NCBI GenBank assembly: GCA_937872895.1
Contig: CALMUP010000009.1
Coordinates: forward strand, 186,001-250,000
DNA length: 64,000 bases
Reading direction: 5' to 3'
Source of the DNA: an uncultured Verrucomicrobiota bacterium
Lineage (GTDB): Bacteria > Verrucomicrobiota > Kiritimatiellia > CAIVKH01
Shown: piece by piece, positions 1 to 64,000 of the stretch
Numbering within the stretch: position 1 is the stretch's first letter
Layout: the number at the start of each line of letters is the position of its first letter
Made by a program: the position numbers and the translations under genes
Notes under the pieces: model-generated
Told to the model about the DNA's origin: nothing
Databases searched by the model: none
The model's input: the letters and a program-made list of their open reading frames with translations, nothing else

Positions 1-798
1 TTTCCCGGTGCCGTGGCTGCGCTGGTACGGCTGGCCGATATTGCCCGGGAGGAGCATGCCGGTGCGCTGGCGTGGCGTATGCAGCAGAAGATTCCCCGTC
101 GGGATCAACCGCTACCCTGGCGGGGTTGGTCCAAACGACCGGTCGCCGAGCAACGCCGCCGCTTGCGGGCCTGGCTGCAGGGCGGCGAGTCGCTCGTGCG
201 GGCGGTCGATTTCCGGCGCATCGAGGCGATCCGCCGCCTCGCTGCCGGTTTGGACCGGGCACCGGTGCGGATTGCCGGCGTGGGCTGGGTGGACCGCGAG
301 CGCGACCGGTTGATCGTGCGGAATACGATTGCACCGAAAGGGCCGGGCGCGTGGCCCGAGGTATCGTTGGCGGTTCCGGGAATGACCCGTGTGCCGGGTC
401 GGCCGTGGCAAATCCGGATTGAGGCAACGACCGGGTTTCGCAAGATCCGTGGTGCCGGCCTCGGCGTGCTCCCGGCCGAGGCCTATCTGGCCCGGCGTGC
501 GGGGGAGGGGGCGGCGTGGATCCTGCGCGCACGCCGACCTGGTGAACGGATCGCCCCGACCGGATTGGCGGGATCGGTCGCCCTCAAGGAGCTCTTCATC
601 AACCACAAGATCCCGGTGGCCGAGCGGGATGGGGTGCCGGTGCTGGTGATCGGGCCGGATGTGGCCTGGGTGGCCGGTTACCGGGTTGCCCGCCACCACG
701 CCGTCCCCGGGCCGGATGCTCCATCCTGGCATATCCGGATTGAACAAATCCCGATGGCCGAGGTCGTTAGCAACGGGAAACCCCACTCCGGACGATAG
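1..798 (+). CDS. tilS: tRNA(Ile)-lysidine synthetase, C-terminal part (cut by window edge)
   Basis: The reading frame is open from the first base, so the start and the N-terminal PP-loop ATPase domain lie outside the window. The visible 265 residues match the TilS C-terminal region: a stretch beginning RRPGERIAPTGLAGSVALKE, then INHKIPVAERD and a final VLVIGPDVAWVAGYRVA-type strand. TilS attaches lysine to C34 of the AUA-reading tRNA-Ile in the cytoplasm, which changes its codon and charging identity. The gene precedes ftsH, an order found in many bacteria (often with hpt between them, absent here). The identification rests on the C-terminal domain and this context. Confidence 0.8.
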   Translation, partial: FPGAVAALVRLADIAREEHAGALAWRMQQKIPRRDQPLPWRGWSKRPVAEQRRRLRAWLQGGESLVRAVDFRRIEAIRRLAAGLDRAPVRIAGVGWVDRERDRLIVRNTIAPKGPGAWPEVSLAVPGMTRVPGRPWQIRIEATTGFRKIRGAGLGVLPAEAYLARRAGEGAAWILRARRPGERIAPTGLAGSVALKELFINHKIPVAERDGVPVLVIGPDVAWVAGYRVARHHAVPGPDAPSWHIRIEQIPMAEVVSNGKPHSGR

Positions 799-821
799 TT
801 CGGTTCCAATGCCGTTTAGGG

Positions 822-850
822 TTGGTGCCTGCCCGATCGCGTGGTACATT
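822..850 (+). promoter_or_regulatory. Probable promoter of ftsH
   Basis: TTGGTG (822-827), a 17-base spacer, and TACATT (845-850) preceded by an extended TGG. Transcription would start near 857, giving a leader of about 45 bases. That leader has no clear Shine-Dalgarno sequence. Instead a small hairpin (CGTGG, CGG loop, CCACG, 884-896) sits just before the ATG. Read by eye; the start site is unmapped. Confidence 0.4.
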
Positions 851-900
851 TCCCCACTTAATCAAGATCACCCGGCCCGTCCGCGTGGCGGCCACGAACG

Positions 901-2901
901 ATGGATGTTATGGATTCCAAGGACAACAATCGGAATGATTCGGGATTTGGCGGAGCAAAGGCCCCCCTGCGCGGGTTGGCGGTCTGGTTCCTTCTGTTGG
1001 CGCTGTTCCTCACCACCTACCAGGTGTTCAAAAACGGGCAGGAGAAGGTCGAGGAGATTCCCTACAGCCCGAATTTCATCCAGATGATCGAGAACGGCGA
1101 GATCCGCAAGTGCCAGATCGTGCTCGAAGCCACGGGATTCCGCCACGTCAAAGGTGAACTGCTGGCGATGGACGAGATGGGGCGCCACAAGCAATTCCGG
1201 GTCAACGTGGCTGATACCGAGGAGTTGCAGAAGCTGCTGGTGGCCAAGGGCGTTCATTTCGACTTCACCACCCAGAACCCGTTTGTCATGCAGCTGCTTT
1301 CGAGCATCATCCCTTTCATCCTGATCCTCGGCCTGTTGTACTTCCTGTTCATCCGCCAGATGAAGGCGGCCGGCAAGGGTGCGATGAGTTTCGGCAAGAG
1401 CCGGGCCCGCCTGCTCACCCGCGGCAAGAACAAGATCATGTTCACCGACGTCGCGGGCATCGAGGAAGCCAAGGAGGAACTGCAGGAGATCGTCGACTTT
1501 CTCAAGGACCCGAAGAAATTCCAGAAGCTCGGTGGCCGAATCCCCAAGGGGGTGTTGCTGGTGGGGCCGCCCGGCACCGGCAAGACGCTGCTGGCCAAGG
1601 CCATCGCCGGCGAAGCCAACGTGCCGTTCTTCAGTATCAGCGGCTCCGATTTCGTCGAGATGTTTGTCGGTGTGGGTGCGTCGCGTGTCCGCGACATGTT
1701 CGAGCAGGGAAAGAAGAACGCGCCCTGCATCATCTTCATCGATGAGATCGATGCAGTCGGCCGCAGCCGGTTTACCGGTATTGGTGGCGGACACGACGAG
1801 CGCGAGCAGACCTTGAACGCGCTGCTGGTGGAGATGGATGGTTTCGATACCCAGGAGGGCATCATCCTGATTGCCGCGACCAACCGCCCCGACGTGCTCG
1901 ATAACGCATTGTTGCGCCCCGGCCGTTTCGATCGCCAGGTCTATGTCGACCTTCCCGGCCTCGAAGGACGCGAGCAGATCCTCAAGATCCATGTTAAAAA
2001 GATCAAACTTGGCCGTGATGCCGACCTGCGCCGCGTCGCCCGGGGCACCCCCGGGTTCTCCGGTGCGGATCTCGCCAACCTGGTCAATGAAGCAGCCTTG
2101 CTGGCCGCGCGCCGCGGCGGCGACTCGGTCGAACTGCCCGACCTCGAGGAAGCCCGCGACAAGGTGCGGTGGGGTCGCGAGCGGCGCAGCCGGATGATGG
2201 ACGACAAGGAGAAGTTGCTCACCGCCTACCACGAGGCCGGCCATGCCATCCTCATGGTGGAAATGGAGGAGTCCGAGCCGCTCCACAAGGTGACGATCAT
2301 CCCGCGCGGACAGTCGCTGGGCTCCACCATGCAGCTTCCGGTCAAGGATCAGTACACCCAGAGCCGCCGCAAACTGCTAAGCATGCTCGCCGTCTTCATG
2401 GGCGGTCGCGCCGCCGAGGAGATCGCCTGCAGCGACATCACCACCGGTGCCCAGAACGACATCATGCAGGCCACCCGCATTGCCCGCGCGATGGTGTGCG
2501 AGTGGGGCATGAGCGACATCCTCGGCCCGCAGGCCTTCGGTGCCAACCAGGATGTCGTGTTCATCGGCAAGGAAGTGGCCCGTCAGCAGGAAATGAGCGA
2601 GGAAACGGCCCGCAAGGTCGACGCCGAGGTCAGCCGCCTGATCAACGAATCCTATGACAAGGCCCGTTCGATCCTGATCGAACGGCGCGCCTGGCTGGAC
2701 CTGCTTGCCAAGGCGTTGATCGAATGGGAAACCCTCGACGGCGAGGAAGTCCTGGCCCTGTTCCGCGAAGGCAAGTTGAACAAGGTCAAGAAGTCCGACA
2801 CCCCGTCCGGACCGGATCAGGCCCCGGCCGAGCCGGCCGCGGCCCCGCCGCAGACCGAGCCCCTGATCGGGCCCGGCACGACGAATCCGTCGCCGGCTTG
2901 A
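901..2901 (+). CDS. ftsH: ATP-dependent zinc metalloprotease FtsH
   Basis: Membrane-anchored AAA+ protease that extracts and degrades damaged or regulatory membrane and cytosolic proteins. At 666 residues it has the usual FtsH length. Two N-terminal membrane segments (about 20-40 and 128-150) flank a periplasmic domain. The AAA+ module has a Walker A GPPGTGKT at 222-229, a Walker [12 protein letters not shown], and the second region of homology with RPGRFDRQ. The zinc protease motif HEAGH is at 444-448. The C-terminal tail is rich in Pro and Ala. The start is at the first ATG; ATG 910 is an alternative, and neither has a good ribosome site. It lies downstream of tilS, as in many bacteria. Confidence 0.97.
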
Positions 2902-2953
2902 CCGGCACCTGATCCACCCGCGGCCGGATGATCGGCCGCCCGGAGCCGATGCG

Positions 2954-3820
2954 ATGACACAGGCGGGGACATGGCAGGCGATGGGTCGCAACGTCCTGGT
3001 TCCCGGACGCACCGCGATCATGGGCATTCTCAATGTCACCCCCGACTCCTTTTCGGATGGCGGACGGTTCGTTGATCCCGATCAGGCCGTCGTCCGCGCC
3101 TTGGCCATGGTCGAGGAGGGCGCGGATATCATTGATGTCGGCGGCGAGTCCACCCGGCCCGGGGCCGATCCGGTCAGCATCGAGGAGGAGATCCGTCGCG
3201 TCGTTCCGGTCATTGCCCGGCTCTCGCACCAGTCCGATGTGCTGATTTCGGTCGACACGCGGAGGGCCCCGGTCGCTTGCAACGCGCTCGCCGCCGGTGC
3301 CCACATCGTCAACGATGTCTCCGGGCTGGGCCACGACCGGGAAATGGCCGCGGCGATCCGTGCGTTCGATGCCGGTTTGGTGCTGATGCACATGCAGGGC
3401 CAGCCGCGCACCATGCAGGACCAGCCACGCTACGAGGATGTGGTGGGCGAGGTCGGGTCGTTCCTGGCCGGGCAGGTGGCCCGGGCGATCGCCTCCGGCA
3501 TACCGGCCGAACGCATCGCCGTTGACCCCGGCATAGGTTTCGGCAAGACCCTCGACCACAACCTCGAGCTGCTGCGCGCCTTGCCGCAGCTCGCCGCCGC
3601 GACCGGACGTCCGCTGTTGCTCGGCGTCTCGCGCAAGCGGTGGATTGGCCAGATCACCGGCCGCGAGGTGGATGATCGCCTGGCCGGTTCGCTCGCCGCC
3701 CTCGCCTGGTGCATCCAGCAGGGCGCGCGCATAATTCGTGTGCACGATGTAAAGGAATCTTGCGATGCCGCCCGCTTGGTTGATAGGTTGAAGAGCACCG
3801 AGGGCATGGAATGTCGTTGA
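2954..3820 (+). CDS. folP: Dihydropteroate synthase
   Basis: Condenses p-aminobenzoate with dihydropterin pyrophosphate in folate synthesis, in the cytoplasm; this is the sulfonamide target. The 288-residue protein carries both family signatures: MGILNVTPDSFSDGG near the N-terminus (about 23-37) and IIDVGGESTRPGA (about 59-71). It also has the later VDPGIGFGKT and LLLGVSRKRWIG stretches that bind pterin and phosphate. The stop overlaps the cdaA start by 10 bases, so the two are probably translationally coupled. FolP also lies beside the c-di-AMP cyclase operon in some other bacteria. Confidence 0.95.
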   Translation: MTQAGTWQAMGRNVLVPGRTAIMGILNVTPDSFSDGGRFVDPDQAVVRALAMVEEGADIIDVGGESTRPGADPVSIEEEIRRVVPVIARLSHQSDVLISVDTRRAPVACNALAAGAHIVNDVSGLGHDREMAAAIRAFDAGLVLMHMQGQPRTMQDQPRYEDVVGEVGSFLAGQVARAIASGIPAERIAVDPGIGFGKTLDHNLELLRALPQLAAATGRPLLLGVSRKRWIGQITGREVDDRLAGSLAALAWCIQQGARIIRVHDVKESCDAARLVDRLKSTEGMECR

Positions 3821-4683
3821 TCCAAAGAATGGTGTGGCCGGGGTTTGACGGATTGCTGGAAATCCTGGTTCTCTCGGTCGCCTTTTACTACGTACTGCTG
3901 TTCATCCACGGCACCCGTGGTGTGCAGGTTCTTTCCGGTCTGGCCACGGTATTTATCGGCCTGGTCCTGCTGACCTACTTCTTCGAACTCAACACGCTGA
4001 ACTGGCTGCTGCAACGCGCCACCGTGTACATCGTGTTCGCGCTGCTGGTGATCTTCCAGCCGGAGATCCGCCGTGCGCTCGCCGAGCTTGGTCGACGGCA
4101 CCTGTTTGGTGGTCCTCTGATGGAACAGACCAGCGTGGACAACCTGGTCAGTGCCGCCACACGGTTGTCCGAGCAGAAGATCGGTGGACTTATCGCCGTC
4201 GAGCGCGATGTCGGAACGCGGGCCATCCAGGAAACCGGGGTGGCGATCGATTCCGAGGTTTCGCCCGAGTTGCTGGTCAACATCTTCTACCCGCGCACCC
4301 CGCTGCACGACGGCGGTGTGATCATCCAGAACAACCGGATCGTAGCCGCCGCTTGTGTCTTCCCGCTTTCAACCCGCGAGGAACCGAGCCGGACCCTGGG
4401 CACCCGTCACCGCGCCGCGATCGGCATCACCGAGGAAACCGACGCCATCGCCGTGGTCATCTCCGAGGAGACCGGATCCATCTCGGTGGCCTACCGCGGA
4501 CGCCTGCGCCGCGGGCTCGACGAAGACCGATTGCGCCGTGTGCTGACCTCGGTGCTCTTGCAGGAAAAGAAACATTCCTCACCCAGTTCGTCGCGCCTGG
4601 TGAAATGGCTCAACGCGATCAATCCGTTCACCCACCGGGAGGCGACCGCGACCCCAGCGCGGACGGATGAACATGGCAGCTGA
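3811..4683 (+). CDS. cdaA: Diadenylate cyclase, CdaA type (c-di-AMP synthase)
   Basis: Makes the second messenger c-di-AMP from two ATP. The 290-residue protein has about three N-terminal membrane helices (roughly residues 10-80), then a DAC domain. The DAC signatures are intact: DGG at 167-169 within TPLHDGGVII, and RHR at 199-201 within LGTRHRAAIG. A basic, Ser/Thr-rich tail follows. Layout and length match CdaA/DacA rather than DisA or CdaS. The start overlaps folP by 10 bases, and the end overlaps the YbbR-domain gene by 17 bases, which is the usual cdaA-cdaR pairing. A likely role is osmolyte and cell wall homeostasis, by analogy. Confidence 0.93.
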   Translation: MSLIQRMVWPGFDGLLEILVLSVAFYYVLLFIHGTRGVQVLSGLATVFIGLVLLTYFFELNTLNWLLQRATVYIVFALLVIFQPEIRRALAELGRRHLFGGPLMEQTSVDNLVSAATRLSEQKIGGLIAVERDVGTRAIQETGVAIDSEVSPELLVNIFYPRTPLHDGGVIIQNNRIVAAACVFPLSTREEPSRTLGTRHRAAIGITEETDAIAVVISEETGSISVAYRGRLRRGLDEDRLRRVLTSVLLQEKKHSSPSSSRLVKWLNAINPFTHREATATPARTDEHGS

Positions 4684-5629
4684 GCCGACCCCGTTCATGA
4701 AGCTGATCGGCCACCGGAAGGGCCTCAAGATCCTGGCCATCGCGCTGGCCACCGCGACGTGGTATTACATCCGCGAGCTGACCAGCTTCGAGGAAACCTT
4801 TACCGATATCCCCGTCGAAGTTCTGCTGCCTGATGGCTGGGCCATCCAGGAGCGATCCGTCAACAATGTCGAAGTCATGGTCCGCGGTTCCCAGGCCGAC
4901 ATCCGTGCCCTCAACAAGAGCCAGATCCGGGTCCAGGTCGATTTGCGCGATTACGCCAAAAAACCCCAGCCGGTGGTAAAGCTCGACCGTTCAAATGTCG
5001 CGCTGCCGCGCTCGGTACGCGCCATGTTCGTGGATCCGGGCGAGATTGCCATTACCCTCGACCGCGAAGTGGATAAAATCGTTCCGATCCGTGTGGACCA
5101 GTTGGGGCAACCGCCGGATGGATTTGACATAGAGTCCATCCAGGTCACTCCATCATCGGTCACCCTGCACGGTCCGGAGCGGCGTTTGGCGGCCGTGGAG
5201 TTCGTGCGCACGGTGCCCATCGACATGGAGGGTCGTATCCGGTCCTTTCAACTGAACCGTGCCCTGATGGCTCCGGGCGATAACTGGCAGGCGCGGATGG
5301 ACATCGACCGTGTCCGCGTCGAGTTCATCATTGTGGAGCGTGCCTCCCGCCAGGATTTCACCAATGTGCCCATTCGGGCCATGATGCCCCCTGGATCGTC
5401 CGCGAACGTCTCCTTTTTCCCGGCCACGGTGAACGTGTCGCTCAAGGGTCGAACTGACATGGTGAGCAACCTGTCCGCCCGCGCCCTGCATGCCTATGTG
5501 AATTGCACCGACCTCAAGCCCGGCACGACCGAATCGATGCCGGTTGAGGTTCCGATCGCTTCCGGCGTGAACATCATCGCGATTGATCCTCCCGCGGTTC
5601 GGGTCACCATCCGGGAACGTGCGCCATGA
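4667..5629 (+). CDS. YbbR-domain protein, CdaR-like regulator of CdaA
   Basis: 320 residues with one N-terminal membrane helix (about 20-37, ending in WYYIREL) followed by several YbbR-type beta-rich repeats. The repeats read as alternating segments such as TDIPVEVLLPDGW, IPIRVDQLGQPP and VPIRAMMPPGSS. In Firmicutes, CdaR is an extracytoplasmic YbbR protein that binds CdaA and modulates its activity. The 17-base overlap with cdaA supports the same partnership here. The YbbR domain is clear; the regulatory role is inferred from gene order. Confidence 0.8.
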   Translation: MNMAAEPTPFMKLIGHRKGLKILAIALATATWYYIRELTSFEETFTDIPVEVLLPDGWAIQERSVNNVEVMVRGSQADIRALNKSQIRVQVDLRDYAKKPQPVVKLDRSNVALPRSVRAMFVDPGEIAITLDREVDKIVPIRVDQLGQPPDGFDIESIQVTPSSVTLHGPERRLAAVEFVRTVPIDMEGRIRSFQLNRALMAPGDNWQARMDIDRVRVEFIIVERASRQDFTNVPIRAMMPPGSSANVSFFPATVNVSLKGRTDMVSNLSARALHAYVNCTDLKPGTTESMPVEVPIASGVNIIAIDPPAVRVTIRERAP

Positions 5630-6258
5630 TCCGTTCGCCGTATGGTCGCTGGTGGATTCTTTTTCTGGCGGGATGGTTTGGAATTGCCGCAACCTTGGCC
5701 GAGCGCAGCCCGGAGGAGCCCGCGCCTGAACCCGTGTTGAACGCCTTGCAGCGGGGCATGCTGGCCGAGATCAATGAGTTGATGCAGGAAGGCCGGTTGG
5801 CCGATGCCGACGCCCGGCTCGGCACGATCCTCGAACGCATGCCCGACTTTAACCAGGCCCGTCAACTCCATGCCGCCGTACTGATCTCCCTGAACCGGTA
5901 TGAACCCGCCATCGCCGAACTGGAGGAATTGCTGCGACGCCAGCCGGACGATCCCCGAGCCATGAACAACCTGGCCTGGATGCTGGCGACCTCGACCGAC
6001 CTGCAATTCCGTGACCCCGCCCGCGCCTTGCAGTTGGCGCAGGATGCGGTGCTGCTTGCCCCTTCGGATTTCCACATCTGGAGTACCCTCGCCGAGGCGC
6101 ACCGGGTCAACGCCAACTTCGAACAGGCGGTCAAAGCCATGATGCAGGCGATCGATCTGGCGGGTCGGCGAGGAGCTTCCGCCGAAACCCGGGAATCGTA
6201 CCGGCGGCAATTCGAGGTCATCCGCGAAGCCGCCGCCATCATGTCGCTGATCGAATGA
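5626..6258 (+). CDS. TPR-repeat protein, exported or membrane-anchored
   Basis: 210 residues. A hydrophobic N-terminus (about 9-24) looks like a signal peptide or anchor. It is followed by tetratricopeptide-like helices: ALQRGMLAEINELMQEGRLADA, YEPAIAELEELLRRQPDDPRAMNNLAW and FHIWSTLAEAHRVNANFEQA contain TPR-type spacing and Ala/Gly positions. No enzyme motif is visible. The start ATG overlaps the YbbR stop, and its own stop overlaps the YdjY-domain gene. It probably acts as an interaction scaffold at the cell envelope with the next two gene products. Its specific partner is unknown. Confidence 0.7.
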   Translation: MIRSPYGRWWILFLAGWFGIAATLAERSPEEPAPEPVLNALQRGMLAEINELMQEGRLADADARLGTILERMPDFNQARQLHAAVLISLNRYEPAIAELEELLRRQPDDPRAMNNLAWMLATSTDLQFRDPARALQLAQDAVLLAPSDFHIWSTLAEAHRVNANFEQAVKAMMQAIDLAGRRGASAETRESYRRQFEVIREAAAIMSLIE

Positions 6259-6917
6259 ACATGCGTGTGCGCAACGTATTCCTGCTGCTCGCCCTGGCCG
6301 CGCTGCCGGGTGGCTGCCGTCTGTTGCACCAGGCCGCGCCGGCCTTGCCTCCCCCTGATCCCAAGCCGCTTGGCTCCGTGATGATCGATGCCGGTCGCCG
6401 AGAAGTCCTCGTCACCGGCTTCGTCAACCAGGTCCAGGGTCCGGTGGAATTGCTGGCCTGTGGTCCGGGCGGCAAGACCCACGAGAGCGTCCTGGTGCTG
6501 ATGGTCGAGCCGCAGGATCTGCACCTGGCCCTCCTGTTGCTGGGCCTGCGGCATGGTCCGCCCATGCCCGGGGTGGGGATGGGTCCGCCGCTCGGGGATC
6601 CGGTACACCTCGAGGTGGTATGGGAGGAACAAGGTGAGCCCCGTGCCATCCCGGCCGCGATGCTGCTCCGCGATGTCCAAACCCGGCAACCGGTCAACCA
6701 CGGCGCATGGATCTTCAATGGTTCCATGATCGAGGGAGGGCGGCTGAAGGCTCTGGAGGAAGAGTCGCTCGTCACCACCTACTGGGATCCGTGGTCGTTG
6801 ATCAACATCGCCTCGGACATCGGGGCCGATGACGAACGCATCGTCGTAAATACCAATGCCGTACCGCCGCTACATCAGCCGGTAACCTTGGTGATCCGGC
6901 CGGGAGGTCGCCGGTGA
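6255..6917 (+). CDS. YdjY-domain lipoprotein
   Basis: 220 residues. The N-terminus is a lipoprotein signal with an LPGGC lipobox (Cys about 21). The CGPGGKTHESVLVL segment near residue 75 and the later PVNHGAWIFNGSM stretch match the YdjY domain, which has no known function and is frequent in Planctomycetes and Verrucomicrobia. It overlaps the TPR gene before it and the TIGR03790 gene after it by 4 bases each, so the three are probably translated together. I infer an envelope location from the signal and can offer no reaction. Confidence 0.7.
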   Translation: MNMRVRNVFLLLALAALPGGCRLLHQAAPALPPPDPKPLGSVMIDAGRREVLVTGFVNQVQGPVELLACGPGGKTHESVLVLMVEPQDLHLALLLLGLRHGPPMPGVGMGPPLGDPVHLEVVWEEQGEPRAIPAAMLLRDVQTRQPVNHGAWIFNGSMIEGGRLKALEEESLVTTYWDPWSLINIASDIGADDERIVVNTNAVPPLHQPVTLVIRPGGRR

Positions 6918-8491
6918 ATCGCCTGCCCGGGTTGTTCCTTGCCGTCCTGATGATCCCGTTGTTCGCCCGCGGCGCGACGTTGCAGGAGATCGATGCCCGC
7001 CAGACCGTCGTGCTGGCCAACGCCCGAGTTCCCGCCTCGGTGGAACTGGCCCGTTATTACATGGAACGGCGGGGCATACCGACCAATCACCTCTGTGTAC
7101 TCGATCTCCCGGACAGCGAGACCATGGCCCGCTGGTATTACGAGAATACCCTGCGCGCCCCGCTCCAGACCTTCCTGCGCGAGCGTGGCTTGATCGAGCA
7201 GATCCAGCGCGATCCTGGCCGCGTCGCGGAAAACCAGAACGGTTGGCGCACCGTGAGGGTCCAGTTCCGTTACCTCGTGCTGATGCCCGGCGTGCCGTTG
7301 CGCATCGCCGAGACCCGGCCCTTCCTGCTCACCAAACTTGCCCGCATCCTCGACGACCCCATGCAGCGCGATGGTGCCGCCGTGGACAGCGAATTGGCCC
7401 TCATGTTGTGGGATCAGTACGACCTCCGGGGCGTCGTCAGCAATCCGCATTACAACCTCATCACCTGGCCGCGCGGTGAGCGCCAGTTGCGGCCCGTCCT
7501 GATCACGGCCCGCCTCGATGGCCCATCACCGGAAACCGTACGCGGCATGATCGACAGCGCCCTGGCCGCCGAACGAACCGGCCTGCACGGCCGCGTGTAC
7601 ATCGATACCCGTTCCGTTCGCGATCCCAATTACGCCATCGGTGACTTCTGGATGCGCGAGGCCGCCGCGCGGTTGCACCGGCTTGGCCTCGAGGTCGTCG
7701 TTGACCGTCGTGAGGCGCTGTTCGGTCCGCACCACCCGATGGAGGATGCCGCCTTGTACCTCGGCTGGTACAACGAACACGTTTCCGGTCCGTTCGCCTC
7801 TCCCGCATTCCGGTTCCGCCCCGGGGCCATCGCCTATCACCTGCACTCCTTCAGTGCCCGGTCCGTGCAGGCCACCAACCGCTACTGGGCCGGTCCGTTG
7901 CTCGCGCGCGGTGCCGCCGCCGTCATGGGTGCGGTGGATGAACCCTACCTCGATTATACCCCCGATCTTCAGGTATTTACGGACCGACTCGCCACCGGCC
8001 ACTCGTTCGGCGAGAGCGCCTATTTCGCCCAACGTGCCCTGTCCTGGCAGATGACCGTGGTCGGTGATCCCCTCTACCGGCCATTCCTCTATGCGGGGGA
8101 CCAGGATCTCCGCGCCCTGATGGCCGATCCAGGCGTCGAGGCCGATTGGGAAATCATCCGCCGCATGAACCTCGTGTTGAACAACCAGCAGTTCAACCTC
8201 GCCATCGCCATTGGCCGTGAAGCGGTCGCCGGCGCCCGCCGCCCGCTGGTGCAGGAAAAACTGGCCGAGTTGTTTGCCAAGAATGAACTCTGGGACGACG
8301 CGATTCCCGCCTTCCGATCAGCACTCGAGGCCGCGGACAATGACCGGACCGCGATCCGCATCGCCCAACGGTTCCTCTGGTACCTTCGCGCCGCCAAACG
8401 GTTCGAGAAGGCCGACCGGATCGAGCAGGATGTGCGCCACCGCTGGCCGGACAGCCCGTTCCTGCCCGCGCTGACCGAGGACATGCCATGA
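6914..8491 (+). CDS. TIGR03790-family protein with C-terminal TPR-like region
   Basis: 525 residues with a signal peptide (about 1-21). The mature N-terminus contains the family hallmark: VVLANARVPASVELARYYMERRGIP, where nucleoside-like acidic and Asn residues are conserved. The later YLGWYNEHVSGPF and the GAAAVMGAVDEPYLDYTPD stretch are also typical. The last 130 residues form helical repeats resembling TPRs. TIGR03790 proteins have a scattered distribution in Verrucomicrobia, Planctomycetes, Acidobacteria and Cyanobacteria, and no proven function. The fold around Asn/His/Gly motifs resembles caspase-like or subtilase-like hydrolases only loosely, so I assign no activity. Confidence 0.7.
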   Translation: MNRLPGLFLAVLMIPLFARGATLQEIDARQTVVLANARVPASVELARYYMERRGIPTNHLCVLDLPDSETMARWYYENTLRAPLQTFLRERGLIEQIQRDPGRVAENQNGWRTVRVQFRYLVLMPGVPLRIAETRPFLLTKLARILDDPMQRDGAAVDSELALMLWDQYDLRGVVSNPHYNLITWPRGERQLRPVLITARLDGPSPETVRGMIDSALAAERTGLHGRVYIDTRSVRDPNYAIGDFWMREAAARLHRLGLEVVVDRREALFGPHHPMEDAALYLGWYNEHVSGPFASPAFRFRPGAIAYHLHSFSARSVQATNRYWAGPLLARGAAAVMGAVDEPYLDYTPDLQVFTDRLATGHSFGESAYFAQRALSWQMTVVGDPLYRPFLYAGDQDLRALMADPGVEADWEIIRRMNLVLNNQQFNLAIAIGREAVAGARRPLVQEKLAELFAKNELWDDAIPAFRSALEAADNDRTAIRIAQRFLWYLRAAKRFEKADRIEQDVRHRWPDSPFLPALTEDMP

Positions 8492-9345
8492 ACGACGCGA
8501 TCACCTGGTCGGACCTGCCGCCTGCGAACCCGCACCATGGCGCGGTCTGGATCGACAGCCATGTCCACCTCGACACCTTTGATCGCGCCGACGCCGTGGA
8601 CCTCCTGGTCGAACGCGCCAATGCCGCCGGTGTCCGCCAGATGGTCGCCATCGGAGGATCCGACGAAGCCAACGAACGCGCCCTCCGCCTGGCCCGCGCG
8701 TTCGCGGGATCCGTCTTCGCCGTCGCCGGGTTCGACCGCGACAAGGCAGGCACCGCCAACGACATCGCCGCCGTGCGCGCCATGGTCGCCGCCGCCCCCG
8801 ACCTCGTGGTCGGCATCGGCGAAAGCGGCCTCGACTACCACTATGAACCCGAGGCCGCCCCGCAACAGCGCGCCCTGTTCGCCCAGATGCTCGACCTCGC
8901 CGCCGAAACCGCCCGGCCCATCGTCGTGCACAGCCGCGAAGCCGACGACGATACCCTCGACCTGCTCCGCGCCTACGTGCGGAACTGGCCGGCCGACCCC
9001 GGACGTCCCGGCGTCCTGCACTGCTTTACCGGCACCTACGACTTCGCCCGCAAACTGCTCGATCTCGGCTTCCTCATCAGCTTCAGCGGCATCCTCACCT
9101 TCCGCAACGCCGACCCCCTCCGCGAATGCGCCCGGAAGCTGCCGCTCGACCGGATCCTCATCGAGACCGATGCCCCGTACCTCGCCCCGGTCCCGCACCG
9201 CGGCAAGACCAACGAACCGGGCTGGGTGGTCAAGGTCGCGGAGACGCTTGCTTCCACCCGAGGCGATGCGCTACACATTGTCGCTGAACAGACCACCGGA
9301 AACAGCCGGTTCCTGTTCCAGCTTCCAAAGGAAACGACGACATGA
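8488..9345 (+). CDS. TatD-family metal-dependent hydrolase (putative DNase)
   Basis: 285 residues of the TatD amidohydrolase-type TIM barrel. The metal-binding motif WIDSHVHLD lies near residues 21-29. GIGESGLDYHYE, VVHSREADDD, VLHCFTGT and LIETDAPYLAP follow in the family order. TatD enzymes are Mg-dependent 3'-5' exonucleases and deoxyribonucleases in the cytoplasm. The start overlaps the TIGR03790 gene by 4 bases and the end overlaps the ROK gene by 4, so it is embedded in the long operon. Substrate preference cannot be read from the sequence. Confidence 0.88.
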   Translation: MNDAITWSDLPPANPHHGAVWIDSHVHLDTFDRADAVDLLVERANAAGVRQMVAIGGSDEANERALRLARAFAGSVFAVAGFDRDKAGTANDIAAVRAMVAAAPDLVVGIGESGLDYHYEPEAAPQQRALFAQMLDLAAETARPIVVHSREADDDTLDLLRAYVRNWPADPGRPGVLHCFTGTYDFARKLLDLGFLISFSGILTFRNADPLRECARKLPLDRILIETDAPYLAPVPHRGKTNEPGWVVKVAETLASTRGDALHIVAEQTTGNSRFLFQLPKETTT

Positions 9346-10295
9346 GCAAGGCGGAGACACGGTACGCGATCGGTGTGGATTTCGGTGGAACCTCGGTGAA
9401 AATCGCCCTGGTGGACGACCAGGGTGCGATCCTCAGCGAACAGCGCATCATCACCGAGCACGTGAAGGACCGCAACGAATGGCTGACCAAGGTCTGCTCC
9501 GCCATCGACGCCCTGAAGGGCCCGCGCACCATCGCCGGTGTCGGCGTCGGCGTGCCCGGTTTTGTCGACTACGAACGCGGCTACATCTACGACCTCGCCA
9601 ACGTGCCCGGCTGGGCCGGCGTCCCGCTCGCCGACCTGCTCGAGGAACGGCTGAACGTCCCGGTGCGGATCGACAACGACGTCAATGCGATGGCCGTCGG
9701 GGAATGCACCTTCGGGGCCGGCCGCACCTTCCAGCACGCGGTCTTCGTTACCCTCGGCACCGGCGTGGGCGGCGCGCTGCTGATCAACAACCAGCTCTAC
9801 CGCGGCGCCCACTCCATGGCCGGCGAGATCGGCCACGTCTCGATCGACATGAACGGCCGCGTCTCCCCGCAGGGCAAGGGCGGCGTGGAGCAGTATGTCG
9901 GCAATCGCCGCATCATCGAACGCGCCGTCGAAGCCATCGAACAGGGACGCAAGACCCTGATCCTCGACCTGGTCGGCGGCGACAGGAGCCAGATCACCCC
10001 CAAGGTCGTCAAGGAAGCTGCTGTGAAGGGCGACGCCCTCGCCCTGGAAATCCTTCACTTCATCACCGACTGCCTGGCCACCGCCTTCGCGTCGATCTCC
10101 TACATCCTCCAGCCGCAGGCCTTCATCGTCGGCGGCGGTGTGGCCCAGGATGCCGACCTGCTGTTCCAGTTGCTGCGCCAGCACCTGTCCGAGCGCCTGA
10201 ACCCGCACTTCTTCAAGCGGCTGGAAATCAAACCCGCCGAGCTCGGCAACAACGCCGGCATGATCGGCTGCGCCACCCTCGGCCTCATGGAGTAG
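9342..10295 (+). CDS. ROK-family sugar kinase (glucokinase-like)
   Basis: 317 residues. The N-terminal phosphate-binding loop GVDFGGTSVKIALVDDQG, the catalytic-region IDNDVNAMAVGE and the GTGVGGALLINN segment identify the ROK/hexokinase fold. EIGHVSID carries the family His that usually helps bind zinc. The Cys cluster that normally follows (CxCGxxGC) is replaced by SPQGKGGVEQ, so the structural zinc site looks lost. It probably phosphorylates glucose or a related hexose using ATP. It overlaps the TatD gene by 4 bases and is the last gene of the operon, followed by a GC-rich hairpin. Confidence 0.83.
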   Translation: MSKAETRYAIGVDFGGTSVKIALVDDQGAILSEQRIITEHVKDRNEWLTKVCSAIDALKGPRTIAGVGVGVPGFVDYERGYIYDLANVPGWAGVPLADLLEERLNVPVRIDNDVNAMAVGECTFGAGRTFQHAVFVTLGTGVGGALLINNQLYRGAHSMAGEIGHVSIDMNGRVSPQGKGGVEQYVGNRRIIERAVEAIEQGRKTLILDLVGGDRSQITPKVVKEAAVKGDALALEILHFITDCLATAFASISYILQPQAFIVGGGVAQDADLLFQLLRQHLSERLNPHFFKRLEIKPAELGNNAGMIGCATLGLME

Positions 10296-10296
10296 A

Positions 10297-10313
10297 GCCG
10301 GCTTTACGCCGGC
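10297..10313 (+). terminator. GC-rich hairpin after the ROK gene
   Basis: GCCGGC, TTTAC, GCCGGC forms a 6-bp stem two bases after the ROK stop. A related degenerate copy (GAGCCGGCTTTGTGCC) begins near 10343. There is no U-tract directly after the stem, so it is at best a weak terminator or an RNA-stabilising hairpin between two convergent genes. Confidence 0.35.
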
Positions 10314-10360
10314 CAATGGCGTTTGGCCCTTTCAAGCGACATGAGCCGGCTTTGTGCCAG

Positions 10361-10657
10361 CTACTCGGACGTCACGCCCAGCATGCGCCGGATCTCGTCC
10401 TCCGTACGATCCCGCACCAGCAGGACCTTGTCCCGGCCGGTCTCGCCGCGAACGAGCGACACCCCGCTTTTCGGCAATCCGAGTTCCTTCGCGATGTAGG
10501 CGATCAGGTACGCATTGGCTTTCCCGTCCACCGGCGGGGCCTTGATCGACACCTTCAAGCCCGTTCCGTGCAACCCGGCAATCGCATCCCGCGAGGCCCG
10601 GGGGGTGAGGTGCACGGACAGACATACCCCGTCCTTCGTTGCTTTCAACCAGCTCAT
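10361..10657 (-). CDS. DUF167 (YggU-family) protein
   Basis: 98 residues of the DUF167/YggU fold. The diagnostic features are HLTPRASRDAI near the N-terminus and KVSIKAPPVDGKANAYLIAYIAKEL in the middle, where the A-P-P-V-D-G-K-A-N block is nearly invariant in the family. The biochemical function of the family is unknown. It is convergent with the ROK gene and divergent from the site-2 protease, sharing only about 23 bases of intergenic DNA with the latter. Confidence 0.85.
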   Translation of the reverse strand: MSWLKATKDGVCLSVHLTPRASRDAIAGLHGTGLKVSIKAPPVDGKANAYLIAYIAKELGLPKSGVSLVRGETGRDKVLLVRDRTEDEIRRMLGVTSE

Positions 10658-10671
10658 GCCTGTGGTATACT
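10643..10671 (+). promoter_or_regulatory. Probable promoter of the site-2 protease gene, possibly leaderless
   Basis: TTTCAA (10643-10648), 17-base spacer, then TATACT (10666-10671) with an extended TGG. The -10 box ends only 9 bases before the ATG at 10681. No ribosome-binding sequence can fit between them, which suggests a leaderless or nearly leaderless transcript. The -35 part overlaps the start of the divergent DUF167 gene. Confidence 0.45.
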
Positions 10672-10680
10672 CACCGCGCC

Positions 10681-11304
10681 ATGTTCATCCAAGCCGCCTT
10701 TGACAACCTGCCGTTTTTCATCTCGTGGGTGATGATCATCACCTTCTCGATCTGCATCCACGAGTTCGCCCACGCCCGGATCGCCCTGGCCCTCGGGGAT
10801 GACACGGCTGCGTCCAATGGCCATCTCAGCCTCAACCCATTGGTGCAGATGGGGTGGACCTCGCTGTTGATGCTGGTCCTCATCGGGATCGCCTGGGGGG
10901 CGGTGCCGGTCAATCCGCGGCGCCTCGGTCTTGTCGGCCATGCCAAGGTCGCCTTTGCCGGACCTGCGGCGAACCTGATTCTCTGTATATTATGCTCCGT
11001 CGCGGCGGGTGTCGTCGGGGTCTTCACCTCGTCCACGTTCATCGAAGGGTTCCTGCTGATGGCCGCAATGGCCAACGCCGTCCTGTTCCTGTTCAACCTG
11101 CTGCCGATCCCGATGTTCGACGGTTGGACCGTGCTCGCCCTGTTCGTCCCGGCCTTGGCCCGCATCGATGTCCGGCAGGTTTCCGGCTATTCCTGGATGG
11201 CCCTGATCGTGATCTGGACCACCGGTTTGATGGACAGAATATGGGATGCCGGCGCCCTCGCCAGTCGGATCATCCAGGGTGCGGTGATCGGTATCTTGAT
11301 GTGA
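10681..11304 (+). CDS. Site-2 protease family zinc metalloprotease (M50, Rv1735c/YwhC-like)
   Basis: 207 residues, mostly hydrophobic, with about five membrane helices. The zinc motif HEFAH (residues 27-31) lies in the first helix, and NLLPIPMFDGW supplies the distal Asp of the NPxDG-like motif. The middle NPRRLG and AGPAANLIL segments are typical of the compact S2P group without a PDZ domain. It is predicted to cut substrates inside the membrane; the substrate is unknown. The ATG at 10681 is chosen because upstream in-frame starts would overlap the promoter and the divergent gene. Confidence 0.85.
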   Translation: MFIQAAFDNLPFFISWVMIITFSICIHEFAHARIALALGDDTAASNGHLSLNPLVQMGWTSLLMLVLIGIAWGAVPVNPRRLGLVGHAKVAFAGPAANLILCILCSVAAGVVGVFTSSTFIEGFLLMAAMANAVLFLFNLLPIPMFDGWTVLALFVPALARIDVRQVSGYSWMALIVIWTTGLMDRIWDAGALASRIIQGAVIGILM

Positions 11305-11355
11305 CCGGAGCTGAATCCGTCACGGCGGGGACACTGCGGACATCACCGCGCTCGA

Positions 11356-12633
11356 TCACGCATCCCGTTTCTTCGTGCCCACTGCGTCCACGATCCGATC
11401 GGCCGCAAGCAGGGCGGTGCGGATGGTCTGGTCGAGATGCTTGATCGGGGTGTCCTCTTCCTTGCAGTGCGAAAGCCCTCGCGCGGAATAGGCGAAGAGC
11501 ATCACCGTCGGCATGTGCGGGACCATCTCTGCGGCGTCGTGCAGCGGACCCGACGGCAATACCGGCGCATCGCCGGTGACCTCGACGGCCGCCTTCTTGC
11601 ACAGCGCGATCAGCCGCTTGTCGAACAGGCGCGGCTCGATCCGCCAGATCAAGCTCCACGTGTGTTTCACGTTGTTGTCCTTCGCCGCCTTGGCCGCCGC
11701 CGCCTTGGCCTCCTTGTACATCCTCGCCAGGGTCTTTGCGTTCAAGGCCCGCTGGTCGATCGAGATCTCGCACACCCCCGGCACGGCCGTGACAATGCAC
11801 GGCTCGACCTTTACCACGCCGCAGGTGCAGACCACGTTGGCCTTGGGTTTGCTGTATTTCCGGCCGATCTCCCGCACCGCGAGGGCGAATTGCGCCGCCG
11901 CGAGGAACGCGTCCCGGCGCATCGGGATCGGGGTCGAGCCGGAATGCGCGGCCTGGCCGGTGAAGCGCACCATATGCCGCTCGACGCCGAAGGTGCCGAG
12001 CACCACGCCGGTCGGCTTGTTCATCGCTTCCAGCACCGGACCCTGCTCGATGTGCACCTCGAGGTAGGCCCTGGCCGGGATCTTCTTCAGGTGGGCATGG
12101 GCCTTGTGCATGGTCTTGAGGTCCACGCCGTTTTCCTTCAGCGCGTCGGGCAGCGCGATGCCGGCCCGGTCCTTCAGGTGCTTGACCTCGTCGATCTTCA
12201 ACGAACCGCCGGCCGCGGAGGAACCGAGCAGGCTGCGTCCGAAGCGCGAGCCCTCCTCGTCCGCCCAATCCACCAGCTTGATCGTCGCCGCGGGTTTCCC
12301 CGCCGCCTTCTGCCGCCGCAACACTTCCAGCGCGGTCAGCGTGCCAAGGCACCCGTCGAGCCAGCCGCCGTTGGTCACCGAGTCGAGATGGCCGGCGACC
12401 AGCACGCAGTCCTTGGATTTGCCCGGCAGGGTGACCCATTGGTTGCCGGCGGCATCGACCTCGACTTCGAGCCCCAGCTCCTTTTTCACCTTCTTGCGAA
12501 ACCAGTCGCGCGCCTGCCGGAACACCGGGCCCCACGCCACCCGCTGTGCGCCATCGGAGGTGGAGGTCAGGCGGGCCAGCTCCTTCAGGTCGGCGATCAC
12601 GCGCTTCGAACTCGGCGGCGGCAGTTTGCTCAT
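11356..12633 (-). CDS. M20-family Zn-dependent amidohydrolase (hydantoinase/carbamoylase type)
   Basis: 425 residues. Metal-binding GHLDSVTNGGWLDGCLG, the bridging-Glu segment DEEGSRFG, HIEQGPVLE, HSGSTPIPMRRD and the C-terminal GPLHDAAEM region follow the order seen in N-carbamoyl-L-amino-acid hydrolases and allantoate amidohydrolases. It probably removes a carbamoyl or ureido group from an amino-acid-like substrate in the cytoplasm. The start at 12633 is chosen because GAAAGGGA precedes it at good spacing; a longer frame upstream encodes low-quality sequence. Neighbouring genes give no pathway clue, so the substrate is open. Confidence 0.85.
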   Translation of the reverse strand: MSKLPPPSSKRVIADLKELARLTSTSDGAQRVAWGPVFRQARDWFRKKVKKELGLEVEVDAAGNQWVTLPGKSKDCVLVAGHLDSVTNGGWLDGCLGTLTALEVLRRQKAAGKPAATIKLVDWADEEGSRFGRSLLGSSAAGGSLKIDEVKHLKDRAGIALPDALKENGVDLKTMHKAHAHLKKIPARAYLEVHIEQGPVLEAMNKPTGVVLGTFGVERHMVRFTGQAAHSGSTPIPMRRDAFLAAAQFALAVREIGRKYSKPKANVVCTCGVVKVEPCIVTAVPGVCEISIDQRALNAKTLARMYKEAKAAAAKAAKDNNVKHTWSLIWRIEPRLFDKRLIALCKKAAVEVTGDAPVLPSGPLHDAAEMVPHMPTVMLFAYSARGLSHCKEEDTPIKHLDQTIRTALLAADRIVDAVGTKKRDA

Positions 12634-12713
12634 GCGATGTCCCTTTCTGTTCTGTTGCAAGACTAGCCGCCGCAACGCACACCGGCAATGCCGGAGTTGG
12701 GAGATGGGGGGAG

Positions 12714-12937
12714 GGTGTCGGGTGTCGGACAAGTTGGGGAAGAGGTGTTCAGTGTTCAGGTTTCAGGAGGGAGGGGCTTCCACAGATCGTAATCGTAATC
12801 CTAATCGTACGCTTAATCGCGATTACGATGACGATTAGGATTACGATTACGATCACGATGAAGATACAAGGAGTTCATCTTCCTGAAACCTGAACACCTC
12901 TTCCCCCTTCCTCCCCGACACCCGAAACCCGACACCC
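12714..12937. repeat. Large nested inverted repeat built of 7-base words
   Basis: Fills most of the roughly 310-base gap between the M20 gene and ettA. The left side carries GGTGTCG twice (12714-12727), GTGTTCA twice (12745-12758) and GGTTTCA (12759-12765), all in steps of seven. The right side (12879-12937) is the approximate reverse complement, with CTGAAAC, CTGAACA and CCGACAC-type words. The two arms could pair into a long hairpin whose centre is the 6-base-period element at 12785-12854. The remaining 12634-12713 stretch shows nothing recognisable. Confidence 0.85.
12785..12854. repeat. Perfect 24-bp inverted repeat of 6-base words, centre of the nested element
   Basis: The arms 12785-12808 and 12831-12854 are exact reverse complements. 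Each is a run of 6-base units related to ATCGTA on the left and ATTACG on the right. The 22-base centre holds another perfect palindrome, TAATCGCGATTA (12814-12825). G+C content here is far below that of the surrounding DNA. No reading frame or known transposon end is visible. Confidence 0.9.
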
Positions 12938-12945
12938 ACGCCGCG

Positions 12946-14622
<1,677 letters not shown>

Positions 14623-14646
14623 GGTGGGATCTCCGTAAAACCGCGA

Positions 14647-14674
14647 AATGTAACCGACCCGCGCGATTGGTAAA
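14647..14674 (-). promoter_or_regulatory. Probable promoter of ettA
   Basis: On the minus strand: TTTACC (14674-14669), a 16-base spacer, then TACATT (14652-14647), the same -10 sequence as at ftsH. Transcription would start near 14640, leaving a short leader that contains the GGAG ribosome site. Confidence 0.4.
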
Positions 14675-14724
14675 GGGGAAACAACGGCGAGGACAAGCGG
14701 ATCAAACCCCGGAAAAGAAGGGAT

Positions 14725-14854
14725 AACCACCCGCTTCGCTTGAGGGCACTGAGGTCACAGAGATCAGAAAACATACATCAGGGCTTTGGTTCGTTGTTTA
14801 GTTGGCCTGAACTCCTCCGTGTCCTCTAGTCCCGCTGTTGCGGGACGGGTGGTT
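14725..14854. repeat. Palindromic element with AACCACCCG ends and 9-base internal period
   Basis: Lies in the 325-base gap between the divergent ettA and nfu-like genes. It begins AACCACCCG (14725-14733) and ends CGGGTGGTT (14846-14854), inverted terminal repeats shared with the element at 21246-21332. Inside, GAGGGCACT, GAGGTCACA and GAGATC follow a 9-base step, mirrored by a CTCCGTGTC-type run on the right. A clean small hairpin (GTCCCGC, TGTT, GCGGGAC, 14829-14846) sits at the right end. No coding potential seen. Confidence 0.85.
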
Positions 14855-14947
14855 CCAATTTTTCCCTGAAGCCGCGCCGGAACCATGGGGCAGGGGAACC
14901 CGAACTTCCCGGTTGATAATTCGGGCGGGAACCATAAGGTTATGGCC

Positions 14948-15550
14948 ATGACGACAACTCCTGCGACCTTCAAGATTTCCGGCGAGCTGACCAACGATGC
15001 GAACGTCTGCAAGTTCCATTGCGACCGGCCGATCCTCGACAACTGGACCGTGGTGTTCAACAGCCCGGCCGACTCGCTGGGCTCCCCGCTGATCGACGCG
15101 TTGTTCGCGGTCGAGGGTGTTGCCTCGGTGACCGTGTCCGGCTCGACCATCACCGTGACCAAGTCGATCCCGACCCCGTGGCCGCACTTGGCCGCGGACA
15201 TCGCCAAGGCCATCCGCGGCGGATGCGCGGCGGGCGAGCACCCGGTCGCCCCGGCGGTGGTCGAACGCCTGCAGGCGATGCCGATGGACGATGCCGCCAA
15301 GGCGATCTCCGAGTTGTTCGAGACCCAGATCAATCCCGCACTGGCCTCGCACGGCGGCTTCGTGAAGCTGCTGAAGATCGAGGACCGCGACGTCTACGTC
15401 GAGATGGGCGGCGGCTGCCAGGGCTGCGCCTCGGCCCGCGCGACCATGCGCTACGGCGTCGAGGGCGCGATCCGCAAGGTCGCCCCGCAGGTGCGCAACA
15501 TCATCGACGCCACCGACCACGCTTCCGGCACGAATCCCTATTACTCCTGA
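14948..15550 (+). CDS. NifU/NfuA-like iron-sulfur cluster carrier
   Basis: 200 residues in two parts: an N-terminal scaffold domain of the Nfu type (about 8-90, without its own Cys pair) and a C-terminal NifU domain (about 118-190). The latter has the cluster-binding GGGCQGCA, i.e. CxxC, after INPALASHGGFVKLL. It should carry and hand over a 4Fe-4S cluster between dimer subunits in the cytoplasm. The start at 14948 is chosen for the AAGG eight bases upstream; 14942 is an alternative. The sufS/sufU genes at 35168-36830 would be the matching cluster-building enzymes. It is followed 14 bases later by the carboxypeptidase gene. Confidence 0.85.
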   Translation: MTTTPATFKISGELTNDANVCKFHCDRPILDNWTVVFNSPADSLGSPLIDALFAVEGVASVTVSGSTITVTKSIPTPWPHLAADIAKAIRGGCAAGEHPVAPAVVERLQAMPMDDAAKAISELFETQINPALASHGGFVKLLKIEDRDVYVEMGGGCQGCASARATMRYGVEGAIRKVAPQVRNIIDATDHASGTNPYYS

Positions 15551-15564
15551 ACCCGCATCCCCCT

Positions 15565-16407
15565 ATGAAATCCATCCTGCTCGCCGCCCTGTTCCTCGCC
15601 ACCGGTCTAGCCGCCACCGCCCAGGCCGCCCGGGCCAAGCTCGATCCGATCGCCCGCAATCCCTATGTCAGTGCGATCGTGATCGATGCCGACACCGGCC
15701 AGCCCTTGTTCACCCGCAACGCGGTTGCGCCGGCCTATCCGGCCAGCGTGCTCAAGCTGATGGACCTCTACATCGTGCTCGACCTCGTCCAGCAGGGCCG
15801 GCTCAACCTGTCCGACATGGTCTCGGTCAGCGCCGACGCCTCGAACATGGGCGGCTCGCAGGTGTACCTCAAGGAGGGCGAACTGTTCAGCGTGGATGAC
15901 CTGCTGTACGCGCTGATGATCCAGTCGGCCAACGACGCCGCGGTCGCGCTGGCCGAACACATCGCCGGCAGCCGGGAGGCGTTTGTCGCGATGATGAACG
16001 CCAAGGCCCGCGAACTCGGCATGAGGGACACCACCTTCCATTCCGTCCACGGACTGCCGCCGGCCGAGGGGCAGGGGGTGGATGTCACCACCGCCCGCGA
16101 CCTGGCCATCCTGTGCCGTGCCCTGGTGAAGATGCCCGAGGCCTTGAGATACACCTCCACCTCCGAACGCGGATTCCGCAACGACACCTTCACCATGCAG
16201 ACCCATAACAGCCTGCTCAAGCGGGTGCGCGGGTGCGACGGCCTCAAGACCGGATACTTCAGGGTCGCCGGTTACTCGATCGCCGCCACCGCGCAGCGCG
16301 ACGGGCGCCGGATCATCTGCATCGTGCTGGGCAGCGAGGACAAGCAGACCCGCGACGCCCAGGCCATCCAGCTCATCGAGCAGGGCTTCCTCGACCTCGC
16401 CCGCTGA
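15565..16407 (+). CDS. dacA: D-alanyl-D-alanine carboxypeptidase (S11, PBP5-like)
   Basis: 280 residues with a cleavable signal peptide (about 1-21, ending AQA). All three penicillin-binding motifs are intact: SVLK at 61-64, SAN at 121-123 and KTG at 228-230. It removes the terminal D-Ala from peptidoglycan stem peptides in the periplasm. It lacks the long C-terminal amphipathic domain of E. coli PBP5, so it is a short member without a visible membrane anchor. No ribosome site precedes the ATG, so translation may be coupled to the upstream Nfu gene. Confidence 0.9.
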   Translation: MKSILLAALFLATGLAATAQAARAKLDPIARNPYVSAIVIDADTGQPLFTRNAVAPAYPASVLKLMDLYIVLDLVQQGRLNLSDMVSVSADASNMGGSQVYLKEGELFSVDDLLYALMIQSANDAAVALAEHIAGSREAFVAMMNAKARELGMRDTTFHSVHGLPPAEGQGVDVTTARDLAILCRALVKMPEALRYTSTSERGFRNDTFTMQTHNSLLKRVRGCDGLKTGYFRVAGYSIAATAQRDGRRIICIVLGSEDKQTRDAQAIQLIEQGFLDLAR

Positions 16408-16436
16408 ACGAGAATTCAGGCATTGGAACCGAGGAT

Positions 16437-16563
16437 ACCGCGGATGGTTGCGGATGGCTTCCCGTTGCTTTCCCGCTGGTTTGAACCGAACAGATCGCTC
16501 CATGCTGATGGTCGTGATCGTATGAACTCCTTCCCTGTCTGCGAACTCTGCGCAATCCGCGGT
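16437..16563. repeat. Inverted repeat ACCGCGGAT/ATCCGCGGT with degenerate 9-base words
   Basis: ACCGCGGAT (16437-16445) and ATCCGCGGT (16555-16563) bound a 127-base stretch after dacA. Flanking words such as TGCGGATGG on the left and CTGCGAACT, CTGCGCAAT on the right step by about nine bases, as in the elements at 14725 and 21246, but with a different word. It is less well preserved than those. With the terminator and promoter below, it accounts for most of the 332-base gap. Confidence 0.6.
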
Positions 16564-16616
16564 TAAGCAACTCGGGTTTTCGGGCTGAAGGCGGATTTCC
16601 GTGATGGGAAATGGAG

Positions 16617-16641
16617 ACGCGACGCCCTCGTCGCGTTTTTT
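16617..16641 (+). terminator. Rho-independent terminator downstream of dacA
   Basis: ACGCGACG, CCCT loop, CGTCGCGT (16617-16636) followed directly by a run of T to 16641. The stem is eight perfect base pairs. It would end transcription from the nfu-dacA operon before the SNF2 helicase gene. Confidence 0.85.
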
Positions 16642-16661
16642 CCTTCCCGGTCATTTTCCGC

Positions 16662-16689
16662 GTGACAGCCCGGCCCTGTTTCCTATCAT
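16662..16689 (+). promoter_or_regulatory. Probable promoter of the SNF2 helicase gene
   Basis: GTGACA (16662-16667), 16-base spacer, TATCAT (16684-16689). It lies just after the terminator at 16617-16641 and about 50 bases before the helicase ATG, which fits a separate transcription unit. Confidence 0.45.
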
Positions 16690-16739
16690 CGCCTTTTGTT
16701 TTTCGAGGACAATTCGCGCTCGAGGGCTGTTCGCGGACC

Positions 16740-19700
16740 ATGCAGTTTACCCAGAAATTGCTGATGGATTGGGCGGGGGTGGCGGTTTACCGCGACGCCA
16801 AACTGCTCTACGAGCGGGGCGCGGTCCAGGAGGTCTCGTTTGAAGGCCAGATCCTCGAAGGCACCCTGTCCTTCGGCAACCGTTCCCTGAAAAGCCGCGC
16901 AAAGATCCTCAAGGACGGCACCTGCGAAAACCTCTGTCCCTGCCGCGACAGCACCGAACGCGGCATCATCTGCGCCCACGTCGTCGCCCTCGGCATGGTG
17001 CTGGCCAAGCGTGCCGAGAGCGATGTCAACCGCCGCCAGCAGCAGGTCAAGGAGGAGTCGGTCAAGGCGGCCCGGGTCGCCGAGGTCGATGAGAAATCCT
17101 ACCTGCCCCGCGTGGTGGTGCAGACCTCCTCGCCCGACATCGCCCGCCTCGTGCTGGTCCTCGGCGAAGGGTGGAAGCCGGGCGCGCTGGTCACCCGGGT
17201 GCCGGTGCGCTGCCTGATCCGCCAGCGCAGCGGGGCGATGGTCCCGGTGGACCAGGTGCCGCGCGACAAGCCGGTCGGGCTGAGCAAGGAGGACGATGCC
17301 CTGATGTACGTGCTCGAGGACATCGCGGAGGGGCCGGTACCGGAAAACCTGTCCCTGACCATCAAGGACTTCGCCAATATCCTCAAGCTGAAGGAGGGCC
17401 GCGCGATCAGCCTGCCCGACGGCTCCCCGGCCCGGATCGGCGGCACCCCGCTGGCCTCGATCCTGCACATCGACATGCACCGGAGCAGCGGCGAGCTGAT
17501 CGTCATGGTGCACACCGAGTTGCCGTTCAACGAGACCGGCGAGCCGCCGGTTTACCTCGTGCAGGGCCGCACCGGCTGGATCTACGGCGGCGGCCACTTC
17601 TGGCCGCTCCAGCACGTGCTGCCCGTTCCGTTTCACGATGTGTACAACGGACCGGCGAAGATCCCGCGACCGCACGTGCTGAAGTTCTTCGACCTCGAGA
17701 TGCCGATGATCGAGAAGGAGATCCCGGTCGCCACCGACCTCAACCGCGAATTGTTCTCGGTCGAGCCCGGTGCGCCGAAGTTCCACCTCGAGGTGCGGGG
17801 CAGTCCCGCCTCGCTCGCCGCGACCCTGCGCGCCGATTACCAGGGGGTGCTGGTCGTTGCCGACAAGAAGGAGGGCGCGCCGGTGTTCGCCCATCCGGAT
17901 CCCGACGACGTGATGCGGTTCACCGTGCGCAATCCCGACGCGGAGAAACGCGGCCTGGCCCGGCTCGTCCGCGCCGGCTTCCGCGGCATCGTCGGCGACG
18001 ACCTTTCCCCGATCGTCGGCACCCGCGAGGTCATGAACTTCCTCGGTCGCGAATGGCCCGCGCTGCGCCGCGAAGGCTGGAAGATCGAGCTGCAGGGGCC
18101 GGTGGCGGAGTTCATGGACGAGGTGGACTTCGTGGCCCCGGTGGTGCGGATCCACGAGGAGGACAACGGCTGGTTCGATGTCGGCTTCCAGTTCGAGGAC
18201 GGGCGCGGCGGCAGCCTCGCCCCGCACGATGTCCAGCGGGCGTTGCGCATGGGCGAGGCGTTCATCGAGATCGGTTCGCGGACCTGTTTGCTCGACGCCG
18301 GGGCGATCGAATCGATGCAGGAGGTCTTCGGCGATTGCGCCTCGGGCGAAGCCGACGAGCCGGGGCATTTCCGCCTCTCGTCGATCTACGCCTCCTACGT
18401 CAAGGCGTCGCTCGACGCGCTCGACGGCATCGATGTCGAGGCCACCCCGGAATGGCTCGAGTCGGCGCGCCGCCAGAACCGGGAGATCACCCTCGAGCCC
18501 GTCCACCCGCATCCCAACCTCAACGCCTCGCTGCGCCCCTACCAGCGGGACGGCGTGAGCTGGCTGCGTTTCCTCGAGAAGGGCGGGTACGGTGGTGTGC
18601 TCGCCGACGAGATGGGCCTCGGCAAGACCCTGCAGACCCTGGCCTGGCTGCAGCTCGACCGGGTGGACGAGTCGATCCACCACCTCCCTGCGCTGATCGT
18701 CTGCCCGACCAGCCTGGTCGACAACTGGGCCTCCGAGGCTGCGCGTTTCACCCCCGACCTGCGCGTGCTCACCGTCACCGGAACCGACCGCCACGCCAAG
18801 TGGGCCGGCCTGAGTGAACACGACCTGATCGTCACGTCCTACGCCCTGCTGCGCCGCGACATCGAGCAGTATGCCGCGCAGGCCTTCTCCGTGGTCATCC
18901 TCGACGAAGCCCAGCACATCAAGAACAAGGCCACCCAGAACGCCCTCGCCGCGAAACGCCTGCAGGCGAAGCACCGGCTGGTGCTCACCGGTACGCCGAT
19001 CGAGAACGGCGTGTCCGACTTCTGGTCGATCATGGACTTCCTGATGCCGGGGTACCTCGGTCCGCACGAGACCTTTCGCAAGAACTACGAGCTGCCGATC
19101 GCCCGCAACGATGACATGGCCCAGGCCGCCCAGGCCAAGCTCAAGCGCAAGCTCAGCCCATTCCTGCTGCGGCGCCTCAAGCGCGACGTCGCCACCGACC
19201 TGCCGCCGAAGATCGAGCGCATCGCCTTCTGCGGCCTCTCGACCGACCAGCAGGTCGTCTACAAGACCATGCTCGACGACTCGCGCCGCCGCCTCACCCA
19301 GATGGTGCAGGACCAGGGCTTCAACCGGTCCCGCATGGAGGTGCTGAAGACCCTGTTGCGCTTGCGCCAGGTCTGCTGCCACCTCGCCCTGCTCAAGAAC
19401 GAGGAGCTCAAGCCGGAGAATCCGTCGGCCAAGCTCGACCTGTTCTCCGAGCTGCTCAACGAGGCGATGGACGGCGGGCACCGCGTGCTGGTGTTCAGCC
19501 AGTTCGTCTCGATGCTCACCCTGCTCCGTGCCGACCTCGACGCACGCGGCATCAAGTACTGCTACCTCGACGGCAGCACGCAGGAGCGCATGTCCGTGGT
19601 GCACACCTTCAACAGCGACCGCACCATCCCGATCTTCCTGATCAGCCTCAAGGCCGGCGGCACCGGCCTCAACCTCACCGGCGCGGACATGGTCATCCAT

Positions 19701-19934
19701 TATGACCCGTGGTGGAATCCGGCGGTCGAGGCCCAGGCCACCGACCGCGCCTACCGCATCGGCCAGAAACGCACGGTGTACAGCGTCAAGCTGATCACCC
19801 GCGGCACCATCGAGGAGAAGGTCCTCGCCATGCAGGACCGCAAGCGCGCCATCATCGACGCCACCCTCGAGAACGACGAGCAGGTCATGGAGAAACTCTC
19901 CTGGGAGGACGTGCAGGAGCTGCTGGAACTCTAA
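16740..19934 (+). CDS. SNF2-family helicase with N-terminal SWIM zinc finger
   Basis: 1064 residues. The N-terminus holds a SWIM finger, C66-x-C68-x9-C78-x-H80, which usually binds DNA or protein. A long bacterial SNF2-associated region follows. The Swi2/Snf2 motor starts near 600: ADEMGLGKT (Walker A Lys629), DEAQH at 722-726, VLTGTPIEN, then the C-terminal RecA domain with VFSQFVSML, LKAGGTGLNL and the final TDRAYRIGQKR arginine-finger motif. It should be an ATP-driven DNA translocase that remodels protein-DNA complexes, perhaps aiding RNA polymerase recycling as HepA/RapA does. No adjacent methylase or nuclease suggests a DISARM-like defence role. Confidence 0.9.
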   Translation: MQFTQKLLMDWAGVAVYRDAKLLYERGAVQEVSFEGQILEGTLSFGNRSLKSRAKILKDGTCENLCPCRDSTERGIICAHVVALGMVLAKRAESDVNRRQQQVKEESVKAARVAEVDEKSYLPRVVVQTSSPDIARLVLVLGEGWKPGALVTRVPVRCLIRQRSGAMVPVDQVPRDKPVGLSKEDDALMYVLEDIAEGPVPENLSLTIKDFANILKLKEGRAISLPDGSPARIGGTPLASILHIDMHRSSGELIVMVHTELPFNETGEPPVYLVQGRTGWIYGGGHFWPLQHVLPVPFHDVYNGPAKIPRPHVLKFFDLEMPMIEKEIPVATDLNRELFSVEPGAPKFHLEVRGSPASLAATLRADYQGVLVVADKKEGAPVFAHPDPDDVMRFTVRNPDAEKRGLARLVRAGFRGIVGDDLSPIVGTREVMNFLGREWPALRREGWKIELQGPVAEFMDEVDFVAPVVRIHEEDNGWFDVGFQFEDGRGGSLAPHDVQRALRMGEAFIEIGSRTCLLDAGAIESMQEVFGDCASGEADEPGHFRLSSIYASYVKASLDALDGIDVEATPEWLESARRQNREITLEPVHPHPNLNASLRPYQRDGVSWLRFLEKGGYGGVLADEMGLGKTLQTLAWLQLDRVDESIHHLPALIVCPTSLVDNWASEAARFTPDLRVLTVTGTDRHAKWAGLSEHDLIVTSYALLRRDIEQYAAQAFSVVILDEAQHIKNKATQNALAAKRLQAKHRLVLTGTPIENGVSDFWSIMDFLMPGYLGPHETFRKNYELPIARNDDMAQAAQAKLKRKLSPFLLRRLKRDVATDLPPKIERIAFCGLSTDQQVVYKTMLDDSRRRLTQMVQDQGFNRSRMEVLKTLLRLRQVCCHLALLKNEELKPENPSAKLDLFSELLNEAMDGGHRVLVFSQFVSMLTLLRADLDARGIKYCYLDGSTQERMSVVHTFNSDRTIPIFLISLKAGGTGLNLTGADMVIHYDPWWNPAVEAQATDRAYRIGQKRTVYSVKLITRGTIEEKVLAMQDRKRAIIDATLENDEQVMEKLSWEDVQELLEL

Positions 19935-20041
19935 CATGCACCGCGGCCTCCCCGGCCGGGCTAACCGGGTCAGCACAGGCTGTACTTCCGGTTCGGGAAG
20001 CGTATGATGGACCGTACCAATCACGCAGGAGTCCGGTCATC

Positions 20042-20386
20042 ATGAGCAAGAGCTACAAGGAAATCACCGCCCGCATTTCGAAGAACGCCGCCAACCTCGC
20101 CAGGGAGAACGCCCCGGTCATGCAGGGGTTCCGCCAGTTGAGCACGTCGGCGATCGCCGATGGCGTGTTGAGCATGAAACAGAAGGAATTCATCGCGCTG
20201 GCCATCGGGGTGGCCCAGCGGTGCGACGGGTGCATCGGGTTCCACGTCAAGAAGCTGATCGAACTGGGCGCCACGCGCGAGGAGATCGTCGAGGTCCTCG
20301 GCGTGAATGTGTACATGGGCGGCGGTCCGGCGTTGATGTACGTGGCCGAAGCGCTGCATGCGTATGACGAATTCAAGTCCGCGTAA
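20042..20386 (+). CDS. Carboxymuconolactone decarboxylase/AhpD-family protein
   Basis: 114 residues. The family active-site motif is clear: QRCDGCIGFH gives the CxxC with a following His, inside the helical AhpD-like fold (ALAIGVAQRC then GATREEIVEVLGV). Such small proteins are typically thiol-disulfide or peroxidase-partner enzymes in the cytoplasm. AGGAG lies about ten bases before the ATG, and a TATGAT box (20003-20008) is a possible -10. The frame is open further upstream through the end of the helicase gene, but the internal ATG is the only one with a ribosome site. Confidence 0.85.
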   Translation: MSKSYKEITARISKNAANLARENAPVMQGFRQLSTSAIADGVLSMKQKEFIALAIGVAQRCDGCIGFHVKKLIELGATREEIVEVLGVNVYMGGGPALMYVAEALHAYDEFKSA

Positions 20387-20416
20387 CACCGCCGTGCCGG
20401 CGGGAAGGGGGAGTCC

Positions 20417-21229
20417 GTGACACATCCAAGTGAAACCAAGAACATGGCCCTGTTCTGCGACTTCGAGAACGTGGCCCTGGGGGTGCGCGATGCCCAGTAC
20501 GACCGCTTCGACATCAGCAAGGTGCTGGAGCGCCTGCTGCTGAAGGGGAGCATCGTGGTGAAGAAGGCCTACTGCGACTGGAGCCGCTACAAGGAGTTCC
20601 GGCCGGCGATGCACGAGGCGTCGTTCGAGCTGATCGAAATCCCGCATGTCCGGCAGTCGGGCAAGAACTCCGCCGACATCCGGATGGTGGTGGACGCGCT
20701 CGACCTCTGCTACACCAAGGCGCATGTCGATACCTTCGTCATCATCAGCGGCGACTCCGATTTCTCCCCGCTGGTCAGCAAGCTGCGCGAGAACAACAAG
20801 GTGGTGGTCGGGGTGGGGGTCAAGAACTCGACCTCGGACCTGCTGATCGCCAACTGCGACGAGTTCATCTACTACGACGACCTGGTCCGCAAGAAGGCAC
20901 CGCGGGCCCGCCCGCCGCGCGCCCCGGCGCGGCGCAGCGCGGCCGAGGCCGGCAACGCCAAGGCCGAACCGGGATCGGACAAGAAGCAGGAAGGGTTCGA
21001 CCTCGTGCTCGCCACCTACGATGCGCTGGTGGAGGAGCGGGGCGAAGGGGAGAAGATCTGGGGCTCGATGATCAAGCAGACCCTCAAGCGCCGCCATCCC
21101 GGCTTCAGCGAGTCGTATTACGGATTCAAGTCGTTCGGCCAGTTGCTCGAGGAGTTGCAGGCCCTCGGCCACTTCACGCTCGAGTTGGATGAGAAGTCAG
21201 GCGGCTACATCGTGCGCAGCGCGGACTGA
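20417..21229 (+). CDS. NYN-domain putative ribonuclease with C-terminal LOTUS/OST-HTH domain
   Basis: 270 residues. The N-terminal NYN (LabA/DUF88, PIN-like) domain shows the acidic metal-site pattern: CDFENVALG near residue 15, KNSADIRMVVDALDL, and the signature ISGDSDFSPLVSKLR. A charged linker rich in Ala, Arg and Lys follows. The last 75 residues (KIWGSMIKQTLKRRHPGF to YGFKSFGQLLEEL) match the OST-HTH/LOTUS RNA-binding fold. This pairing suggests an RNA-targeting nuclease. A GTG start is chosen because AAGGGGGAG lies four bases before it; ATG 20444 is the alternative. Confidence 0.82.
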   Translation: MTHPSETKNMALFCDFENVALGVRDAQYDRFDISKVLERLLLKGSIVVKKAYCDWSRYKEFRPAMHEASFELIEIPHVRQSGKNSADIRMVVDALDLCYTKAHVDTFVIISGDSDFSPLVSKLRENNKVVVGVGVKNSTSDLLIANCDEFIYYDDLVRKKAPRARPPRAPARRSAAEAGNAKAEPGSDKKQEGFDLVLATYDALVEERGEGEKIWGSMIKQTLKRRHPGFSESYYGFKSFGQLLEELQALGHFTLELDEKSGGYIVRSAD

Positions 21230-21245
21230 AAGAGGGAGAAGGCTG

Positions 21246-21332
21246 AACCACCCGCTTCGCTAGAGGACACGGAGATCACGGAGGGTTAAAAAACCTCTGT
21301 GTCCTCTGTGCCCTCTAGCGAAGCGGGTGGTT
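21246..21332. repeat. Near-perfect palindromic element, AACCACCCG ends, 9-base internal period
   Basis: 87 bases between the converging NYN-LOTUS and M29 genes. The first 21 bases of each arm are exact reverse complements. Inward of that, each arm continues as 9-base words: GAGGACACG, GAGATCACG on the left and CCTCTGTGT, CCTCTGTGC on the right. Some words differ between arms, so the arms have diverged inside but not at the ends. It shares its ends with the copy at 14725-14854. Transcribed, it would fold into a strong hairpin between the two gene ends and could act as a bidirectional terminator. Confidence 0.9.
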
Positions 21333-21350
21333 AAAACTCTTCAGCGTTGA

Positions 21351-22439
21351 TCAGACCCCGACAAACTTGCCGTTCTTCTGGAACAGTTTTCCGTCCACGT
21401 AGATCGCGCCGCCCTTGCGCAGGTCCTTGATCATGTCCCAGTGCAGCGCGGACTTGTTCACGCCGCCGGTTTCCGCGTAGGACTCGCCGAGGGCGAGGTG
21501 GATGGTGCCGCCGATCTTCTCGTCGAACAGGATGTTCTTGATGAACTGCTGGATGCCGAAGTTCGTGCCGATGCCGAGTTCGCCGAGGCGTCGTGCGCCG
21601 GGATCCATGTCGAGCATGGCGAGGAAGTATTTTTCGTTCTTGCTCGCGCCGGCATCGACCACCTTGCCGCCGCGGAAGACGAGGCGGATGCCGTCGATCT
21701 CGCGGCCGCCCTCGCACACCGGGAAGTCGTAGGCGATGTGGCCCTCGACCGATTCCTCCACCGGACCGGTGAAGATCTCGCCGCTGGGCACGTTGTGCGT
21801 GGCCACGGAACTGATGAACGTACGTTTCTTTACCGACATGCGCAGGTCGGTGTCGGGTCCGACGATCCGGATTTCATCGGCGTTCTTCAGCCGCGCGATC
21901 AGTTTCTGGTGGAACGACTCCAGCTTGTTCCACTCGGCCACGGGGTCTTTGCGGTCGAGGAAATTCGCCTTGATCACGAAGGTCTCGAAATCGCGCAGGC
22001 TCATTTCCGCGTCCTGTGCATACGCCTCGGTCGGGAACAGGGTCAGCGACCATTTCTTCGCGAGCAGGATGCGCCGCACCGCGCGGCGGGCCTTGGCCAG
22101 GCGGGCCTGGCGCGACGGATCGATGGCGGAGAGGGCGCGTGTGTTCATGCTCGCCATCACGCGGATCGAGCCGTGCATGGCCTTGGCCAGCGCGGTTTCA
22201 AACGGGGGCACCTGGTCGAGGTGGTGGTCCTGGGCCAGTTCGAAAAACGATGGCACGGCCGATCCGGGGGTCATCCGCAACAGCGGATAGGCCCCGGCAC
22301 GCAACAGATCCTCGTACACGGCGGTCAATAGCGGCTCGGCCGCGGACGGACCGTCCACGGCGATGGTTTCACCCTTTTTGGCCGTGATGGCATACCCGAC
22401 CAACAGTCGGGCGAATTTCGCGACATACGATGCATCCAT
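21351..22439 (-). CDS. M29-family metallo-aminopeptidase
   Basis: 362 residues, in the range of AmpS/aminopeptidase T. The N-terminus reads MDASYVAKFARLLVGYAITA with KKGETIAVDGP following, as in the family. The C-terminal metal-site pattern includes LALGESYAETGG and SALHWDMIKD, where the His and Asp of HWD are ligands. It should release N-terminal amino acids from peptides in the cytoplasm using two divalent metals. It converges with the NYN-LOTUS gene and diverges from mraZ across an AT-rich gap. Confidence 0.9.
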   Translation of the reverse strand: MDASYVAKFARLLVGYAITAKKGETIAVDGPSAAEPLLTAVYEDLLRAGAYPLLRMTPGSAVPSFFELAQDHHLDQVPPFETALAKAMHGSIRVMASMNTRALSAIDPSRQARLAKARRAVRRILLAKKWSLTLFPTEAYAQDAEMSLRDFETFVIKANFLDRKDPVAEWNKLESFHQKLIARLKNADEIRIVGPDTDLRMSVKKRTFISSVATHNVPSGEIFTGPVEESVEGHIAYDFPVCEGGREIDGIRLVFRGGKVVDAGASKNEKYFLAMLDMDPGARRLGELGIGTNFGIQQFIKNILFDEKIGGTIHLALGESYAETGGVNKSALHWDMIKDLRKGGAIYVDGKLFQKNGKFVGV

Positions 22440-22736
22440 GATTTCGGACTCCCTCGGTGGAAAACCTTTCGACGCCCGACACGGTACCGGGAGGAGGGGG
22501 GCAGGTCAAAAATTTTTACCAAACCAACCCTTGTTGCCGTCACGGGAGTTATACGCACGGTTAACAGGTTATTAACAAGTTGGTTGGTAAAACGCCGGTA
22601 AAACGACTCTGTCAACCATGTGAAAACCGGCGTGTTAAACCGATGTTTTACCTGAATCAAGAATGACCCATAAGTCATTGAATGATAATAACTAAAGCGA
22701 AGGATAAAAATTTCATCAAATGAGTGTTGACCTTGG
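22440..22736. other. AT-rich intergenic region upstream of mraZ
   Basis: This stretch between the divergent M29 and mraZ genes is much richer in A+T than the genes around it. It contains an 8-bp inverted repeat, ACGCCGGT (22592-22599) and ACCGGCGT (22626-22633), and several GTTAAC/TTAACA-like words. GATAAT (22684-22689) and TTGACC (22727-22732) are possible promoter parts. I see no short gene and no convincing DnaA-box cluster. Confidence 0.5.
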
Positions 22737-22761
22737 TGGGGCTTGGTGGCATTAAGTGGGG
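22737..22761 (+). promoter_or_regulatory. MraZ operator: three TGGGN-type boxes ten bases apart
   Basis: TGGGG (22737), TGGCA (22747) and TGGGG (22757) are spaced exactly ten bases apart, i.e. 5-base boxes with 5-base gaps. This is the arrangement described for the MraZ-binding repeats of E. coli (TGGGN, 5-base spacers). They end 36 bases before the mraZ ATG, so MraZ probably binds here and represses its own operon. Confidence 0.75.
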
Positions 22762-22796
22762 GTGAGGTCACTCAAGTGGAGAAGAAGGACATAACG

Positions 22797-23264
22797 ATGG
22801 GGTTTCAGGGGGTTGGCGGCGTGAAAAACGCCTTTGTTGACTCCTATACCCACGGGTTGGACGCGAAGAAGCGGCTGACCATCCCGAATGAGTGGCGGAA
22901 GCTGGTGGGGGAGCCGGAGATGTTGTTTGTGATGCCGAGTGCCATTGAGCGGTGCTTGAGCGTGTATCCGGCACGGGAGATTGATCGTCGGTTTGCCAAG
23001 TTGGCGGAGTTGGCCGAGACGGACTCGGCCGCGCAGGACCAACTGCGGGAGATTTCGGCGAATGCCAACTATGTGCCGTGGGATGCGCAGGGGCGCATCC
23101 GCATCAAGGATTCGTTGTTGGATTACGCGGGGTTGCAGTCGGATGTGGTGATGGTGGGTGTCTTTTCACGGTTTGAATTATGGAGTCCTGAAGCATGGAA
23201 ACTCAAACAACCGGTGATCGATCAGGGCAAGATTCTGGCCGCGGCCAAGGCGGTGGGATTATGA
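22797..23264 (+). CDS. mraZ: Transcriptional regulator MraZ
   Basis: 155 residues with two AbrB-like SpoVT DNA-binding repeats. The first has HGLDAKKRLTIPNEWRKL (about 18-35). The second has YVPWDAQGRIRIKDSLLDYAGL (about 83-104). MraZ forms ring-shaped oligomers and represses the dcw operon in E. coli by binding TGGGN repeats, and matching repeats lie at 22737-22761. The ATG at 22797 is chosen because AGAAGAAGGA lies seven bases upstream; a longer frame to 22743 would run through the operator. Its stop overlaps the start of the next gene (ATGA). Confidence 0.93.
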   Translation: MGFQGVGGVKNAFVDSYTHGLDAKKRLTIPNEWRKLVGEPEMLFVMPSAIERCLSVYPAREIDRRFAKLAELAETDSAAQDQLREISANANYVPWDAQGRIRIKDSLLDYAGLQSDVVMVGVFSRFELWSPEAWKLKQPVIDQGKILAAAKAVGL

Positions 23265-23680
23265 GTCGCTTCCTGATGAATCGTGGTTCAGGTGGAACGG
23301 GAGCGATCCGGGTGGCGGGTAACCGTCGTGCCGAGGTTGCTGCAGACCAGCCCGAGTTATGGGCGGATGACCGGATGCACGCGGTGGTTGCCGTTGAGGT
23401 CGAATCGAAGGTGGAAGTGGCTCCGGCGGCGGTGGCGGTGCGGGCATCCGCGCCGGCGCGCAGTGTTCCGGAGGCTCGCCGGGCGGTGGTGCCGGCGCCG
23501 GTGGCGGCGCGCGGTGTGCCGGTCCAGGCGATTGCACGCTTTCTGAATGTAAACGGAGCGATCGAGGGCATGAAGCCTTCCGGCATGCGGTTTGACCTGC
23601 CGGGACGCCGATTGTCCCAGACGCTCCGGCTTTGGCGGGGAACGAACGAGGCAGCAACCTATCACTCGGCGCCGATCTAG
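23261..23680 (+). CDS. Hypothetical protein between mraZ and rsmH
   Basis: 139 residues that I do not recognise. The start ATG shares ATGA with the mraZ stop, and rsmH follows after 25 bases, so it is part of the dcw transcript. The protein is basic, with an Ala/Val/Pro/Arg-rich middle (about 45-95) that looks disordered, and a more ordered C-terminal third with VQAIARFLNVNGAIEGMKPSGM and a motif FDLPGRRLSQTL. There is no membrane helix and no signal peptide. Codon and base use match the neighbours, which argues for a real gene. A role in early division or RsmH regulation would be guesswork. Confidence 0.65.
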   Translation: MSRFLMNRGSGGTGAIRVAGNRRAEVAADQPELWADDRMHAVVAVEVESKVEVAPAAVAVRASAPARSVPEARRAVVPAPVAARGVPVQAIARFLNVNGAIEGMKPSGMRFDLPGRRLSQTLRLWRGTNEAATYHSAPI

Positions 23681-23705
23681 CGGCGCAGACAGGAACGACG
23701 GGCAC

Positions 23706-24641
23706 GTGGACCACGCGACACTCCATCAGCCGGTCATGAAGGACGAAACGATGGCCCTGCTGGCTGTAAAGGCCGGTGGGCGGTACATCGATGGCACGTT
23801 GGGGTTGGGTGGTCACAGCGAGGCGATGCTCGACGGTTCGTCGCCGGATGGTCGGGTGGTCGGGGTGGATCGCGATCCGGACGCGTTACGGCGCGCGGGG
23901 GAGCGGTTGCGGGGGTATGAGGGGCGATTTACGGCTGTTCACGGGAACTATGCCGACCTGCCCATGCTGGTGGATGTGGCCCTCGATCCGGTGGACGGCA
24001 TCCTGCTGGATCTGGGGGTTTCCTCGATGCAACTGGATGATGCGGCGCGGGGTTTCAGTTTCCTGCGTGACGGTCCTCTGGATATGCGGATGGATCCGGG
24101 GCAGGGCATCTCGGCCGCCGACCTGGTGAACGGGTTGTCCGAGCGGGCGCTGGCCGACACGATCTACCAGTACGGTGAGGAGCCGGCATCGCGCCGGATC
24201 GCCGCAGCGATTGTGCGGGCGCGTTCGCTGGAGCCAATCACCACCACCGCGCGGTTGGCCGCCATCGTCGGCGCGGCAGTGGGCGGGCGGCATGGCAAGA
24301 CGCATCCGGCGACGCGGACGTTCCAGGCGTTGCGAATGGCGGTGAATGAGGAGATCGAAGGGTTGCGGCGCGGGCTCGACGGGGCCTTGTCGCTGCTGCG
24401 CAAGGGTGGTCGGCTGGCGGTGATTTCGTTTCACAGCCTGGAAGATCGCGAAGTGAAACAGTGTTTTCGGGAACATGCGGCGCGCGAAGAGTCGTTGCCG
24501 CAGGGCGGGGTTCGGCAGGCGGGGCGGTCTCCGCTGGTGACGTGGGTGAACAAGAAGGCGGTAACGGCGGGCGAGGTCGAGATCCGGGCAAATCCCCGGG
24601 CGCGCTCCGCTAAACTCCGTGTCGTGGAAAGGATCGAGTAA
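23706..24641 (+). CDS. rsmH: 16S rRNA (cytosine1402-N4)-methyltransferase
   Basis: 311 residues. HQPVMKDET near the N-terminus, the SAM-binding YIDGTLGLGGHSEAML, the LDLGVSSMQLDDAARGFSF stretch and the C-terminal RLAVISFHSLEDREVK all belong to RsmH (MraW). It methylates N4 of C1402 in the ribosomal P site. A GTG at 23706 is chosen because the family starts a few residues before the HxPV motif; the frame is open further upstream but runs into the previous gene. It lies in the standard dcw position, followed after 4 bases by the ftsL-like gene. Confidence 0.93.
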   Translation: MDHATLHQPVMKDETMALLAVKAGGRYIDGTLGLGGHSEAMLDGSSPDGRVVGVDRDPDALRRAGERLRGYEGRFTAVHGNYADLPMLVDVALDPVDGILLDLGVSSMQLDDAARGFSFLRDGPLDMRMDPGQGISAADLVNGLSERALADTIYQYGEEPASRRIAAAIVRARSLEPITTTARLAAIVGAAVGGRHGKTHPATRTFQALRMAVNEEIEGLRRGLDGALSLLRKGGRLAVISFHSLEDREVKQCFREHAAREESLPQGGVRQAGRSPLVTWVNKKAVTAGEVEIRANPRARSAKLRVVERIE

Positions 24642-24645
24642 CAAC

Positions 24646-25026
24646 ATGGCCAAGAATCGCAGGAAAAACAAATTGCGGGTGCGCAGCCGGAAGCCCGGCG
24701 TCCGCGGCGTTTTCCCGGGCACCCTGTTCGCTATCCTGCTGGTGCTGGCGTCCTTCGCCCTGACCTACCTGTACCTGTGCGGCCGGTGCGATGCGCTCGG
24801 CAAACGGATCAACGAACTGGAGAAGATCCGCGATGGCCTGCGCCGCGATGTGGCAACCGAGGAATTCAAGTGGTCGAACCTTACCTCCCCGCAAAACATG
24901 GAGGCGCTGCTGAAGAAGCACGGATTGACCATGACTTGGCCGTCGGAGGATTCCGTTGTGCGTCTGCGCCGGAATCCTCTGCCCCATGAATATGCAGAAG
25001 GTGTGAGGGAAATCTCGCATGATTGA
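24646..25026 (+). CDS. ftsL: FtsL-like bitopic division protein
   Basis: 126 residues with the FtsL plan: a short basic cytoplasmic N-terminus (about 1-24), a single membrane helix (TLFAILLVLASFALTYLYL, about 25-43), then a periplasmic coiled coil (ALGKRINELEKIRDGLRRDV). FtsL sequences are poorly conserved, so the call rests on topology, length and position between rsmH and ftsI. It would bridge FtsB/FtsQ-type proteins and FtsWI at the septum. Its stop overlaps the ftsI start by 8 bases. Confidence 0.75.
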   Translation: MAKNRRKNKLRVRSRKPGVRGVFPGTLFAILLVLASFALTYLYLCGRCDALGKRINELEKIRDGLRRDVATEEFKWSNLTSPQNMEALLKKHGLTMTWPSEDSVVRLRRNPLPHEYAEGVREISHD

Positions 25027-26761
25027 ACGCGGGCAACGGTGGCGTTTGCTGCTCGTAATCGGGGTGATTGCCCTGGTGTGGACCGGTCTGGGCGCTCGCC
25101 TGGCCTACCTGCACCTCGGGGCGAATGACCACTTGCGCGAGCGCATCGAATCCATCCGCACCGTCGAGAACGACATCCTGGTCGGACGCGGTCGTATCCT
25201 CGACCGCACCGGCAACATCATGGCGCTCGACCTCGCGTTGAAGCATGTCTTCGTTGATCCGAAAATGGTGCTCGAGAGCGGGCATGGACGCTTCATCACC
25301 GCGCAACTGGCGCGGATGCTGGAGCTTGATCCGGCGATGGTCGCCTCCAAGGTCAACCGTCCGGATCGTCGTTTCGAATACGTGAAGACCTTCGTGCACC
25401 AGGATGTCGCGGCCGATATCCGGAGCATGGGGCTCAACGGGGTGCACTTCGAGGACGTCTCGGCCAGGTATTACCCGCGCGGGGTGTTGCTCAGCCATGT
25501 GCTGGGCTTTTCCAACCTCGAAGGCGTGGGCAGCGCGGGGGTGGAGCAACGGTTCGACCGTTATCTGAAGGGGGTACCCGGCTTGCGCATCACCGAGGTG
25601 GATGGCCGCCGCCGCGAGGTGTATGAGCGACGCGGCGTGGATATCAAGCCGCAGGAGGGTGCGGATGTTTTCCTGACCATCGACCAGAACCTCCAGTACT
25701 TCGTTGAACGGGCCCTCGACCGCGCGATGGTTGATCATAGCGCCAAGGGCGCCTGGGCGATTGTCCAGCATGTCCGCACCGGCGAGATCCTCGCCATGGC
25801 GGCACGTCCGGATTTTGATCCCAACGAATACCGCCGGGCACCGGAGGACCATCGCCTGAACCGGACGATCGGATTCACCTATGAGCCGGGATCGACCTTC
25901 AAGGTCGCGGTGTTTGCCGCCGCGTTCAACGAGGGATTGATCACACCCGATGAGATCGTCGATTGCGAAAACGGTCGGTGGATCCACAACGGCCGCCCGC
26001 TGCGTGATTTTCACCCCTATGGCAAACTGACCATCGCCGATGCGCTCAAGAAGTCGAGCAACATTGCGGCGGCCAAGATCGCCCTCGAGCTGGGTGAGGA
26101 GCGCCTCTATAATTACCTGCGGGCTTTCGGGGTCGGTCGCACCACCGGGATTTCCCTGCCCGGCGAGGAGGCCGGCATCCTCAATCCACGCAACCGCTGG
26201 ACATCGCTCAGCATTTCCCGTATCGCCATGGGCCATGAAGTGGCCGTGACCAGCCTGCAGTTGGTGAACATGCTCAGCGCCATCGGCAACAACGGATTTC
26301 TCATGAAACCCCGGGTTGTCAACAAGGTTGTCAACATCAAGGGGGAAACGGTGGTGGCGGTTTCCGATGAAGTGCTCGGCCGTCCGATCCGTGGCGAGAC
26401 GGCGCGCCTGATGACGCGCCTGCTGGCGCGGATCACCGAGACCGGCGGCACGGGTGCTCGGGCGCGGGTTGACGGATACACCGTGGCCGGCAAGACGGGA
26501 ACGGCGCAGAAGCCGGTGCGTGGTGGCTACTCCGACCACGACAATATCGCGTCATTCATGGGATTGATTCCCGCGGAGGATCCGCAGCTCAGCATCATCG
26601 TCGTGGTGGACGAGCCGCAGCCCGAACACACCGGAGGCCGGGTGGCCGCGCCGGTGTACCAGGAGATCGCCTCGCAGGCGGTCCGTTACCTGGACATCCC
26701 GCCGGTGCCGCAGGACCTCGCCGCCCGATTTACCGCCCAGTATGTCGAACGCACGAAATAA
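25019..26761 (+). CDS. ftsI: Septal peptidoglycan transpeptidase FtsI (class B PBP)
   Basis: 580 residues. One N-terminal membrane helix (about 8-28), a pedestal domain, then a transpeptidase domain with all active-site motifs: STFK at 292-295, SSN at 346-348 and KTG at 492-494. It crosslinks septal peptidoglycan in the periplasm and is the target of beta-lactams. No PASTA repeats follow the transpeptidase domain, so it resembles proteobacterial FtsI rather than the Gram-positive form. It overlaps ftsL by 8 bases; murE starts 11 bases after its stop. Confidence 0.95.
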   Translation: MIERGQRWRLLLVIGVIALVWTGLGARLAYLHLGANDHLRERIESIRTVENDILVGRGRILDRTGNIMALDLALKHVFVDPKMVLESGHGRFITAQLARMLELDPAMVASKVNRPDRRFEYVKTFVHQDVAADIRSMGLNGVHFEDVSARYYPRGVLLSHVLGFSNLEGVGSAGVEQRFDRYLKGVPGLRITEVDGRRREVYERRGVDIKPQEGADVFLTIDQNLQYFVERALDRAMVDHSAKGAWAIVQHVRTGEILAMAARPDFDPNEYRRAPEDHRLNRTIGFTYEPGSTFKVAVFAAAFNEGLITPDEIVDCENGRWIHNGRPLRDFHPYGKLTIADALKKSSNIAAAKIALELGEERLYNYLRAFGVGRTTGISLPGEEAGILNPRNRWTSLSISRIAMGHEVAVTSLQLVNMLSAIGNNGFLMKPRVVNKVVNIKGETVVAVSDEVLGRPIRGETARLMTRLLARITETGGTGARARVDGYTVAGKTGTAQKPVRGGYSDHDNIASFMGLIPAEDPQLSIIVVVDEPQPEHTGGRVAAPVYQEIASQAVRYLDIPPVPQDLAARFTAQYVERTK

Positions 26762-26772
26762 CGGAGGGCACG

Positions 26773-28263
26773 ATGATTCTCGGCAACTTGTGTCTGGAAA
26801 CCATGAGACTTGAAGATGTCACCAAGCTGATCCAGCCGATCCTCGTCCGCGGATCCGTCGCGTGCGACATCGAGGGTATTGCCTACGATTCGCGTCAAGT
26901 CCGCGCGAACTACCTCTTTGTCGCGGTGAAGGGGGAGCAGGTCAACGGCGAGGACTACATCGATGATGCGATCCGCCGCGGCGCAATCGCGGTGGTGTCG
27001 GAAACCGATGCCTGGCACAAGCGCAACGTCGCGCACATCCACGTGGCCAATGCACGCCTGGCCCTGGCCGAGATTTCCAGCGCCTACTACGGCCATCCCT
27101 CGCAGCGGCTCGAGTTGTTCGGTATCACCGGCACGAACGGCAAGACCACCACCTCCTTCATGGTGAAGGCGATCCTCGAGGCCTCGGGTCGTGGCACCGG
27201 GCTCATCGGCACGGTGCGCTACGAGATCGGTTCGCGCATCATCCCGGCCACCCGCACCACGCCGGAATCGACCGATGTCCAATTCATGTTCGACCAGATG
27301 CTCCGCAACGGCGCGGAAAGCGCGGTGATGGAGGTTTCCTCGCACGCGCTGGACCAGAAGCGGGTCTGGGGGGTCGCGTTTGATGTCGGCATCTTCACCA
27401 ACCTGACCCACGACCACCTGGACTACCATGGCACGATGGAGAACTACTTCAACGCCAAGAGCCAGTTGTTCCGCAACCTCGGCCAGCTTGGCAAGGCCGC
27501 CACGGCGGTGGTGAACATGGATGATCCCTGGGGCATGCAGATCACCCAGATCAACGGGCTCGCCGCCCGCATGCTGACCTACGGTGAACACCCCTCGGCG
27601 GATGTGCGTGCGGTGAACATCGAGATCGAACCCGACGGCACGACCTTCGACGCGGTCACACCCTGGGGCACGACCACGGTCCGCCTGAACCTTCCCGGTC
27701 GCCACAACGTCAGCAATGCGCTTGCCGCGATCGCCGCGACCGGTGTCCGCGGTATCGGACTGGAGGTCATGGTGCGCGGGCTGGCCGGGATGGAGCAGGT
27801 TCCCGGCCGCATGCAGTTGTTCCGCGGAAAGAGCGGCGTGCATGTGTACGTCGATTACGCCCACACCGGCGATGCGCTTGCCCGTTCGCTGGCCACGGTA
27901 CGTGAATTCACCCGCGGCAAGATCACGGTGGTGTTCGGGTGCGGCGGCAACCGCGACAAGGCCAAGCGGCCGGACATGGGGGCCATCGCCTCGCAGTATG
28001 CCGATCATGTCGTCCTGACCAACGACAATCCGCGCAAGGAGAATCCACTGGAGATCATTGCGCAGATCGAGGCGGGATTCCACCGCGGTATCTCGTACGA
28101 GATCCAGCCCGATCGTGAATTGGCCATTGCCGCCGCGATCACCCGCGCCCGGCCCGGCGACACCGTGCTGGTGGCCGGCAAGGGCCATGAGAACTACCAG
28201 GAATTCGCCAGTGCGGTCACGCCGTTCGACGACGCGCACATGGTGCGCAAATACCTGCTTTAA
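26773..28263 (+). CDS. murE: UDP-MurNAc-L-Ala-D-Glu:meso-diaminopimelate ligase
   Basis: 496 residues. The ATP loop GTNGKTT, the carbamylated-Lys segment YFNAKSQLF and the C-terminal substrate motif DNPRKENP are present. DNPR is the signature for meso-diaminopimelate rather than L-lysine, so the wall is mDAP-type. It adds the third residue of the stem peptide in the cytoplasm using ATP. A GGAGG ribosome site six bases before ATG 26773 fixes the start, although the ATG at 26803 would match the common N-terminus more closely. Asd, at the end of the window, supplies the pathway to mDAP. Confidence 0.95.
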   Translation: MILGNLCLETMRLEDVTKLIQPILVRGSVACDIEGIAYDSRQVRANYLFVAVKGEQVNGEDYIDDAIRRGAIAVVSETDAWHKRNVAHIHVANARLALAEISSAYYGHPSQRLELFGITGTNGKTTTSFMVKAILEASGRGTGLIGTVRYEIGSRIIPATRTTPESTDVQFMFDQMLRNGAESAVMEVSSHALDQKRVWGVAFDVGIFTNLTHDHLDYHGTMENYFNAKSQLFRNLGQLGKAATAVVNMDDPWGMQITQINGLAARMLTYGEHPSADVRAVNIEIEPDGTTFDAVTPWGTTTVRLNLPGRHNVSNALAAIAATGVRGIGLEVMVRGLAGMEQVPGRMQLFRGKSGVHVYVDYAHTGDALARSLATVREFTRGKITVVFGCGGNRDKAKRPDMGAIASQYADHVVLTNDNPRKENPLEIIAQIEAGFHRGISYEIQPDRELAIAAAITRARPGDTVLVAGKGHENYQEFASAVTPFDDAHMVRKYLL

Positions 28264-28283
28264 CCAGATGGGGCGGACAGGCC

Positions 28284-29708
28284 ATGGGAGCCGAGTGCCG
28301 GTATATGATGGACATGCGAACGATGTGGGATCCGGAGGACCTGGCCCGCTGGAGTGCTGGGCGCTGGTTGCATGGGCGCCCGGTGGCCATCACCGGGATC
28401 GGCATGGACTCGCGGACCATCCAGCCCGGCGAGGTGTTCATCGCCCTGCGCGGTGCGACCGATGGTCATGACTACCTCGGTGCCGCGATCGCCCGCGGCG
28501 CCGGTTCGGTCATCGTCGAGGATATCTCCCGCGCCGCCGGACTTCCGGCGCCGGTTCTGGTTGTTCCCGACACCCGGCGAGCCCTGATGGACCTGGCCGC
28601 CGGTTACCGGCGAACCTTGGCCTGCCGCATGGTGGCGGTCACCGGCAGTGTGGGAAAAACCACCGTCAAGGAGCTGATCGCCGATATGCTGCACCATGTC
28701 GGGGAAACGGCACGCACCCGCGCCAACTGGAACAACGACATCGGCATGCCGCTCAGTCTGCTTGCCGCCCGGCCGGAGACGGCTTTCGGTGTATTCGAAG
28801 TCGGCATGAACCATCCCGGCGAACTGGATCCCCTGTGTGCCGTGCTGGAGCCGGATATCGCGGTGGTCACCTGCATCGGCCCCGTACACATCGAACATTT
28901 TGCCGATGGACTGGATGGAATCGCCGACGAGAAGGGGGCGGTGTACCGCGGGTTGAACCGTTCCGGGGTGGCGATCCTGAATGCCGACGATGCCTTTGCC
29001 GATCGGTTGCGCGCCCACGCCGAAGGCAACCGCATCGTCACGGTTTCGGGTCGCGGCACTGCGGATTACCAGTACGCCCGGACCGATCCCGGCCGAGGTG
29101 TCTTCGAGGTGCAGGACCGTCGCGCGGGCGTGACGGTTTCCTGCACCGCAGCCTTGCCGGGCGACTACTTTGTCATGGATGCGGTTCTCGCTGCCGCCAC
29201 CGCGCGTGAACTCGGGGTGGCCTGGCCGGTCATCCAGCACGCCATCCAGCAGTATCAACCCCTCTCGATGCGGTGGAACCGGCACATGGAGCAGGACATC
29301 CACATCGTCAACGACGCGTACAATGCCAATCCGGTCAGCATGCGCGCGGCCATGCAAGCGTTCCTCGAGGAACCGGCAACCGGGGTGCGTTGGCTGGTCT
29401 TTGGCGGCATGCGTGAACTCGGTCCGGAGGAGGAGCGGATCCACCGTGAACTCGGGGCCGCGGTCGCTGGTCGTCCGGGTGTCCGGCTGCTGGCGGTCGG
29501 GCCGCGCGGGGCATGGATCGCCGCAGGAGCCCGGGATGCCGGACTCGCGGAGGCCTCGGTGGTGGTGGCGGCGGATGCCGGAGCAGCGGCGGCGGTCTTG
29601 CACGAAAAGGCGAAGCCGGGGGATGCGGTCCTGTTCAAAGGGTCGCGTGGCGAGGCGGTCGAGCAGGTTTGGATTGCCTGGAAAAAGCGCTTGGCCGGGC
29701 AGGCGTGA
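28284..29708 (+). CDS. murF: UDP-MurNAc-tripeptide:D-Ala-D-Ala ligase
   Basis: About 474 residues. DSRTIQPGEVFIALRG in the N-terminal domain, the ATP loop TGSVGKTTVKELIA, ARTRANWNNDIGMPLSLL and the NDAYNANPVSMRAAM motif define MurF. It joins D-Ala-D-Ala to the tripeptide precursor in the cytoplasm. The start is uncertain: in-frame ATGs lie at 28284, 28305, 28308 and 28314; the first is used because a GGGGCGG precedes it. An 83-base gap to mraY holds a possible internal promoter. Confidence 0.93.
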   Translation: MGAECRYMMDMRTMWDPEDLARWSAGRWLHGRPVAITGIGMDSRTIQPGEVFIALRGATDGHDYLGAAIARGAGSVIVEDISRAAGLPAPVLVVPDTRRALMDLAAGYRRTLACRMVAVTGSVGKTTVKELIADMLHHVGETARTRANWNNDIGMPLSLLAARPETAFGVFEVGMNHPGELDPLCAVLEPDIAVVTCIGPVHIEHFADGLDGIADEKGAVYRGLNRSGVAILNADDAFADRLRAHAEGNRIVTVSGRGTADYQYARTDPGRGVFEVQDRRAGVTVSCTAALPGDYFVMDAVLAAATARELGVAWPVIQHAIQQYQPLSMRWNRHMEQDIHIVNDAYNANPVSMRAAMQAFLEEPATGVRWLVFGGMRELGPEEERIHRELGAAVAGRPGVRLLAVGPRGAWIAAGARDAGLAEASVVVAADAGAAAAVLHEKAKPGDAVLFKGSRGEAVEQVWIAWKKRLAGQA

Positions 29709-29722
29709 GCCTTCCATTCGCA

Positions 29723-29751
29723 TTGCCCTGATGCCGTATACCGGGTACAAC
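29723..29751 (+). promoter_or_regulatory. Possible internal promoter before mraY
   Basis: TTGCCC (29723-29728), 17-base spacer, TACAAC (29746-29751), in the largest gap inside the dcw cluster (83 bases between murF and mraY). It could supply extra transcript for mraY, murD and ftsW independent of MraZ control. Confidence 0.4.
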
Positions 29752-29791
29752 TGCCGCGATTTTATATGCAATGTCGTAGGATTGATGCCCC

Positions 29792-30928
29792 ATGCTGTAT
29801 TACCTTCATGAGCTGACCGAGTTTTTTCCACCGCTGCGGATCTTCCGCTACATCACGTTCCGCGCCTTGTGCGCGGCTGGAACCGCGTTCCTTCTTTCGC
29901 TGATGCTCGGCAAGACCATCATCGGCATGCTCAAGGCCCTCAAGGTCGGACAACCGGTGCGGATCAGCGATTCGCGTACGCTGTACGAGTTGCACGGAGG
30001 CAAGGCGGGTACGCCGACGATGGGCGGGTTGATGATCATTCTTACGGTCACGGTGTCCACCTTGCTCTGGGCGGTGCCGACCAACGGCTACGTGTTGATC
30101 ACGCTGGCCACGATGCTGGTCACCGGGGCGATCGGATTCTTCGACGACTACCTGAAGGTCACCAAGCGCCACTCAAAAGGCCTGGGTGCACGGGCCAAGC
30201 TGGGGTACCAGGTGCTGTGGGCGGTCATCGCCGTCGGCCTGCTCTATGCATGGGGACCGAGCCGTGCCCATGTCAGCCAGTTGATGGTTCCGTTCATGAA
30301 GGATCCACTGGTGCAGGATCTCAGTGTGGTCGGAACCTTGCTGTTTGCCGCGCTGGTGCTGACCGGTTCAACCAACGCGGTCAACCTGACCGACGGGTTG
30401 GATGGACTTGCCATCGGATGTACCAATGCCGCGGCCGTAGCCTATCTGATCCTGTCCTATGTTGCCGGCCATGCCTTGTTCGCCAATTACCTCCAGGTTC
30501 CGTTCATCGCCGGTTCGGGTGAATTGGCCGTGTTGAGCGGTGCCCTGCTCGGGGCCGGCATGGGTTTCCTGTGGTTCAATTGCCATCCGGCCAAGGTCTT
30601 CATGGGCGACACGGGCAGCCTGGCGCTCGGTGGCGTCATTGCCATGATCGCCATCTGTATCAAGCAGGAGTTGTTGCTGGTTATCGTCGGCGGCGTGTTC
30701 GTGATGGAGGCGGCCAGCGTGATCATCCAGGTCATCTCGTTCAAGCTCACCGGTCGCCGCGTTTTCCTGTGTTCTCCGCTTCACCATCATTTTGAATTCC
30801 GTGAAAAGGCCAAGGCGGAGCGTGAGAAGCGCGACCTCGAAGTGGTGGAAACGATGATTACCACGCGCTTCTGGATTCTCGCCATCGTGTTTGCGTTGCT
30901 CGGAATCGCCACCCTGAAGATCCGATGA
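29792..30928 (+). CDS. mraY: Phospho-MurNAc-pentapeptide transferase (lipid I synthase)
   Basis: 378 residues with about ten membrane helices. The catalytic aspartates are visible in FFDDYLKVTKRHSKGL, NLTDGLDGLAIG and FMGDTGSLALGG, and the cytoplasmic LHHHFEF motif near the C-terminus is present. It transfers the MurNAc-pentapeptide phosphate to undecaprenyl phosphate. The ATG has AGGA ten bases upstream. The stop overlaps the murD start (ATGA), so the two are probably translated together. Confidence 0.96.
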   Translation: MLYYLHELTEFFPPLRIFRYITFRALCAAGTAFLLSLMLGKTIIGMLKALKVGQPVRISDSRTLYELHGGKAGTPTMGGLMIILTVTVSTLLWAVPTNGYVLITLATMLVTGAIGFFDDYLKVTKRHSKGLGARAKLGYQVLWAVIAVGLLYAWGPSRAHVSQLMVPFMKDPLVQDLSVVGTLLFAALVLTGSTNAVNLTDGLDGLAIGCTNAAAVAYLILSYVAGHALFANYLQVPFIAGSGELAVLSGALLGAGMGFLWFNCHPAKVFMGDTGSLALGGVIAMIAICIKQELLLVIVGGVFVMEAASVIIQVISFKLTGRRVFLCSPLHHHFEFREKAKAEREKRDLEVVETMITTRFWILAIVFALLGIATLKIR

Positions 30929-32265
30929 ATCCGTCATCCCAGGGGCGTGTGTTGGTTCTCGGGTTGGGGGCCAGCGGTCAAGCCGCCGTCCGCCTCGCCC
31001 GGCATCAGGGTCTTGCCTGTGCAGTGGCCGACGAACGGATTTCGGACGGGCAGATCGCCGCCTGGTTTGAAGCGGAGCGCCCGGTGCGGATCTCCGATGT
31101 AGGTCGGGTGCGGGCCGGTGACATCGATCTCGCCGTGGTCAGCCCGGGATTGCCGGTGGAACATCCGTGGCTCCTTCATCTTCGATCCATCGGAGTCCCC
31201 CTTGTGCCCGAGTTTGAGTGGGGCTTGCGGGCAATGCCGGGCGTACGGGTCGTTGCCGTCACCGGAACCAACGGAAAAAGTTCCCTGACCAAATGGATCG
31301 CCGAGGCCTTGAGCCACTCGGGTCGGCTGGCGGTGCCTGCCGGCAATTACGGCACTCCGCCAAGTGAGCTCGCCTGCGCGCCGGCTGCCCCTCCTTACCT
31401 GGTGGTGGAGACCAGCTCGTTCCAACTTGAGTTGGCCGAGGCCTTTCGTCCCGATGCTGCGGTATTGCTCAATTTCAGTCCCAATCATCTCGACCGGCAT
31501 CCGACCCTGAACGCGTATGCTGCCGCCAAGGCCCGTTTGTTCCGGCACATGGCCGGGCAGGGCGTGGCGGTGATCCATCGGCCGGCCTGGGAACCTATCC
31601 GACCCCACCTTCCCGACGGACTTTCGCCAGTCTGGTTTGGCGAGCGGGAGAAGGAGGGGTATGGCTTTGTCGATGGTTGGATTACCAGGCGGGGTGAACG
31701 GTTTGTCGATCTGCGCGGGACCTGGTGGGGGGAGCGTCCGCTTGGGGTCAACGCAGCCGCAGGTGTCGCCGTTCTGGAGGCGTTCGGAGTTGATCCAGGC
31801 GTCATGGCAGACACGGCAAAAGCCTTCCAGCCGCTTCCGCACCGGATGGAGCGTGTGGCGGAACACCAGGGGGTCGTTTACGTCAATGATTCCAAGGCAT
31901 CCACCCTTGCGGCACTGGCCGCCGCCGTCGCCAGTGGTACGTGTAATAAACACCTGATCGCCGGTGGAATCCTCAAGGAGAGCGATGTGATTTTTGTTAA
32001 AGAAACACTGGCGAAATACTGCGTGTTTGTTTACTGTATCGGTCAGGCGGCACAGAAGCTTGTGTCGGCGTGGCGCGATGTGGTTCCATGCGAAGACCTG
32101 CGTGATTTGGAATCCGCCGTGCGCGCGGCAAGCCAACGTGCGCAACCGGGGGAAATGGTGCTGCTTTCGCCGGGTTGTTCGAGTTTCGACCAGTTCGCCA
32201 GTTATACGCAGCGTGGTGATCAATTTAAGGCGCGGGTGCATGAAGTCATCCGCCAGCAAAGCTAA
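30925..32265 (+). CDS. murD: UDP-MurNAc-L-alanine:D-glutamate ligase
   Basis: 446 residues. VLGLGASGQAAVRLA at the N-terminus (UDP-binding Rossmann-like domain), the ATP loop GTNGKSSLTKW, VVETSSFQLE, and the C-terminal HRMERVAEHQGVVYVNDSKAST and LLSPGCSSFDQF motifs are those of MurD. It adds D-Glu to UDP-MurNAc-L-Ala in the cytoplasm. It overlaps mraY by 4 bases. Base composition drops slightly near the C-terminus (31980-32060), without any frame disruption. Confidence 0.95.
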   Translation: MNPSSQGRVLVLGLGASGQAAVRLARHQGLACAVADERISDGQIAAWFEAERPVRISDVGRVRAGDIDLAVVSPGLPVEHPWLLHLRSIGVPLVPEFEWGLRAMPGVRVVAVTGTNGKSSLTKWIAEALSHSGRLAVPAGNYGTPPSELACAPAAPPYLVVETSSFQLELAEAFRPDAAVLLNFSPNHLDRHPTLNAYAAAKARLFRHMAGQGVAVIHRPAWEPIRPHLPDGLSPVWFGEREKEGYGFVDGWITRRGERFVDLRGTWWGERPLGVNAAAGVAVLEAFGVDPGVMADTAKAFQPLPHRMERVAEHQGVVYVNDSKASTLAALAAAVASGTCNKHLIAGGILKESDVIFVKETLAKYCVFVYCIGQAAQKLVSAWRDVVPCEDLRDLESAVRAASQRAQPGEMVLLSPGCSSFDQFASYTQRGDQFKARVHEVIRQQS

Positions 32266-32284
32266 CATGCAGGGAGTCTGATAC

Positions 32285-33253
32285 ATGAAGATGTCACAGG
32301 AAGAAGGTCGTCGCGGGTTCAAGCCTCCGGTCATCATGATGGCCGTTCTGGGAGTTCACGTAGCCATTGGCGGTTTCGCCTTGGTGATGTCTGGTTGCAG
32401 CACGCGCCAGCCGGCAACTGTGCAGCCGCCACCGGCCCCGGTGTTGCCGCCTCGTCAGGATGTTGCTCCTGTTGCCCCGATGCCAAAGCCCACCTTCCGT
32501 CCTCCGGTCGCCGTCGCGCCGGCTTCGGGGCTTGATGCTTCGTCCTCCACGTACACCGTGCAGAAGGGCGATAGCTTGTCCAAGATCGCCGCCCGCGCCG
32601 GCGTTTCGACCGCCGAGCTGAGCGAATTGAACAAGATCACGAACAAGGACCAGATTCGCATTGGACAGAGACTTCTGCTCCCGGCACATGCCCGCTCGTT
32701 GCCCAGCGCTCCGGCTCCGGCTTCGGTTGCCAAGCCGTCCGCACCGAAAGCGGCCGCTCCGGCGGGTCCGGCGAAGGCCTCCGGCAATACCCACACCGTG
32801 GCCAGTGGTGACACCCTCGGCAAGCTGGCCGCCCGTTACGGGACGACGGTTGCCGCGTTCAAGAGCGTGAACAATCTCCAAAGCGACTCGATCCGCATCG
32901 GCCAGAAGCTGGCGATCCCGACGGGCAAGGGTCAGTCCGCACCTGCCCCGGTTGCCACACCTGCCCCGGTCGCCGCACCTGCCGCACCTGCCGCCCCGGC
33001 TGCTGCTGTGGCCCCTGCGCCAGTTCCGACCCCGGTGGTCGAGGACGTTCCTCCGCTGATTGCGCCGGATGTCCCGGCTTCTCCGGCCGCATCTGATGCC
33101 GACGCTCCGTTCCCCTACAACGTGAAGGAGGGCGACACGCTGGACAGCATCGCGATCAAATTCAGCGCCCGCAAGGATGTCATCATGCGGCTGAACAACA
33201 TGACCACGGAAACCGTTCGTCCTGGTCAGAAGCTGCTGATCCCGTGGCAGTAA
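32285..33253 (+). CDS. Envelope protein with three LysM domains
   Basis: 322 residues. A 15-residue cytoplasmic-type N-terminus precedes a hydrophobic segment ending VMSGCST, so it is either a lipoprotein with a long n-region (Cys about 37) or a single-pass protein. Three LysM modules (YTVQKGDSLSKIA, HTVASGDTLGKLA and YNVKEGDTLDSIA) are joined by Pro/Ala-rich linkers, at about residues 87-133, 159-205 and 275-321. LysM binds the GlcNAc-containing glycan of peptidoglycan. There is no M23 peptidase or amidase domain, so it is a binding or adaptor protein. Its place between murD and ftsW suggests a role at growing septal wall. Confidence 0.85.
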   Translation: MKMSQEEGRRGFKPPVIMMAVLGVHVAIGGFALVMSGCSTRQPATVQPPPAPVLPPRQDVAPVAPMPKPTFRPPVAVAPASGLDASSSTYTVQKGDSLSKIAARAGVSTAELSELNKITNKDQIRIGQRLLLPAHARSLPSAPAPASVAKPSAPKAAAPAGPAKASGNTHTVASGDTLGKLAARYGTTVAAFKSVNNLQSDSIRIGQKLAIPTGKGQSAPAPVATPAPVAAPAAPAAPAAAVAPAPVPTPVVEDVPPLIAPDVPASPAASDADAPFPYNVKEGDTLDSIAIKFSARKDVIMRLNNMTTETVRPGQKLLIPWQ

Positions 33254-33278
33254 TTCCTATTCTTCATCGGTAAGGCGT

Positions 33279-33304
33279 GAACGCAGATCTTCGGGTCTGC
33301 GTTC
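33279..33304 (+). terminator. UUCG-tetraloop hairpin between the LysM gene and ftsW
   Basis: GAACGCAGATC (33279-33289), loop TTCG, GGTCTGCGTTC (33294-33304): an 11-bp stem with one G-U pair capped by the extra-stable UUCG tetraloop. ATTGTTT follows, a poor U-tract. It may attenuate transcription into ftsW or protect or process the mRNA. It also covers the upstream GTG (33277) that would otherwise be a possible ftsW start. Confidence 0.75.
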
Positions 33305-33318
33305 ATTGTTTCAGGACC

Positions 33319-34419
33319 ATGCGAAAGTCCTCCACAGCCCTGTTGGCCATCGCGCTGATGCTCACCACGCTCGGCGTGGTCATCCTGTTCAGCACGAGTT
33401 CGAGCCATTTCTACCGGCAAGCGGGTTTTGTTGCCGTGGCAATTGCCCTGTGCGTATTGGTTATCCGAGTTCCCTACCAGAAGTGGCGGCCGCTGGCCTT
33501 GCTGGTCGGGTTGGGCGCGGTGATCCTGCTGATCATGACCGCGATCCCGGGGGTGGGTATTGAAATCAACGGTAGCCGTCGCTGGCTGAAATTCGGTCCG
33601 GTCAATATTCAGCCGTCCGAAATTGCCAAGTTTGCCCTGATCCTGCTCATGGCACGCTGGCTTTCCGACAACCAGCGCTACATCAAAAGCATCAAGCAAG
33701 GGGTCGTCATTCCCGGTGTGATCATCCTGGTATTTGCCTTCCTGATCATGCTCCAGCCCGACTATGGAACCACGGTGCTGCTCGGGGCGATTGGTGTGGC
33801 CATGATGTTCGCCGGTGGTACGCGGTTTGGTTACCTGTTGATCCTGGCCGCAGCCGGTGCCGGTGCCATTGCCTACAAGGTGACGAAAAATCCGGTGCGT
33901 ATGCGCCGCATCCTCGCATTCCTTCATCCGGAAGAATACGCCGATACCGAAGGATTTCAGTTGCTTCAAGCCATCTATGCCTTTGTCATCGGCGGATTCG
34001 GCGGCGTGGGGCTCGGTGACAGTCTGCAGAAGAAGTCGTACCTGCCCGAGGCGCACACCGATTTCATTCTCGCCATTTTGGGCGAGGAGCTCGGATTCCT
34101 CGCCTCGTTCACCGTCATATCCCTGTTCGCCGCATTCTTCTCGATCGGTTTACTGGTCAGCTACAAGCTGGAGGACATGTACGCCCGCCTGCTGGCCTTT
34201 GGATTGACGATGATGATTTCCGTCCAGGCGGCCATCAACATCGGGGTGGTGACGGGTTGCCTGCCGACCAAAGGTCTTCCGCTGCCGTTTATCAGTTATG
34301 GTGGTACCAGCATCGTGATGACCATGGTGATGGTTGGCGTCCTGGTGAATGTGGCCTACCAAGGCAATCAGGACAGCCCCCATTCCCGCCGAAACAGCCG
34401 GCGTGATGTGGAAGCGTAA
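33319..34419 (+). CDS. ftsW: SEDS-family peptidoglycan polymerase FtsW
   Basis: 366 residues with about ten membrane helices. The SEDS motifs are present: NGSRRWLKFGPVNIQPSE, the LQPDYGTT loop, AHTDFILAILGEELGF and the final LPFISYGGTS. It polymerises lipid II glycan chains at the septum, paired with FtsI. The distinction from RodA is by dcw location and the FtsI gene nearby. The ATG at 33319 is used; its AGGA is only two bases away, while the upstream GTG lies in a hairpin, so the start is moderately certain. It is the last dcw gene here; murG, murC, ftsA and ftsZ do not follow. Confidence 0.9.
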   Translation: MRKSSTALLAIALMLTTLGVVILFSTSSSHFYRQAGFVAVAIALCVLVIRVPYQKWRPLALLVGLGAVILLIMTAIPGVGIEINGSRRWLKFGPVNIQPSEIAKFALILLMARWLSDNQRYIKSIKQGVVIPGVIILVFAFLIMLQPDYGTTVLLGAIGVAMMFAGGTRFGYLLILAAAGAGAIAYKVTKNPVRMRRILAFLHPEEYADTEGFQLLQAIYAFVIGGFGGVGLGDSLQKKSYLPEAHTDFILAILGEELGFLASFTVISLFAAFFSIGLLVSYKLEDMYARLLAFGLTMMISVQAAINIGVVTGCLPTKGLPLPFISYGGTSIVMTMVMVGVLVNVAYQGNQDSPHSRRNSRRDVEA

Positions 34420-34442
34420 GGGCGTTTAGGCGAATGACGGAC

Positions 34443-34742
34443 TCAGGCCGATGCATCATGCCCGGTGCTGATCAACCGATCAAATTCGCCCGATTGGATC
34501 ATCGGCTCCAACTTGCGCCAGCCTGGAATGTGCACCCCGTTGACGAAGATCTGCGGCACAAAATCGACATCGCCGCAACGTTCTTTCATCGCCCGCGCAC
34601 TCGGCGTGTCGCGGAACCGGTCGTGGTCCCAGAACACCTCGTGGGCGGTAAAGGACAACCCGCGGCTGCGGAAGTAGTCCATCGCCTTGTGGCACAACCC
34701 ACAAATGTCGGCATAAAACAACTCAATGACCGGTGGCTTCAT
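34443..34742 (-). CDS. Glutaredoxin-family protein
   Basis: 99 residues of the thioredoxin fold. IELFYADICGLCHKAMDYF carries the redox CxxC (CGLC, Cys near 14 and 17), and FVPQIFVNGVHIPGW supplies the cis-Pro and the NG turn that bind glutathione-like thiols in glutaredoxins. It probably reduces protein disulfides or mixed disulfides in the cytoplasm. It converges with ftsW, 23 bases apart, and diverges from the Rieske gene. The CGLC dipeptide is not the classic CPYC, so substrate class is uncertain. Confidence 0.85.
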   Translation of the reverse strand: MKPPVIELFYADICGLCHKAMDYFRSRGLSFTAHEVFWDHDRFRDTPSARAMKERCGDVDFVPQIFVNGVHIPGWRKLEPMIQSGEFDRLISTGHDASA

Positions 34743-34790
34743 GACCGGACCCTACCACAGACACGTCGTGACGCCAACCGGGATGTCCGC

Positions 34791-34819
34791 TTTCCACCGG
34801 CCGGGTTTTGTGGTAGATT
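34791..34819 (+). promoter_or_regulatory. Probable promoter of the Rieske-suf-pdxH operon
   Basis: TTTCCA (34791-34796), 17-base spacer, TAGATT (34814-34819) with an extended TGG. Transcription would start near 34826, leaving about 20 bases of leader with the GGAG ribosome site (34833-34836). No IscR-type operator is evident. Confidence 0.45.
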
Positions 34820-34845
34820 GATAATCTTTGACGGAGTTTCAGCAG

Positions 34846-35163
34846 ATGAGTGAATGGATTGAAGTGGCCACGGTGGATGAATTCAAGAAGACCGACCGCA
34901 AACTGGTCGATCTCGGCGGCAATTACCAGATCGGGGTGTTCAAGCTGCCCGAGGGGTACTTTGCGGTCAGCGCCTGGTGCAGCCACCAGAAGGCGACGAT
35001 CATGCACGGTGACATCGACGGATTCGAGATCGAGTGCCCGCTGCACGCCGCTCGGTTCGACCTGCGGGACGGCCGCCACACCTGCCTGCCCGCCGTGAGG
35101 CCTATCGCTTCCTACGAGCTCAAGGTCGAAGGCGACCGCATCCTCCTGAAGAAACCGGTATGA
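34846..35163 (+). CDS. Rieske 2Fe-2S ferredoxin-type protein
   Basis: 105 residues, a single Rieske domain. The cluster ligands are C45-x-H47 (WCSHQ) and C64-x-x-H67 (CPLHAARFD), separated by 16 residues. Such soluble Rieske proteins transfer electrons to oxygenases or reductases, or act in Fe-S assembly operons. The ATG at 34846 has GGAG nine bases upstream. The sufS gene begins only 4 bases after its stop, so it belongs to the same operon and may be a donor or client of that machinery. Confidence 0.9.
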   Translation: MSEWIEVATVDEFKKTDRKLVDLGGNYQIGVFKLPEGYFAVSAWCSHQKATIMHGDIDGFEIECPLHAARFDLRDGRHTCLPAVRPIASYELKVEGDRILLKKPV

Positions 35164-35167
35164 TACC

Positions 35168-36412
35168 ATGACCAGCGTCCTTCCATTTGATGCCGAAGCG
35201 TTCCGCGCCCGTTTCCCGATCCTCGGGCAGCCGGTGCGCGACGGCAAACCGCTGGTGTACCTCGACAGTGCCGCGACCACGCAGAAGCCGGTCGAGGTCC
35301 TCGACAACCAGCGCGACTACTACACGACGATGAATGCCAACGTGCACCGCGGCATCCACCGGCTGGCCGAGCTCGCCACCGAACACTACGAGAACGCGCG
35401 GGTCAAGGTCGCCCGGTTCATCGGCGCCCCCGACCCTCGCTCCATCGTGTTCACCCGCGGCACCACCGAGGCCATCAACCTGGTCGCCCAGAGCTGGGGC
35501 CGAGCACATCTCACGCCGGGCGATACCGTCGTGCTCACCGCCATGGAGCACCACAGCAACATCGTGCCCTGGCAACTGGTGGCTGCCACGACCGGGGCGA
35601 AGCTCGCGTACATCCCGTTCACGCCGGAGGGCGAACTCGACCTCGCCGCGTTCGAGCGGCTGATGCAGGGACCGGTCAAGCTGGTCGCCCTGACCCACAT
35701 GTCCAACGTGCTCGGCACGATCAACCCGGTCGAGTCGATCATCGCCGCTGCGCACCGCGCCGGGGCGGTGGTGCTGGTCGATGGGGCGCAGAGCGTGCCG
35801 TTCATGCCCATCGATGTCGCGGCGATGGACTGCGATTTCCTCGCCTTTTCCGGGCACAAGATGATGGCTCCGACCGGCATTGGCGTGCTCTACGCGAAAC
35901 CGGCACTGCTCGAGGCGATGCCCCCGTTCCTTGGCGGCGGCGAGATGATCAGCAAGGTTACCCTCGAGTCCTCTACGTGGGCCGAGATTCCCCACAAGTT
36001 CGAGGCGGGTACGCCGAACATCGCCGGGACGATCGGCCTCGGCGCGGCTATCGACGTGTACGAGGCGATGGACCGCGACGGGGCGCGTCGCCACGAGGAG
36101 GCGTTGACCGCCTATGCCATCGAGCGGTTGATGGAGGTGGATGGCTTGATCCTTCGTGGCCGCGCCGCCCGCCGCGGCGGGGCGGTCTCGTTCTCGATCG
36201 CGGGTGTTCACCCGCACGACATCGCCCACTTCGTGGACCAGGACGGCATCGCGGTGCGCGCCGGCCACATGTGCGCACAACCGTTGATCCGCCAACTCGG
36301 CGAAACCGCATTGACCAGGGCCAGCCTGTATTTCTACAACACCCGTGCGGACATCGATGCGCTGGTCGCCTCGTTGCTCCGCGTGAAGAGGTTCTTCGAC
36401 CGTGCACCTTGA
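35168..36412 (+). CDS. sufS: Cysteine desulfurase SufS
   Basis: 414 residues of the type II (group II) cysteine desulfurase. The PLP-binding Lys231 is in FSGHKMMAPTG and the catalytic Cys369 in VRAGHMCAQPL, with the short Cys loop of SufS rather than IscS. It removes sulfur from cysteine as a persulfide and passes it to SufU, which follows. The two genes overlap by 11 bases, with sufU starting at a GTG inside sufS. PdxH downstream would provide its PLP cofactor. Confidence 0.95.
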   Translation: MTSVLPFDAEAFRARFPILGQPVRDGKPLVYLDSAATTQKPVEVLDNQRDYYTTMNANVHRGIHRLAELATEHYENARVKVARFIGAPDPRSIVFTRGTTEAINLVAQSWGRAHLTPGDTVVLTAMEHHSNIVPWQLVAATTGAKLAYIPFTPEGELDLAAFERLMQGPVKLVALTHMSNVLGTINPVESIIAAAHRAGAVVLVDGAQSVPFMPIDVAAMDCDFLAFSGHKMMAPTGIGVLYAKPALLEAMPPFLGGGEMISKVTLESSTWAEIPHKFEAGTPNIAGTIGLGAAIDVYEAMDRDGARRHEEALTAYAIERLMEVDGLILRGRAARRGGAVSFSIAGVHPHDIAHFVDQDGIAVRAGHMCAQPLIRQLGETALTRASLYFYNTRADIDALVASLLRVKRFFDRAP

Positions 36413-36830
36413 CGAAATCTACCAGGAAATCATCCTCGACCACTACAAGCACCCGCGCCACTTCGGGAAGATCCCCGACGGGCAGGCGATGGTGGACGAG
36501 GAGAACCCGACGTGCGGTGATCACATCAAGTTGAACGCCGCAGTGGCCGACGGCACGCTGCTCGATGTGGTCGTCGAGTGCGCCGGCTGCGCGATCTGTA
36601 CCGCCTCGTCATCGATGATGGCCGAGAAGGTCATAGGCCGTCCGGTCGCCGAGGTGCGTGACTTGATCGCGCGGTTCAATGGCATGATGCGCGGGGGGGC
36701 GGAACTTTCCGATGATGAACTTGGCGACCTCACCGCGTTGAAGGGGGTGCGAAAGTATCCGTTGCGGATCAAGTGTTGTACGATGGCGTGGCACGGACTC
36801 GATGCCGCACTGAACCAATTGAAAGCCTGA
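36402..36830 (+). CDS. sufU: SufU-type zinc/sulfur transfer protein
   Basis: 142 residues of the IscU-like SufU family. Conserved ligands are Cys38 and Asp40 (NPTCGD), the Cys pair region CAGCAIC (60-66), and Cys125-Cys126 in IKCCTMAW. The insertion between the second and third Cys (RDLIARFNGMMRGG) marks SufU rather than IscU. In Bacillus, SufU binds zinc and accepts persulfide from SufS. No sufB, sufC or sufD is present here, so the scaffold must be encoded elsewhere. GTG start, overlapping sufS by 11 bases. Confidence 0.92.
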   Translation: MHLDEIYQEIILDHYKHPRHFGKIPDGQAMVDEENPTCGDHIKLNAAVADGTLLDVVVECAGCAICTASSSMMAEKVIGRPVAEVRDLIARFNGMMRGGAELSDDELGDLTALKGVRKYPLRIKCCTMAWHGLDAALNQLKA

Positions 36831-36832
36831 CC

Positions 36833-37474
36833 ATGGGATTGATTGCCCGAGTGTTGTCCATCCGCGGTCTGACCCGCGGCCTGCGCGAGGAGGATCTGGC
36901 CGCCGATCCGCTCGTGCTCTTCGACCGCTGGTTCCGCTTTGCCCGCACCGCACGCATCTTCTGGCCGGATGCGACCGCGCTGGCCACAGCCGACGTCAAC
37001 GGCCAGCCGTCGGTCCGCATGGTCCTGCTGAAGGCCTACGACGAACGAGGTTTTGTCTTCTACACGAACTACGAGAGCCAGAAGGGCCGCGAGCTGGACG
37101 TCAACCCGCGCGCCTCGATGGTGATCTACTGGAATGAACTGGTCCGGCAGGTTCGGATGACCGGTCGCGTGGAAAAACTCTCCCGCGAGGATTCCGAGCG
37201 CTACTTCCACCGCCGTCCGCGCGGCAGCCAGATCGGGGCTTGGGCCTCGAACCAGGACAGCACGGTGGCGAGCCGCGCCGAACTGATGGCGAAATACGAT
37301 CAGTTCGAAAAACAATTCGCCGGACAGCCGGTGCCGTTGCCGCCCTACTGGGGCGGTTACCGCGTGATCGCCGACCAGATCGAATTCTGGCAGGGACGCA
37401 CCTACCGGCTGCACGACCGGTTCCGCTACAGCCGCGTCGAAGGTGGTTGGTCATGGGTGCGATTGAGTCCATGA
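36833..37474 (+). CDS. pdxH: Pyridoxamine 5'-phosphate oxidase
   Basis: 213 residues. FMN- and substrate-binding motifs include PSVRMVLLKAYDERGFVFYTNYESQKG, IYWNELVRQVRMTGRVEKL, and the C-terminal WQGRTYRLHDRFRYSR. It oxidises pyridoxamine or pyridoxine phosphate to PLP in the cytoplasm. It begins 2 bases after sufU and ends overlapping the alpha/beta hydrolase. Placement right after a PLP-dependent desulfurase suggests coordinated cofactor supply. The ATG at 36833 is chosen over upstream in-frame starts inside sufU. Confidence 0.95.
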   Translation: MGLIARVLSIRGLTRGLREEDLAADPLVLFDRWFRFARTARIFWPDATALATADVNGQPSVRMVLLKAYDERGFVFYTNYESQKGRELDVNPRASMVIYWNELVRQVRMTGRVEKLSREDSERYFHRRPRGSQIGAWASNQDSTVASRAELMAKYDQFEKQFAGQPVPLPPYWGGYRVIADQIEFWQGRTYRLHDRFRYSRVEGGWSWVRLSP

Positions 37475-38433
37475 GACGATGGCGCTGCCGCCTTGTCGTG
37501 CTGGCCACGGTGGCTTTTGTGCTCGCGAACATCCTCGCCTACCGCCATGCCGGTGCTTTTTTCATCTACACCGGAAATGGCGTGCGCACCCCGCCACCTG
37601 AATCGCTGACCTGGCCGGATCGCCTGCGTTTACTGGTTCGTGGGATCCAGGTTCCTAAACCCGTTTCCCACACCACGCCGGCGGCGTGGATGCTGGCCTA
37701 CGAGAATGTGATGGTACCGGGCCGCGACGGGCTGACCTTGTCCGGTTGGGTGATTCCCTCCGCGCGTACCAACATCGTCGCGGTGGTGTTTCATGGCTAC
37801 AGCAGCGAGAAATCCGGAATGCTCCATGAAGCGGCCGCGCTGCATGACCTGGGGTACACGGTCGTGCTGGTGGATTTCCCGGGGCATGGCGGTTCGCCCG
37901 GATTCCAGACAACGCTGGGGTGGGACGAGGCGCGGGATGTCGCGGCGGTGGTGGAGTGGGTGACTACCACCTGGCCGGAACACCGGGTGCTGGCCTACGG
38001 CCACTCGATGGGTGGCGTCGCGGTGTTGCGGGCGATGGCTGTTTACGGGACCCGGCTGGATGCCGCGATCGTGGAGTCGGTGTTCGACTCGCTGCCCGAG
38101 GCGATCCGTGAACGGTTCCGGTTGATGCGCGTACCGCCGTTCCCGGGCGCGGAGGTGTTGTTGTTCTGGGGCAGTGTGCGGTTGGGCATCAACGGGTTCG
38201 CGCACGATGCGGTGGCCTATGCCCGCGCGGTGGAGGTCCCTACGCTGGTCAGCCACGGACGTGACGACAACCGTGCGCCGTGGCAACGGGCCCAGTCGGT
38301 GTATGCCGCGTTGGCCGGACCGAAACACTGGTTGCTCGTCGACGGTGCGGGCCATGTACAGGTCTGCCTGGCTGCCCCGGAAGCATGGGCCACCGAGGTG
38401 GCCAGCCTGCTCGGGGATCCGCGGAAGCCCTGA
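37471..38433 (+). CDS. Alpha/beta hydrolase, membrane-anchored
   Basis: 320 residues. A hydrophobic N-terminus (about 8-26) anchors or exports the protein. The fold is alpha/beta hydrolase: VVFHGYSSEKSGML is the oxyanion region and YGHSMGGVAV carries the nucleophile Ser. HGRDDNRAP and the late GAGHVQVC provide the Asp and His of the triad. It looks like the BAAT/YqhA-like serine hydrolases; substrate unknown. ATG 37471 overlaps the pdxH stop (ATGA); ATG 37453 with a GGTGG site is the alternative. Its stop TGA abuts the next gene's stop with no base between. Confidence 0.85.
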   Translation: MRRWRCRLVVLATVAFVLANILAYRHAGAFFIYTGNGVRTPPPESLTWPDRLRLLVRGIQVPKPVSHTTPAAWMLAYENVMVPGRDGLTLSGWVIPSARTNIVAVVFHGYSSEKSGMLHEAAALHDLGYTVVLVDFPGHGGSPGFQTTLGWDEARDVAAVVEWVTTTWPEHRVLAYGHSMGGVAVLRAMAVYGTRLDAAIVESVFDSLPEAIRERFRLMRVPPFPGAEVLLFWGSVRLGINGFAHDAVAYARAVEVPTLVSHGRDDNRAPWQRAQSVYAALAGPKHWLLVDGAGHVQVCLAAPEAWATEVASLLGDPRKP

Positions 38434-39021
38434 TCAGGCCTGCGGCTTCTCGCTGAGGTACTCGCACCGGTAGCGCTGAACGCGGATCCCCGGGCTCCAG
38501 TAGTTCGCCGGCCAGCCCGCCTTCATTTTCAGGTGTTGCACGAACGCGGCCGGGTCGGTCAGTTCCTCCCAGACCGATGGCAGGAAGGTGGCGGCCCGGC
38601 GGCCCTCGCGCAGGATCAAGCCGTCGGTGCCCGGCGTGAGTTGCTGCAACAGGTCTTGTTCATCGCGTACCGCCATCGGTTCGGGCGGGGTTAGGATGGA
38701 GATCGACAGCACGATCTCCGGGACTTCGTGCGGCTGCACCGGGCCGAAACGCGGATCGTGGATCGCCGCGGCGGTGGCATGTTCGTTCACGTCGTCGACC
38801 AGCGGCTGCACCGCTTCGATCCGGCCGATGCAACCGCGCAAGTGCCCATGGCGCTCGAGGGTGACGAAGGTGGCACGAGGTGCGAGCAGGGAAGGATCCG
38901 GGACATCGCGCGTGATGACGGGTGGGTGGCCGTGCGCTACGCCATAGGCCAGCGAGGCGCGCGCGAGGGCGAGCAGGAACGACGCGTAGGCGGAACAGGT
39001 GTGTTCAGGTGGTGAAGGCAT
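38434..39021 (-). CDS. AmmeMemoRadiSam system protein A (AMMECR1 domain)
   Basis: 195 residues of the AMMECR1 fold: FVTLERHGHLRGCIGRIEAVQPL holds the characteristic LRGCIG motif, and GTDGLILREGRRAATFLPSVWEEL matches the C-terminal half. AMMECR1 proteins have no proven biochemical activity. It overlaps the MEMO gene upstream by 17 bases, and GGAG lies three bases before its ATG, so the two are co-translated. Together with the divergent radical SAM gene they form the named AmmeMemoRadiSam trio. Confidence 0.9.
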   Translation of the reverse strand: MPSPPEHTCSAYASFLLALARASLAYGVAHGHPPVITRDVPDPSLLAPRATFVTLERHGHLRGCIGRIEAVQPLVDDVNEHATAAAIHDPRFGPVQPHEVPEIVLSISILTPPEPMAVRDEQDLLQQLTPGTDGLILREGRRAATFLPSVWEELTDPAAFVQHLKMKAGWPANYWSPGIRVQRYRCEYLSEKPQA

Positions 39022-39802
39022 AAGCTCCGTATCCGACCACGCTCGACCGGTCGCCGGCGGTGTCGCCGGAGTTGCGCAGGTCGAGCGTGGTCGCGGTGAG
39101 GTGAAGGTCGCGGGCGAGGCAAAGCAGGCCGCGGATCGCGCGTTGGCCGCAGGCCTGGTCGGGGGCGATGGCCTCCGGATCGAGGGCAACGATGGCGCGG
39201 GAGGTCGCGTTGTCGATGGCCTGCGCCCGTGCATAGGGGAGGTAGTGGCTCAGGTCGGAGCTGATCACGACCAGGGTTTCGTCGCCGCCCCACACCGCGG
39301 CCAGCGCCGCCGCCATGGTCGCGTCGTCGGTGTCGCCGACCACGATGGGTGCGATCCGGAAATCCGCCAGGACATGCTGGAGGAAGGGAAGGTGGACCTC
39401 GATGCCGTGTTCGTCGCGGTGGGCGCGGTCCAGGACATGGACCCCGGGGCAGGCAAGCAGCGCGGCGGAGGCCTCGGAATCGACCGATACATCGCCCAGC
39501 GGGGTGCGGAACGCGGTGGCGCTCGAGGTGGCCATGCCCCGGAATCCAACGCGGTGGGAAGGGCTGGCGATGACCACGCGCCGGATGCCGCTGCGTGAAC
39601 CGGACAGGGTGGCGTAGGCGGAACCGGCGATCGGTCCGGAATAGATGTACCCGGCATGCGGAGCGATCAGGGCCTTGGGCGGGCTGCCGGTGAATCCGCG
39701 GACGTCGGCGAGGTACGAGGCGATTTCGTGGCGCAGTTCGCGGGGATGGGCCGGATAAAACATTCCGGCCACGGCGGGCGGACGTATGGTTTCGGCGGTC
39801 AT
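39005..39802 (-). CDS. AmmeMemoRadiSam system protein B (MEMO1 family)
   Basis: 265 residues of the MEMO/LigB-like dioxygenase fold. AGMFYPAHPRELRHEI near the N-terminus, PKALIAPHAGYIYSGPIAGSAY (His-Gly-Tyr), VVIASPSHRVGFRG, DRAHRDEHGIEVHLPFLQ and VISSDLSHYLPY give the conserved His/Asp/Glu set. Human MEMO1 binds reduced copper or iron; the bacterial role is unknown. The start at 39802 is chosen because GAGGG precedes it; ATG 39817 would leave almost no leader. It reads from the minus-strand half of the symmetric promoter. Confidence 0.9.
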   Translation of the reverse strand: MTAETIRPPAVAGMFYPAHPRELRHEIASYLADVRGFTGSPPKALIAPHAGYIYSGPIAGSAYATLSGSRSGIRRVVIASPSHRVGFRGMATSSATAFRTPLGDVSVDSEASAALLACPGVHVLDRAHRDEHGIEVHLPFLQHVLADFRIAPIVVGDTDDATMAAALAAVWGGDETLVVISSDLSHYLPYARAQAIDNATSRAIVALDPEAIAPDQACGQRAIRGLLCLARDLHLTATTLDLRNSGDTAGDRSSVVGYGAYAFTT

Positions 39803-39818
39803 GGCATCAGCCCTCATC

Positions 39819-39854
39819 CGTATTGTAGCTGGCCTTCACGCGGGCTACAATACG
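39819..39854. promoter_or_regulatory. Perfectly symmetric, overlapping divergent promoter of the AmmeMemoRadiSam genes
   Basis: CGTATTGTAGC (39819-39829) and GCTACAATACG (39844-39854) form an 11-bp perfect inverted repeat. On the plus strand TTGTAG (39823-39828), 17 bases, TACAAT (39846-39851) reads as a promoter; on the minus strand TTGTAG (39850-39845), 17 bases, TACAAT (39827-39822) does too. Each -35 overlaps the other's -10. Both -10 boxes end 19 bases from their start codons (39802 and 39871), so the arrangement is symmetric. Confidence 0.7.
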
Positions 39855-39870
39855 GTTTGGGGAAAAGACC

Positions 39871-40968
39871 ATGAACGAGCGGATACAACGGGACGCCGCG
39901 GTGGTACCGACCCGCTTCTGGGAATCTTTGCCGAACGGCCGGGTTGCCTGCACGGTCTGTCCTAACCATTGCCGCCTGGCCGAGGGGCAGCGCGGGGCCT
40001 GTTTCGTGCGCGCCGCGTTGGGCGGCGAGGTCGTGCTCACCACCTACGGGCGTTCCAGCGGATTTTGCATTGATCCGATTGAAAAGAAGCCGCTCAACCA
40101 TTTCCTGCCGGGCACGCCGGTGTTGTCGTTCGGGACGGCGGGATGCAACCTCACCTGCCGGTTCTGCCAGAATTGGAGCATCAGCAAATCGCGGGAGACA
40201 GATATCCTCGCGGATGCCGCGTCACCCAAGCAGATCGCGGCGGCAGCCCTTCACCATGGCTGTCCCAGCGTGGCCTTCACTTACAACGACCCGGTCATCT
40301 TCCTGGAGTACGCGGTGGACATCGCCCGTGCCTGCCATGAGGTGGGGGTGCGCACGGTCGCGGTCACCGCGGGTTATATCAATCCGGAACCGCGGCGGGA
40401 GTTCTTCGCGCACATGGATGCGGCCAATGTCGATCTCAAGGGGTTTACCAAGGATTTTTACCAACGGGTGTGCGGGGCGACCTTGTCGGCGGTGCAGGAC
40501 ACCCTGGTGTACCTCGTGAAGGAGACCGACGTGTGGGTGGAGTTGACCACATTGCTGATCCCTGGCGAGAACGACCGCGATGAGGAGGTGGATGCGATGA
40601 CGCGGTGGATCGCGGCTGAACTGGGGTCGGAAGTCCCGCTGCATTTCACCGCCTTCCATCCCGACTACAAGATGACCGACCGCCCGCCCACGCCTCCGGA
40701 AACACTGACCCGGGCCAGGGCGATCGCCCGGGCCAACGGACTGCACTACGTCTACACCGGCAATGTCCACGACGAGGCGGGAGGCAGCACCACCTGCCCC
40801 GGGTGTGGCCAGCGGGTCATCGGCCGCGACTGGTACGAGATCACCGACTGGCAGCTCGACGATCACGGACGCTGCCGCCGATGTGGATATTCCTGCGCCG
40901 GATTCTTCGCCGGTCCACCCGGCCGTTGGGGTGCCCGCCGGCAACCCGTGCGGCTTGGCGTAAGTTAA
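39871..40968 (+). CDS. amrS: AmmeMemoRadiSam system radical SAM enzyme
   Basis: 365 residues. The radical SAM cluster motif C92-x3-C96-x2-C99 lies in GTAGCNLTCRFCQNW, preceded by a Cys-rich N-terminal motif, CTVCPNHCRLAEGQRGACF. The C-terminus adds a zinc-ribbon-like CPGCGQ and CRRCGYSCAGFF. This is the layout of the AmmeMemoRadiSam radical SAM protein, related to pyruvate-formate-lyase-activating-like enzymes. It cleaves S-adenosylmethionine to drive an unknown reaction on an unknown substrate, probably with the A and B proteins. It starts 69 bases from the MEMO gene, divergently; GGGGAAAAG precedes the ATG. Confidence 0.93.
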   Translation: MNERIQRDAAVVPTRFWESLPNGRVACTVCPNHCRLAEGQRGACFVRAALGGEVVLTTYGRSSGFCIDPIEKKPLNHFLPGTPVLSFGTAGCNLTCRFCQNWSISKSRETDILADAASPKQIAAAALHHGCPSVAFTYNDPVIFLEYAVDIARACHEVGVRTVAVTAGYINPEPRREFFAHMDAANVDLKGFTKDFYQRVCGATLSAVQDTLVYLVKETDVWVELTTLLIPGENDRDEEVDAMTRWIAAELGSEVPLHFTAFHPDYKMTDRPPTPPETLTRARAIARANGLHYVYTGNVHDEAGGSTTCPGCGQRVIGRDWYEITDWQLDDHGRCRRCGYSCAGFFAGPPGRWGARRQPVRLGVS

Positions 40969-41012
40969 TCCGCACAGCTGCGCGGCCCCCTTGAAAAGTA
41001 AATTGTCAAGGG

Positions 41013-41060
41013 CTGACCCCGATGACCCTGACCCCGATGACCCCTGACCCCGATGACCCC
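41013..41060. repeat. Three tandem copies of a 15-17-base GACCCCGATGA unit
   Basis: CTGACCCCGATGACC occurs at 41013-41027, then again at 41028 and 41044 with one or two extra C. It lies in the 210-base gap between amrS and mlaE, 45 bases after the amrS stop. A short ACACCG/CGGTGT inverted repeat (41071-41076 and 41090-41095) follows. No reading frame is kept through it. Confidence 0.85.
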
Positions 41061-41143
41061 CCTCGGCCATACACCGCACTCCGCTCTTTCGGTGTCATCT
41101 ATTGTGAGGCAACGCGTGTGGGGTGTTGGTTGAGCAAATAGGC

Positions 41144-41172
41144 TTTGTCGTGCACGGGGCATGCGGTAGATT
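41144..41172 (+). promoter_or_regulatory. Probable promoter of the Mla-like operon, nearly leaderless
   Basis: TTTGTC (41144-41149), 17-base spacer, TAGATT (41167-41172), the same -10 as the Rieske operon. The -10 ends six bases before the mlaE ATG (41179), so the transcript would begin at or next to the start codon. Confidence 0.45.
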
Positions 41173-41178
41173 GGGCGG

Positions 41179-41967
41179 ATGTTGCTGATCAGTTCCATGG
41201 GGCGGGGGGTGGTGGCGTGGCTGGCCGATGTGCGCCACACCGTCGCGGTGGCGGCGGCGGTGGTCCGGGTCGCGCTGCAGCCGCGCTACTGGCCGCGCAC
41301 GGTGCGGAATGTACTGGCGCGGCAGATCCTGTTCACGGGGTACCAGGCGACGCGGTTCGTTTCGACGGTGGCGCTGCTGGTGGGCATCTCGGTGGTGGTG
41401 CAGGCCCAGGTGTGGACCGCCGCGCTGGGCCAGTCCTCGCTGCTCGGACCGGTGCTGGTGATGGTGATCATCCGCGAGGTCGGCCCGTTGCTCACCAACT
41501 TCATCGTGATCGCGCGCAGCGGCACGGCAATGGCGACCGAACTGGCGTCGATGCGGGTGATGGGCGAGACGCAGGTGCTGGATGCACAGGGCATCGATCC
41601 GTTCATCTACCTGGTGCTGCCGCGTGCGGTCGGGGCGGCGGTCTCGGTTTTCTGTCTGAGTGTGATCTTTGTTTTCGTGTCCTTCATCGGCGGGTTCCTG
41701 AGCGGGGTGTTGCTCGGGGCGAATACCGGAGGCCCGTGGTTGTTCATCGACAGCGTGTTCGGGGCGATCCGGCCGGCCGATGTCTTCAACCTGCTGGCCA
41801 AGACCCTGATTCCCGGTTTGTTGATGGGCACGATCTGTTGTATCCAGGGCCTGGGTATCCGCGGGGTGGCCACCGAGGTGCCGCAGGCGGCAACCCGCGC
41901 GGTGGTCAAGTCGATCATGGCGATGTTCCTGACCTCGGCCCTGGTGTCCCTGCTCACGTATTTATGA
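41179..41967 (+). CDS. mlaE: MlaE-family ABC permease
   Basis: 262 residues with about five membrane helices. The MlaE signatures include ILFTGYQATRFVSTVALLVGISVV, the IIREVGPLLTNFIVIARSGTAMATEL loop (EVGP...RSG) and RVMGETQVLDAQGIDPF. In the Mla system it forms the inner-membrane channel moving phospholipids between membranes. Its stop overlaps the next gene (ATGA), whose product should be its ATPase. ATG 41179 has no ribosome site; an internal ATG at 41197 is the alternative. Confidence 0.92.
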   Translation: MLLISSMGRGVVAWLADVRHTVAVAAAVVRVALQPRYWPRTVRNVLARQILFTGYQATRFVSTVALLVGISVVVQAQVWTAALGQSSLLGPVLVMVIIREVGPLLTNFIVIARSGTAMATELASMRVMGETQVLDAQGIDPFIYLVLPRAVGAAVSVFCLSVIFVFVSFIGGFLSGVLLGANTGGPWLFIDSVFGAIRPADVFNLLAKTLIPGLLMGTICCIQGLGIRGVATEVPQAATRAVVKSIMAMFLTSALVSLLTYL

Positions 41968-42683
41968 AACACGATTTCCATCAACCACACTGCCCGGTTG
42001 ATCCGGTACTGGAGTTGTCCGGGCTGCACCTGGCTGCTACGCCGCCGTACGACACCGGTCTGGCCGGCCTCGACCTGGTGGTGCGGCGCGGGGAGCTGGT
42101 GGTGGTCCTGCTCGAGGAGGGGGTGTGGCGCCATCCGCTCGCGGATGTGGTGTCGGGGTTGTTGCCGCCGGATGCGGGCGCGGTGCGGATCTTCGGCACG
42201 GGATGGGACGGTTTGTCGCCGGATGTCCAGGCGGTGAGCCGGTGGAAGATCGGCCGGGTGTTTGAAGGCAACGGATGGGTCAGCAACCTCGATGTCGATG
42301 AGAACATCACCTTGTCGGAGCGGCACCATACGCGGCGGCCGTTGGCGGAAATCGAGGACGAGATGCAACGGCTTGCCGGAGTGGCGGGGCTGGACGGGAT
42401 CCCGCCGGGACGTCCGGCTGCGGTCAGCCGTGAGCGGTTGCAGCGGTGCGAATGGGTGCGTTCGATGATGGGCCAGCCGTGGCTGGTGCTGCTGGAGCGG
42501 CCGGGCCAGGACCTGTCCCCGGGTTGGCGCACGGGGTGCGGCGGTTTGGTCGCGCAGGCCCGGGCACGTGGCGCGGCGGTGATCTGGCTGTGCGAGGATG
42601 CCGCCGAGTGGAACGACAAATCCCTCAACCCGACCTTGAAATTGCGGGCCGATGGCAACACACTGCGCGTGGGTAACCCATGA
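41964..42683 (+). CDS. MlaF-position ABC protein with all ATPase motifs degenerate
   Basis: 239 residues, in the right place, length and overall pattern for MlaF, yet every nucleotide motif is altered. The Walker A site reads LLEEGVWRHPLA (about 49-60) with no GxxGxGK. The Q-loop Gln is Glu in RVFEGNGW. The signature LSGG reads VSRE, and Walker B reads VLLERPGQDLSP, with Glu178-Arg179 replacing Asp-Glu. The switch His region reads WLCEDA. The frame is intact, overlaps its neighbours by 4 bases on both sides, and has the local base composition, so it is not a decaying pseudogene by those signs. It is probably a non-hydrolysing subunit. Confidence 0.75.
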   Translation: MKHDFHQPHCPVDPVLELSGLHLAATPPYDTGLAGLDLVVRRGELVVVLLEEGVWRHPLADVVSGLLPPDAGAVRIFGTGWDGLSPDVQAVSRWKIGRVFEGNGWVSNLDVDENITLSERHHTRRPLAEIEDEMQRLAGVAGLDGIPPGRPAAVSRERLQRCEWVRSMMGQPWLVLLERPGQDLSPGWRTGCGGLVAQARARGAAVIWLCEDAAEWNDKSLNPTLKLRADGNTLRVGNP

Positions 42684-43621
42684 GTACCAAACCATTCCAG
42701 TTTCGTTACGTGAACGAGATCGTCGGCGGATTTGTCCTGCTGGTCGTGGTGCTGCTGCTCGCGGCGGTCATCGTGGCCGGACGGGCGCAAGGCTGGTTCG
42801 AGCCGGTGTACCGGATCCACCTTGATTTCCCGCCACAGGGGTCGCTCGATGTGCAGATCGGGACGCCGGTGCAGATCCTCGGTGCGACGGTCGGCCGGGT
42901 CGAGGAGATCGATGTCGACGAGGATGGATTCATGACCGGCGTGATGACGGTGAAAGGGGATTTCTACCAGTTTGTCCGTACCGATTCGCAGGCCATCGTC
43001 AAGCGGAAGTTCGGGATTGCCGGCGATGCGTTCATCGAGATCACCAAGGGGACCGGTCCGGCCTTGCCGACCGGTGCCGGGTTGGTGGCTATCAAGGATA
43101 CGGATCTCAACGAATTGCTCGAGCAGTTGCTCAGCCAGGTGCGCGATGCCACCCTGCCGTTGCTGGAAAGTGTCAGGAAGGCGGCCGACGAATACGCCGG
43201 CTTGGCCGCGGAGTTGCGTTCGCCGGAGGGGGCGCTGCTGCGGGTCATGGCGAATGTCGAGGCGATTACCCGCAAGATCGAGCAGGGCGAAGGGCCGGCC
43301 GGCCGCCTGCTCGGCGATCCGGCGATGGCCGAGGAGATCCAGGGCATTGTCAACCAGGTCGCGCAGATCCTGGCCGACGTCAAGGCCGCCACGGTCAACC
43401 TTCCCCCGATGGCCGCCACGGTCAATCGCGAGGTACAGGATCTTCCGGGTACGGTGTGGCAGACCCAACAGGCGATCCGCGAGGCGGAGCGGTTGATCAC
43501 CGGCGTGCAGCAGCATTGGTTGATCCGCAAGCATATTCCCCAAACGGAATGGACGCCGTTGATTCCCGCCTATGACATTCCGCGCGGGGCGGGATCGGCA
43601 GGCAAGGAGCAAACGCCATGA
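42680..43621 (+). CDS. mlaD: MlaD-family MCE-domain protein
   Basis: 313 residues. One N-terminal membrane helix (about 15-38, IVGGFVLLVVVLLLAAVIVAG), then a single MCE domain (about 45-135) with the YRIHLDFPPQGSLDVQIGTPVQILGATVGRVEEI core, and a long helical tail with VRKAADEYAGLAAEL and NQVAQILADVKAATVNLPPM segments. MCE proteins form hexameric tubes that shuttle lipids across the periplasm. The gene overlaps the pseudo-ATPase by 4 bases and the lipoprotein gene by 4 bases. The long tail resembles Mce/PqiB tunnels more than short MlaD. Confidence 0.92.
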   Translation: MSTKPFQFRYVNEIVGGFVLLVVVLLLAAVIVAGRAQGWFEPVYRIHLDFPPQGSLDVQIGTPVQILGATVGRVEEIDVDEDGFMTGVMTVKGDFYQFVRTDSQAIVKRKFGIAGDAFIEITKGTGPALPTGAGLVAIKDTDLNELLEQLLSQVRDATLPLLESVRKAADEYAGLAAELRSPEGALLRVMANVEAITRKIEQGEGPAGRLLGDPAMAEEIQGIVNQVAQILADVKAATVNLPPMAATVNREVQDLPGTVWQTQQAIREAERLITGVQQHWLIRKHIPQTEWTPLIPAYDIPRGAGSAGKEQTP

Positions 43622-44568
43622 AGCGAACGATGATGGTGTGGATCGTGGTGGCCCTTATGGCTGCTGGGTGTGCGACGGTACCCAAGGAACAGAAGGTGCC
43701 TGACTGGCGCGACAACGATCCGATGATTGCCCAGTTGTCGGCAACGGCGCGCAAGGCCTTTGATACCGGGGATGTACCCACCTCGGTGGTGTTGTACCGC
43801 CGGGCGTTGGACCGGGCGCGTGCAATGGACAATGCCCCGGAGATCGGCCGGAACGCCTATAACCTTGCCGCCGGTTTGATCGCGCTTGAGGAATGGGACG
43901 AGGTTACCGGGTTGCTCGCCGAGGCGGAGCGGGAGACGGTGCGGGCCGGCGGAGACGCTGGCCCGATTTTATTGCTGGCGGCGGAGGCGCGGATGATGCA
44001 GCGGGAGTGGTCGGCAGCGGGGGTGGTGATCGACCGGCTTGAGGCGTTGCCGGTCGATGAAACCACCCGCGGGCACGCATATGTGTTGCGGGCGAGGATC
44101 GCCTGCGAGCGCAAGGATGCCGGGCGTGCCGAGGGTTTCCTGCAGCGCGCACGCGGGTACCTGGGCAAGCAGAAGGATCCTGGATTGGCGGCGTCGGTGT
44201 CGGAAGTCGCGGCGGAGATCGCCCTGTTGAACGGGTTGTGGGCGGATGCCGCAGTAGCCTACGACCGGCAGGCGGCATGGTTGCAGCGGGCCGGTCGGGC
44301 CAGGGAAATGGCCGAGGCGCTGGAGCGGGCCGGTCGCAATTACCTGGTGGCGGGCGATGGTGCGCTGGCGGCGGATCGTTTTTACCGGTCAGCCCGCAGT
44401 TTGATGGCACAGGGGAACTACCTGGATGCCTTGCGGGTGGTGGAGCAGGCGGTACAGGCAGCGCCGCCGGAGGGGGCGGACGATGTCGGAGCGGCCATTG
44501 CCCGTTTATTTGATGAGATTCGTCGTGAAGTGGAGAAGGCCAGCCGGGTTGGTGTAACCCGGCCCTGA
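43618..44568 (+). CDS. TPR-containing lipoprotein of the Mla-like operon
   Basis: 316 residues. A lipoprotein signal ends in LMAAGCAT (Cys about 18). The rest is helical repeats with TPR-like spacing: ARKAFDTGDVPTSVVLYRRALDRA, NAYNLAAGLIALEEWDEV, RGHAYVLRARIACERKDAGRAEGFL and NYLDALRVVEQAVQAAP. It should sit on the inner face of a membrane, most likely the outer one, as the acceptor or scaffold for the MCE tube. Its position matches that of ABC-transport auxiliary lipoproteins in other MCE operons, but the fold differs. It is the fourth gene of the operon. Confidence 0.8.
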   Translation: MKRTMMVWIVVALMAAGCATVPKEQKVPDWRDNDPMIAQLSATARKAFDTGDVPTSVVLYRRALDRARAMDNAPEIGRNAYNLAAGLIALEEWDEVTGLLAEAERETVRAGGDAGPILLLAAEARMMQREWSAAGVVIDRLEALPVDETTRGHAYVLRARIACERKDAGRAEGFLQRARGYLGKQKDPGLAASVSEVAAEIALLNGLWADAAVAYDRQAAWLQRAGRAREMAEALERAGRNYLVAGDGALAADRFYRSARSLMAQGNYLDALRVVEQAVQAAPPEGADDVGAAIARLFDEIRREVEKASRVGVTRP

Positions 44569-44591
44569 TGTACGAGGGCGTTACTTGGTAG

Positions 44592-44620
44592 TTGAAAAAC
44601 GCTCCACTCTTTTTGAATAT
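44592..44620 (+). promoter_or_regulatory. Probable promoter of the SH3b-M48-cyclase operon
   Basis: TTGAAA (44592-44597), 17-base spacer, GAATAT (44615-44620). A small GGACGC/GCGTCC hairpin lies just downstream (about 44621-44639), in the likely leader, about 30 bases before the SH3b start. Confidence 0.5.
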
Positions 44621-44670
44621 GGACGCATTAGCGGCGTCCAAGGGGCAAAGCGAATAACCGGAAAACAATC

Positions 44671-45138
44671 ATGAAGATCAACCATGTAGTCGTGGCGGTT
44701 TGGATCGGGCTTACGGCCGTGGTGGCTCAGGCTGCGCCAAGCATGATGAGCCTGCAGGTGCAGAGCAGTCCGTTGCGTGCCACGCCGAGTCCGCTGGGCC
44801 GGGTGGTCGCGACCATCCAATACGGGGACCGGGTCGAGGTGGTTGGCCGGCAAACCGGCTGGATGCAGGTCAAGTCGCCGGCAGGCCAAGTGGGCTGGAT
44901 CAATGAATCGGCGTTGACCCGCAACCGGATCGTACTGAAGGCCGGAGCAGAGGACGTCAGCCGTACCGCATCAGGCGAAGAACTCGCCCTGGCCGGCAAA
45001 GGTTTCAACTCGCAGGTCGAAGCGGACTTCAAAGCCAGGAACGAGAACATCGATTTCACCTGGATCGACCGGATGGAGGCCATCGTGGTCAGCGATCCGG
45101 AAGTCGTGGTGTTCCTCAAGGAAGGCGGATTGCAGTGA
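44671..45138 (+). CDS. Secreted SH3b-domain protein
   Basis: 155 residues. A signal peptide (about 1-21, ending AQA) is followed by an SH3b domain (about 27-80): LQVQSSPLRATPSPLGRVVATIQYGDRVEVVGRQTGWMQV, then GWINESAL. The C-terminal 65 residues (with GKGFNSQVEADFKARN) do not resemble a known domain. SH3b domains usually bind peptidoglycan peptides. The stop overlaps the M48 lipoprotein start by one base. The ATG lacks a clear ribosome site. Confidence 0.83.
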   Translation: MKINHVVVAVWIGLTAVVAQAAPSMMSLQVQSSPLRATPSPLGRVVATIQYGDRVEVVGRQTGWMQVKSPAGQVGWINESALTRNRIVLKAGAEDVSRTASGEELALAGKGFNSQVEADFKARNENIDFTWIDRMEAIVVSDPEVVVFLKEGGLQ

Positions 45139-46049
45139 TGAAACCCGTACATCGTTGGATGCTGGGCCTGGCGGCCCTTTCGGGCCTGGTGCTGGTTTCG
45201 GGGTGTGCCTCGGTGGCCAAGGTGGGGGCGGCGGTGGGCCAGGCCACCGGTACCCTGACTCCGCAGCAGGCCGAATCGCTGGTCAAGAGTGCGGAGGCGG
45301 TGGAGAAGACCTTCAAGGACATCACGCCCGAGCAGGAATACTTCATCGGCCGATCGGTCGGCGCGACGATCATCAGTACCTACAAGGTGTACGACAACGA
45401 CGAGGCGACGCGGTACCTGAACCTGCTGGGCCAGTCGGTGGCGCGGTTTTCCGACATGCCGAATACCTTCAAGGGGTACCGGTACCTGATCCTCGACACC
45501 GACGAGATCAACGCGTTTGCCGCGCCGGGCGGATTCATCTTCATCTCGCGGGGCATGATCCGGTTGTGCCGGACGGAGGACGACCTGGCCGCGGTGATCG
45601 CGCACGAGGTGGGTCATGTCCAGTTGCGGCATGCCGTCAAGGCGATCAAGTCGAGCCGCCTGACCTCGGCGCTGACCACCCTGGCTGTCGAGGGAACCAA
45701 GAGTTTCGCCGGTGATCAACTCGCGCAGTTGACCTCGGCCTTCGAGGGCAGCATCACCGATATCACCTCCACGATGATGAACAGCGGGTATGCCCGCGGC
45801 CAGGAGCGCGAGGCGGACCGTGCGGCGATCGTGATCCTGCAACGTATGGGCTACCGTCAGGAGGCGCTGGTTGATGTGCTGGGGCGGATGGGCAAGGCCC
45901 TGCAAACCGACCAGCGTGGTTTTGGTTCAACACATCCGCCGGCCGACTCCCGGATCAAGGAACTGGTTCCCATCATCGACGACACCCGGACTCCGGTACC
46001 GACAGCCGCCCGCAAGAAACGGTTTGACCGCCTGCTTCAGGGCATCTGA
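45138..46049 (+). CDS. M48-family zinc metalloprotease lipoprotein
   Basis: 303 residues. A lipoprotein signal ends in LVSGCAS (Cys about 18). The peptidase M48 motif HEVGH is at 156-160 (VIAHEVGHVQLRHA), with the third ligand Glu in GQEREADRAAIV. The layout resembles BepA/LoiP-type periplasmic proteases that clear misassembled outer-membrane proteins. AAGGAAGG lies upstream. A GTG at 45135 is an alternative start. It pairs with the SH3b gene, which may direct it to the wall. Confidence 0.88.
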   Translation: MKPVHRWMLGLAALSGLVLVSGCASVAKVGAAVGQATGTLTPQQAESLVKSAEAVEKTFKDITPEQEYFIGRSVGATIISTYKVYDNDEATRYLNLLGQSVARFSDMPNTFKGYRYLILDTDEINAFAAPGGFIFISRGMIRLCRTEDDLAAVIAHEVGHVQLRHAVKAIKSSRLTSALTTLAVEGTKSFAGDQLAQLTSAFEGSITDITSTMMNSGYARGQEREADRAAIVILQRMGYRQEALVDVLGRMGKALQTDQRGFGSTHPPADSRIKELVPIIDDTRTPVPTAARKKRFDRLLQGI

Positions 46050-46059
46050 GCGGTCCCCC

Positions 46060-48198
46060 GTGAAATCACTCCTCGCGAAACCGTGGATCCAGGCCGTCCT
46101 GATCGGACTGATCAGCACGCTGGTCGCGCTCTTGCTCTGGTTTGCGGGCAAGCTGGATGGCTGGGAAAATACCACCTGGGCGTGGCGGGTGACCCACTTT
46201 GCCGAGCCGAGCGCGGCCACCGACGACATCAAGGTCATCCTGCTCGACCAGTCCAGTCTCGACTGGGCGGCCAACGAGATGGGCCTGCCCTGGCCGTGGA
46301 TGCGCGAGACCTACGCGGCCATGCTCGACTTCTGCCGGCGCGGGGGTGCCAAGGTCATCGCCTTCGACGTCCTGTTCACCGAGCCGTCGGCCTACATGGT
46401 GTCCGACGATGTCCTGTTCGGCGAGCACATCGGACAGGCCTCCAATTTCGTCACCGCGGTGTTCCTCGGCCAGACCGCCGGCCAGACCTCCAACTGGCCG
46501 GCCTTCCTGCCGCCTTCGCCGGTGCGCGTGACGGGGTGGGAGGGGTGGCTGACCACCGCGCCGGAGGCGCGTGTGGTCGAGCCGCGGGCCTCGTTTCCGG
46601 TGCCGGAAATAGCCACCCCGTCCACGATGATGGTCAGTGTTCGCGAGGAACTCGACGGCGACAACACCTTCCGCCGTGCCGCACCGCTCCGGGTGTTCGA
46701 CGGACAGTTTGTCCCGATGCTCGGCCTTGGCGCGTACCTGGTCGCGGATCGACCTCGGCCCTACGAACTGGACATCGCGCCCGGCGCACTTCGGGTTGGC
46801 GACAAGACGATCCCGATCGATTCGCGTGGCCGTGTCCTGTTGAAGTTCCGCGGCCCCTCCGGCACCCATGAAACGCTTAGCGCCAAGGCGGTGTTGCAGT
46901 CCGAGTTGCGCATCCAGGAGGGCGGCCAGCCGGTTATTGATCCCGAGGAGTTGCGCGGCAAGTACATTCTGTTCGGTTTCAGCGCGCCCGGGCTGAAGGA
47001 TTTGAAATCCGTCCCGCTGGCCGGGGATTATCCCGGGGTCGAAGTGCACGCGACGTTCCTCGATAACCTGCTGGCCCAGGATTTCATGCAGGATGCCCCG
47101 CGTGTCCTGGTCATCCTGTTTGCGCTCGGGCTTGGTATCGTTGCCGCGTTGCTGATCGTCCGGTGCCGAACGGTGATCCAGAGCGTGGCCTGGGCGGGCG
47201 GATTCATCCTGCTTCCTTACGCGGCCGGTTATGCCGCCTACCCGCTGAACGTCTGGTGGCCGATCCAGATGCCGGCTCTGGCGGTGCTGCTGGCGATCGG
47301 ATTGGCCGAAATCGTCAACTACGCCACCGAGGGACGCCAGAAGCGGTTCATCAAGAGCGCCTTCAAGCAGTACTTGAGCAGCGATGTCATCGAGCAAATC
47401 CTTGTTGATCCCTCCCAGCTCAAGCTTGGCGGGGAAAAACGCGAACTCTCGATCTTTTTCTCCGACCTCCAGGGGTTTTCGGCCATCTCGGAAAAACTAG
47501 GTCCGGTCGCCCTGACCGCCCTGCTCAACGACTACCTGACCGACATGAGCGATATCATCATGGAGGAGGGGGGAACGGTGGACAAGTACGAGGGCGACGC
47601 GATCATCGCCTTCTGGAATGCCCCGATGCACCAGACCGACCATGCCGTCCGAGCCTGCCGCGCCGCCCTGCGGTGCCAGCGGAAACTGGCCGAGCGGCGC
47701 AAGGAATTCTTCGACCGCACCGGCGTCGATTTGTACATGCGCATCGGCATCCACACCGGCGAGGTCGTGGTTGGCAACATGGGCTCCAACAACCGGTTCA
47801 ACTACACGGTGCTGGGCGATGCGGCGAATCTCGCCTCGCGCCTCGAGGGTGCGAACAAGCAATTCGGCACCTACCTGATGGTGTCCGAGGTCACCTGGTC
47901 GCAGGCGGAATCCGGATTCACCGCCCGCGAGATCGGATCCATCATGGTCGTCGGGCGCAAAGCACCGGTCCGCGTGTTTGACGTGCTGGGTCTGGCCGAT
48001 GAGGATAAACCCTCATGGCTGGAGGATTGGCATGCGGCGATGCTGGCCTGCCGGGCCAAGCGCTGGAGCGAGGCACGCGACCTGTTCGCCCGGTTTGGGG
48101 ATGACCCGCTGGCCCGCAAGTACCGCGATCACCTGGATCGCCTGCTTCACGGCGATCTGGCTGAGTGGGATGGCATCTGGAAACTTACGGAAAAGTGA
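46060..48198 (+). CDS. CHASE2-domain class III adenylate cyclase
   Basis: 712 residues. An N-terminal membrane helix (about 8-28), an extracellular CHASE2 sensor domain (about 30-335), then three membrane helices (about 345-415), and a class III cyclase domain (about 440-640). Metal-binding Asp469 (FFSDLQGFS) and Asp513 (KYEGDAII) are present, and Lys509 with Asp587 in VLGDAANLASRL fit ATP rather than GTP as substrate. It should turn an envelope signal into cAMP. The GTG at 46060 lacks a ribosome site, so translation may be coupled to M48, whose stop is 10 bases away. Confidence 0.88.
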   Translation: MKSLLAKPWIQAVLIGLISTLVALLLWFAGKLDGWENTTWAWRVTHFAEPSAATDDIKVILLDQSSLDWAANEMGLPWPWMRETYAAMLDFCRRGGAKVIAFDVLFTEPSAYMVSDDVLFGEHIGQASNFVTAVFLGQTAGQTSNWPAFLPPSPVRVTGWEGWLTTAPEARVVEPRASFPVPEIATPSTMMVSVREELDGDNTFRRAAPLRVFDGQFVPMLGLGAYLVADRPRPYELDIAPGALRVGDKTIPIDSRGRVLLKFRGPSGTHETLSAKAVLQSELRIQEGGQPVIDPEELRGKYILFGFSAPGLKDLKSVPLAGDYPGVEVHATFLDNLLAQDFMQDAPRVLVILFALGLGIVAALLIVRCRTVIQSVAWAGGFILLPYAAGYAAYPLNVWWPIQMPALAVLLAIGLAEIVNYATEGRQKRFIKSAFKQYLSSDVIEQILVDPSQLKLGGEKRELSIFFSDLQGFSAISEKLGPVALTALLNDYLTDMSDIIMEEGGTVDKYEGDAIIAFWNAPMHQTDHAVRACRAALRCQRKLAERRKEFFDRTGVDLYMRIGIHTGEVVVGNMGSNNRFNYTVLGDAANLASRLEGANKQFGTYLMVSEVTWSQAESGFTAREIGSIMVVGRKAPVRVFDVLGLADEDKPSWLEDWHAAMLACRAKRWSEARDLFARFGDDPLARKYRDHLDRLLHGDLAEWDGIWKLTEK

Positions 48199-48202
48199 CA
48201 CG

Positions 48203-49072
48203 ATGAAACTGGTGTTTGGCGGAGTGCGTGGTTCCTGTCCGGTGGCCCAGCCGGACTGCATGCAGTACGGGGGCGAGACCACATCCATCCTGATCGAAGG
48301 GGCACAAGGCGAACGGATCCTGGTGGACGGCGGAACCGGAGTCCGCACCCTGGGCAAACGCCTGCTCCAGACATCCGGCTCGACCAAGGCGTGGATGTTC
48401 ATCACGCACTACCACCTCGACCACGTATCCGGCCTGCCGATGTTGCCGATCCTCTATCGACCCGATTGGCGGCTTACCATCGCCGCGCCGGATCACCATC
48501 CCATCCATTTCCGGGAAATCATGGCGCGCATCTTTGACGTGCCGCTCTGGCCGTTGCAGGTGGAGGACCTGAAGGCCACCATCGAATACGAATTGCTCGA
48601 CGGCATCACCGCCGCCACCCCTTATGCGTGTGGTGGTATCGAGGTTTCCTGGTGCCCGCTGCATCATCCCGGAGGGTGCACGGCCTACCGCTTTGACGAA
48701 CCGGCCACCGGGGCCTCGGTGGTGATTGCCACGGACATCGAATGGGCCTTGTCCACCCCCGGCGAGCGCGGCTATCTGGAGCAGCTGCTGACGTTTCCGT
48801 CACCCGCACAGTTGCTGGTCATGGATGGCCAGTACGAAGATCGGGAGATCGCCTCCTTCCGCGGCTGGGGGCATAGCTCCTGGCAGGAAGCCATGTCGGT
48901 AGCTTCCCGCGGCCGGGTTAAACAACTACTCCTGACCCATCACGATCCGGCTTCCCATGATCGCCTGCTCGACGAAAGACGCCGGTCGATTCGTGCGCAA
49001 GCGGCCTGGATTGACCTGGCCCGGCAAGGTATGGAACTCGATCTTCCAGGCGATGTTTCCGTCCAGCAATGA
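48203..49072 (+). CDS. MBL-fold metallo-hydrolase next to the cyclase
   Basis: 289 residues. The metallo-beta-lactamase motif is H69-x-H71-x-D73-H74 (THYHLDHVSG), with GGVRGSCPV at the N-terminus, CPLHHPGG in the middle, VIATDIEW and LLLTHHDP. The GVRGS N-terminus is typical of a subgroup resembling RNase Z-like phosphodiesterases, including class II cyclic nucleotide phosphodiesterases. It starts 4 bases after the cyclase stop. A role in hydrolysing the cyclase product is plausible but unproven. No signal peptide: cytoplasmic. Confidence 0.83.
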   Translation: MKLVFGGVRGSCPVAQPDCMQYGGETTSILIEGAQGERILVDGGTGVRTLGKRLLQTSGSTKAWMFITHYHLDHVSGLPMLPILYRPDWRLTIAAPDHHPIHFREIMARIFDVPLWPLQVEDLKATIEYELLDGITAATPYACGGIEVSWCPLHHPGGCTAYRFDEPATGASVVIATDIEWALSTPGERGYLEQLLTFPSPAQLLVMDGQYEDREIASFRGWGHSSWQEAMSVASRGRVKQLLLTHHDPASHDRLLDERRRSIRAQAAWIDLARQGMELDLPGDVSVQQ

Positions 49073-49476
49073 ACCGTAACGTCAGGGTGATCCTCGTTCT
49101 GTTCACCGTGGTTTCTTCCGCGCTGACCGGCTGCTCCCGCCAACCGCTCGATGTTCACTCCATTGCCACCTTGCGCAAGGCCTTGCCGGGCCGTGGGTGG
49201 CCGGAGGTCTCGTACCATCCGGTTGACGCCGCGACCTTGGCCCAGGCCGGCATCACGGCGGCCGGATTGATCCGGTCGGGAGACTACCGGATGGAGGTGT
49301 ATGAGGTTGGCCGGATCGATTCCGTGACACGCGTGGCCGATTTGTTTGCCGCTACCGGTGATGTGGTTTTCACTGGTGGGATGCTCGTGGTGCTGGTGCC
49401 GATCGGCCCGGATATAGCTGCGGTATCGGAACGGCTAACAAACCTTGGGCTACTCCGCCACGGTACGCCGAGGTAA
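49069..49476 (+). CDS. Small lipoprotein of unknown function
   Basis: 135 residues. A lipoprotein signal ends LTGCSR (Cys about 22). The mature part, with RKALPGRGWPEVSYHPVDAATLAQAG and RIDSVTRVADLFAATGDVVFTGGMLVVLV, matches no family I know. It overlaps the MBL-fold gene by 4 bases and ends the operon. It converges with fabI, with a terminator for fabI in the 80-base gap. Confidence 0.6.
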   Translation: MNRNVRVILVLFTVVSSALTGCSRQPLDVHSIATLRKALPGRGWPEVSYHPVDAATLAQAGITAAGLIRSGDYRMEVYEVGRIDSVTRVADLFAATGDVVFTGGMLVVLVPIGPDIAAVSERLTNLGLLRHGTPR

Positions 49477-49497
49477 CCGGCTGGTCGCCGAAACAAA

Positions 49498-49532
49498 CAA
49501 CGCGCGGGCCCCTTGCGTGGCACCGCGCGTTG
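49498..49532 (-). terminator. Terminator of fabI
   Basis: Read on the minus strand: CAACGCGCGG (49532-49523), 15-base loop, CCGCGCGTTG (49507-49498), a 10-bp perfect stem, then TTTGTTT. It lies 25 bases past the fabI stop and suits termination of fabI. Confidence 0.8.
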
Positions 49533-49556
49533 AACATCACCGCAGGTAGTGGATGA

Positions 49557-50378
49557 TTATGTTCCCAGGTACGGGTTGTTCTCCGAGCGCTCGAACGGCA
49601 GCAATTCGCCGCCGATGACCGAGGCGCCACCGTCCACGTACAGCACCTGGCCGGTGATCTTCTTCGAGTAGGGGCCGAGCAGGAACAACACGGCGTGGGC
49701 GACTTCGTCCTTGTCGTTGATGGTGTCCCAGGGCAGGGCGCTCTGCTTGTTCCAGGTCTGCGACAATTCGGCGAATCCGGGGATCGAGCTGGCCGCCTTG
49801 GTGGTCAGCGGGCCGGCGGACACGGCATTCACGCGGATCAGGTCCTTGCCGTGGCGACGGGCCAGGCCACGCGTAAGGGCTTCCAGCGCCGCCTTGTTCA
49901 CGCCCATCCAGTTGTAGTAGGCGAAGGCTTTCGCCGCTTCAAATGTCAGGGTAACGATCGATCCACCCTTCTTCATGTACGGATAGGCATGACGGGCAAC
50001 GGTGGCCAGCGAGACGCAGCTGATATGGAACGAGGTCTTCAGGTCCTCGATGGCATCGGTGTGAAACTCCTGGCCAAGGGCGGTCTTCGGGTTGGCGTAG
50101 CCGATCGAATGCACGACGCCAGCCACCGGGCCGATCTTCGCAAACAGGTCGCGCACTTCCTCTTCCTTGGTTACATCGCAGTATTCGATGCGGAGGTTTT
50201 CCGCCTCGCCGGCCTGAAGCTTCTTGCTGCGGTCGAAGAAGATGGACTTAAGTCGTTCATTCTGGGCGGTAAAGATCACGTTGCCGCCGAGTTTCTTGAT
50301 GTCTCGGCCGACCGAGTAGGCGATCGAATCGGGGTCCAGCAACCCCATCACTACATATGTTGCACCTTGTTCAATCAT
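49557..50378 (-). CDS. fabI: Enoyl-[acyl-carrier-protein] reductase (NADH), FabI
   Basis: 273 residues of the short-chain dehydrogenase fold. NAD is bound through VVMGLLDPDSIAYSVGRDIKKLGG, the FabI variant of the glycine motif. The active-site Tyr-x6-Lys is in AYYNWMGVNKAAL. VVHSIGYANP and RVNAVSAGPLTTKAASSIPGF are also characteristic. It performs the last reduction of fatty acid elongation and is the triclosan target family. Ribosome site AGAGGAA lies six bases before the ATG. It diverges from a small coiled-coil gene. Confidence 0.93.
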   Translation of the reverse strand: MIEQGATYVVMGLLDPDSIAYSVGRDIKKLGGNVIFTAQNERLKSIFFDRSKKLQAGEAENLRIEYCDVTKEEEVRDLFAKIGPVAGVVHSIGYANPKTALGQEFHTDAIEDLKTSFHISCVSLATVARHAYPYMKKGGSIVTLTFEAAKAFAYYNWMGVNKAALEALTRGLARRHGKDLIRVNAVSAGPLTTKAASSIPGFAELSQTWNKQSALPWDTINDKDEVAHAVLFLLGPYSKKITGQVLYVDGGASVIGGELLPFERSENNPYLGT

Positions 50379-50390
50379 GGCATTCCTCTC

Positions 50391-50442
50391 TTGGTTTCCA
50401 TTGGTCGGGCGTTAGAATAGGGAAAGCTTCCGCCGATGGCAA
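50391..50442. promoter_or_regulatory. Overlapping divergent promoters of fabI and the small coiled-coil gene
   Basis: Plus strand: TTGGTT (50391-50396), 16 bases, TAGAAT (50413-50418). Minus strand: TTGCCA (50442-50437), 17 bases, TATTCT (50419-50414). The two -10 boxes share five bases, so polymerase bound at one would block the other. Confidence 0.5.
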
Positions 50443-50491
50443 TGTCCGTGTTTCCGGAGCCGGGGTGAGGGGCGCACGGGGAACATTCGAC

Positions 50492-50782
50492 ATGAAAAGC
50501 GCATATGAATTGGCCATGGAACGATTGAACCAGCAGCACGGCAAGGTGTTGGCCCTTACCGATGCCCAGAAAAAAGCGCTGGCCGAGATCGACCGGCGGG
50601 CCACGGCGAAAAAGGCTGAAACCGAGATCCTTTACCGCGACCGGCTGGCTGCGGCGCGGGCCCGGGGCGACCACGCTGCGCTCGTCGCCGACGAGGAGGC
50701 GTTGCGAGCGGAACTGGTCCGGATCCGCGACCGGGCCGAGGATGAACGGGAAGCGGTGCGCCGCGACCCGCGCCTCGCCTGA
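50492..50782 (+). CDS. Small conserved-looking coiled-coil protein
   Basis: 96 residues, highly charged and helical throughout, with KSAYELAMERLNQQHG at the N-terminus and LTDAQKKALAEIDRRATAKK, then a long Arg/Ala/Glu-rich helix. The N-terminal sequence looks like a small protein I have seen in Verrucomicrobia-type genomes, which has no assigned function. There is no signal peptide. The ATG at 50492 has GGGGA eleven bases upstream. It lies between fabI (divergent) and speA (same strand, with its own promoter). Confidence 0.65.
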   Translation: MKSAYELAMERLNQQHGKVLALTDAQKKALAEIDRRATAKKAETEILYRDRLAAARARGDHAALVADEEALRAELVRIRDRAEDEREAVRRDPRLA

Positions 50783-50812
50783 AAAAATCCAGCCCGGTTC
50801 CGCAAATAATGA

Positions 50813-50840
50813 TTGTACTGCGGTGTCGCTGTTCTATGCT
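50813..50840 (+). promoter_or_regulatory. Probable promoter of speA
   Basis: TTGTAC (50813-50818), 16-base spacer, TATGCT (50835-50840). Transcription would start near 50847, leaving a leader of about 68 bases that carries AGAGGA before the ATG at 50915. Confidence 0.45.
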
Positions 50841-50914
50841 GCGCCACCATATCGACTCGGCTCGGGTTTCACGGTGGAAACAGGGTCGGACCGAAGAGGA
50901 AACAGACACAAACG

Positions 50915-52831
50915 ATGAAGCAGGAAGCATTGTCGCGGTGGACGTCCGAAAACTCGGCCGAAGTGTACGGGATTCGGAATTGGGGTGCGGGTTACTTTGA
51001 TGTTTCCGAGAAGGGCGACTTGCTGGTTAGGCCCCACGGCAACGGCAGCGCCGATACGGTCAGCATGATGGAGATCGTGGAGGGGCTGCGCGCTCGCGGC
51101 ATCGGCATGCCGGTGCTGCTGCGCTTCGGCGATATCCTCACCTCACGCATCGCCGCGATCAACACCAGCTTCCGCAAGGCCATTACCGAGGCGAACTACC
51201 AGGGTCGCTTCCGCGGGGTGTATCCGATCAAGGTCAACCAGCAGCAGCAGGTCATCGAGGACATTGTGGCTTGCGGCCGCGCCTGGAACCACGGCCTCGA
51301 ATGCGGTTCCAAGGCCGAACTGATCACCGCACTGGCCTATTGCAACAACCCCGAAGCCCTGGTGGTCTGCAACGGTTACAAGGACGAGGAGTTCATTGAT
51401 CTCGCCCTCTACGCCCTGAAGATGGGCATGCAGACGATCATGGTCATCGAGATGCCGAGCGAGCTGCCGATGATCCTCGAGCGTGGCCGCCAACTCGGGG
51501 TGAAACCCCGCATCGGGGTGCGCGCGAAGCTGGCCGCGAAGGGTGGCGGCCACTGGAACGAGTCCGGTGGCGACCGCAGCCAGTTCGGGCTGAATGCCTC
51601 GCAGATCATCGACCTGGTCGACTACCTGCGCCAGCACGAAGCGCTCGATTGCCTGGAGATGCTGCACTACCACCTCGGCTCGCAGATTCCGAACATCCGC
51701 GCCGTGCGCACCGGGGCGATCGAAGCCGCGCGCATGTACGTGAACCTGGTGCAGGAAGGCGCGCGCATGGGCCTGATGAATGTCGGCGGCGGACTGGCCG
51801 TGGATTACGACGGCTCGCACTCGAACTTCGCCAGCAGCGCGAACTACAAGATCGACGAATACGCGGCGGACATCATCGAGACCATCCAGCAGATCGCCGA
51901 TGCGGCCGGGGTGACCCATCCGGACATCGTCAGCGAATCCGGCCGCGCCACCGTGGCTCATCACTCCGTGTTGTTGTTCGACGTGTTTGACGTCAGCCGG
52001 ATGAGCCTGCCCAACGATGTGGAGATCACCGTCCCCGACGACGCGAACGAGAACCTGAAGCGGCTGCGCGAGGTGCGCGATTCGCTGAACGGCAAGAACG
52101 TGCAGGAGTGCTACCACGATGCGGTATTCCACCGCGACGAGGTCCGCTCGCTGTTCAACCAGGGCTCGGCTTCCCTGCGCGACCGGGCGCTGGCCGAACG
52201 CATCTTCTGGCAGATCATCCTCAAGATCGCCGAGGAAATCCGCGAACGCAAGTACGTGCCGGACGAATTACAGGACATCGAGTCGGTGATCGCCGATGTG
52301 TATTTCGGTAATTTCAGCGTGTTCCAGTCGCTGCCGGATTCGTGGGCGATTGAACAGTTGTTCCCGATCATCCCGATCCACCGCCTGAACGAAATGCCAA
52401 ACCGCAAGGCGGTCCTGGCCGATATCACCTGCGATTGCGACGGCAAGATCGACCGGTTCATCGACCTGCACGATGTCCGTCGCACCCTGCCGCTCCACGA
52501 CCTGAACGGGAAGGATTACATTCTCGGCGTGTTCCTGGTCGGTGCCTACCAGGAAACCCTGGGCGACCTGCACAACCTGCTGGGCGATACCAACGTGGTC
52601 AGCGTGCGCCTCGGCGCAAACGGCCAGCCGGAATACGTGCGTGAGATCGCCGGCGACACCGTGGCCGACGTGCTCTCCTACGTCGAATACGATCCCAACG
52701 ACATGATCCACCAGATGCGCACGATTGCCGAACAGGCGGTCCGCAACGGCCGGATCACCCCGCAGGAGCGCCGTGAGATCATGGCCGCCTACGAGACCGG
52801 TCTGCGCGGGTACACGTACTTCGAGAAATAG
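50915..52831 (+). CDS. speA: Biosynthetic arginine decarboxylase
   Basis: 638 residues, the usual length of the SpeA group. PLP binds Lys106 in VYPIKVNQQQQ. Glu and Gly residues of MNVGGGLAVDYDG, HYHLGSQI and the late ADITCDCDGKIDRF with its catalytic Cys are all present. It decarboxylates arginine to agmatine, the first step toward putrescine and spermidine. There is no signal peptide, in contrast to some periplasmic forms. The ATG at 50915 is chosen because the upstream extension is low-complexity and lies within the promoter region. A strong terminator follows. Confidence 0.95.
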   Translation: MKQEALSRWTSENSAEVYGIRNWGAGYFDVSEKGDLLVRPHGNGSADTVSMMEIVEGLRARGIGMPVLLRFGDILTSRIAAINTSFRKAITEANYQGRFRGVYPIKVNQQQQVIEDIVACGRAWNHGLECGSKAELITALAYCNNPEALVVCNGYKDEEFIDLALYALKMGMQTIMVIEMPSELPMILERGRQLGVKPRIGVRAKLAAKGGGHWNESGGDRSQFGLNASQIIDLVDYLRQHEALDCLEMLHYHLGSQIPNIRAVRTGAIEAARMYVNLVQEGARMGLMNVGGGLAVDYDGSHSNFASSANYKIDEYAADIIETIQQIADAAGVTHPDIVSESGRATVAHHSVLLFDVFDVSRMSLPNDVEITVPDDANENLKRLREVRDSLNGKNVQECYHDAVFHRDEVRSLFNQGSASLRDRALAERIFWQIILKIAEEIRERKYVPDELQDIESVIADVYFGNFSVFQSLPDSWAIEQLFPIIPIHRLNEMPNRKAVLADITCDCDGKIDRFIDLHDVRRTLPLHDLNGKDYILGVFLVGAYQETLGDLHNLLGDTNVVSVRLGANGQPEYVREIAGDTVADVLSYVEYDPNDMIHQMRTIAEQAVRNGRITPQERREIMAAYETGLRGYTYFEK

Positions 52832-52835
52832 CGGT

Positions 52836-52890
52836 GTCCATGGTCTGGACAACCGGTGCAGCCGGGTGTCCAATCCCTGGAACATGCACC
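52836..52890. repeat. Paired small palindromes of the GTCCA-N5-TGGA type
   Basis: GTCCATGGTCTGGAC (52836-52850) and GTCCAATCCCTGGAAC (52868-52883) are two short palindromes with the same core, TCCA-N5-TGGA, separated by a CCGG-rich linker. An outer GGTGCA/TGCACC pair (52855-52860 and 52885-52890) adds further pairing. It lies directly after the speA stop, before the terminator. I recall similar paired TCCA/TGGA palindromes as dispersed repeats in related genomes, but cannot verify this here. Confidence 0.55.
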
Positions 52891-52895
52891 GACGG

Positions 52896-52926
52896 GAGCG
52901 GCTTGGATGCAAGCCGCTCTTTTTTT
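52896..52926 (+). terminator. Rho-independent terminator of speA
   Basis: GAGCGGCTTG (52896-52905), loop GATG, CAAGCCGCTC (52910-52919), a perfect 10-bp stem, followed by seven T (52920-52926). It is a textbook terminator on the plus strand. Confidence 0.95.
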
Positions 52927-52956
52927 ACCCATGCGGTGGCGGGGGGGGAGGAAACC

Positions 52957-52993
52957 GGCGTCCGTGCGCCGCCGGAGCGGACACACGGACGCC
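52957..52993 (-). terminator. Hairpin downstream of the giant glycosidase gene
   Basis: GGCGTCCGTG (52957-52966) and CACGGACGCC (52984-52993) form a perfect 10-bp stem with a 17-base loop, 12 bases past the stop of the minus-strand gene. GGTTTCCTCC follows on that strand, so the U-tract is poor. It probably ends or stabilises the giant mRNA. Confidence 0.6.
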
Positions 52994-53004
52994 TTCGGGG
53001 GAAA

Positions 53005-56000
53005 TCAAGGCGTCATCAGCACATCAATCTTGTAGAACCGGTTGGTGACCTGGTTCGGGTGCGGGGTGGTGCCGCTGCCATTATCGATCCAGCTCACGGT
53101 TCCGCCAGTGCCACTGATCGGGGTGGGGACCGACTGCCAGTTCGTGCTCATGATCGAGTGGTTGGCGTACCAGATCCGGTATTGGCGCTGGGTCTCGGTG
53201 GGAATCCACAGCGTGATGCCGGTGCTGCCCGAGGTCTGGGCCACTTCGAAGACATCGTTGGCGTCGTTCGGGTTGGTGCCGGCGATGTATTCCGACCAGT
53301 TGTTCACGCCGTCGCCGTCGCTGTCTACCATGGCCTGGGCATTGGTGGCGCCGCCGAAGTATTGCAGTTCCCACCAGTCGGGCAGGCCATCGTTGTCGGT
53401 GTCGGCGATGCCGCCGCTCGCGGTGGTGAAGCCGAGGGTGAACGAGAACTGGGTGGTGCCGAACAGTTCCACCTGGTGAACCTGGGCCTGGTTGCGCCGC
53501 TTGATCGTCTTGAAGTCCACGCCCGCCCCCGGATTGTCATCCACGGCATCCGGGTTGAGGGAGGCGCCGGCGTAGCCGATCACGGCCCCGACGGTCGCGC
53601 CCGATCCCTGGTTCAGCAGCGTCACCTGGTTGCCATCGACCTGTTCCTCGCCGAGGTTGTCCTGGCCGTTCATCAGCAGGTCGTACAGGTTCGGGGAGAG
53701 GCCGTTGCGGACGTACAGGGTGCCGCCGTTCAGGGTCGGATCCACGGTATAGTTGACCTGGAACGTGCCCTGTCCCTGGCCGAGGGTGATGGTCTTCTGG
53801 ATCCTGCCGTCGCCCGAGGTGATGCGCCAACCGTTGGTCCAGTTCGTGAAGGTGTACAGGCTGTTCACGTAGCCGGCGGTTCCGGCCCACCAGTCCTTCA
53901 GGGCGGAGGTGCGGTAGGCGACGACGGTGCCGTTGGTCTCGACGTTGTACGCGCCTTCGTCCTCGGTCCAGCTTCCGGGGTTGGCCACGGTGTTGCCGAT
54001 CATCTGGTACACCTGGCCGCTGGCGGGATCACGCACCCAGGCACCGACCATACGGCCGCCGCTGCGTTCAAGGATGGCGAACAGGCGTTGGTTGAAGAGC
54101 AGGTATTCGTTTTCGCCGTCGAGGTCTACGTCGAACGTTTCCGTCGCGCTGTTGGTCATGCCGGCGGCCATGCCCAGCCAGGTGTCGATGCGCTTGTAGA
54201 TCGCGGCCTGGCGGCTCTGGGTTTGGGCGATTGCGGCGAAGGCCGCGACGGTGTTCGAGCTGGTGTCGGGGTTGATATAGGTGCCATTGCTGAATTTGCG
54301 CAGATCGACCGACGGCTGGTTGTGGAACGCGGTCTGGAACACCGAGGCGTGCATCGTGCTGCGGGCGAGTTTCGCCAGGTTGGTGTTGGCGATGCCGAGC
54401 ACGCGGTCCCAGCTGCTGCTCACCAGGCCGCCCGTGAAGAGCATGCCGTAGGGTTGGGGCACGGGGACGCCGGGACGGATTTCGAAGATCTTGTTCAGGA
54501 GGCCTTCCTCCTTCGCCGCGCCAAGGTACCACTGGTCGTAATTGCCCTGGGTCGCGTAGTTGATGTAGTTGTGCGACTTCTTCGGCTGGCCGGTGATGCT
54601 GGGGCGTTGCTGGTAGAACCAGGCATCGCCTTGGCCGTCGCCGGTCAGATCCACCTTGTTGTTCAGGATATCCTCGAGTTTCACCGTGTGGATCCACGGG
54701 CGGTTGGCGATCCACTGGAGGTTGATGTCGTACCGGTCGGCATTGGTATTGTTCGCGAAGTCCTCCCAGTTGGCGAAGATGGTCACGACCTGGTCCCAGG
54801 CGCCGCGGGCCTTGCGGTTGAACAGGCCACGCAGGGGGAGGTTCAGGCCGCTATCGAGGTTCTGGAAGCGGAAATCGCTCGCGGTGTTGTTGATCGCGAA
54901 GGTCATGACCCCCTCGATCTCGTTCATCTGGTAGCCGCGGGTGCCGAGGGCTTCGCTGCGGCCGAACCAGGTGTGCAGGTGCTCCATCTGGTCGATGATG
55001 GTGGCGCGGAAGCCGGCGGCCTTGATCTTCTCGAACACATCCTTGTCGAGCAGGCGCTCGGGGGTCCAGAACACCCGGTTGGAGGTCATCGGGACCTGGT
55101 AGAAGTTCTCGAGGAACTCGGAGGCCAGGCGGATATTGTCCACGTTGAAGGCCGTGGTGAAGTACGGCATCATGTGGTCGGAGAAGGTCGAGGCGAGCAG
55201 GGCAAGCTGGTTGGTTTGCGCCATGGTGCGGATGCGCGCATTCAGGGCGGGACCGTTCAGCCAGGGCTGGTTGGCGGCCGGATCGACCTTGGCCCACTGG
55301 ATCGCCGAGGCGAGGGTGGGGGTGATGTGCAGGTTCAGGGGCTTGCCGAACAGCGCATGGGTGTCGAGTACGCGGTAGTAGCCGGCGCCCGCGCCGTTGT
55401 TGATCAGGCCGTGCATGACACTGCCGGGCTGGATGGCCTGGTTGCCATGAACGACCATGGCGAGCTTGGTGCGCCCGCCGCGGGATGATCCGGGGATCCA
55501 GTTGCGCAGGAGCGAGTTTTCGCCGCGCAGGCCGGCCTGGGCTTCGGAGAAGTCCTCGGCGATGTAGTCGTTCCAGATGGTGTCGCGGATGTCGCTGCGG
55601 CCACCGAGGTCGCCTGCTCCGGGTTTGCCATCGACACAACTGTTGCAGGTGCCTTCCTTGGTGGTGAAGACCTGGAAGTTCAGCGTATTCGGATTGCCGT
55701 TCCAGCCGACCGCGAGCAGGGCGTCGCGCGAGATGGCAAATTCCACCGCGTCGAGCTTCGAGTTGAAGTAGGCGCCGTGGAAGTGCTGCGGTTCATTTAC
55801 CACGCCACCGATGGCGAAGATGTCCTGCCCGAAGGTGGTGGTGTTGTTCAGCAGATTGCGGTCGACATAGACGGAGCCGAGGGCCGAGTGGTACACGCCG
55901 ACGACGACTTCCCAGCGCATGTCGGTGATGGTGTCGACTTCATCGGGGAGGACCCGTTCGCCGTTGGCCGGATTGCCGGTGTCGATGACGACATAGAGGT

Positions 56001-59000
56001 CGAGGTTGCCTTCCTCGGCGAGCGCGGCGAGGTCCTGGAAATCGACGCGGAAGTAGAACTTGCCGTCATCACCGCCATCGCGGGTGTAGAAGGCCACGAT
56101 GTCCCGCGAACTGTCAAAACCGTCATAGGCGAGGAAGGTGTCGCCGCCTTCACGGTTCGGGCCATCGCCCTCGTAGGGATCCAAGGCGCGGAGGTCGTCC
56201 CAGGTCCAGTCCATGAATTCCTCGTAGTAGGTGATGCCGTTGATGGTGCCGATCTCCTTGCCGCGGCCGATGGAGACCGAGCCTTCCGGTGGCTCGGGCA
56301 GGTCGTCGGGCATCAGCGGATGGGTGCCGTTGAGGTATTCGGTCAGGTTGTTGAACTGGTCGTTGTCCGGATCGCCGGTGGCTCCCATGTTCGGATTGCC
56401 CGCTGCGCCGGTGCGCAGGTTGATGGTGCCGTTGTCGAGCGGGTCGAGTCCGTACTGGATTTCCCAGCCATCGGGCAGTCCGTCGCCGTCGGTGTCGGGG
56501 TTCAACGGGTCGGTCTCCAGCCAGCGCAGGTTCGCGGCGGTGTACCAGTTGGTCAGGGCGGTGCGGTTGATGGCGCGGGACACGGTGCCATTGATGTTGG
56601 TGCCGAACCGCGGGATCTGGTGCGGGGCGAGCAGGTTGGTGGTGTTGCCGGTCACCAGGGCGATGTCCACGCGTCCGTTGCCGTTCAGGTCTTCCTGGCC
56701 GTCGCCGCGCCCGTCGCCGTCGGTGTCATGGTTGTTCGGGTCGGTCTCGAGCATGACGGCGTTGTTGGGCAGGGCGTTGCGGTCCACGCGCGAGCTGCCG
56801 CGCACGGTGGTCGGGTTGTTGATGAGGCTGGTCACCACACCGTTGCCGTCGAGCAGGCCGATATCGACGCGGCCATTGCGATTTGCGTCCTCGATACCGT
56901 CATTGAGGCCATCGTAGTCGGTGTCCGGGTTGTTCGGGTCGGTCATTGAGCCTTGGATCAGGTCCGTGCGGCCGCGGTTTAAGTCATAGCGCGGGTGGGC
57001 CCAGTTGTCGGTTGTATTGAACACCGGGGGATCGACATCGGGCATGAAGTTCTTCCAACCGTCGCCGTTGGTGTCGGCATTCAGGTCGGTATCGGAGGCG
57101 ATCGGGCCGCCGAGGCCGAGTTCGAGGGCGTCGTGCAGGCCGTCGCCGTCCGAATCGGGGCTCAGCGGGTCGGTACGGCCGCTGAAGTAGTGCTTGTGCA
57201 CGTCGCCGTTGCTCCACGATTCGGGGTTGGTGGAGGGGAGGGGTACGGCGGTGGTTTCATCGGCATCGCTCAGGCCATCGTCGTCATCATCGTTGTCGGT
57301 CAGGTTCATCGGGACGATCTGCCGGAGGATCACGGTGGTGGTGCGTTCCGCGCTGGCTTCGACGGTGCCGACGTTGTTGTTGGTGTCAACCTGGGCGATG
57401 ATGGTGTAGGCCCCGGCGGTCAGGTTCGACCAGATGAAGCGCCACTGGAACTTGTTGCCTTGGCGCAGGGGATTGCCGGTGATCAGGCTGGCGGTCAGGT
57501 TGCTGGCGCTGGTACCGCTGTAGAAGTCGGCCAGGACGAGGTTGGTCGCGGTGGTGACCTGGGTGACATACACGATGTTGGTGCCGATGCGGATGGCGCT
57601 GCCGGCCGACACCTCCTCGTCGAACCGGGTGCCGGTACCGCGCACGGCGTTGCTGCCGTTCCATACCTGCAACGTGCCGGTCAGGGCATTGGTGGTGGAG
57701 ACCACGGCGGCGGCGCTGGCGGTGCTGCCGGGGAAGGTCAGCCAGACGTTCTTCGCGGACAGGTCGGTTTGTACCAGGACGGTGAACTGGCGTTGCTCGG
57801 GGGTCGGGTTGGCGACATCGGGCAGCACGATCTTGTAGGGCGCGGCGTCGAGGTCGTATTGCGGCGGATTCACGATTTCCACCACCGGGCCGGAGGAGGA
57901 CTTTGCCGCCTTGACGCGCCGGCTGGCGAACAGGGTGACGCCGCCGCCGCCCGCGTTGGTGTGGGTGATCTGGATATCGTGCAGGTAATTCGGGTCGCCA
58001 TTCCACAGATCGGGCAGGCGCATGACCAGCTCGTGGTTGCCGTTGCCGCCGCCCATCCAGTTCAACGTGTAGTTGGTGCGCGACTGGGCGATGCCGTTGA
58101 TGGTCACGAGGAATCGGTTGCGGACGAGTTCGTCGGTGTTGGCGCCGCCCCACAGGGAGTCGCTGAAATGCACTTTCATGTCGTAAGGCACGCCCACGGT
58201 GTCGCCATCGTTCTGCGGCCAGGCGACGAACATGTTGTAGTTCGGGCCCATGGTATTGACCATCCGGGTCAGCGTGGTGAAGCGGCCATCCTGGTCGGAA
58301 ACCAGCGGGTTGGTGGACGAGCTCAGTTCGGCGAGCTTCACGAACACCAGGGCGTTGCCGGAGGAGGGGATGTTGTTGAAGGTGAAGCGCCACTCGGCCT
58401 CGTAGGGGCTGATGATGCTCAGGCTGGGGCTGACCCGGGTGGCTTCGACCCAGGAGACCTGGCCGAGGGCGTTGGTGCCATTGCCCTGGCGCTGGCCGGT
58501 GCGGCCGTCGTCATTGATCGCGGCGCTGTCCTGGATGTTGAAGTACACCTTGGTCACGGTCGGATCGGTGCGGACGACGAACTCGTAGCGGTTGTCATAG
58601 ATGGTCTGGCCGGCGATGGGGAACTTGATCTCGCCGGTCGGCGGCAGCGCATCGAAATAGAAGGGCTGCGTGAAGGTATTGTAGATCGGGGTGCGTTGAC
58701 CATTGCCCGCCAGTGCGCCATCGCGTTGCAGGAAGGCGCGGGCGCGGAGGACGTTGAAGCCCTCCACCAGGCCGGTGCGGTAGGTGCCGTAGTCGTTGTG
58801 CGGACGGTAGGTCGTGGTGGCGGCATTGAAGTTGCTCACGCCCCAGACGCCGAGCATCTTCGTCTTGCGGTTGATGTCGTCAAACGAATTCGGGAAGGGG
58901 GTGTCCCATGGCGCGCCGGCGAACCCCTGCATGCGGGTGGCTCCAATCTTGTAGCGAATGACCGTGCCGGCCGGTTGGGGCGGAATCACGCTCTCACCCC

Positions 59001-61479
59001 ACCAGTCGTTGCCGTCGGCGGAATTGAACTGCCAGAACACCTCGACGACCTTGGTGTTGCCGACGCCGCGGCCGGCCGCGCCGTCGGGCCAGGACACGCC
59101 GTCGGTTGTGTAGTAGATGAACATCCGGTTCGCGGTGCCTTGTCCGCCCGACTTCACCCACAGGTACAGCGGGCTGTCGGCGGCGTTCTCAGGCGGGGGC
59201 CAGAACTGCGACAGGGTGTTGCTGCTCGGGTTGGCATCGGTCTGTGCGGTCGGGTTGTGGTACACGAAGGCCGCGGTGTAGGTGCTGTTGAAGTCGTTCG
59301 AGGCGGAGGCGTTGAAGATGGTGAAGTTGGTTGAACCGACCGTCAACTGGTAGGTCTCGGCACCGGCGGATCCGATCTTGTTGCGGACGGAATCGACGGC
59401 GGCGAATTTCTCGGGACCGAAACGGCCCATGAAGCCGACCTGCTCGTAACCGAGGTATACGTCGGTGGAGAGGGCGGGGGGATTGTCGCGCGGATCGCCG
59501 AGGGCGTGGTTGCTGGTGTTCAGGTTGATGCCGCCGTTGAGCTTCATCATGACGTTGTAGGCGGAGCCGTCGACGCGGGCGATGAAGTCGAGGTTGGTCG
59601 CGGAGCTCACCCGCGGCACGAACCAGGTGTAGCTGTAATCGGTAAGGTTGGTGTCGAAGACGCCGTAGGGGTTGAAGGCGGGGTCGCCGTCTGGTCCGTC
59701 CTTGCGGGTGTAGGAGACCCAGCCGGATTCCCGGCCGTTTTCGTAGATGGTGATCGGTTTTCCGCCAGCGAATTTCCAGAGTTCCGATTCCTCGGGACTG
59801 CGCCAGGAAAAGAAGAAGTAGCCGCCCGGCGGGGTGGTCACCTTGATCTTGTTGTCGGCGACGACGTGGTAGAAGTTTCCGCCACCGGTGGAGTATTGCC
59901 AGAGGTGCGAGCCGTTCGGGAAGGACGTGGTGATTTCGCGGTATTCCCCGGCGGCATAGTTGTCGTTCACGATCAGCATGCCGGTGGTGCCGTCGGCGTC
60001 GGACATGGCGGTGTTGTCGCGTTTGTCGCGGCGTTCGAAGGCAACGACGTCGGCATCGCCCCAGCGCGGGATCTGGTCGCCGCGGGCAAATTGTTCGTGG
60101 ATGTACACGAGGTTGGGGATGCGGTTGTCGCCGAACTGGCCGAGGTAGGCGGTGTTGGCATGGCGGGGGAAGGCGCCGCCGCTCTGGCCGAGGGTTTCGG
60201 CCTGGCGGTTGCCGTCGGTATAGATGACGGGCAGGCCGGCGCGGGTAAGGTTCAGGGCATAGTGCAATTCCGCGCGGTAGGCGACATCGTCGTCGTGGCT
60301 CTTGGCATACAGGACGCCGAGAGCCCGCCCCATCTGGAACCAGTCGATATAGTCGGGGTTCTGCAGGCCGTTCAGGCTGGCGCCGGGGCGGCCGAGGCGG
60401 TCGTTGAGGGTCGAGTGGTTGCGCGCATCGAGCAGGCGCATGCCGGAGGCCCAGTATTCGTCGTACGGCGGGGGTTGGCCCATGTGTTCGCCGAAGATCA
60501 TCAGGTCATCGCGCGGTTGCTCCAGGTCGAACAGGGTGTCGCGGTGGTTTGCGTCGGAGAAACCGCGGGTGCGGTTGTACTGGACCTGGGCCTGGCCGTT
60601 GTAGCCGGCATCGCTGAAATCCTTGTCCGCGGCCCACTGTTCGCCGAAGAAATAGGCGGGGACGTGTTTTACGGCGTCGAGGCGCAGGCCGTCCAGCTTG
60701 GTGCGGTCAACCAGCCAGCGGATGGAGCGCATCAGGTAGCTGCCGACATCCTCGCGGTAGAATCCGGGATTCTCGGCAATGACCTGGGCGGTGATGCTGG
60801 TACTGCCGAAACCAACGAGGCCGAGGGTCGGGTGGTAGTCGTAGTATTCCGGATTGTTCGGGTGGCGCACGAACTCGATTTTGGGGTGGGTGCTGCCGAG
60901 GGTTGGGCCAAAGTTGCTGTTCGGGGTTTCGTGGGCGATGTCGAGCAGGCCGGAAAGGTTCTGGTTCTGCACCAGCCAGGTGTCTTCCCAGTTCGCGGTA
61001 TTACCCCATGGCCGGTAAAAACCGTCCTCGGTTACGCGCAGGTGGAAGTCCTCGGGTAGCATGCCGGGGTAAATGTCAATCGGCGTGGTCTCGTTGAAGC
61101 CGGGAACGTCAAACGCCCGGTGATTCATGATGTTGTCGAAATAAACGCGGATGCCAAAACGATGGGCGGTCTCGATCAGACGGATCAAGTCGGTTTCGGT
61201 GCCATAGCGGGTGCGGCCACCGGTGCGTTGCGGATTGCCACCGAGGTCGAACGGATCCCACAGGTCATAGCCGACGGAGAGGTCGCTGCTCGCCTTCTGC
61301 GGCGGAGGAAGCCACAGTGCACTGTAACCGACCTCGGCGATCTCCGGCATTTTTTCGGCAATTTCGTTCCAGGTGTTGTTGAAGAACTGCAGCACGACCT
61401 CGGACCGGGCCGATTCCATGCCACCACACACCATGAGCGCTCCTGCCAACAGAAGAGCCTTGCGATTTTCCCCAATCAT
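53005..61479 (-). CDS. Giant secreted two-catalytic-domain alpha-glucanase (GH13 plus GH57-like)
   Basis: 2824 residues. After a signal peptide (about 1-27) comes a GH13 alpha-amylase domain (about 28-550): catalytic triad Asp268 (DGLRLDAVKH), Glu331 (IFGEHMG) and Asp396 (AKSHD), and AGLPVIYTDG. Beta-rich domains follow (about 600-1380), then TSP3-like Asp-rich calcium repeats (about 1390-1665). Next is a glucodextranase/DOMON-like domain (about 1735-1945), then a GH57-like domain (about 2005-2430) with VVHGNQ, FWTPERLLD (candidate nucleophile Glu2141) and IFANWEDF. Near the end are a TSP3-like motif (about 2690) and WWELQYFGG. It probably degrades starch- or glycogen-like polymers outside the cell. 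The start at 61479 has AAAGG at good spacing. Confidence 0.85.
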   Translation of the reverse strand: MIGENRKALLLAGALMVCGGMESARSEVVLQFFNNTWNEIAEKMPEIAEVGYSALWLPPPQKASSDLSVGYDLWDPFDLGGNPQRTGGRTRYGTETDLIRLIETAHRFGIRVYFDNIMNHRAFDVPGFNETTPIDIYPGMLPEDFHLRVTEDGFYRPWGNTANWEDTWLVQNQNLSGLLDIAHETPNSNFGPTLGSTHPKIEFVRHPNNPEYYDYHPTLGLVGFGSTSITAQVIAENPGFYREDVGSYLMRSIRWLVDRTKLDGLRLDAVKHVPAYFFGEQWAADKDFSDAGYNGQAQVQYNRTRGFSDANHRDTLFDLEQPRDDLMIFGEHMGQPPPYDEYWASGMRLLDARNHSTLNDRLGRPGASLNGLQNPDYIDWFQMGRALGVLYAKSHDDDVAYRAELHYALNLTRAGLPVIYTDGNRQAETLGQSGGAFPRHANTAYLGQFGDNRIPNLVYIHEQFARGDQIPRWGDADVVAFERRDKRDNTAMSDADGTTGMLIVNDNYAAGEYREITTSFPNGSHLWQYSTGGGNFYHVVADNKIKVTTPPGGYFFFSWRSPEESELWKFAGGKPITIYENGRESGWVSYTRKDGPDGDPAFNPYGVFDTNLTDYSYTWFVPRVSSATNLDFIARVDGSAYNVMMKLNGGINLNTSNHALGDPRDNPPALSTDVYLGYEQVGFMGRFGPEKFAAVDSVRNKIGSAGAETYQLTVGSTNFTIFNASASNDFNSTYTAAFVYHNPTAQTDANPSSNTLSQFWPPPENAADSPLYLWVKSGGQGTANRMFIYYTTDGVSWPDGAAGRGVGNTKVVEVFWQFNSADGNDWWGESVIPPQPAGTVIRYKIGATRMQGFAGAPWDTPFPNSFDDINRKTKMLGVWGVSNFNAATTTYRPHNDYGTYRTGLVEGFNVLRARAFLQRDGALAGNGQRTPIYNTFTQPFYFDALPPTGEIKFPIAGQTIYDNRYEFVVRTDPTVTKVYFNIQDSAAINDDGRTGQRQGNGTNALGQVSWVEATRVSPSLSIISPYEAEWRFTFNNIPSSGNALVFVKLAELSSSTNPLVSDQDGRFTTLTRMVNTMGPNYNMFVAWPQNDGDTVGVPYDMKVHFSDSLWGGANTDELVRNRFLVTINGIAQSRTNYTLNWMGGGNGNHELVMRLPDLWNGDPNYLHDIQITHTNAGGGGVTLFASRRVKAAKSSSGPVVEIVNPPQYDLDAAPYKIVLPDVANPTPEQRQFTVLVQTDLSAKNVWLTFPGSTASAAAVVSTTNALTGTLQVWNGSNAVRGTGTRFDEEVSAGSAIRIGTNIVYVTQVTTATNLVLADFYSGTSASNLTASLITGNPLRQGNKFQWRFIWSNLTAGAYTIIAQVDTNNNVGTVEASAERTTTVILRQIVPMNLTDNDDDDDGLSDADETTAVPLPSTNPESWSNGDVHKHYFSGRTDPLSPDSDGDGLHDALELGLGGPIASDTDLNADTNGDGWKNFMPDVDPPVFNTTDNWAHPRYDLNRGRTDLIQGSMTDPNNPDTDYDGLNDGIEDANRNGRVDIGLLDGNGVVTSLINNPTTVRGSSRVDRNALPNNAVMLETDPNNHDTDGDGRGDGQEDLNGNGRVDIALVTGNTTNLLAPHQIPRFGTNINGTVSRAINRTALTNWYTAANLRWLETDPLNPDTDGDGLPDGWEIQYGLDPLDNGTINLRTGAAGNPNMGATGDPDNDQFNNLTEYLNGTHPLMPDDLPEPPEGSVSIGRGKEIGTINGITYYEEFMDWTWDDLRALDPYEGDGPNREGGDTFLAYDGFDSSRDIVAFYTRDGGDDGKFYFRVDFQDLAALAEEGNLDLYVVIDTGNPANGERVLPDEVDTITDMRWEVVVGVYHSALGSVYVDRNLLNNTTTFGQDIFAIGGVVNEPQHFHGAYFNSKLDAVEFAISRDALLAVGWNGNPNTLNFQVFTTKEGTCNSCVDGKPGAGDLGGRSDIRDTIWNDYIAEDFSEAQAGLRGENSLLRNWIPGSSRGGRTKLAMVVHGNQAIQPGSVMHGLINNGAGAGYYRVLDTHALFGKPLNLHITPTLASAIQWAKVDPAANQPWLNGPALNARIRTMAQTNQLALLASTFSDHMMPYFTTAFNVDNIRLASEFLENFYQVPMTSNRVFWTPERLLDKDVFEKIKAAGFRATIIDQMEHLHTWFGRSEALGTRGYQMNEIEGVMTFAINNTASDFRFQNLDSGLNLPLRGLFNRKARGAWDQVVTIFANWEDFANNTNADRYDINLQWIANRPWIHTVKLEDILNNKVDLTGDGQGDAWFYQQRPSITGQPKKSHNYINYATQGNYDQWYLGAAKEEGLLNKIFEIRPGVPVPQPYGMLFTGGLVSSSWDRVLGIANTNLAKLARSTMHASVFQTAFHNQPSVDLRKFSNGTYINPDTSSNTVAAFAAIAQTQSRQAAIYKRIDTWLGMAAGMTNSATETFDVDLDGENEYLLFNQRLFAILERSGGRMVGAWVRDPASGQVYQMIGNTVANPGSWTEDEGAYNVETNGTVVAYRTSALKDWWAGTAGYVNSLYTFTNWTNGWRITSGDGRIQKTITLGQGQGTFQVNYTVDPTLNGGTLYVRNGLSPNLYDLLMNGQDNLGEEQVDGNQVTLLNQGSGATVGAVIGYAGASLNPDAVDDNPGAGVDFKTIKRRNQAQVHQVELFGTTQFSFTLGFTTASGGIADTDNDGLPDWWELQYFGGATNAQAMVDSDGDGVNNWSEYIAGTNPNDANDVFEVAQTSGSTGITLWIPTETQRQYRIWYANHSIMSTNWQSVPTPISGTGGTVSWIDNGSGTTPHPNQVTNRFYKIDVLMTP

Positions 61480-61523
61480 AAGCTCGCCTTTCCAACGGAC
61501 TGATTTCTGAACGTTCCTAACAC

Positions 61524-61558
61524 TACATACACACAAGCCTCAATCCGGTAAAACGTTT
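61524..61558 (-). promoter_or_regulatory. Possible promoter and LacI-type operator of the giant glycosidase gene
   Basis: Minus strand: TTTACC (61552-61547), 17 bases, TATGTA (61529-61524). The palindrome AAACGTTT (61551-61558), with the central CG common to LacI/GalR-family operators, overlaps this -35. A second palindrome, GAACGTTC (61509-61516), lies in the likely leader. Motif strength is modest. Confidence 0.4.
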
Positions 61559-61726
61559 CGTGATTTTTTGTAAAAGGATTTACGTCGCGCTTGATTGTTG
61601 AACTTGTAATTAATTGATTGATAGGCAGATATCGCCGAAGTGAAGCGCATGAAACCGGTTGGTGAAGGGAAGGGACGCTGGTCTTGTGCATGAACATGCG
61701 GTGACGGGAGAAGCATCGCTTCCGCG
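61559..61726. other. AT-rich divergent intergenic DNA
   Basis: With the promoters on either side, this fills the 323-base gap between the giant gene and leuB. It is AT-rich to about 61640 (runs such as AATTAATTGATTGAT) and normal in composition beyond. I see no gene, RNA or repeat. Confidence 0.5.
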
Positions 61727-61756
61727 CTTGCCCCGGAACGGGTTGCGCCGTATAAT
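61727..61756 (+). promoter_or_regulatory. Probable promoter of leuB
   Basis: TTGCCC (61727-61732), 18-base spacer, perfect TATAAT (61751-61756), the best -10 box in the window. Transcription would begin near 61763, with an AAAGGA ribosome site in the 40-base leader. Confidence 0.6.
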
Positions 61757-61802
61757 CCGCCACTTTTCCCGAGGCATGCTTTTAACGTAAAGGAACAGGA
61801 AC

Positions 61803-62882
61803 ATGGCGAGTTCATACAACATCGCAGTGATTGCGGGTGACGGCACCGGTCCGGAAGTGATTGGAGAGGGCATCAAGGTCTTGGATGCCGCCGCGCAGGG
61901 TGGCGGGTTCAAGCTGAACTACCAGCATTTCGACCTGGGTGGCGAGCGGTACCTTCGTACCGGCGAGACCTTGCCGGATTCGGTGCTGGAGGAGTTGAAG
62001 GCATTCGATGCGATTTACCTCGGGGCGATCGGCCATGTGGACGTGAAGCCGGGCATCCTGGAGAAGGGTGTGCTGCTGAAGATTCGCTTCGAACTCGACC
62101 AGTACATCAACCTGCGCCCGGTGAAACTGTATCCGGGCGTGGAGTGTCCGATCAAGAACAAGGGACCGAAAGAGATCGACTACTGCTGCGTGCGCGAGAA
62201 CAGCGGGGGCTTGTACACCGGCGTGGGCGGCATTTCCCGCATCGGCACGAAGGACGAGGTGGCCACCCAGTCGATGGTGTACACCTACGATCAGGTGCAG
62301 CGCTGCCTGCGCTTCGCCTTCGAGTATGCCCGCAAGTACGGCAAGAAGGCGCGGGGTGTCGGCCCGAACAACACGCTGGCGTTGATCGGCAAGACCAACG
62401 TGCTCACCTATGTGTTCGACCTGTGGAACCGTGTGTTCAACGAGATGGGCGACAAGGAATTTCCGGATGTGAAGCGCGAGTATTACCACGTGGACGCGAC
62501 CTGTCTGTACATGATCTCGAGCCCGGAGATGTTCGATGTGATGGTGACCGAGAACATGTTCGGCGATATCGTGACCGACCTCGCCGCGATCACCCAGGGC
62601 GGCCTGGGCATTGCCTCCGGTGGCAACATCAATCCGGAAGGCGTGAGCATGTTCGAGCCGATTGGTGGCACCGCCCCGATGTGGACCGGTAAAAATGCGA
62701 TCAACCCGCTGGCGGCGATTGGTGCGGGGGCGATGATGTTGAAGTACCTCGGCCAGGAGGCTGCGGGCAACAAGATCGAGGCGGCCATCGCCGCGACCAC
62801 CCCGAAGATGAAGAGCCAGCTGGCGAACCAGATGGGCTTCACCACCACGCAGGTGGGCGATCTCGTGGCGGGCGCGGTTTGA
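61803..62882 (+). CDS. leuB: 3-isopropylmalate dehydrogenase (isocitrate/isopropylmalate family)
   Basis: 359 residues. VIAGDGTGPEVIGEGIKVL at the N-terminus, the RENSGGLYTGVGG substrate loop, GKTNVLTYVFDLWNRVFNE, the metal-binding MFGDIVTDLAA and the EPIGGTAPMWTGK nucleotide loop identify the beta-decarboxylating dehydrogenase family. The variant matches LeuB-type members best; tartrate or isocitrate dehydrogenase is possible. It oxidises 3-isopropylmalate in leucine synthesis, with NAD suggested by the absence of the Arg-rich NADP pocket. AAAGGA and ACAGGA precede the ATG. The asd gene follows after a repeat-containing gap. Confidence 0.8.
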   Translation: MASSYNIAVIAGDGTGPEVIGEGIKVLDAAAQGGGFKLNYQHFDLGGERYLRTGETLPDSVLEELKAFDAIYLGAIGHVDVKPGILEKGVLLKIRFELDQYINLRPVKLYPGVECPIKNKGPKEIDYCCVRENSGGLYTGVGGISRIGTKDEVATQSMVYTYDQVQRCLRFAFEYARKYGKKARGVGPNNTLALIGKTNVLTYVFDLWNRVFNEMGDKEFPDVKREYYHVDATCLYMISSPEMFDVMVTENMFGDIVTDLAAITQGGLGIASGGNINPEGVSMFEPIGGTAPMWTGKNAINPLAAIGAGAMMLKYLGQEAAGNKIEAAIAATTPKMKSQLANQMGFTTTQVGDLVAGAV

Positions 62883-62954
62883 GGTGTCGGGTGTCGGGTT
62901 TCTGGTGTCGGGAAAATACGGATTACCGAAACCTGAACACTGAAACCCGAAACC
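62883..62954. repeat. Inverted repeat of 7-base words between leuB and asd
   Basis: Left side: GGTGTCG at 62883, 62890 and 62904 with GGTTTCT at 62897, in exact steps of seven. Right side: CCGAAAC (62926), CTGAACA (62933), CTGAAAC (62940), CCGAAAC (62947). The right is the approximate reverse complement of the left, with a 15-base spacer between them. The words are the same as in the outer arms of the element at 12714-12937, so these are two copies of one family. Confidence 0.9.
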
Positions 62955-62985
62955 AAAAGAGTTTGAATAGGCAAAGGTAAAGAAC

Positions 62986-63990
62986 ATGAAGCAATACAAC
63001 GTATGTGTCGTCGGAATCGGAGCGGTCGGGACGGAGATGGTGCGGTTATTGAAGGCCCGGAAGTTCCCGATGAAGAGCCTGACCATCCTGGCCCGCAGCG
63101 AGCGCATCGAGGAGATCGATGGCGAGAAGATCCAGGTCAAGGTGGCGGCACCGGAGGCGTTCGAGGGCATGGACTTCGCGTTCTTTGCCGGCACCGAAGG
63201 CGCGAAGGGTGCTTCGCAGACCCTCGGGTGGGAAGCGGTGAAGCGCGGGTGCGTGGTGATCGACAACGGCGATGACTTCCGCATGGACGAGCGTGTTCCG
63301 CTGGTGATCCCCGAGATCAATCCGCAGGCTCTGAAAAGCCACCAGGGCCTGATCGCGAATCCGAATTGCAGCACGATTATCGCGCTGATGCCACTGGCAC
63401 CCCTGCATCAGGCGGCGACGATCAAGCGGATCGTGGCCAGCACCTACCAGGCGGTGTCGGGCACCGGCGCCCCGGCGGTGAAGGAACTGGACCAGCAGGT
63501 GCGTGCATGGGCGGCCAACCAGCCATTGCCCCGCGAGGTCTATCCGCACCAGATCGCGTTCAACGTGTTGCCGTCGGTCGGTTCGTTCAAGGACGATTCG
63601 GGCGAAAGCACCGAGGAAATCAAGATGCGCAAGGAGACCCACAAGATCCTGGGCGACGACTCGATCCGGGTGGGCAACACCTGCGTGCGCGTGCCGGTGT
63701 TCAACGGCCACAGCATCTCCATCAACGTGGAATTCGAGAAGCCGCTCACCCCGGCCCAGGCCCGCGACCTGCTCGCGAAGGCCCGGGGCGTGAAGGTGGT
63801 CGATGATCCGAAAAACGCGGTGTACCCGATGCCGTTGCAGGCTTCGGGCAACTACGACGTGCTGGTCGGCCGGATCCGCAAGGACCAGAGCTGTGACAAC
63901 GGGCTGGTGTTGTGGTGCGCCGGCGACAACATCTGGAAGGGTGCGGCGCAGAACGCGATCCAGATCGCCGAGGAGCTGATCAAGGGTTGA
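62986..63990 (+). CDS. asd: Aspartate-semialdehyde dehydrogenase
   Basis: 334 residues. VVGIGAVGTEMVRLL binds NADP; the catalytic Cys128 is in ANPNCSTI; and STYQAVSGTGAPAVKEL, RVPVFNGHSISINVEFE and the C-terminal NGLVLWCAGDNIWKGAAQNA complete the pattern of the ASADH family. It makes aspartate semialdehyde for Thr, Met, Lys and meso-DAP, the residue that the MurE here incorporates. It lies 103 bases after leuB, with a repeat element between, and probably shares its transcript. Confidence 0.95.
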   Translation: MKQYNVCVVGIGAVGTEMVRLLKARKFPMKSLTILARSERIEEIDGEKIQVKVAAPEAFEGMDFAFFAGTEGAKGASQTLGWEAVKRGCVVIDNGDDFRMDERVPLVIPEINPQALKSHQGLIANPNCSTIIALMPLAPLHQAATIKRIVASTYQAVSGTGAPAVKELDQQVRAWAANQPLPREVYPHQIAFNVLPSVGSFKDDSGESTEEIKMRKETHKILGDDSIRVGNTCVRVPVFNGHSISINVEFEKPLTPAQARDLLAKARGVKVVDDPKNAVYPMPLQASGNYDVLVGRIRKDQSCDNGLVLWCAGDNIWKGAAQNAIQIAEELIKG

Positions 63991-64000
63991 TCTGACGCGG

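Follow-up and report, generated by a model that had tools for sequence, protein, structure and literature searches.

We found that the gene in the mlaF position of an Mla-like lipid transport operon encodes a protein with the predicted fold of an ABC nucleotide-binding domain (NBD) in which every ATPase motif has been replaced. We refer to this protein as pseudo-MlaF. The operon is in a 64,000-nucleotide stretch of DNA (the window) from an uncultured Verrucomicrobiota bacterium. Loss of the motifs, the predicted fold, purifying selection, a single origin, a conserved operon, and linkage to a class III cyclase are all evident from the sequences. The best explanation, and one that we consider somewhat better than an even bet, is that a non-hydrolyzing NBD holds or gates an MlaE/MlaD conduit in a distinct and ancient branch of the MCE/Mla systems.

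The gene in the mlaF position has lost the ATPase motifs

The pseudo-MlaF gene (41964-42683) is an intact reading frame of 239 amino acids that overlaps mlaE (41179-41967) and mlaD (42680-43621) by 4 bases each, as the original prediction had it. These genes, and the features of the window operon below, are on the + strand. We assign the product as an ATPase-dead NBD protein based on the frame, profiles, alignment, and predicted fold. The original prediction also listed replacements in the ATPase motifs, and alignment to two intact MlaF paralogues from the same genome showed that it was right about every one. The Walker A sequence GGSGCGKST of the two paralogues is LEEGVWRHP in the window gene, the Q-loop Gln is Glu, and the signature SGGMRKR is SRERLQR. 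Similarly, the Walker B Asp-Glu is Glu-Arg, the D-loop Asp is Ser, and the switch His is Glu (42594-42596). That is, the window gene has none of the features expected of an ABC ATPase (Walker A, Q-loop, LSGG, Walker B, D-loop, and switch His).

Pseudo-MlaF matched profiles for LolD, FtsE, and MlaF. It scored 20.8 bits against Pfam ABC_tran (PF00005), below the curated cut-off of 25 bits, and 27.3 bits against the MlaF equivalog model NF008809, far below the cut-off of 441 bits. Judged from its residues, the conclusion that pseudo-MlaF could not hydrolyze ATP in the usual ABC manner is well supported.

The predicted structure is a confident ABC NBD fold (AF2 model, pLDDT 94.8, pTM 0.92). Foldseek matches to the model were ABC NBDs with TM up to 0.83, near structures of YbbA, MacB, LolD, and MlaF; the MlaF structures were 6xgz (TM 0.79-0.80) and 6xbd (TM 0.80). 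By this model, pseudo-MlaF belongs among proteins with the NBD fold. A search of the Foldseek viral library for viral relatives returned generic ABC matches only.

Two long shadow ORFs lie over mlaF and mlaD, one on the minus strand (41981-43612, 543 aa) and one on the plus strand (41145-42683) that is open upstream through mlaE. They are there because third-position GC is high, and they are a trap for naive gene calling. We also considered that the gene could be a chance ORF or that the true gene is antisense. This was ruled out by orthology, codon-position GC, and dN/dS, all of which favor the + strand gene.

Loss of the motifs is uniform in a widespread family

We gathered loci around matching mlaE genes from relatives and from GTDB contigs; most are from MAGs. 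The scan that gave 75 distinct pseudo-MlaF orthologues also matched 52 other ABC ATPases. None of the former has a P-loop and every one of the latter does, with a clear gap in score between the two groups (1e-43 vs 1e-31). The original prediction held that intact Walker A and B motifs in close relatives would indicate a recent mutation. No relative had either motif intact, whether from the same genus, family, or class or from another phylum, and none of the 75 orthologues has a P-loop. Together with dN/dS values well below 1 (below), this rules out a recent or local mutation. Among readable F genes beside a matching MlaE, Walker A was missing from 42 of 42 in the first set of loci and likewise from the 71 in a larger alignment. 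At the former Walker B (42480-42503, WLVLLERP in the window), Asp had become Glu in 35 of 42 aligned orthologues and the catalytic Glu was gone in 36 of 42.

Intermediates in motif loss were sought among weaker matches (L094, L095, L096, and L102-L104), and none was found. These matches were either fully intact ABC proteins of other kinds or fully dead members of the family. L094 and L095 (from genomes G124 and G137) are the most diverged members. At the threshold used, no MlaE was detected near the pseudo-MlaF gene of G124 (L183).

The family is present in Kiritimatiellia-like genomes, Desulfobacterota, Planctomycetota, Auribacterota, and one deltaproteobacterium labeled Myxococcota. In a phylum-wide sample, approximately 50 of 388 genomes had pseudo-MlaF, all of them within the class of the window. 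Elsewhere it was found in 6/291 genomes from the class of a Desulfobacterales genome, 5/198 from the class of a Phycisphaerales genome, 5/44 from the phylum of an Auribacterota genome, and 1/345 from the phylum of G397 (a Myxococcota MAG by its NCBI label). Three of the matches are on contigs of 5.6, 7.2, and 3.5 Mb, which argues against errors in binning.

Constraint is on the putative MlaE-binding face

We estimated dN/dS (NG86) from close pairs. Between the window and its closest relative dS is near saturation, and the figures for that pair are rough. A ratio near 1, indicative of decay, had been named as the result that would count against selection. Instead, values for pseudo-MlaF were ~0.11-0.33 (median 0.22). 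In those pairs mlaE gave 0.14, and the two pairs of canonical MlaF analyzed gave 0.07 and 0.09. Judging from these ratios, constraint on pseudo-MlaF is real, yet looser than that on a working ATPase. Selection for a non-catalytic role, as first proposed for this gene, is well supported by dN/dS and by the loss of motifs in all orthologues.

We compared conservation along pseudo-MlaF to that along canonical MlaF. The former Walker A (42111-42137) is unconserved in the family (1.35 bits/column vs 3.69 in canonical MlaF), as are the former signature (42423-42437, VSRER; 1.33 vs 3.75) and the D-loop (1.51 vs 3.7-3.75). In contrast, the segment containing the Q-loop and the coupling-helix groove (42240-42329) is strongly conserved (2.91 vs 3.08) with its catalytic Gln replaced, and contains the clade-specific residues R98, W105, N108, and H122. 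The helix after the signature also stays conserved (3.06 vs 3.52). Invariant or near-invariant residues specific to the family are W81, R98, W105, N108, H122, R150, W164, and W208. Conservation, as read from these alignments, is gone from the nucleotide pocket and retained on the putative face for the MlaE coupling helix. This is the pattern expected if binding to the permease persists without binding of nucleotide, and we infer that pseudo-MlaF binds MlaE.

Pseudo-MlaF and its permease form separate clades

The pseudo-MlaF genes formed one clade (100/100) on a long stem, and the 67 MlaEs with a pseudo-MlaF neighbor formed one clade (type-3) apart from canonical MlaE (SH-aLRT 100). These trees indicate that the pseudo-MlaF family has a single ancient origin. 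The best tree placed pseudo-MlaF nearer to NBDs of the LolD/MacB type; grouping with canonical MlaF was unfavored and was not rejected (AU p 0.155).

The pairing of E and F was strict. A dead F adjoined 67/67 type-3 MlaEs and an intact F adjoined 18/18 canonical MlaEs in the set used for pairing. At three further E loci (L018, L032, and L049) no F was found and the available sequence ended close by. One lone type-3 MlaE (L042, at ~20126-20902 of contig G035:C3) had neither F nor D, which suggests that F is sometimes dispensable; the next gene resembles an SPFH-type protein. The original prediction called for a search for a second MlaF in the genome. Intact copies do exist elsewhere in the genome of the window, each with its own canonical MlaE alongside, and the genome has 54 ABC_tran matches. 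More generally, canonical MlaE was present in 13/13 genomes checked, with an intact MlaF wherever its neighbor could be read. At L165 (G048:C18), a canonical and a type-3 mla operon are ~7 kb apart on one contig.

The operon extends beyond E, F, and D

The core unit, as seen across the loci, is E-F-D followed by a gene for a TPR-like lipoprotein, in an order conserved across phyla. This is wider than originally described: the original prediction had covered neither the TPR lipoprotein, nor the linked cyclase, nor how old the family is. The mlaE-like permease (PF02405, 1.4e-49) scored 169 bits against the family profile, above the cut-off of 22.5. In E. coli MlaE, the coupling helix joins TM2 and TM3 (PMC7790496). 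By alignment and topology, the equivalent region in the window (ELASMRVMGETQVLDAQGIDP) is at 41539-41601. It is retained with a clade-specific sequence and is more conserved than the protein as a whole (3.2 vs 2.75 bits/column). The MlaD is long, with a TM helix, one MCE domain (PF02470, 9.9e-9; 35.8 bits against a cut-off of 25.1), and a helical C-terminal region. Its AF2 model (mean pLDDT 81.5) has the MCE fold and TM helix, and no C-terminal barrel was predicted. The TPR-like lipoprotein (43618-44568; lipobox ending in LMAAGC) overlaps mlaD by 4 bases, and almost every type-3 locus, those of Desulfobacterota included, has a homologue after mlaD.

Four more genes follow in the window. The first two encode a bacterial SH3 protein (44671-45138; PF08239, 3.7e-11), found in 23 type-3 loci compared to 0/30 canonical loci, and an M48 metallopeptidase lipoprotein that is BepA/LoiP-like (45135-46049; PF01435, 2.8e-32). 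The third encodes a protein with a CHASE2 domain and a class III adenylate/guanylate cyclase domain (46060-48198, GTG start inferred; PF05226, 7.5e-43 and PF00211, 9e-22). The conserved next gene (48203-49072) encodes a hydrolase of the metallo-beta-lactamase (MBL) fold (PF12706, 4.8e-13) that is covered by a cluster of 22 type-3 loci. The hydrolase matched a model for cyclic-nucleotide phosphodiesterases (NF041851) weakly and below the cut-off (2.1e-8, 33.9 of 400 bits), and it and the CHASE2 cyclase are possibly a cyclase-phosphodiesterase pair.

A gene for a radical SAM protein (39871-40968) is just upstream of the mla operon. Beside it are two overlapping minus-strand ORFs that are AMMECR1- and MEMO1-like by eye; the region with all three is 38434-40968.

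A class III cyclase is linked to the operon

Of 58 distinct type-3 loci (L060=L208 and L052=L225 were each counted once), 29 have a class III cyclase no more than 8 kb away, compared to none of 30 canonical Mla loci. The difference has a Fisher p of 4e-7, and because the loci are related by descent, both the p-value and the counts overstate independence. The place of the cyclase is fixed: it is either at about +6 kb (E-F-D-TPR-SH3-M48-cyclase) or, in Desulfobacterota-type genomes, directly upstream of E. We checked 15 genomes with only one class III cyclase, and in 11 of them it belongs to the pseudo-MlaF operon. The sensor domains of the linked cyclases differ (CHASE2 in some; dCache-GAF, GAF, or a response regulator in others). 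Two arrangements with different sensor domains suggest more than one linkage event.

The Kiritimatiellia cyclase has kept its metal, substrate, and transition-state residues (D-K-D-D-N-R, intact in the window). The upstream cyclase of Desulfobacterota-type loci, and the cyclase of one planctomycete, have lost the first Asp for metal and both transition-state residues (Asn and Arg). Pfam still scores these dead domains highly. Degenerate homologues are near or directly upstream of the pseudo-MlaF operon at L060 (1494-3932), L209, L210, L211, L212, L213, L214, L159, and L206, and it is these that have dCache-GAF, GAF, or response-regulator domains as sensors. The deltaproteobacterial genome G397 has two pseudo-MlaF operons, on contigs C81 and C35 (L116 and L154), each with a degenerate cyclase upstream. 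Loci in which the ATPase and the adjacent cyclase are both dead suggest that binding, and not catalysis, has been kept there.

A possible mechanism and alternatives

We propose that pseudo-MlaF is a cytoplasmic MlaE-binding subunit that would have kept both the NBD fold and its surface for holding the coupling helix, without binding and hydrolyzing ATP as ABC proteins do. Two copies would probably cap the MlaE dimer and either keep it in a conducting state or toggle it from one such state to another. Passive movement of lipids between the inner membrane and the periplasmic side would then run through the MlaE2-MlaD6 assembly, and the TPR lipoprotein is a likely partner on the outer-membrane side. 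In many lineages, the transmembrane or response-regulator cyclase-type protein of the operon would probably sense the state of the envelope and be linked to the complex. The lipid transport complex may be a passive or signal-gated channel and not a pump; we infer its passivity, the direction of lipid movement, and any gating from the comparisons above. A more specific version, in which a sensor with an active or dead cyclase domain has taken over control from ATP hydrolysis, making a signal-gated, ATP-independent conduit, is tentative and we hold it to be doubtful. If it is true, then in Desulfobacterota the conduit would combine an inactive ATPase and an inactive cyclase.

The leading alternative is that the complex is a receptor and not a transporter. 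MlaE and MlaD would serve to bind lipid or to sample it, with the dead NBD relaying the state of MlaE to the cyclase or cyclase-like protein. The proportion of type-3 loci with a cyclase at a fixed position (29/58 vs 0/30 canonical loci) fits this, as does the finding that a lone class III cyclase is in the pseudo-MlaF operon in 11/15 genomes. The dead upstream cyclase of Desulfobacterota-type operons favors a role in binding or signaling. However, roughly half of type-3 loci have no cyclase nearby, the loci are not independent and the p-value is overstated, and MlaE and MlaD retain conservation of the transporter type. We consider a receptor unlikely, and the output that it would have (cNMP in Kiritimatiellia, protein-protein contact where the cyclase is dead) equally so. 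It seems less probable still that an intact ATPase, either canonical MlaF or another NBD, powers the complex in trans as a heterodimer or by transient replacement. Such ATPases are available, given the intact MlaF genes and the 54 ABC_tran matches in the genome of the window. In ABC dimers, however, a composite ATP site takes Walker A from one NBD and the signature from the other. Pseudo-MlaF lacks both its Walker A and signature halves of each composite site, so a heterodimer with an intact ATPase is unlikely. There would be no complete site on either face, and powering in trans would need replacement and not pairing. In addition, the coupling region of type-3 MlaE has its own sequence and F is always coupled to the operon. 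No ATPase gene recurs alongside it: the MacAB-like exporter upstream at L043 is not conserved in the window, and in ~323 kb around 67 type-3 operons we found no intact ABC ATPase and few P-loop-like matches, which lack the ABC signature.

It is very unlikely that pseudo-MlaF is a new type of ATPase in which nucleotide is held by W81, R93, R98, W105, H122, R150, R166, and W208. There are invariant Trp, Arg, and His residues that are particular to the clade, but several of the named positions align to the coupling groove or to structural strands, canonical NBDs often have R166 and R93 too, and the P-loop region varies freely. The idea that the gene is a decaying pseudogene or a sequencing artifact can be practically dismissed. 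Constraint is indeed weaker than that on canonical MlaF (dN/dS of 0.07-0.09), but there are 75 distinct intact frames, dN/dS is well below 1, some residues are invariant, and the origin is single and ancient.

Implications

We found no description of a lipid transport system with a dead MlaF in the open-licence literature searched. ABC transporters are defined by hydrolysis of ATP, and whether MlaFEDB imports or exports lipids is still debated. A dead NBD that is kept across several phyla bears on the need of Mla and MCE systems for ATP in each direction of lipid movement, and on what an NBD does for its permease beyond hydrolysis. Inert subunits can go unnoticed under annotations such as 'MlaF' or 'ABC transporter ATP-binding protein' when these are based on synteny. 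The link to a class III cyclase suggests a route from the state of lipids in the outer envelope to second-messenger signaling.

Comparison with known systems

The window system resembles E. coli MlaFEDB (MlaF2E2D6B2) in its MlaE and MlaD homologues, an F gene in the place of MlaF, the predicted fold, and the groove for the coupling helix. In contrast to the E. coli system, its F has no ATPase motifs, its MlaD is long, and it is extended by a TPR lipoprotein and, often, by a cyclase. With the order E-F-D-TPR and neither MlaB nor MlaC in the operon, as judged from Pfam matches and ORFs there, it is not a six-component pathway of the E. coli type.

The minimal MlaEFD system of Veillonella parvula (Grasekamp et al. 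2023, PMC10665443) is similar in having an E-F-D core with a long MlaD, and both operons are without MlaA, MlaB, and MlaC. In the section consulted, the V. parvula MlaF is treated as an ATPase and no dead variant is described, unlike the window gene. Like the window, PVC bacteria in that survey are reported to have no barrel on MlaD, and MlaF was omitted from the concatenated tree since its annotation was uncertain (PMC10665443).

Asymmetric ABC exporters (such as TM287/288 and CFTR) also have degenerate nucleotide-binding motifs. However, one of their composite ATP sites is still complete, whereas the sole NBD gene of the window operon has neither half, and the operon by itself does not encode an asymmetric transporter with one degenerate site. 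Systems such as PqiABC and YebST/LetAB are MCE lipid conduits that work without ATP hydrolysis by an ABC ATPase. They have neither MlaE nor an NBD, whereas the window system retains an NBD-fold subunit together with an ABC-type permease.
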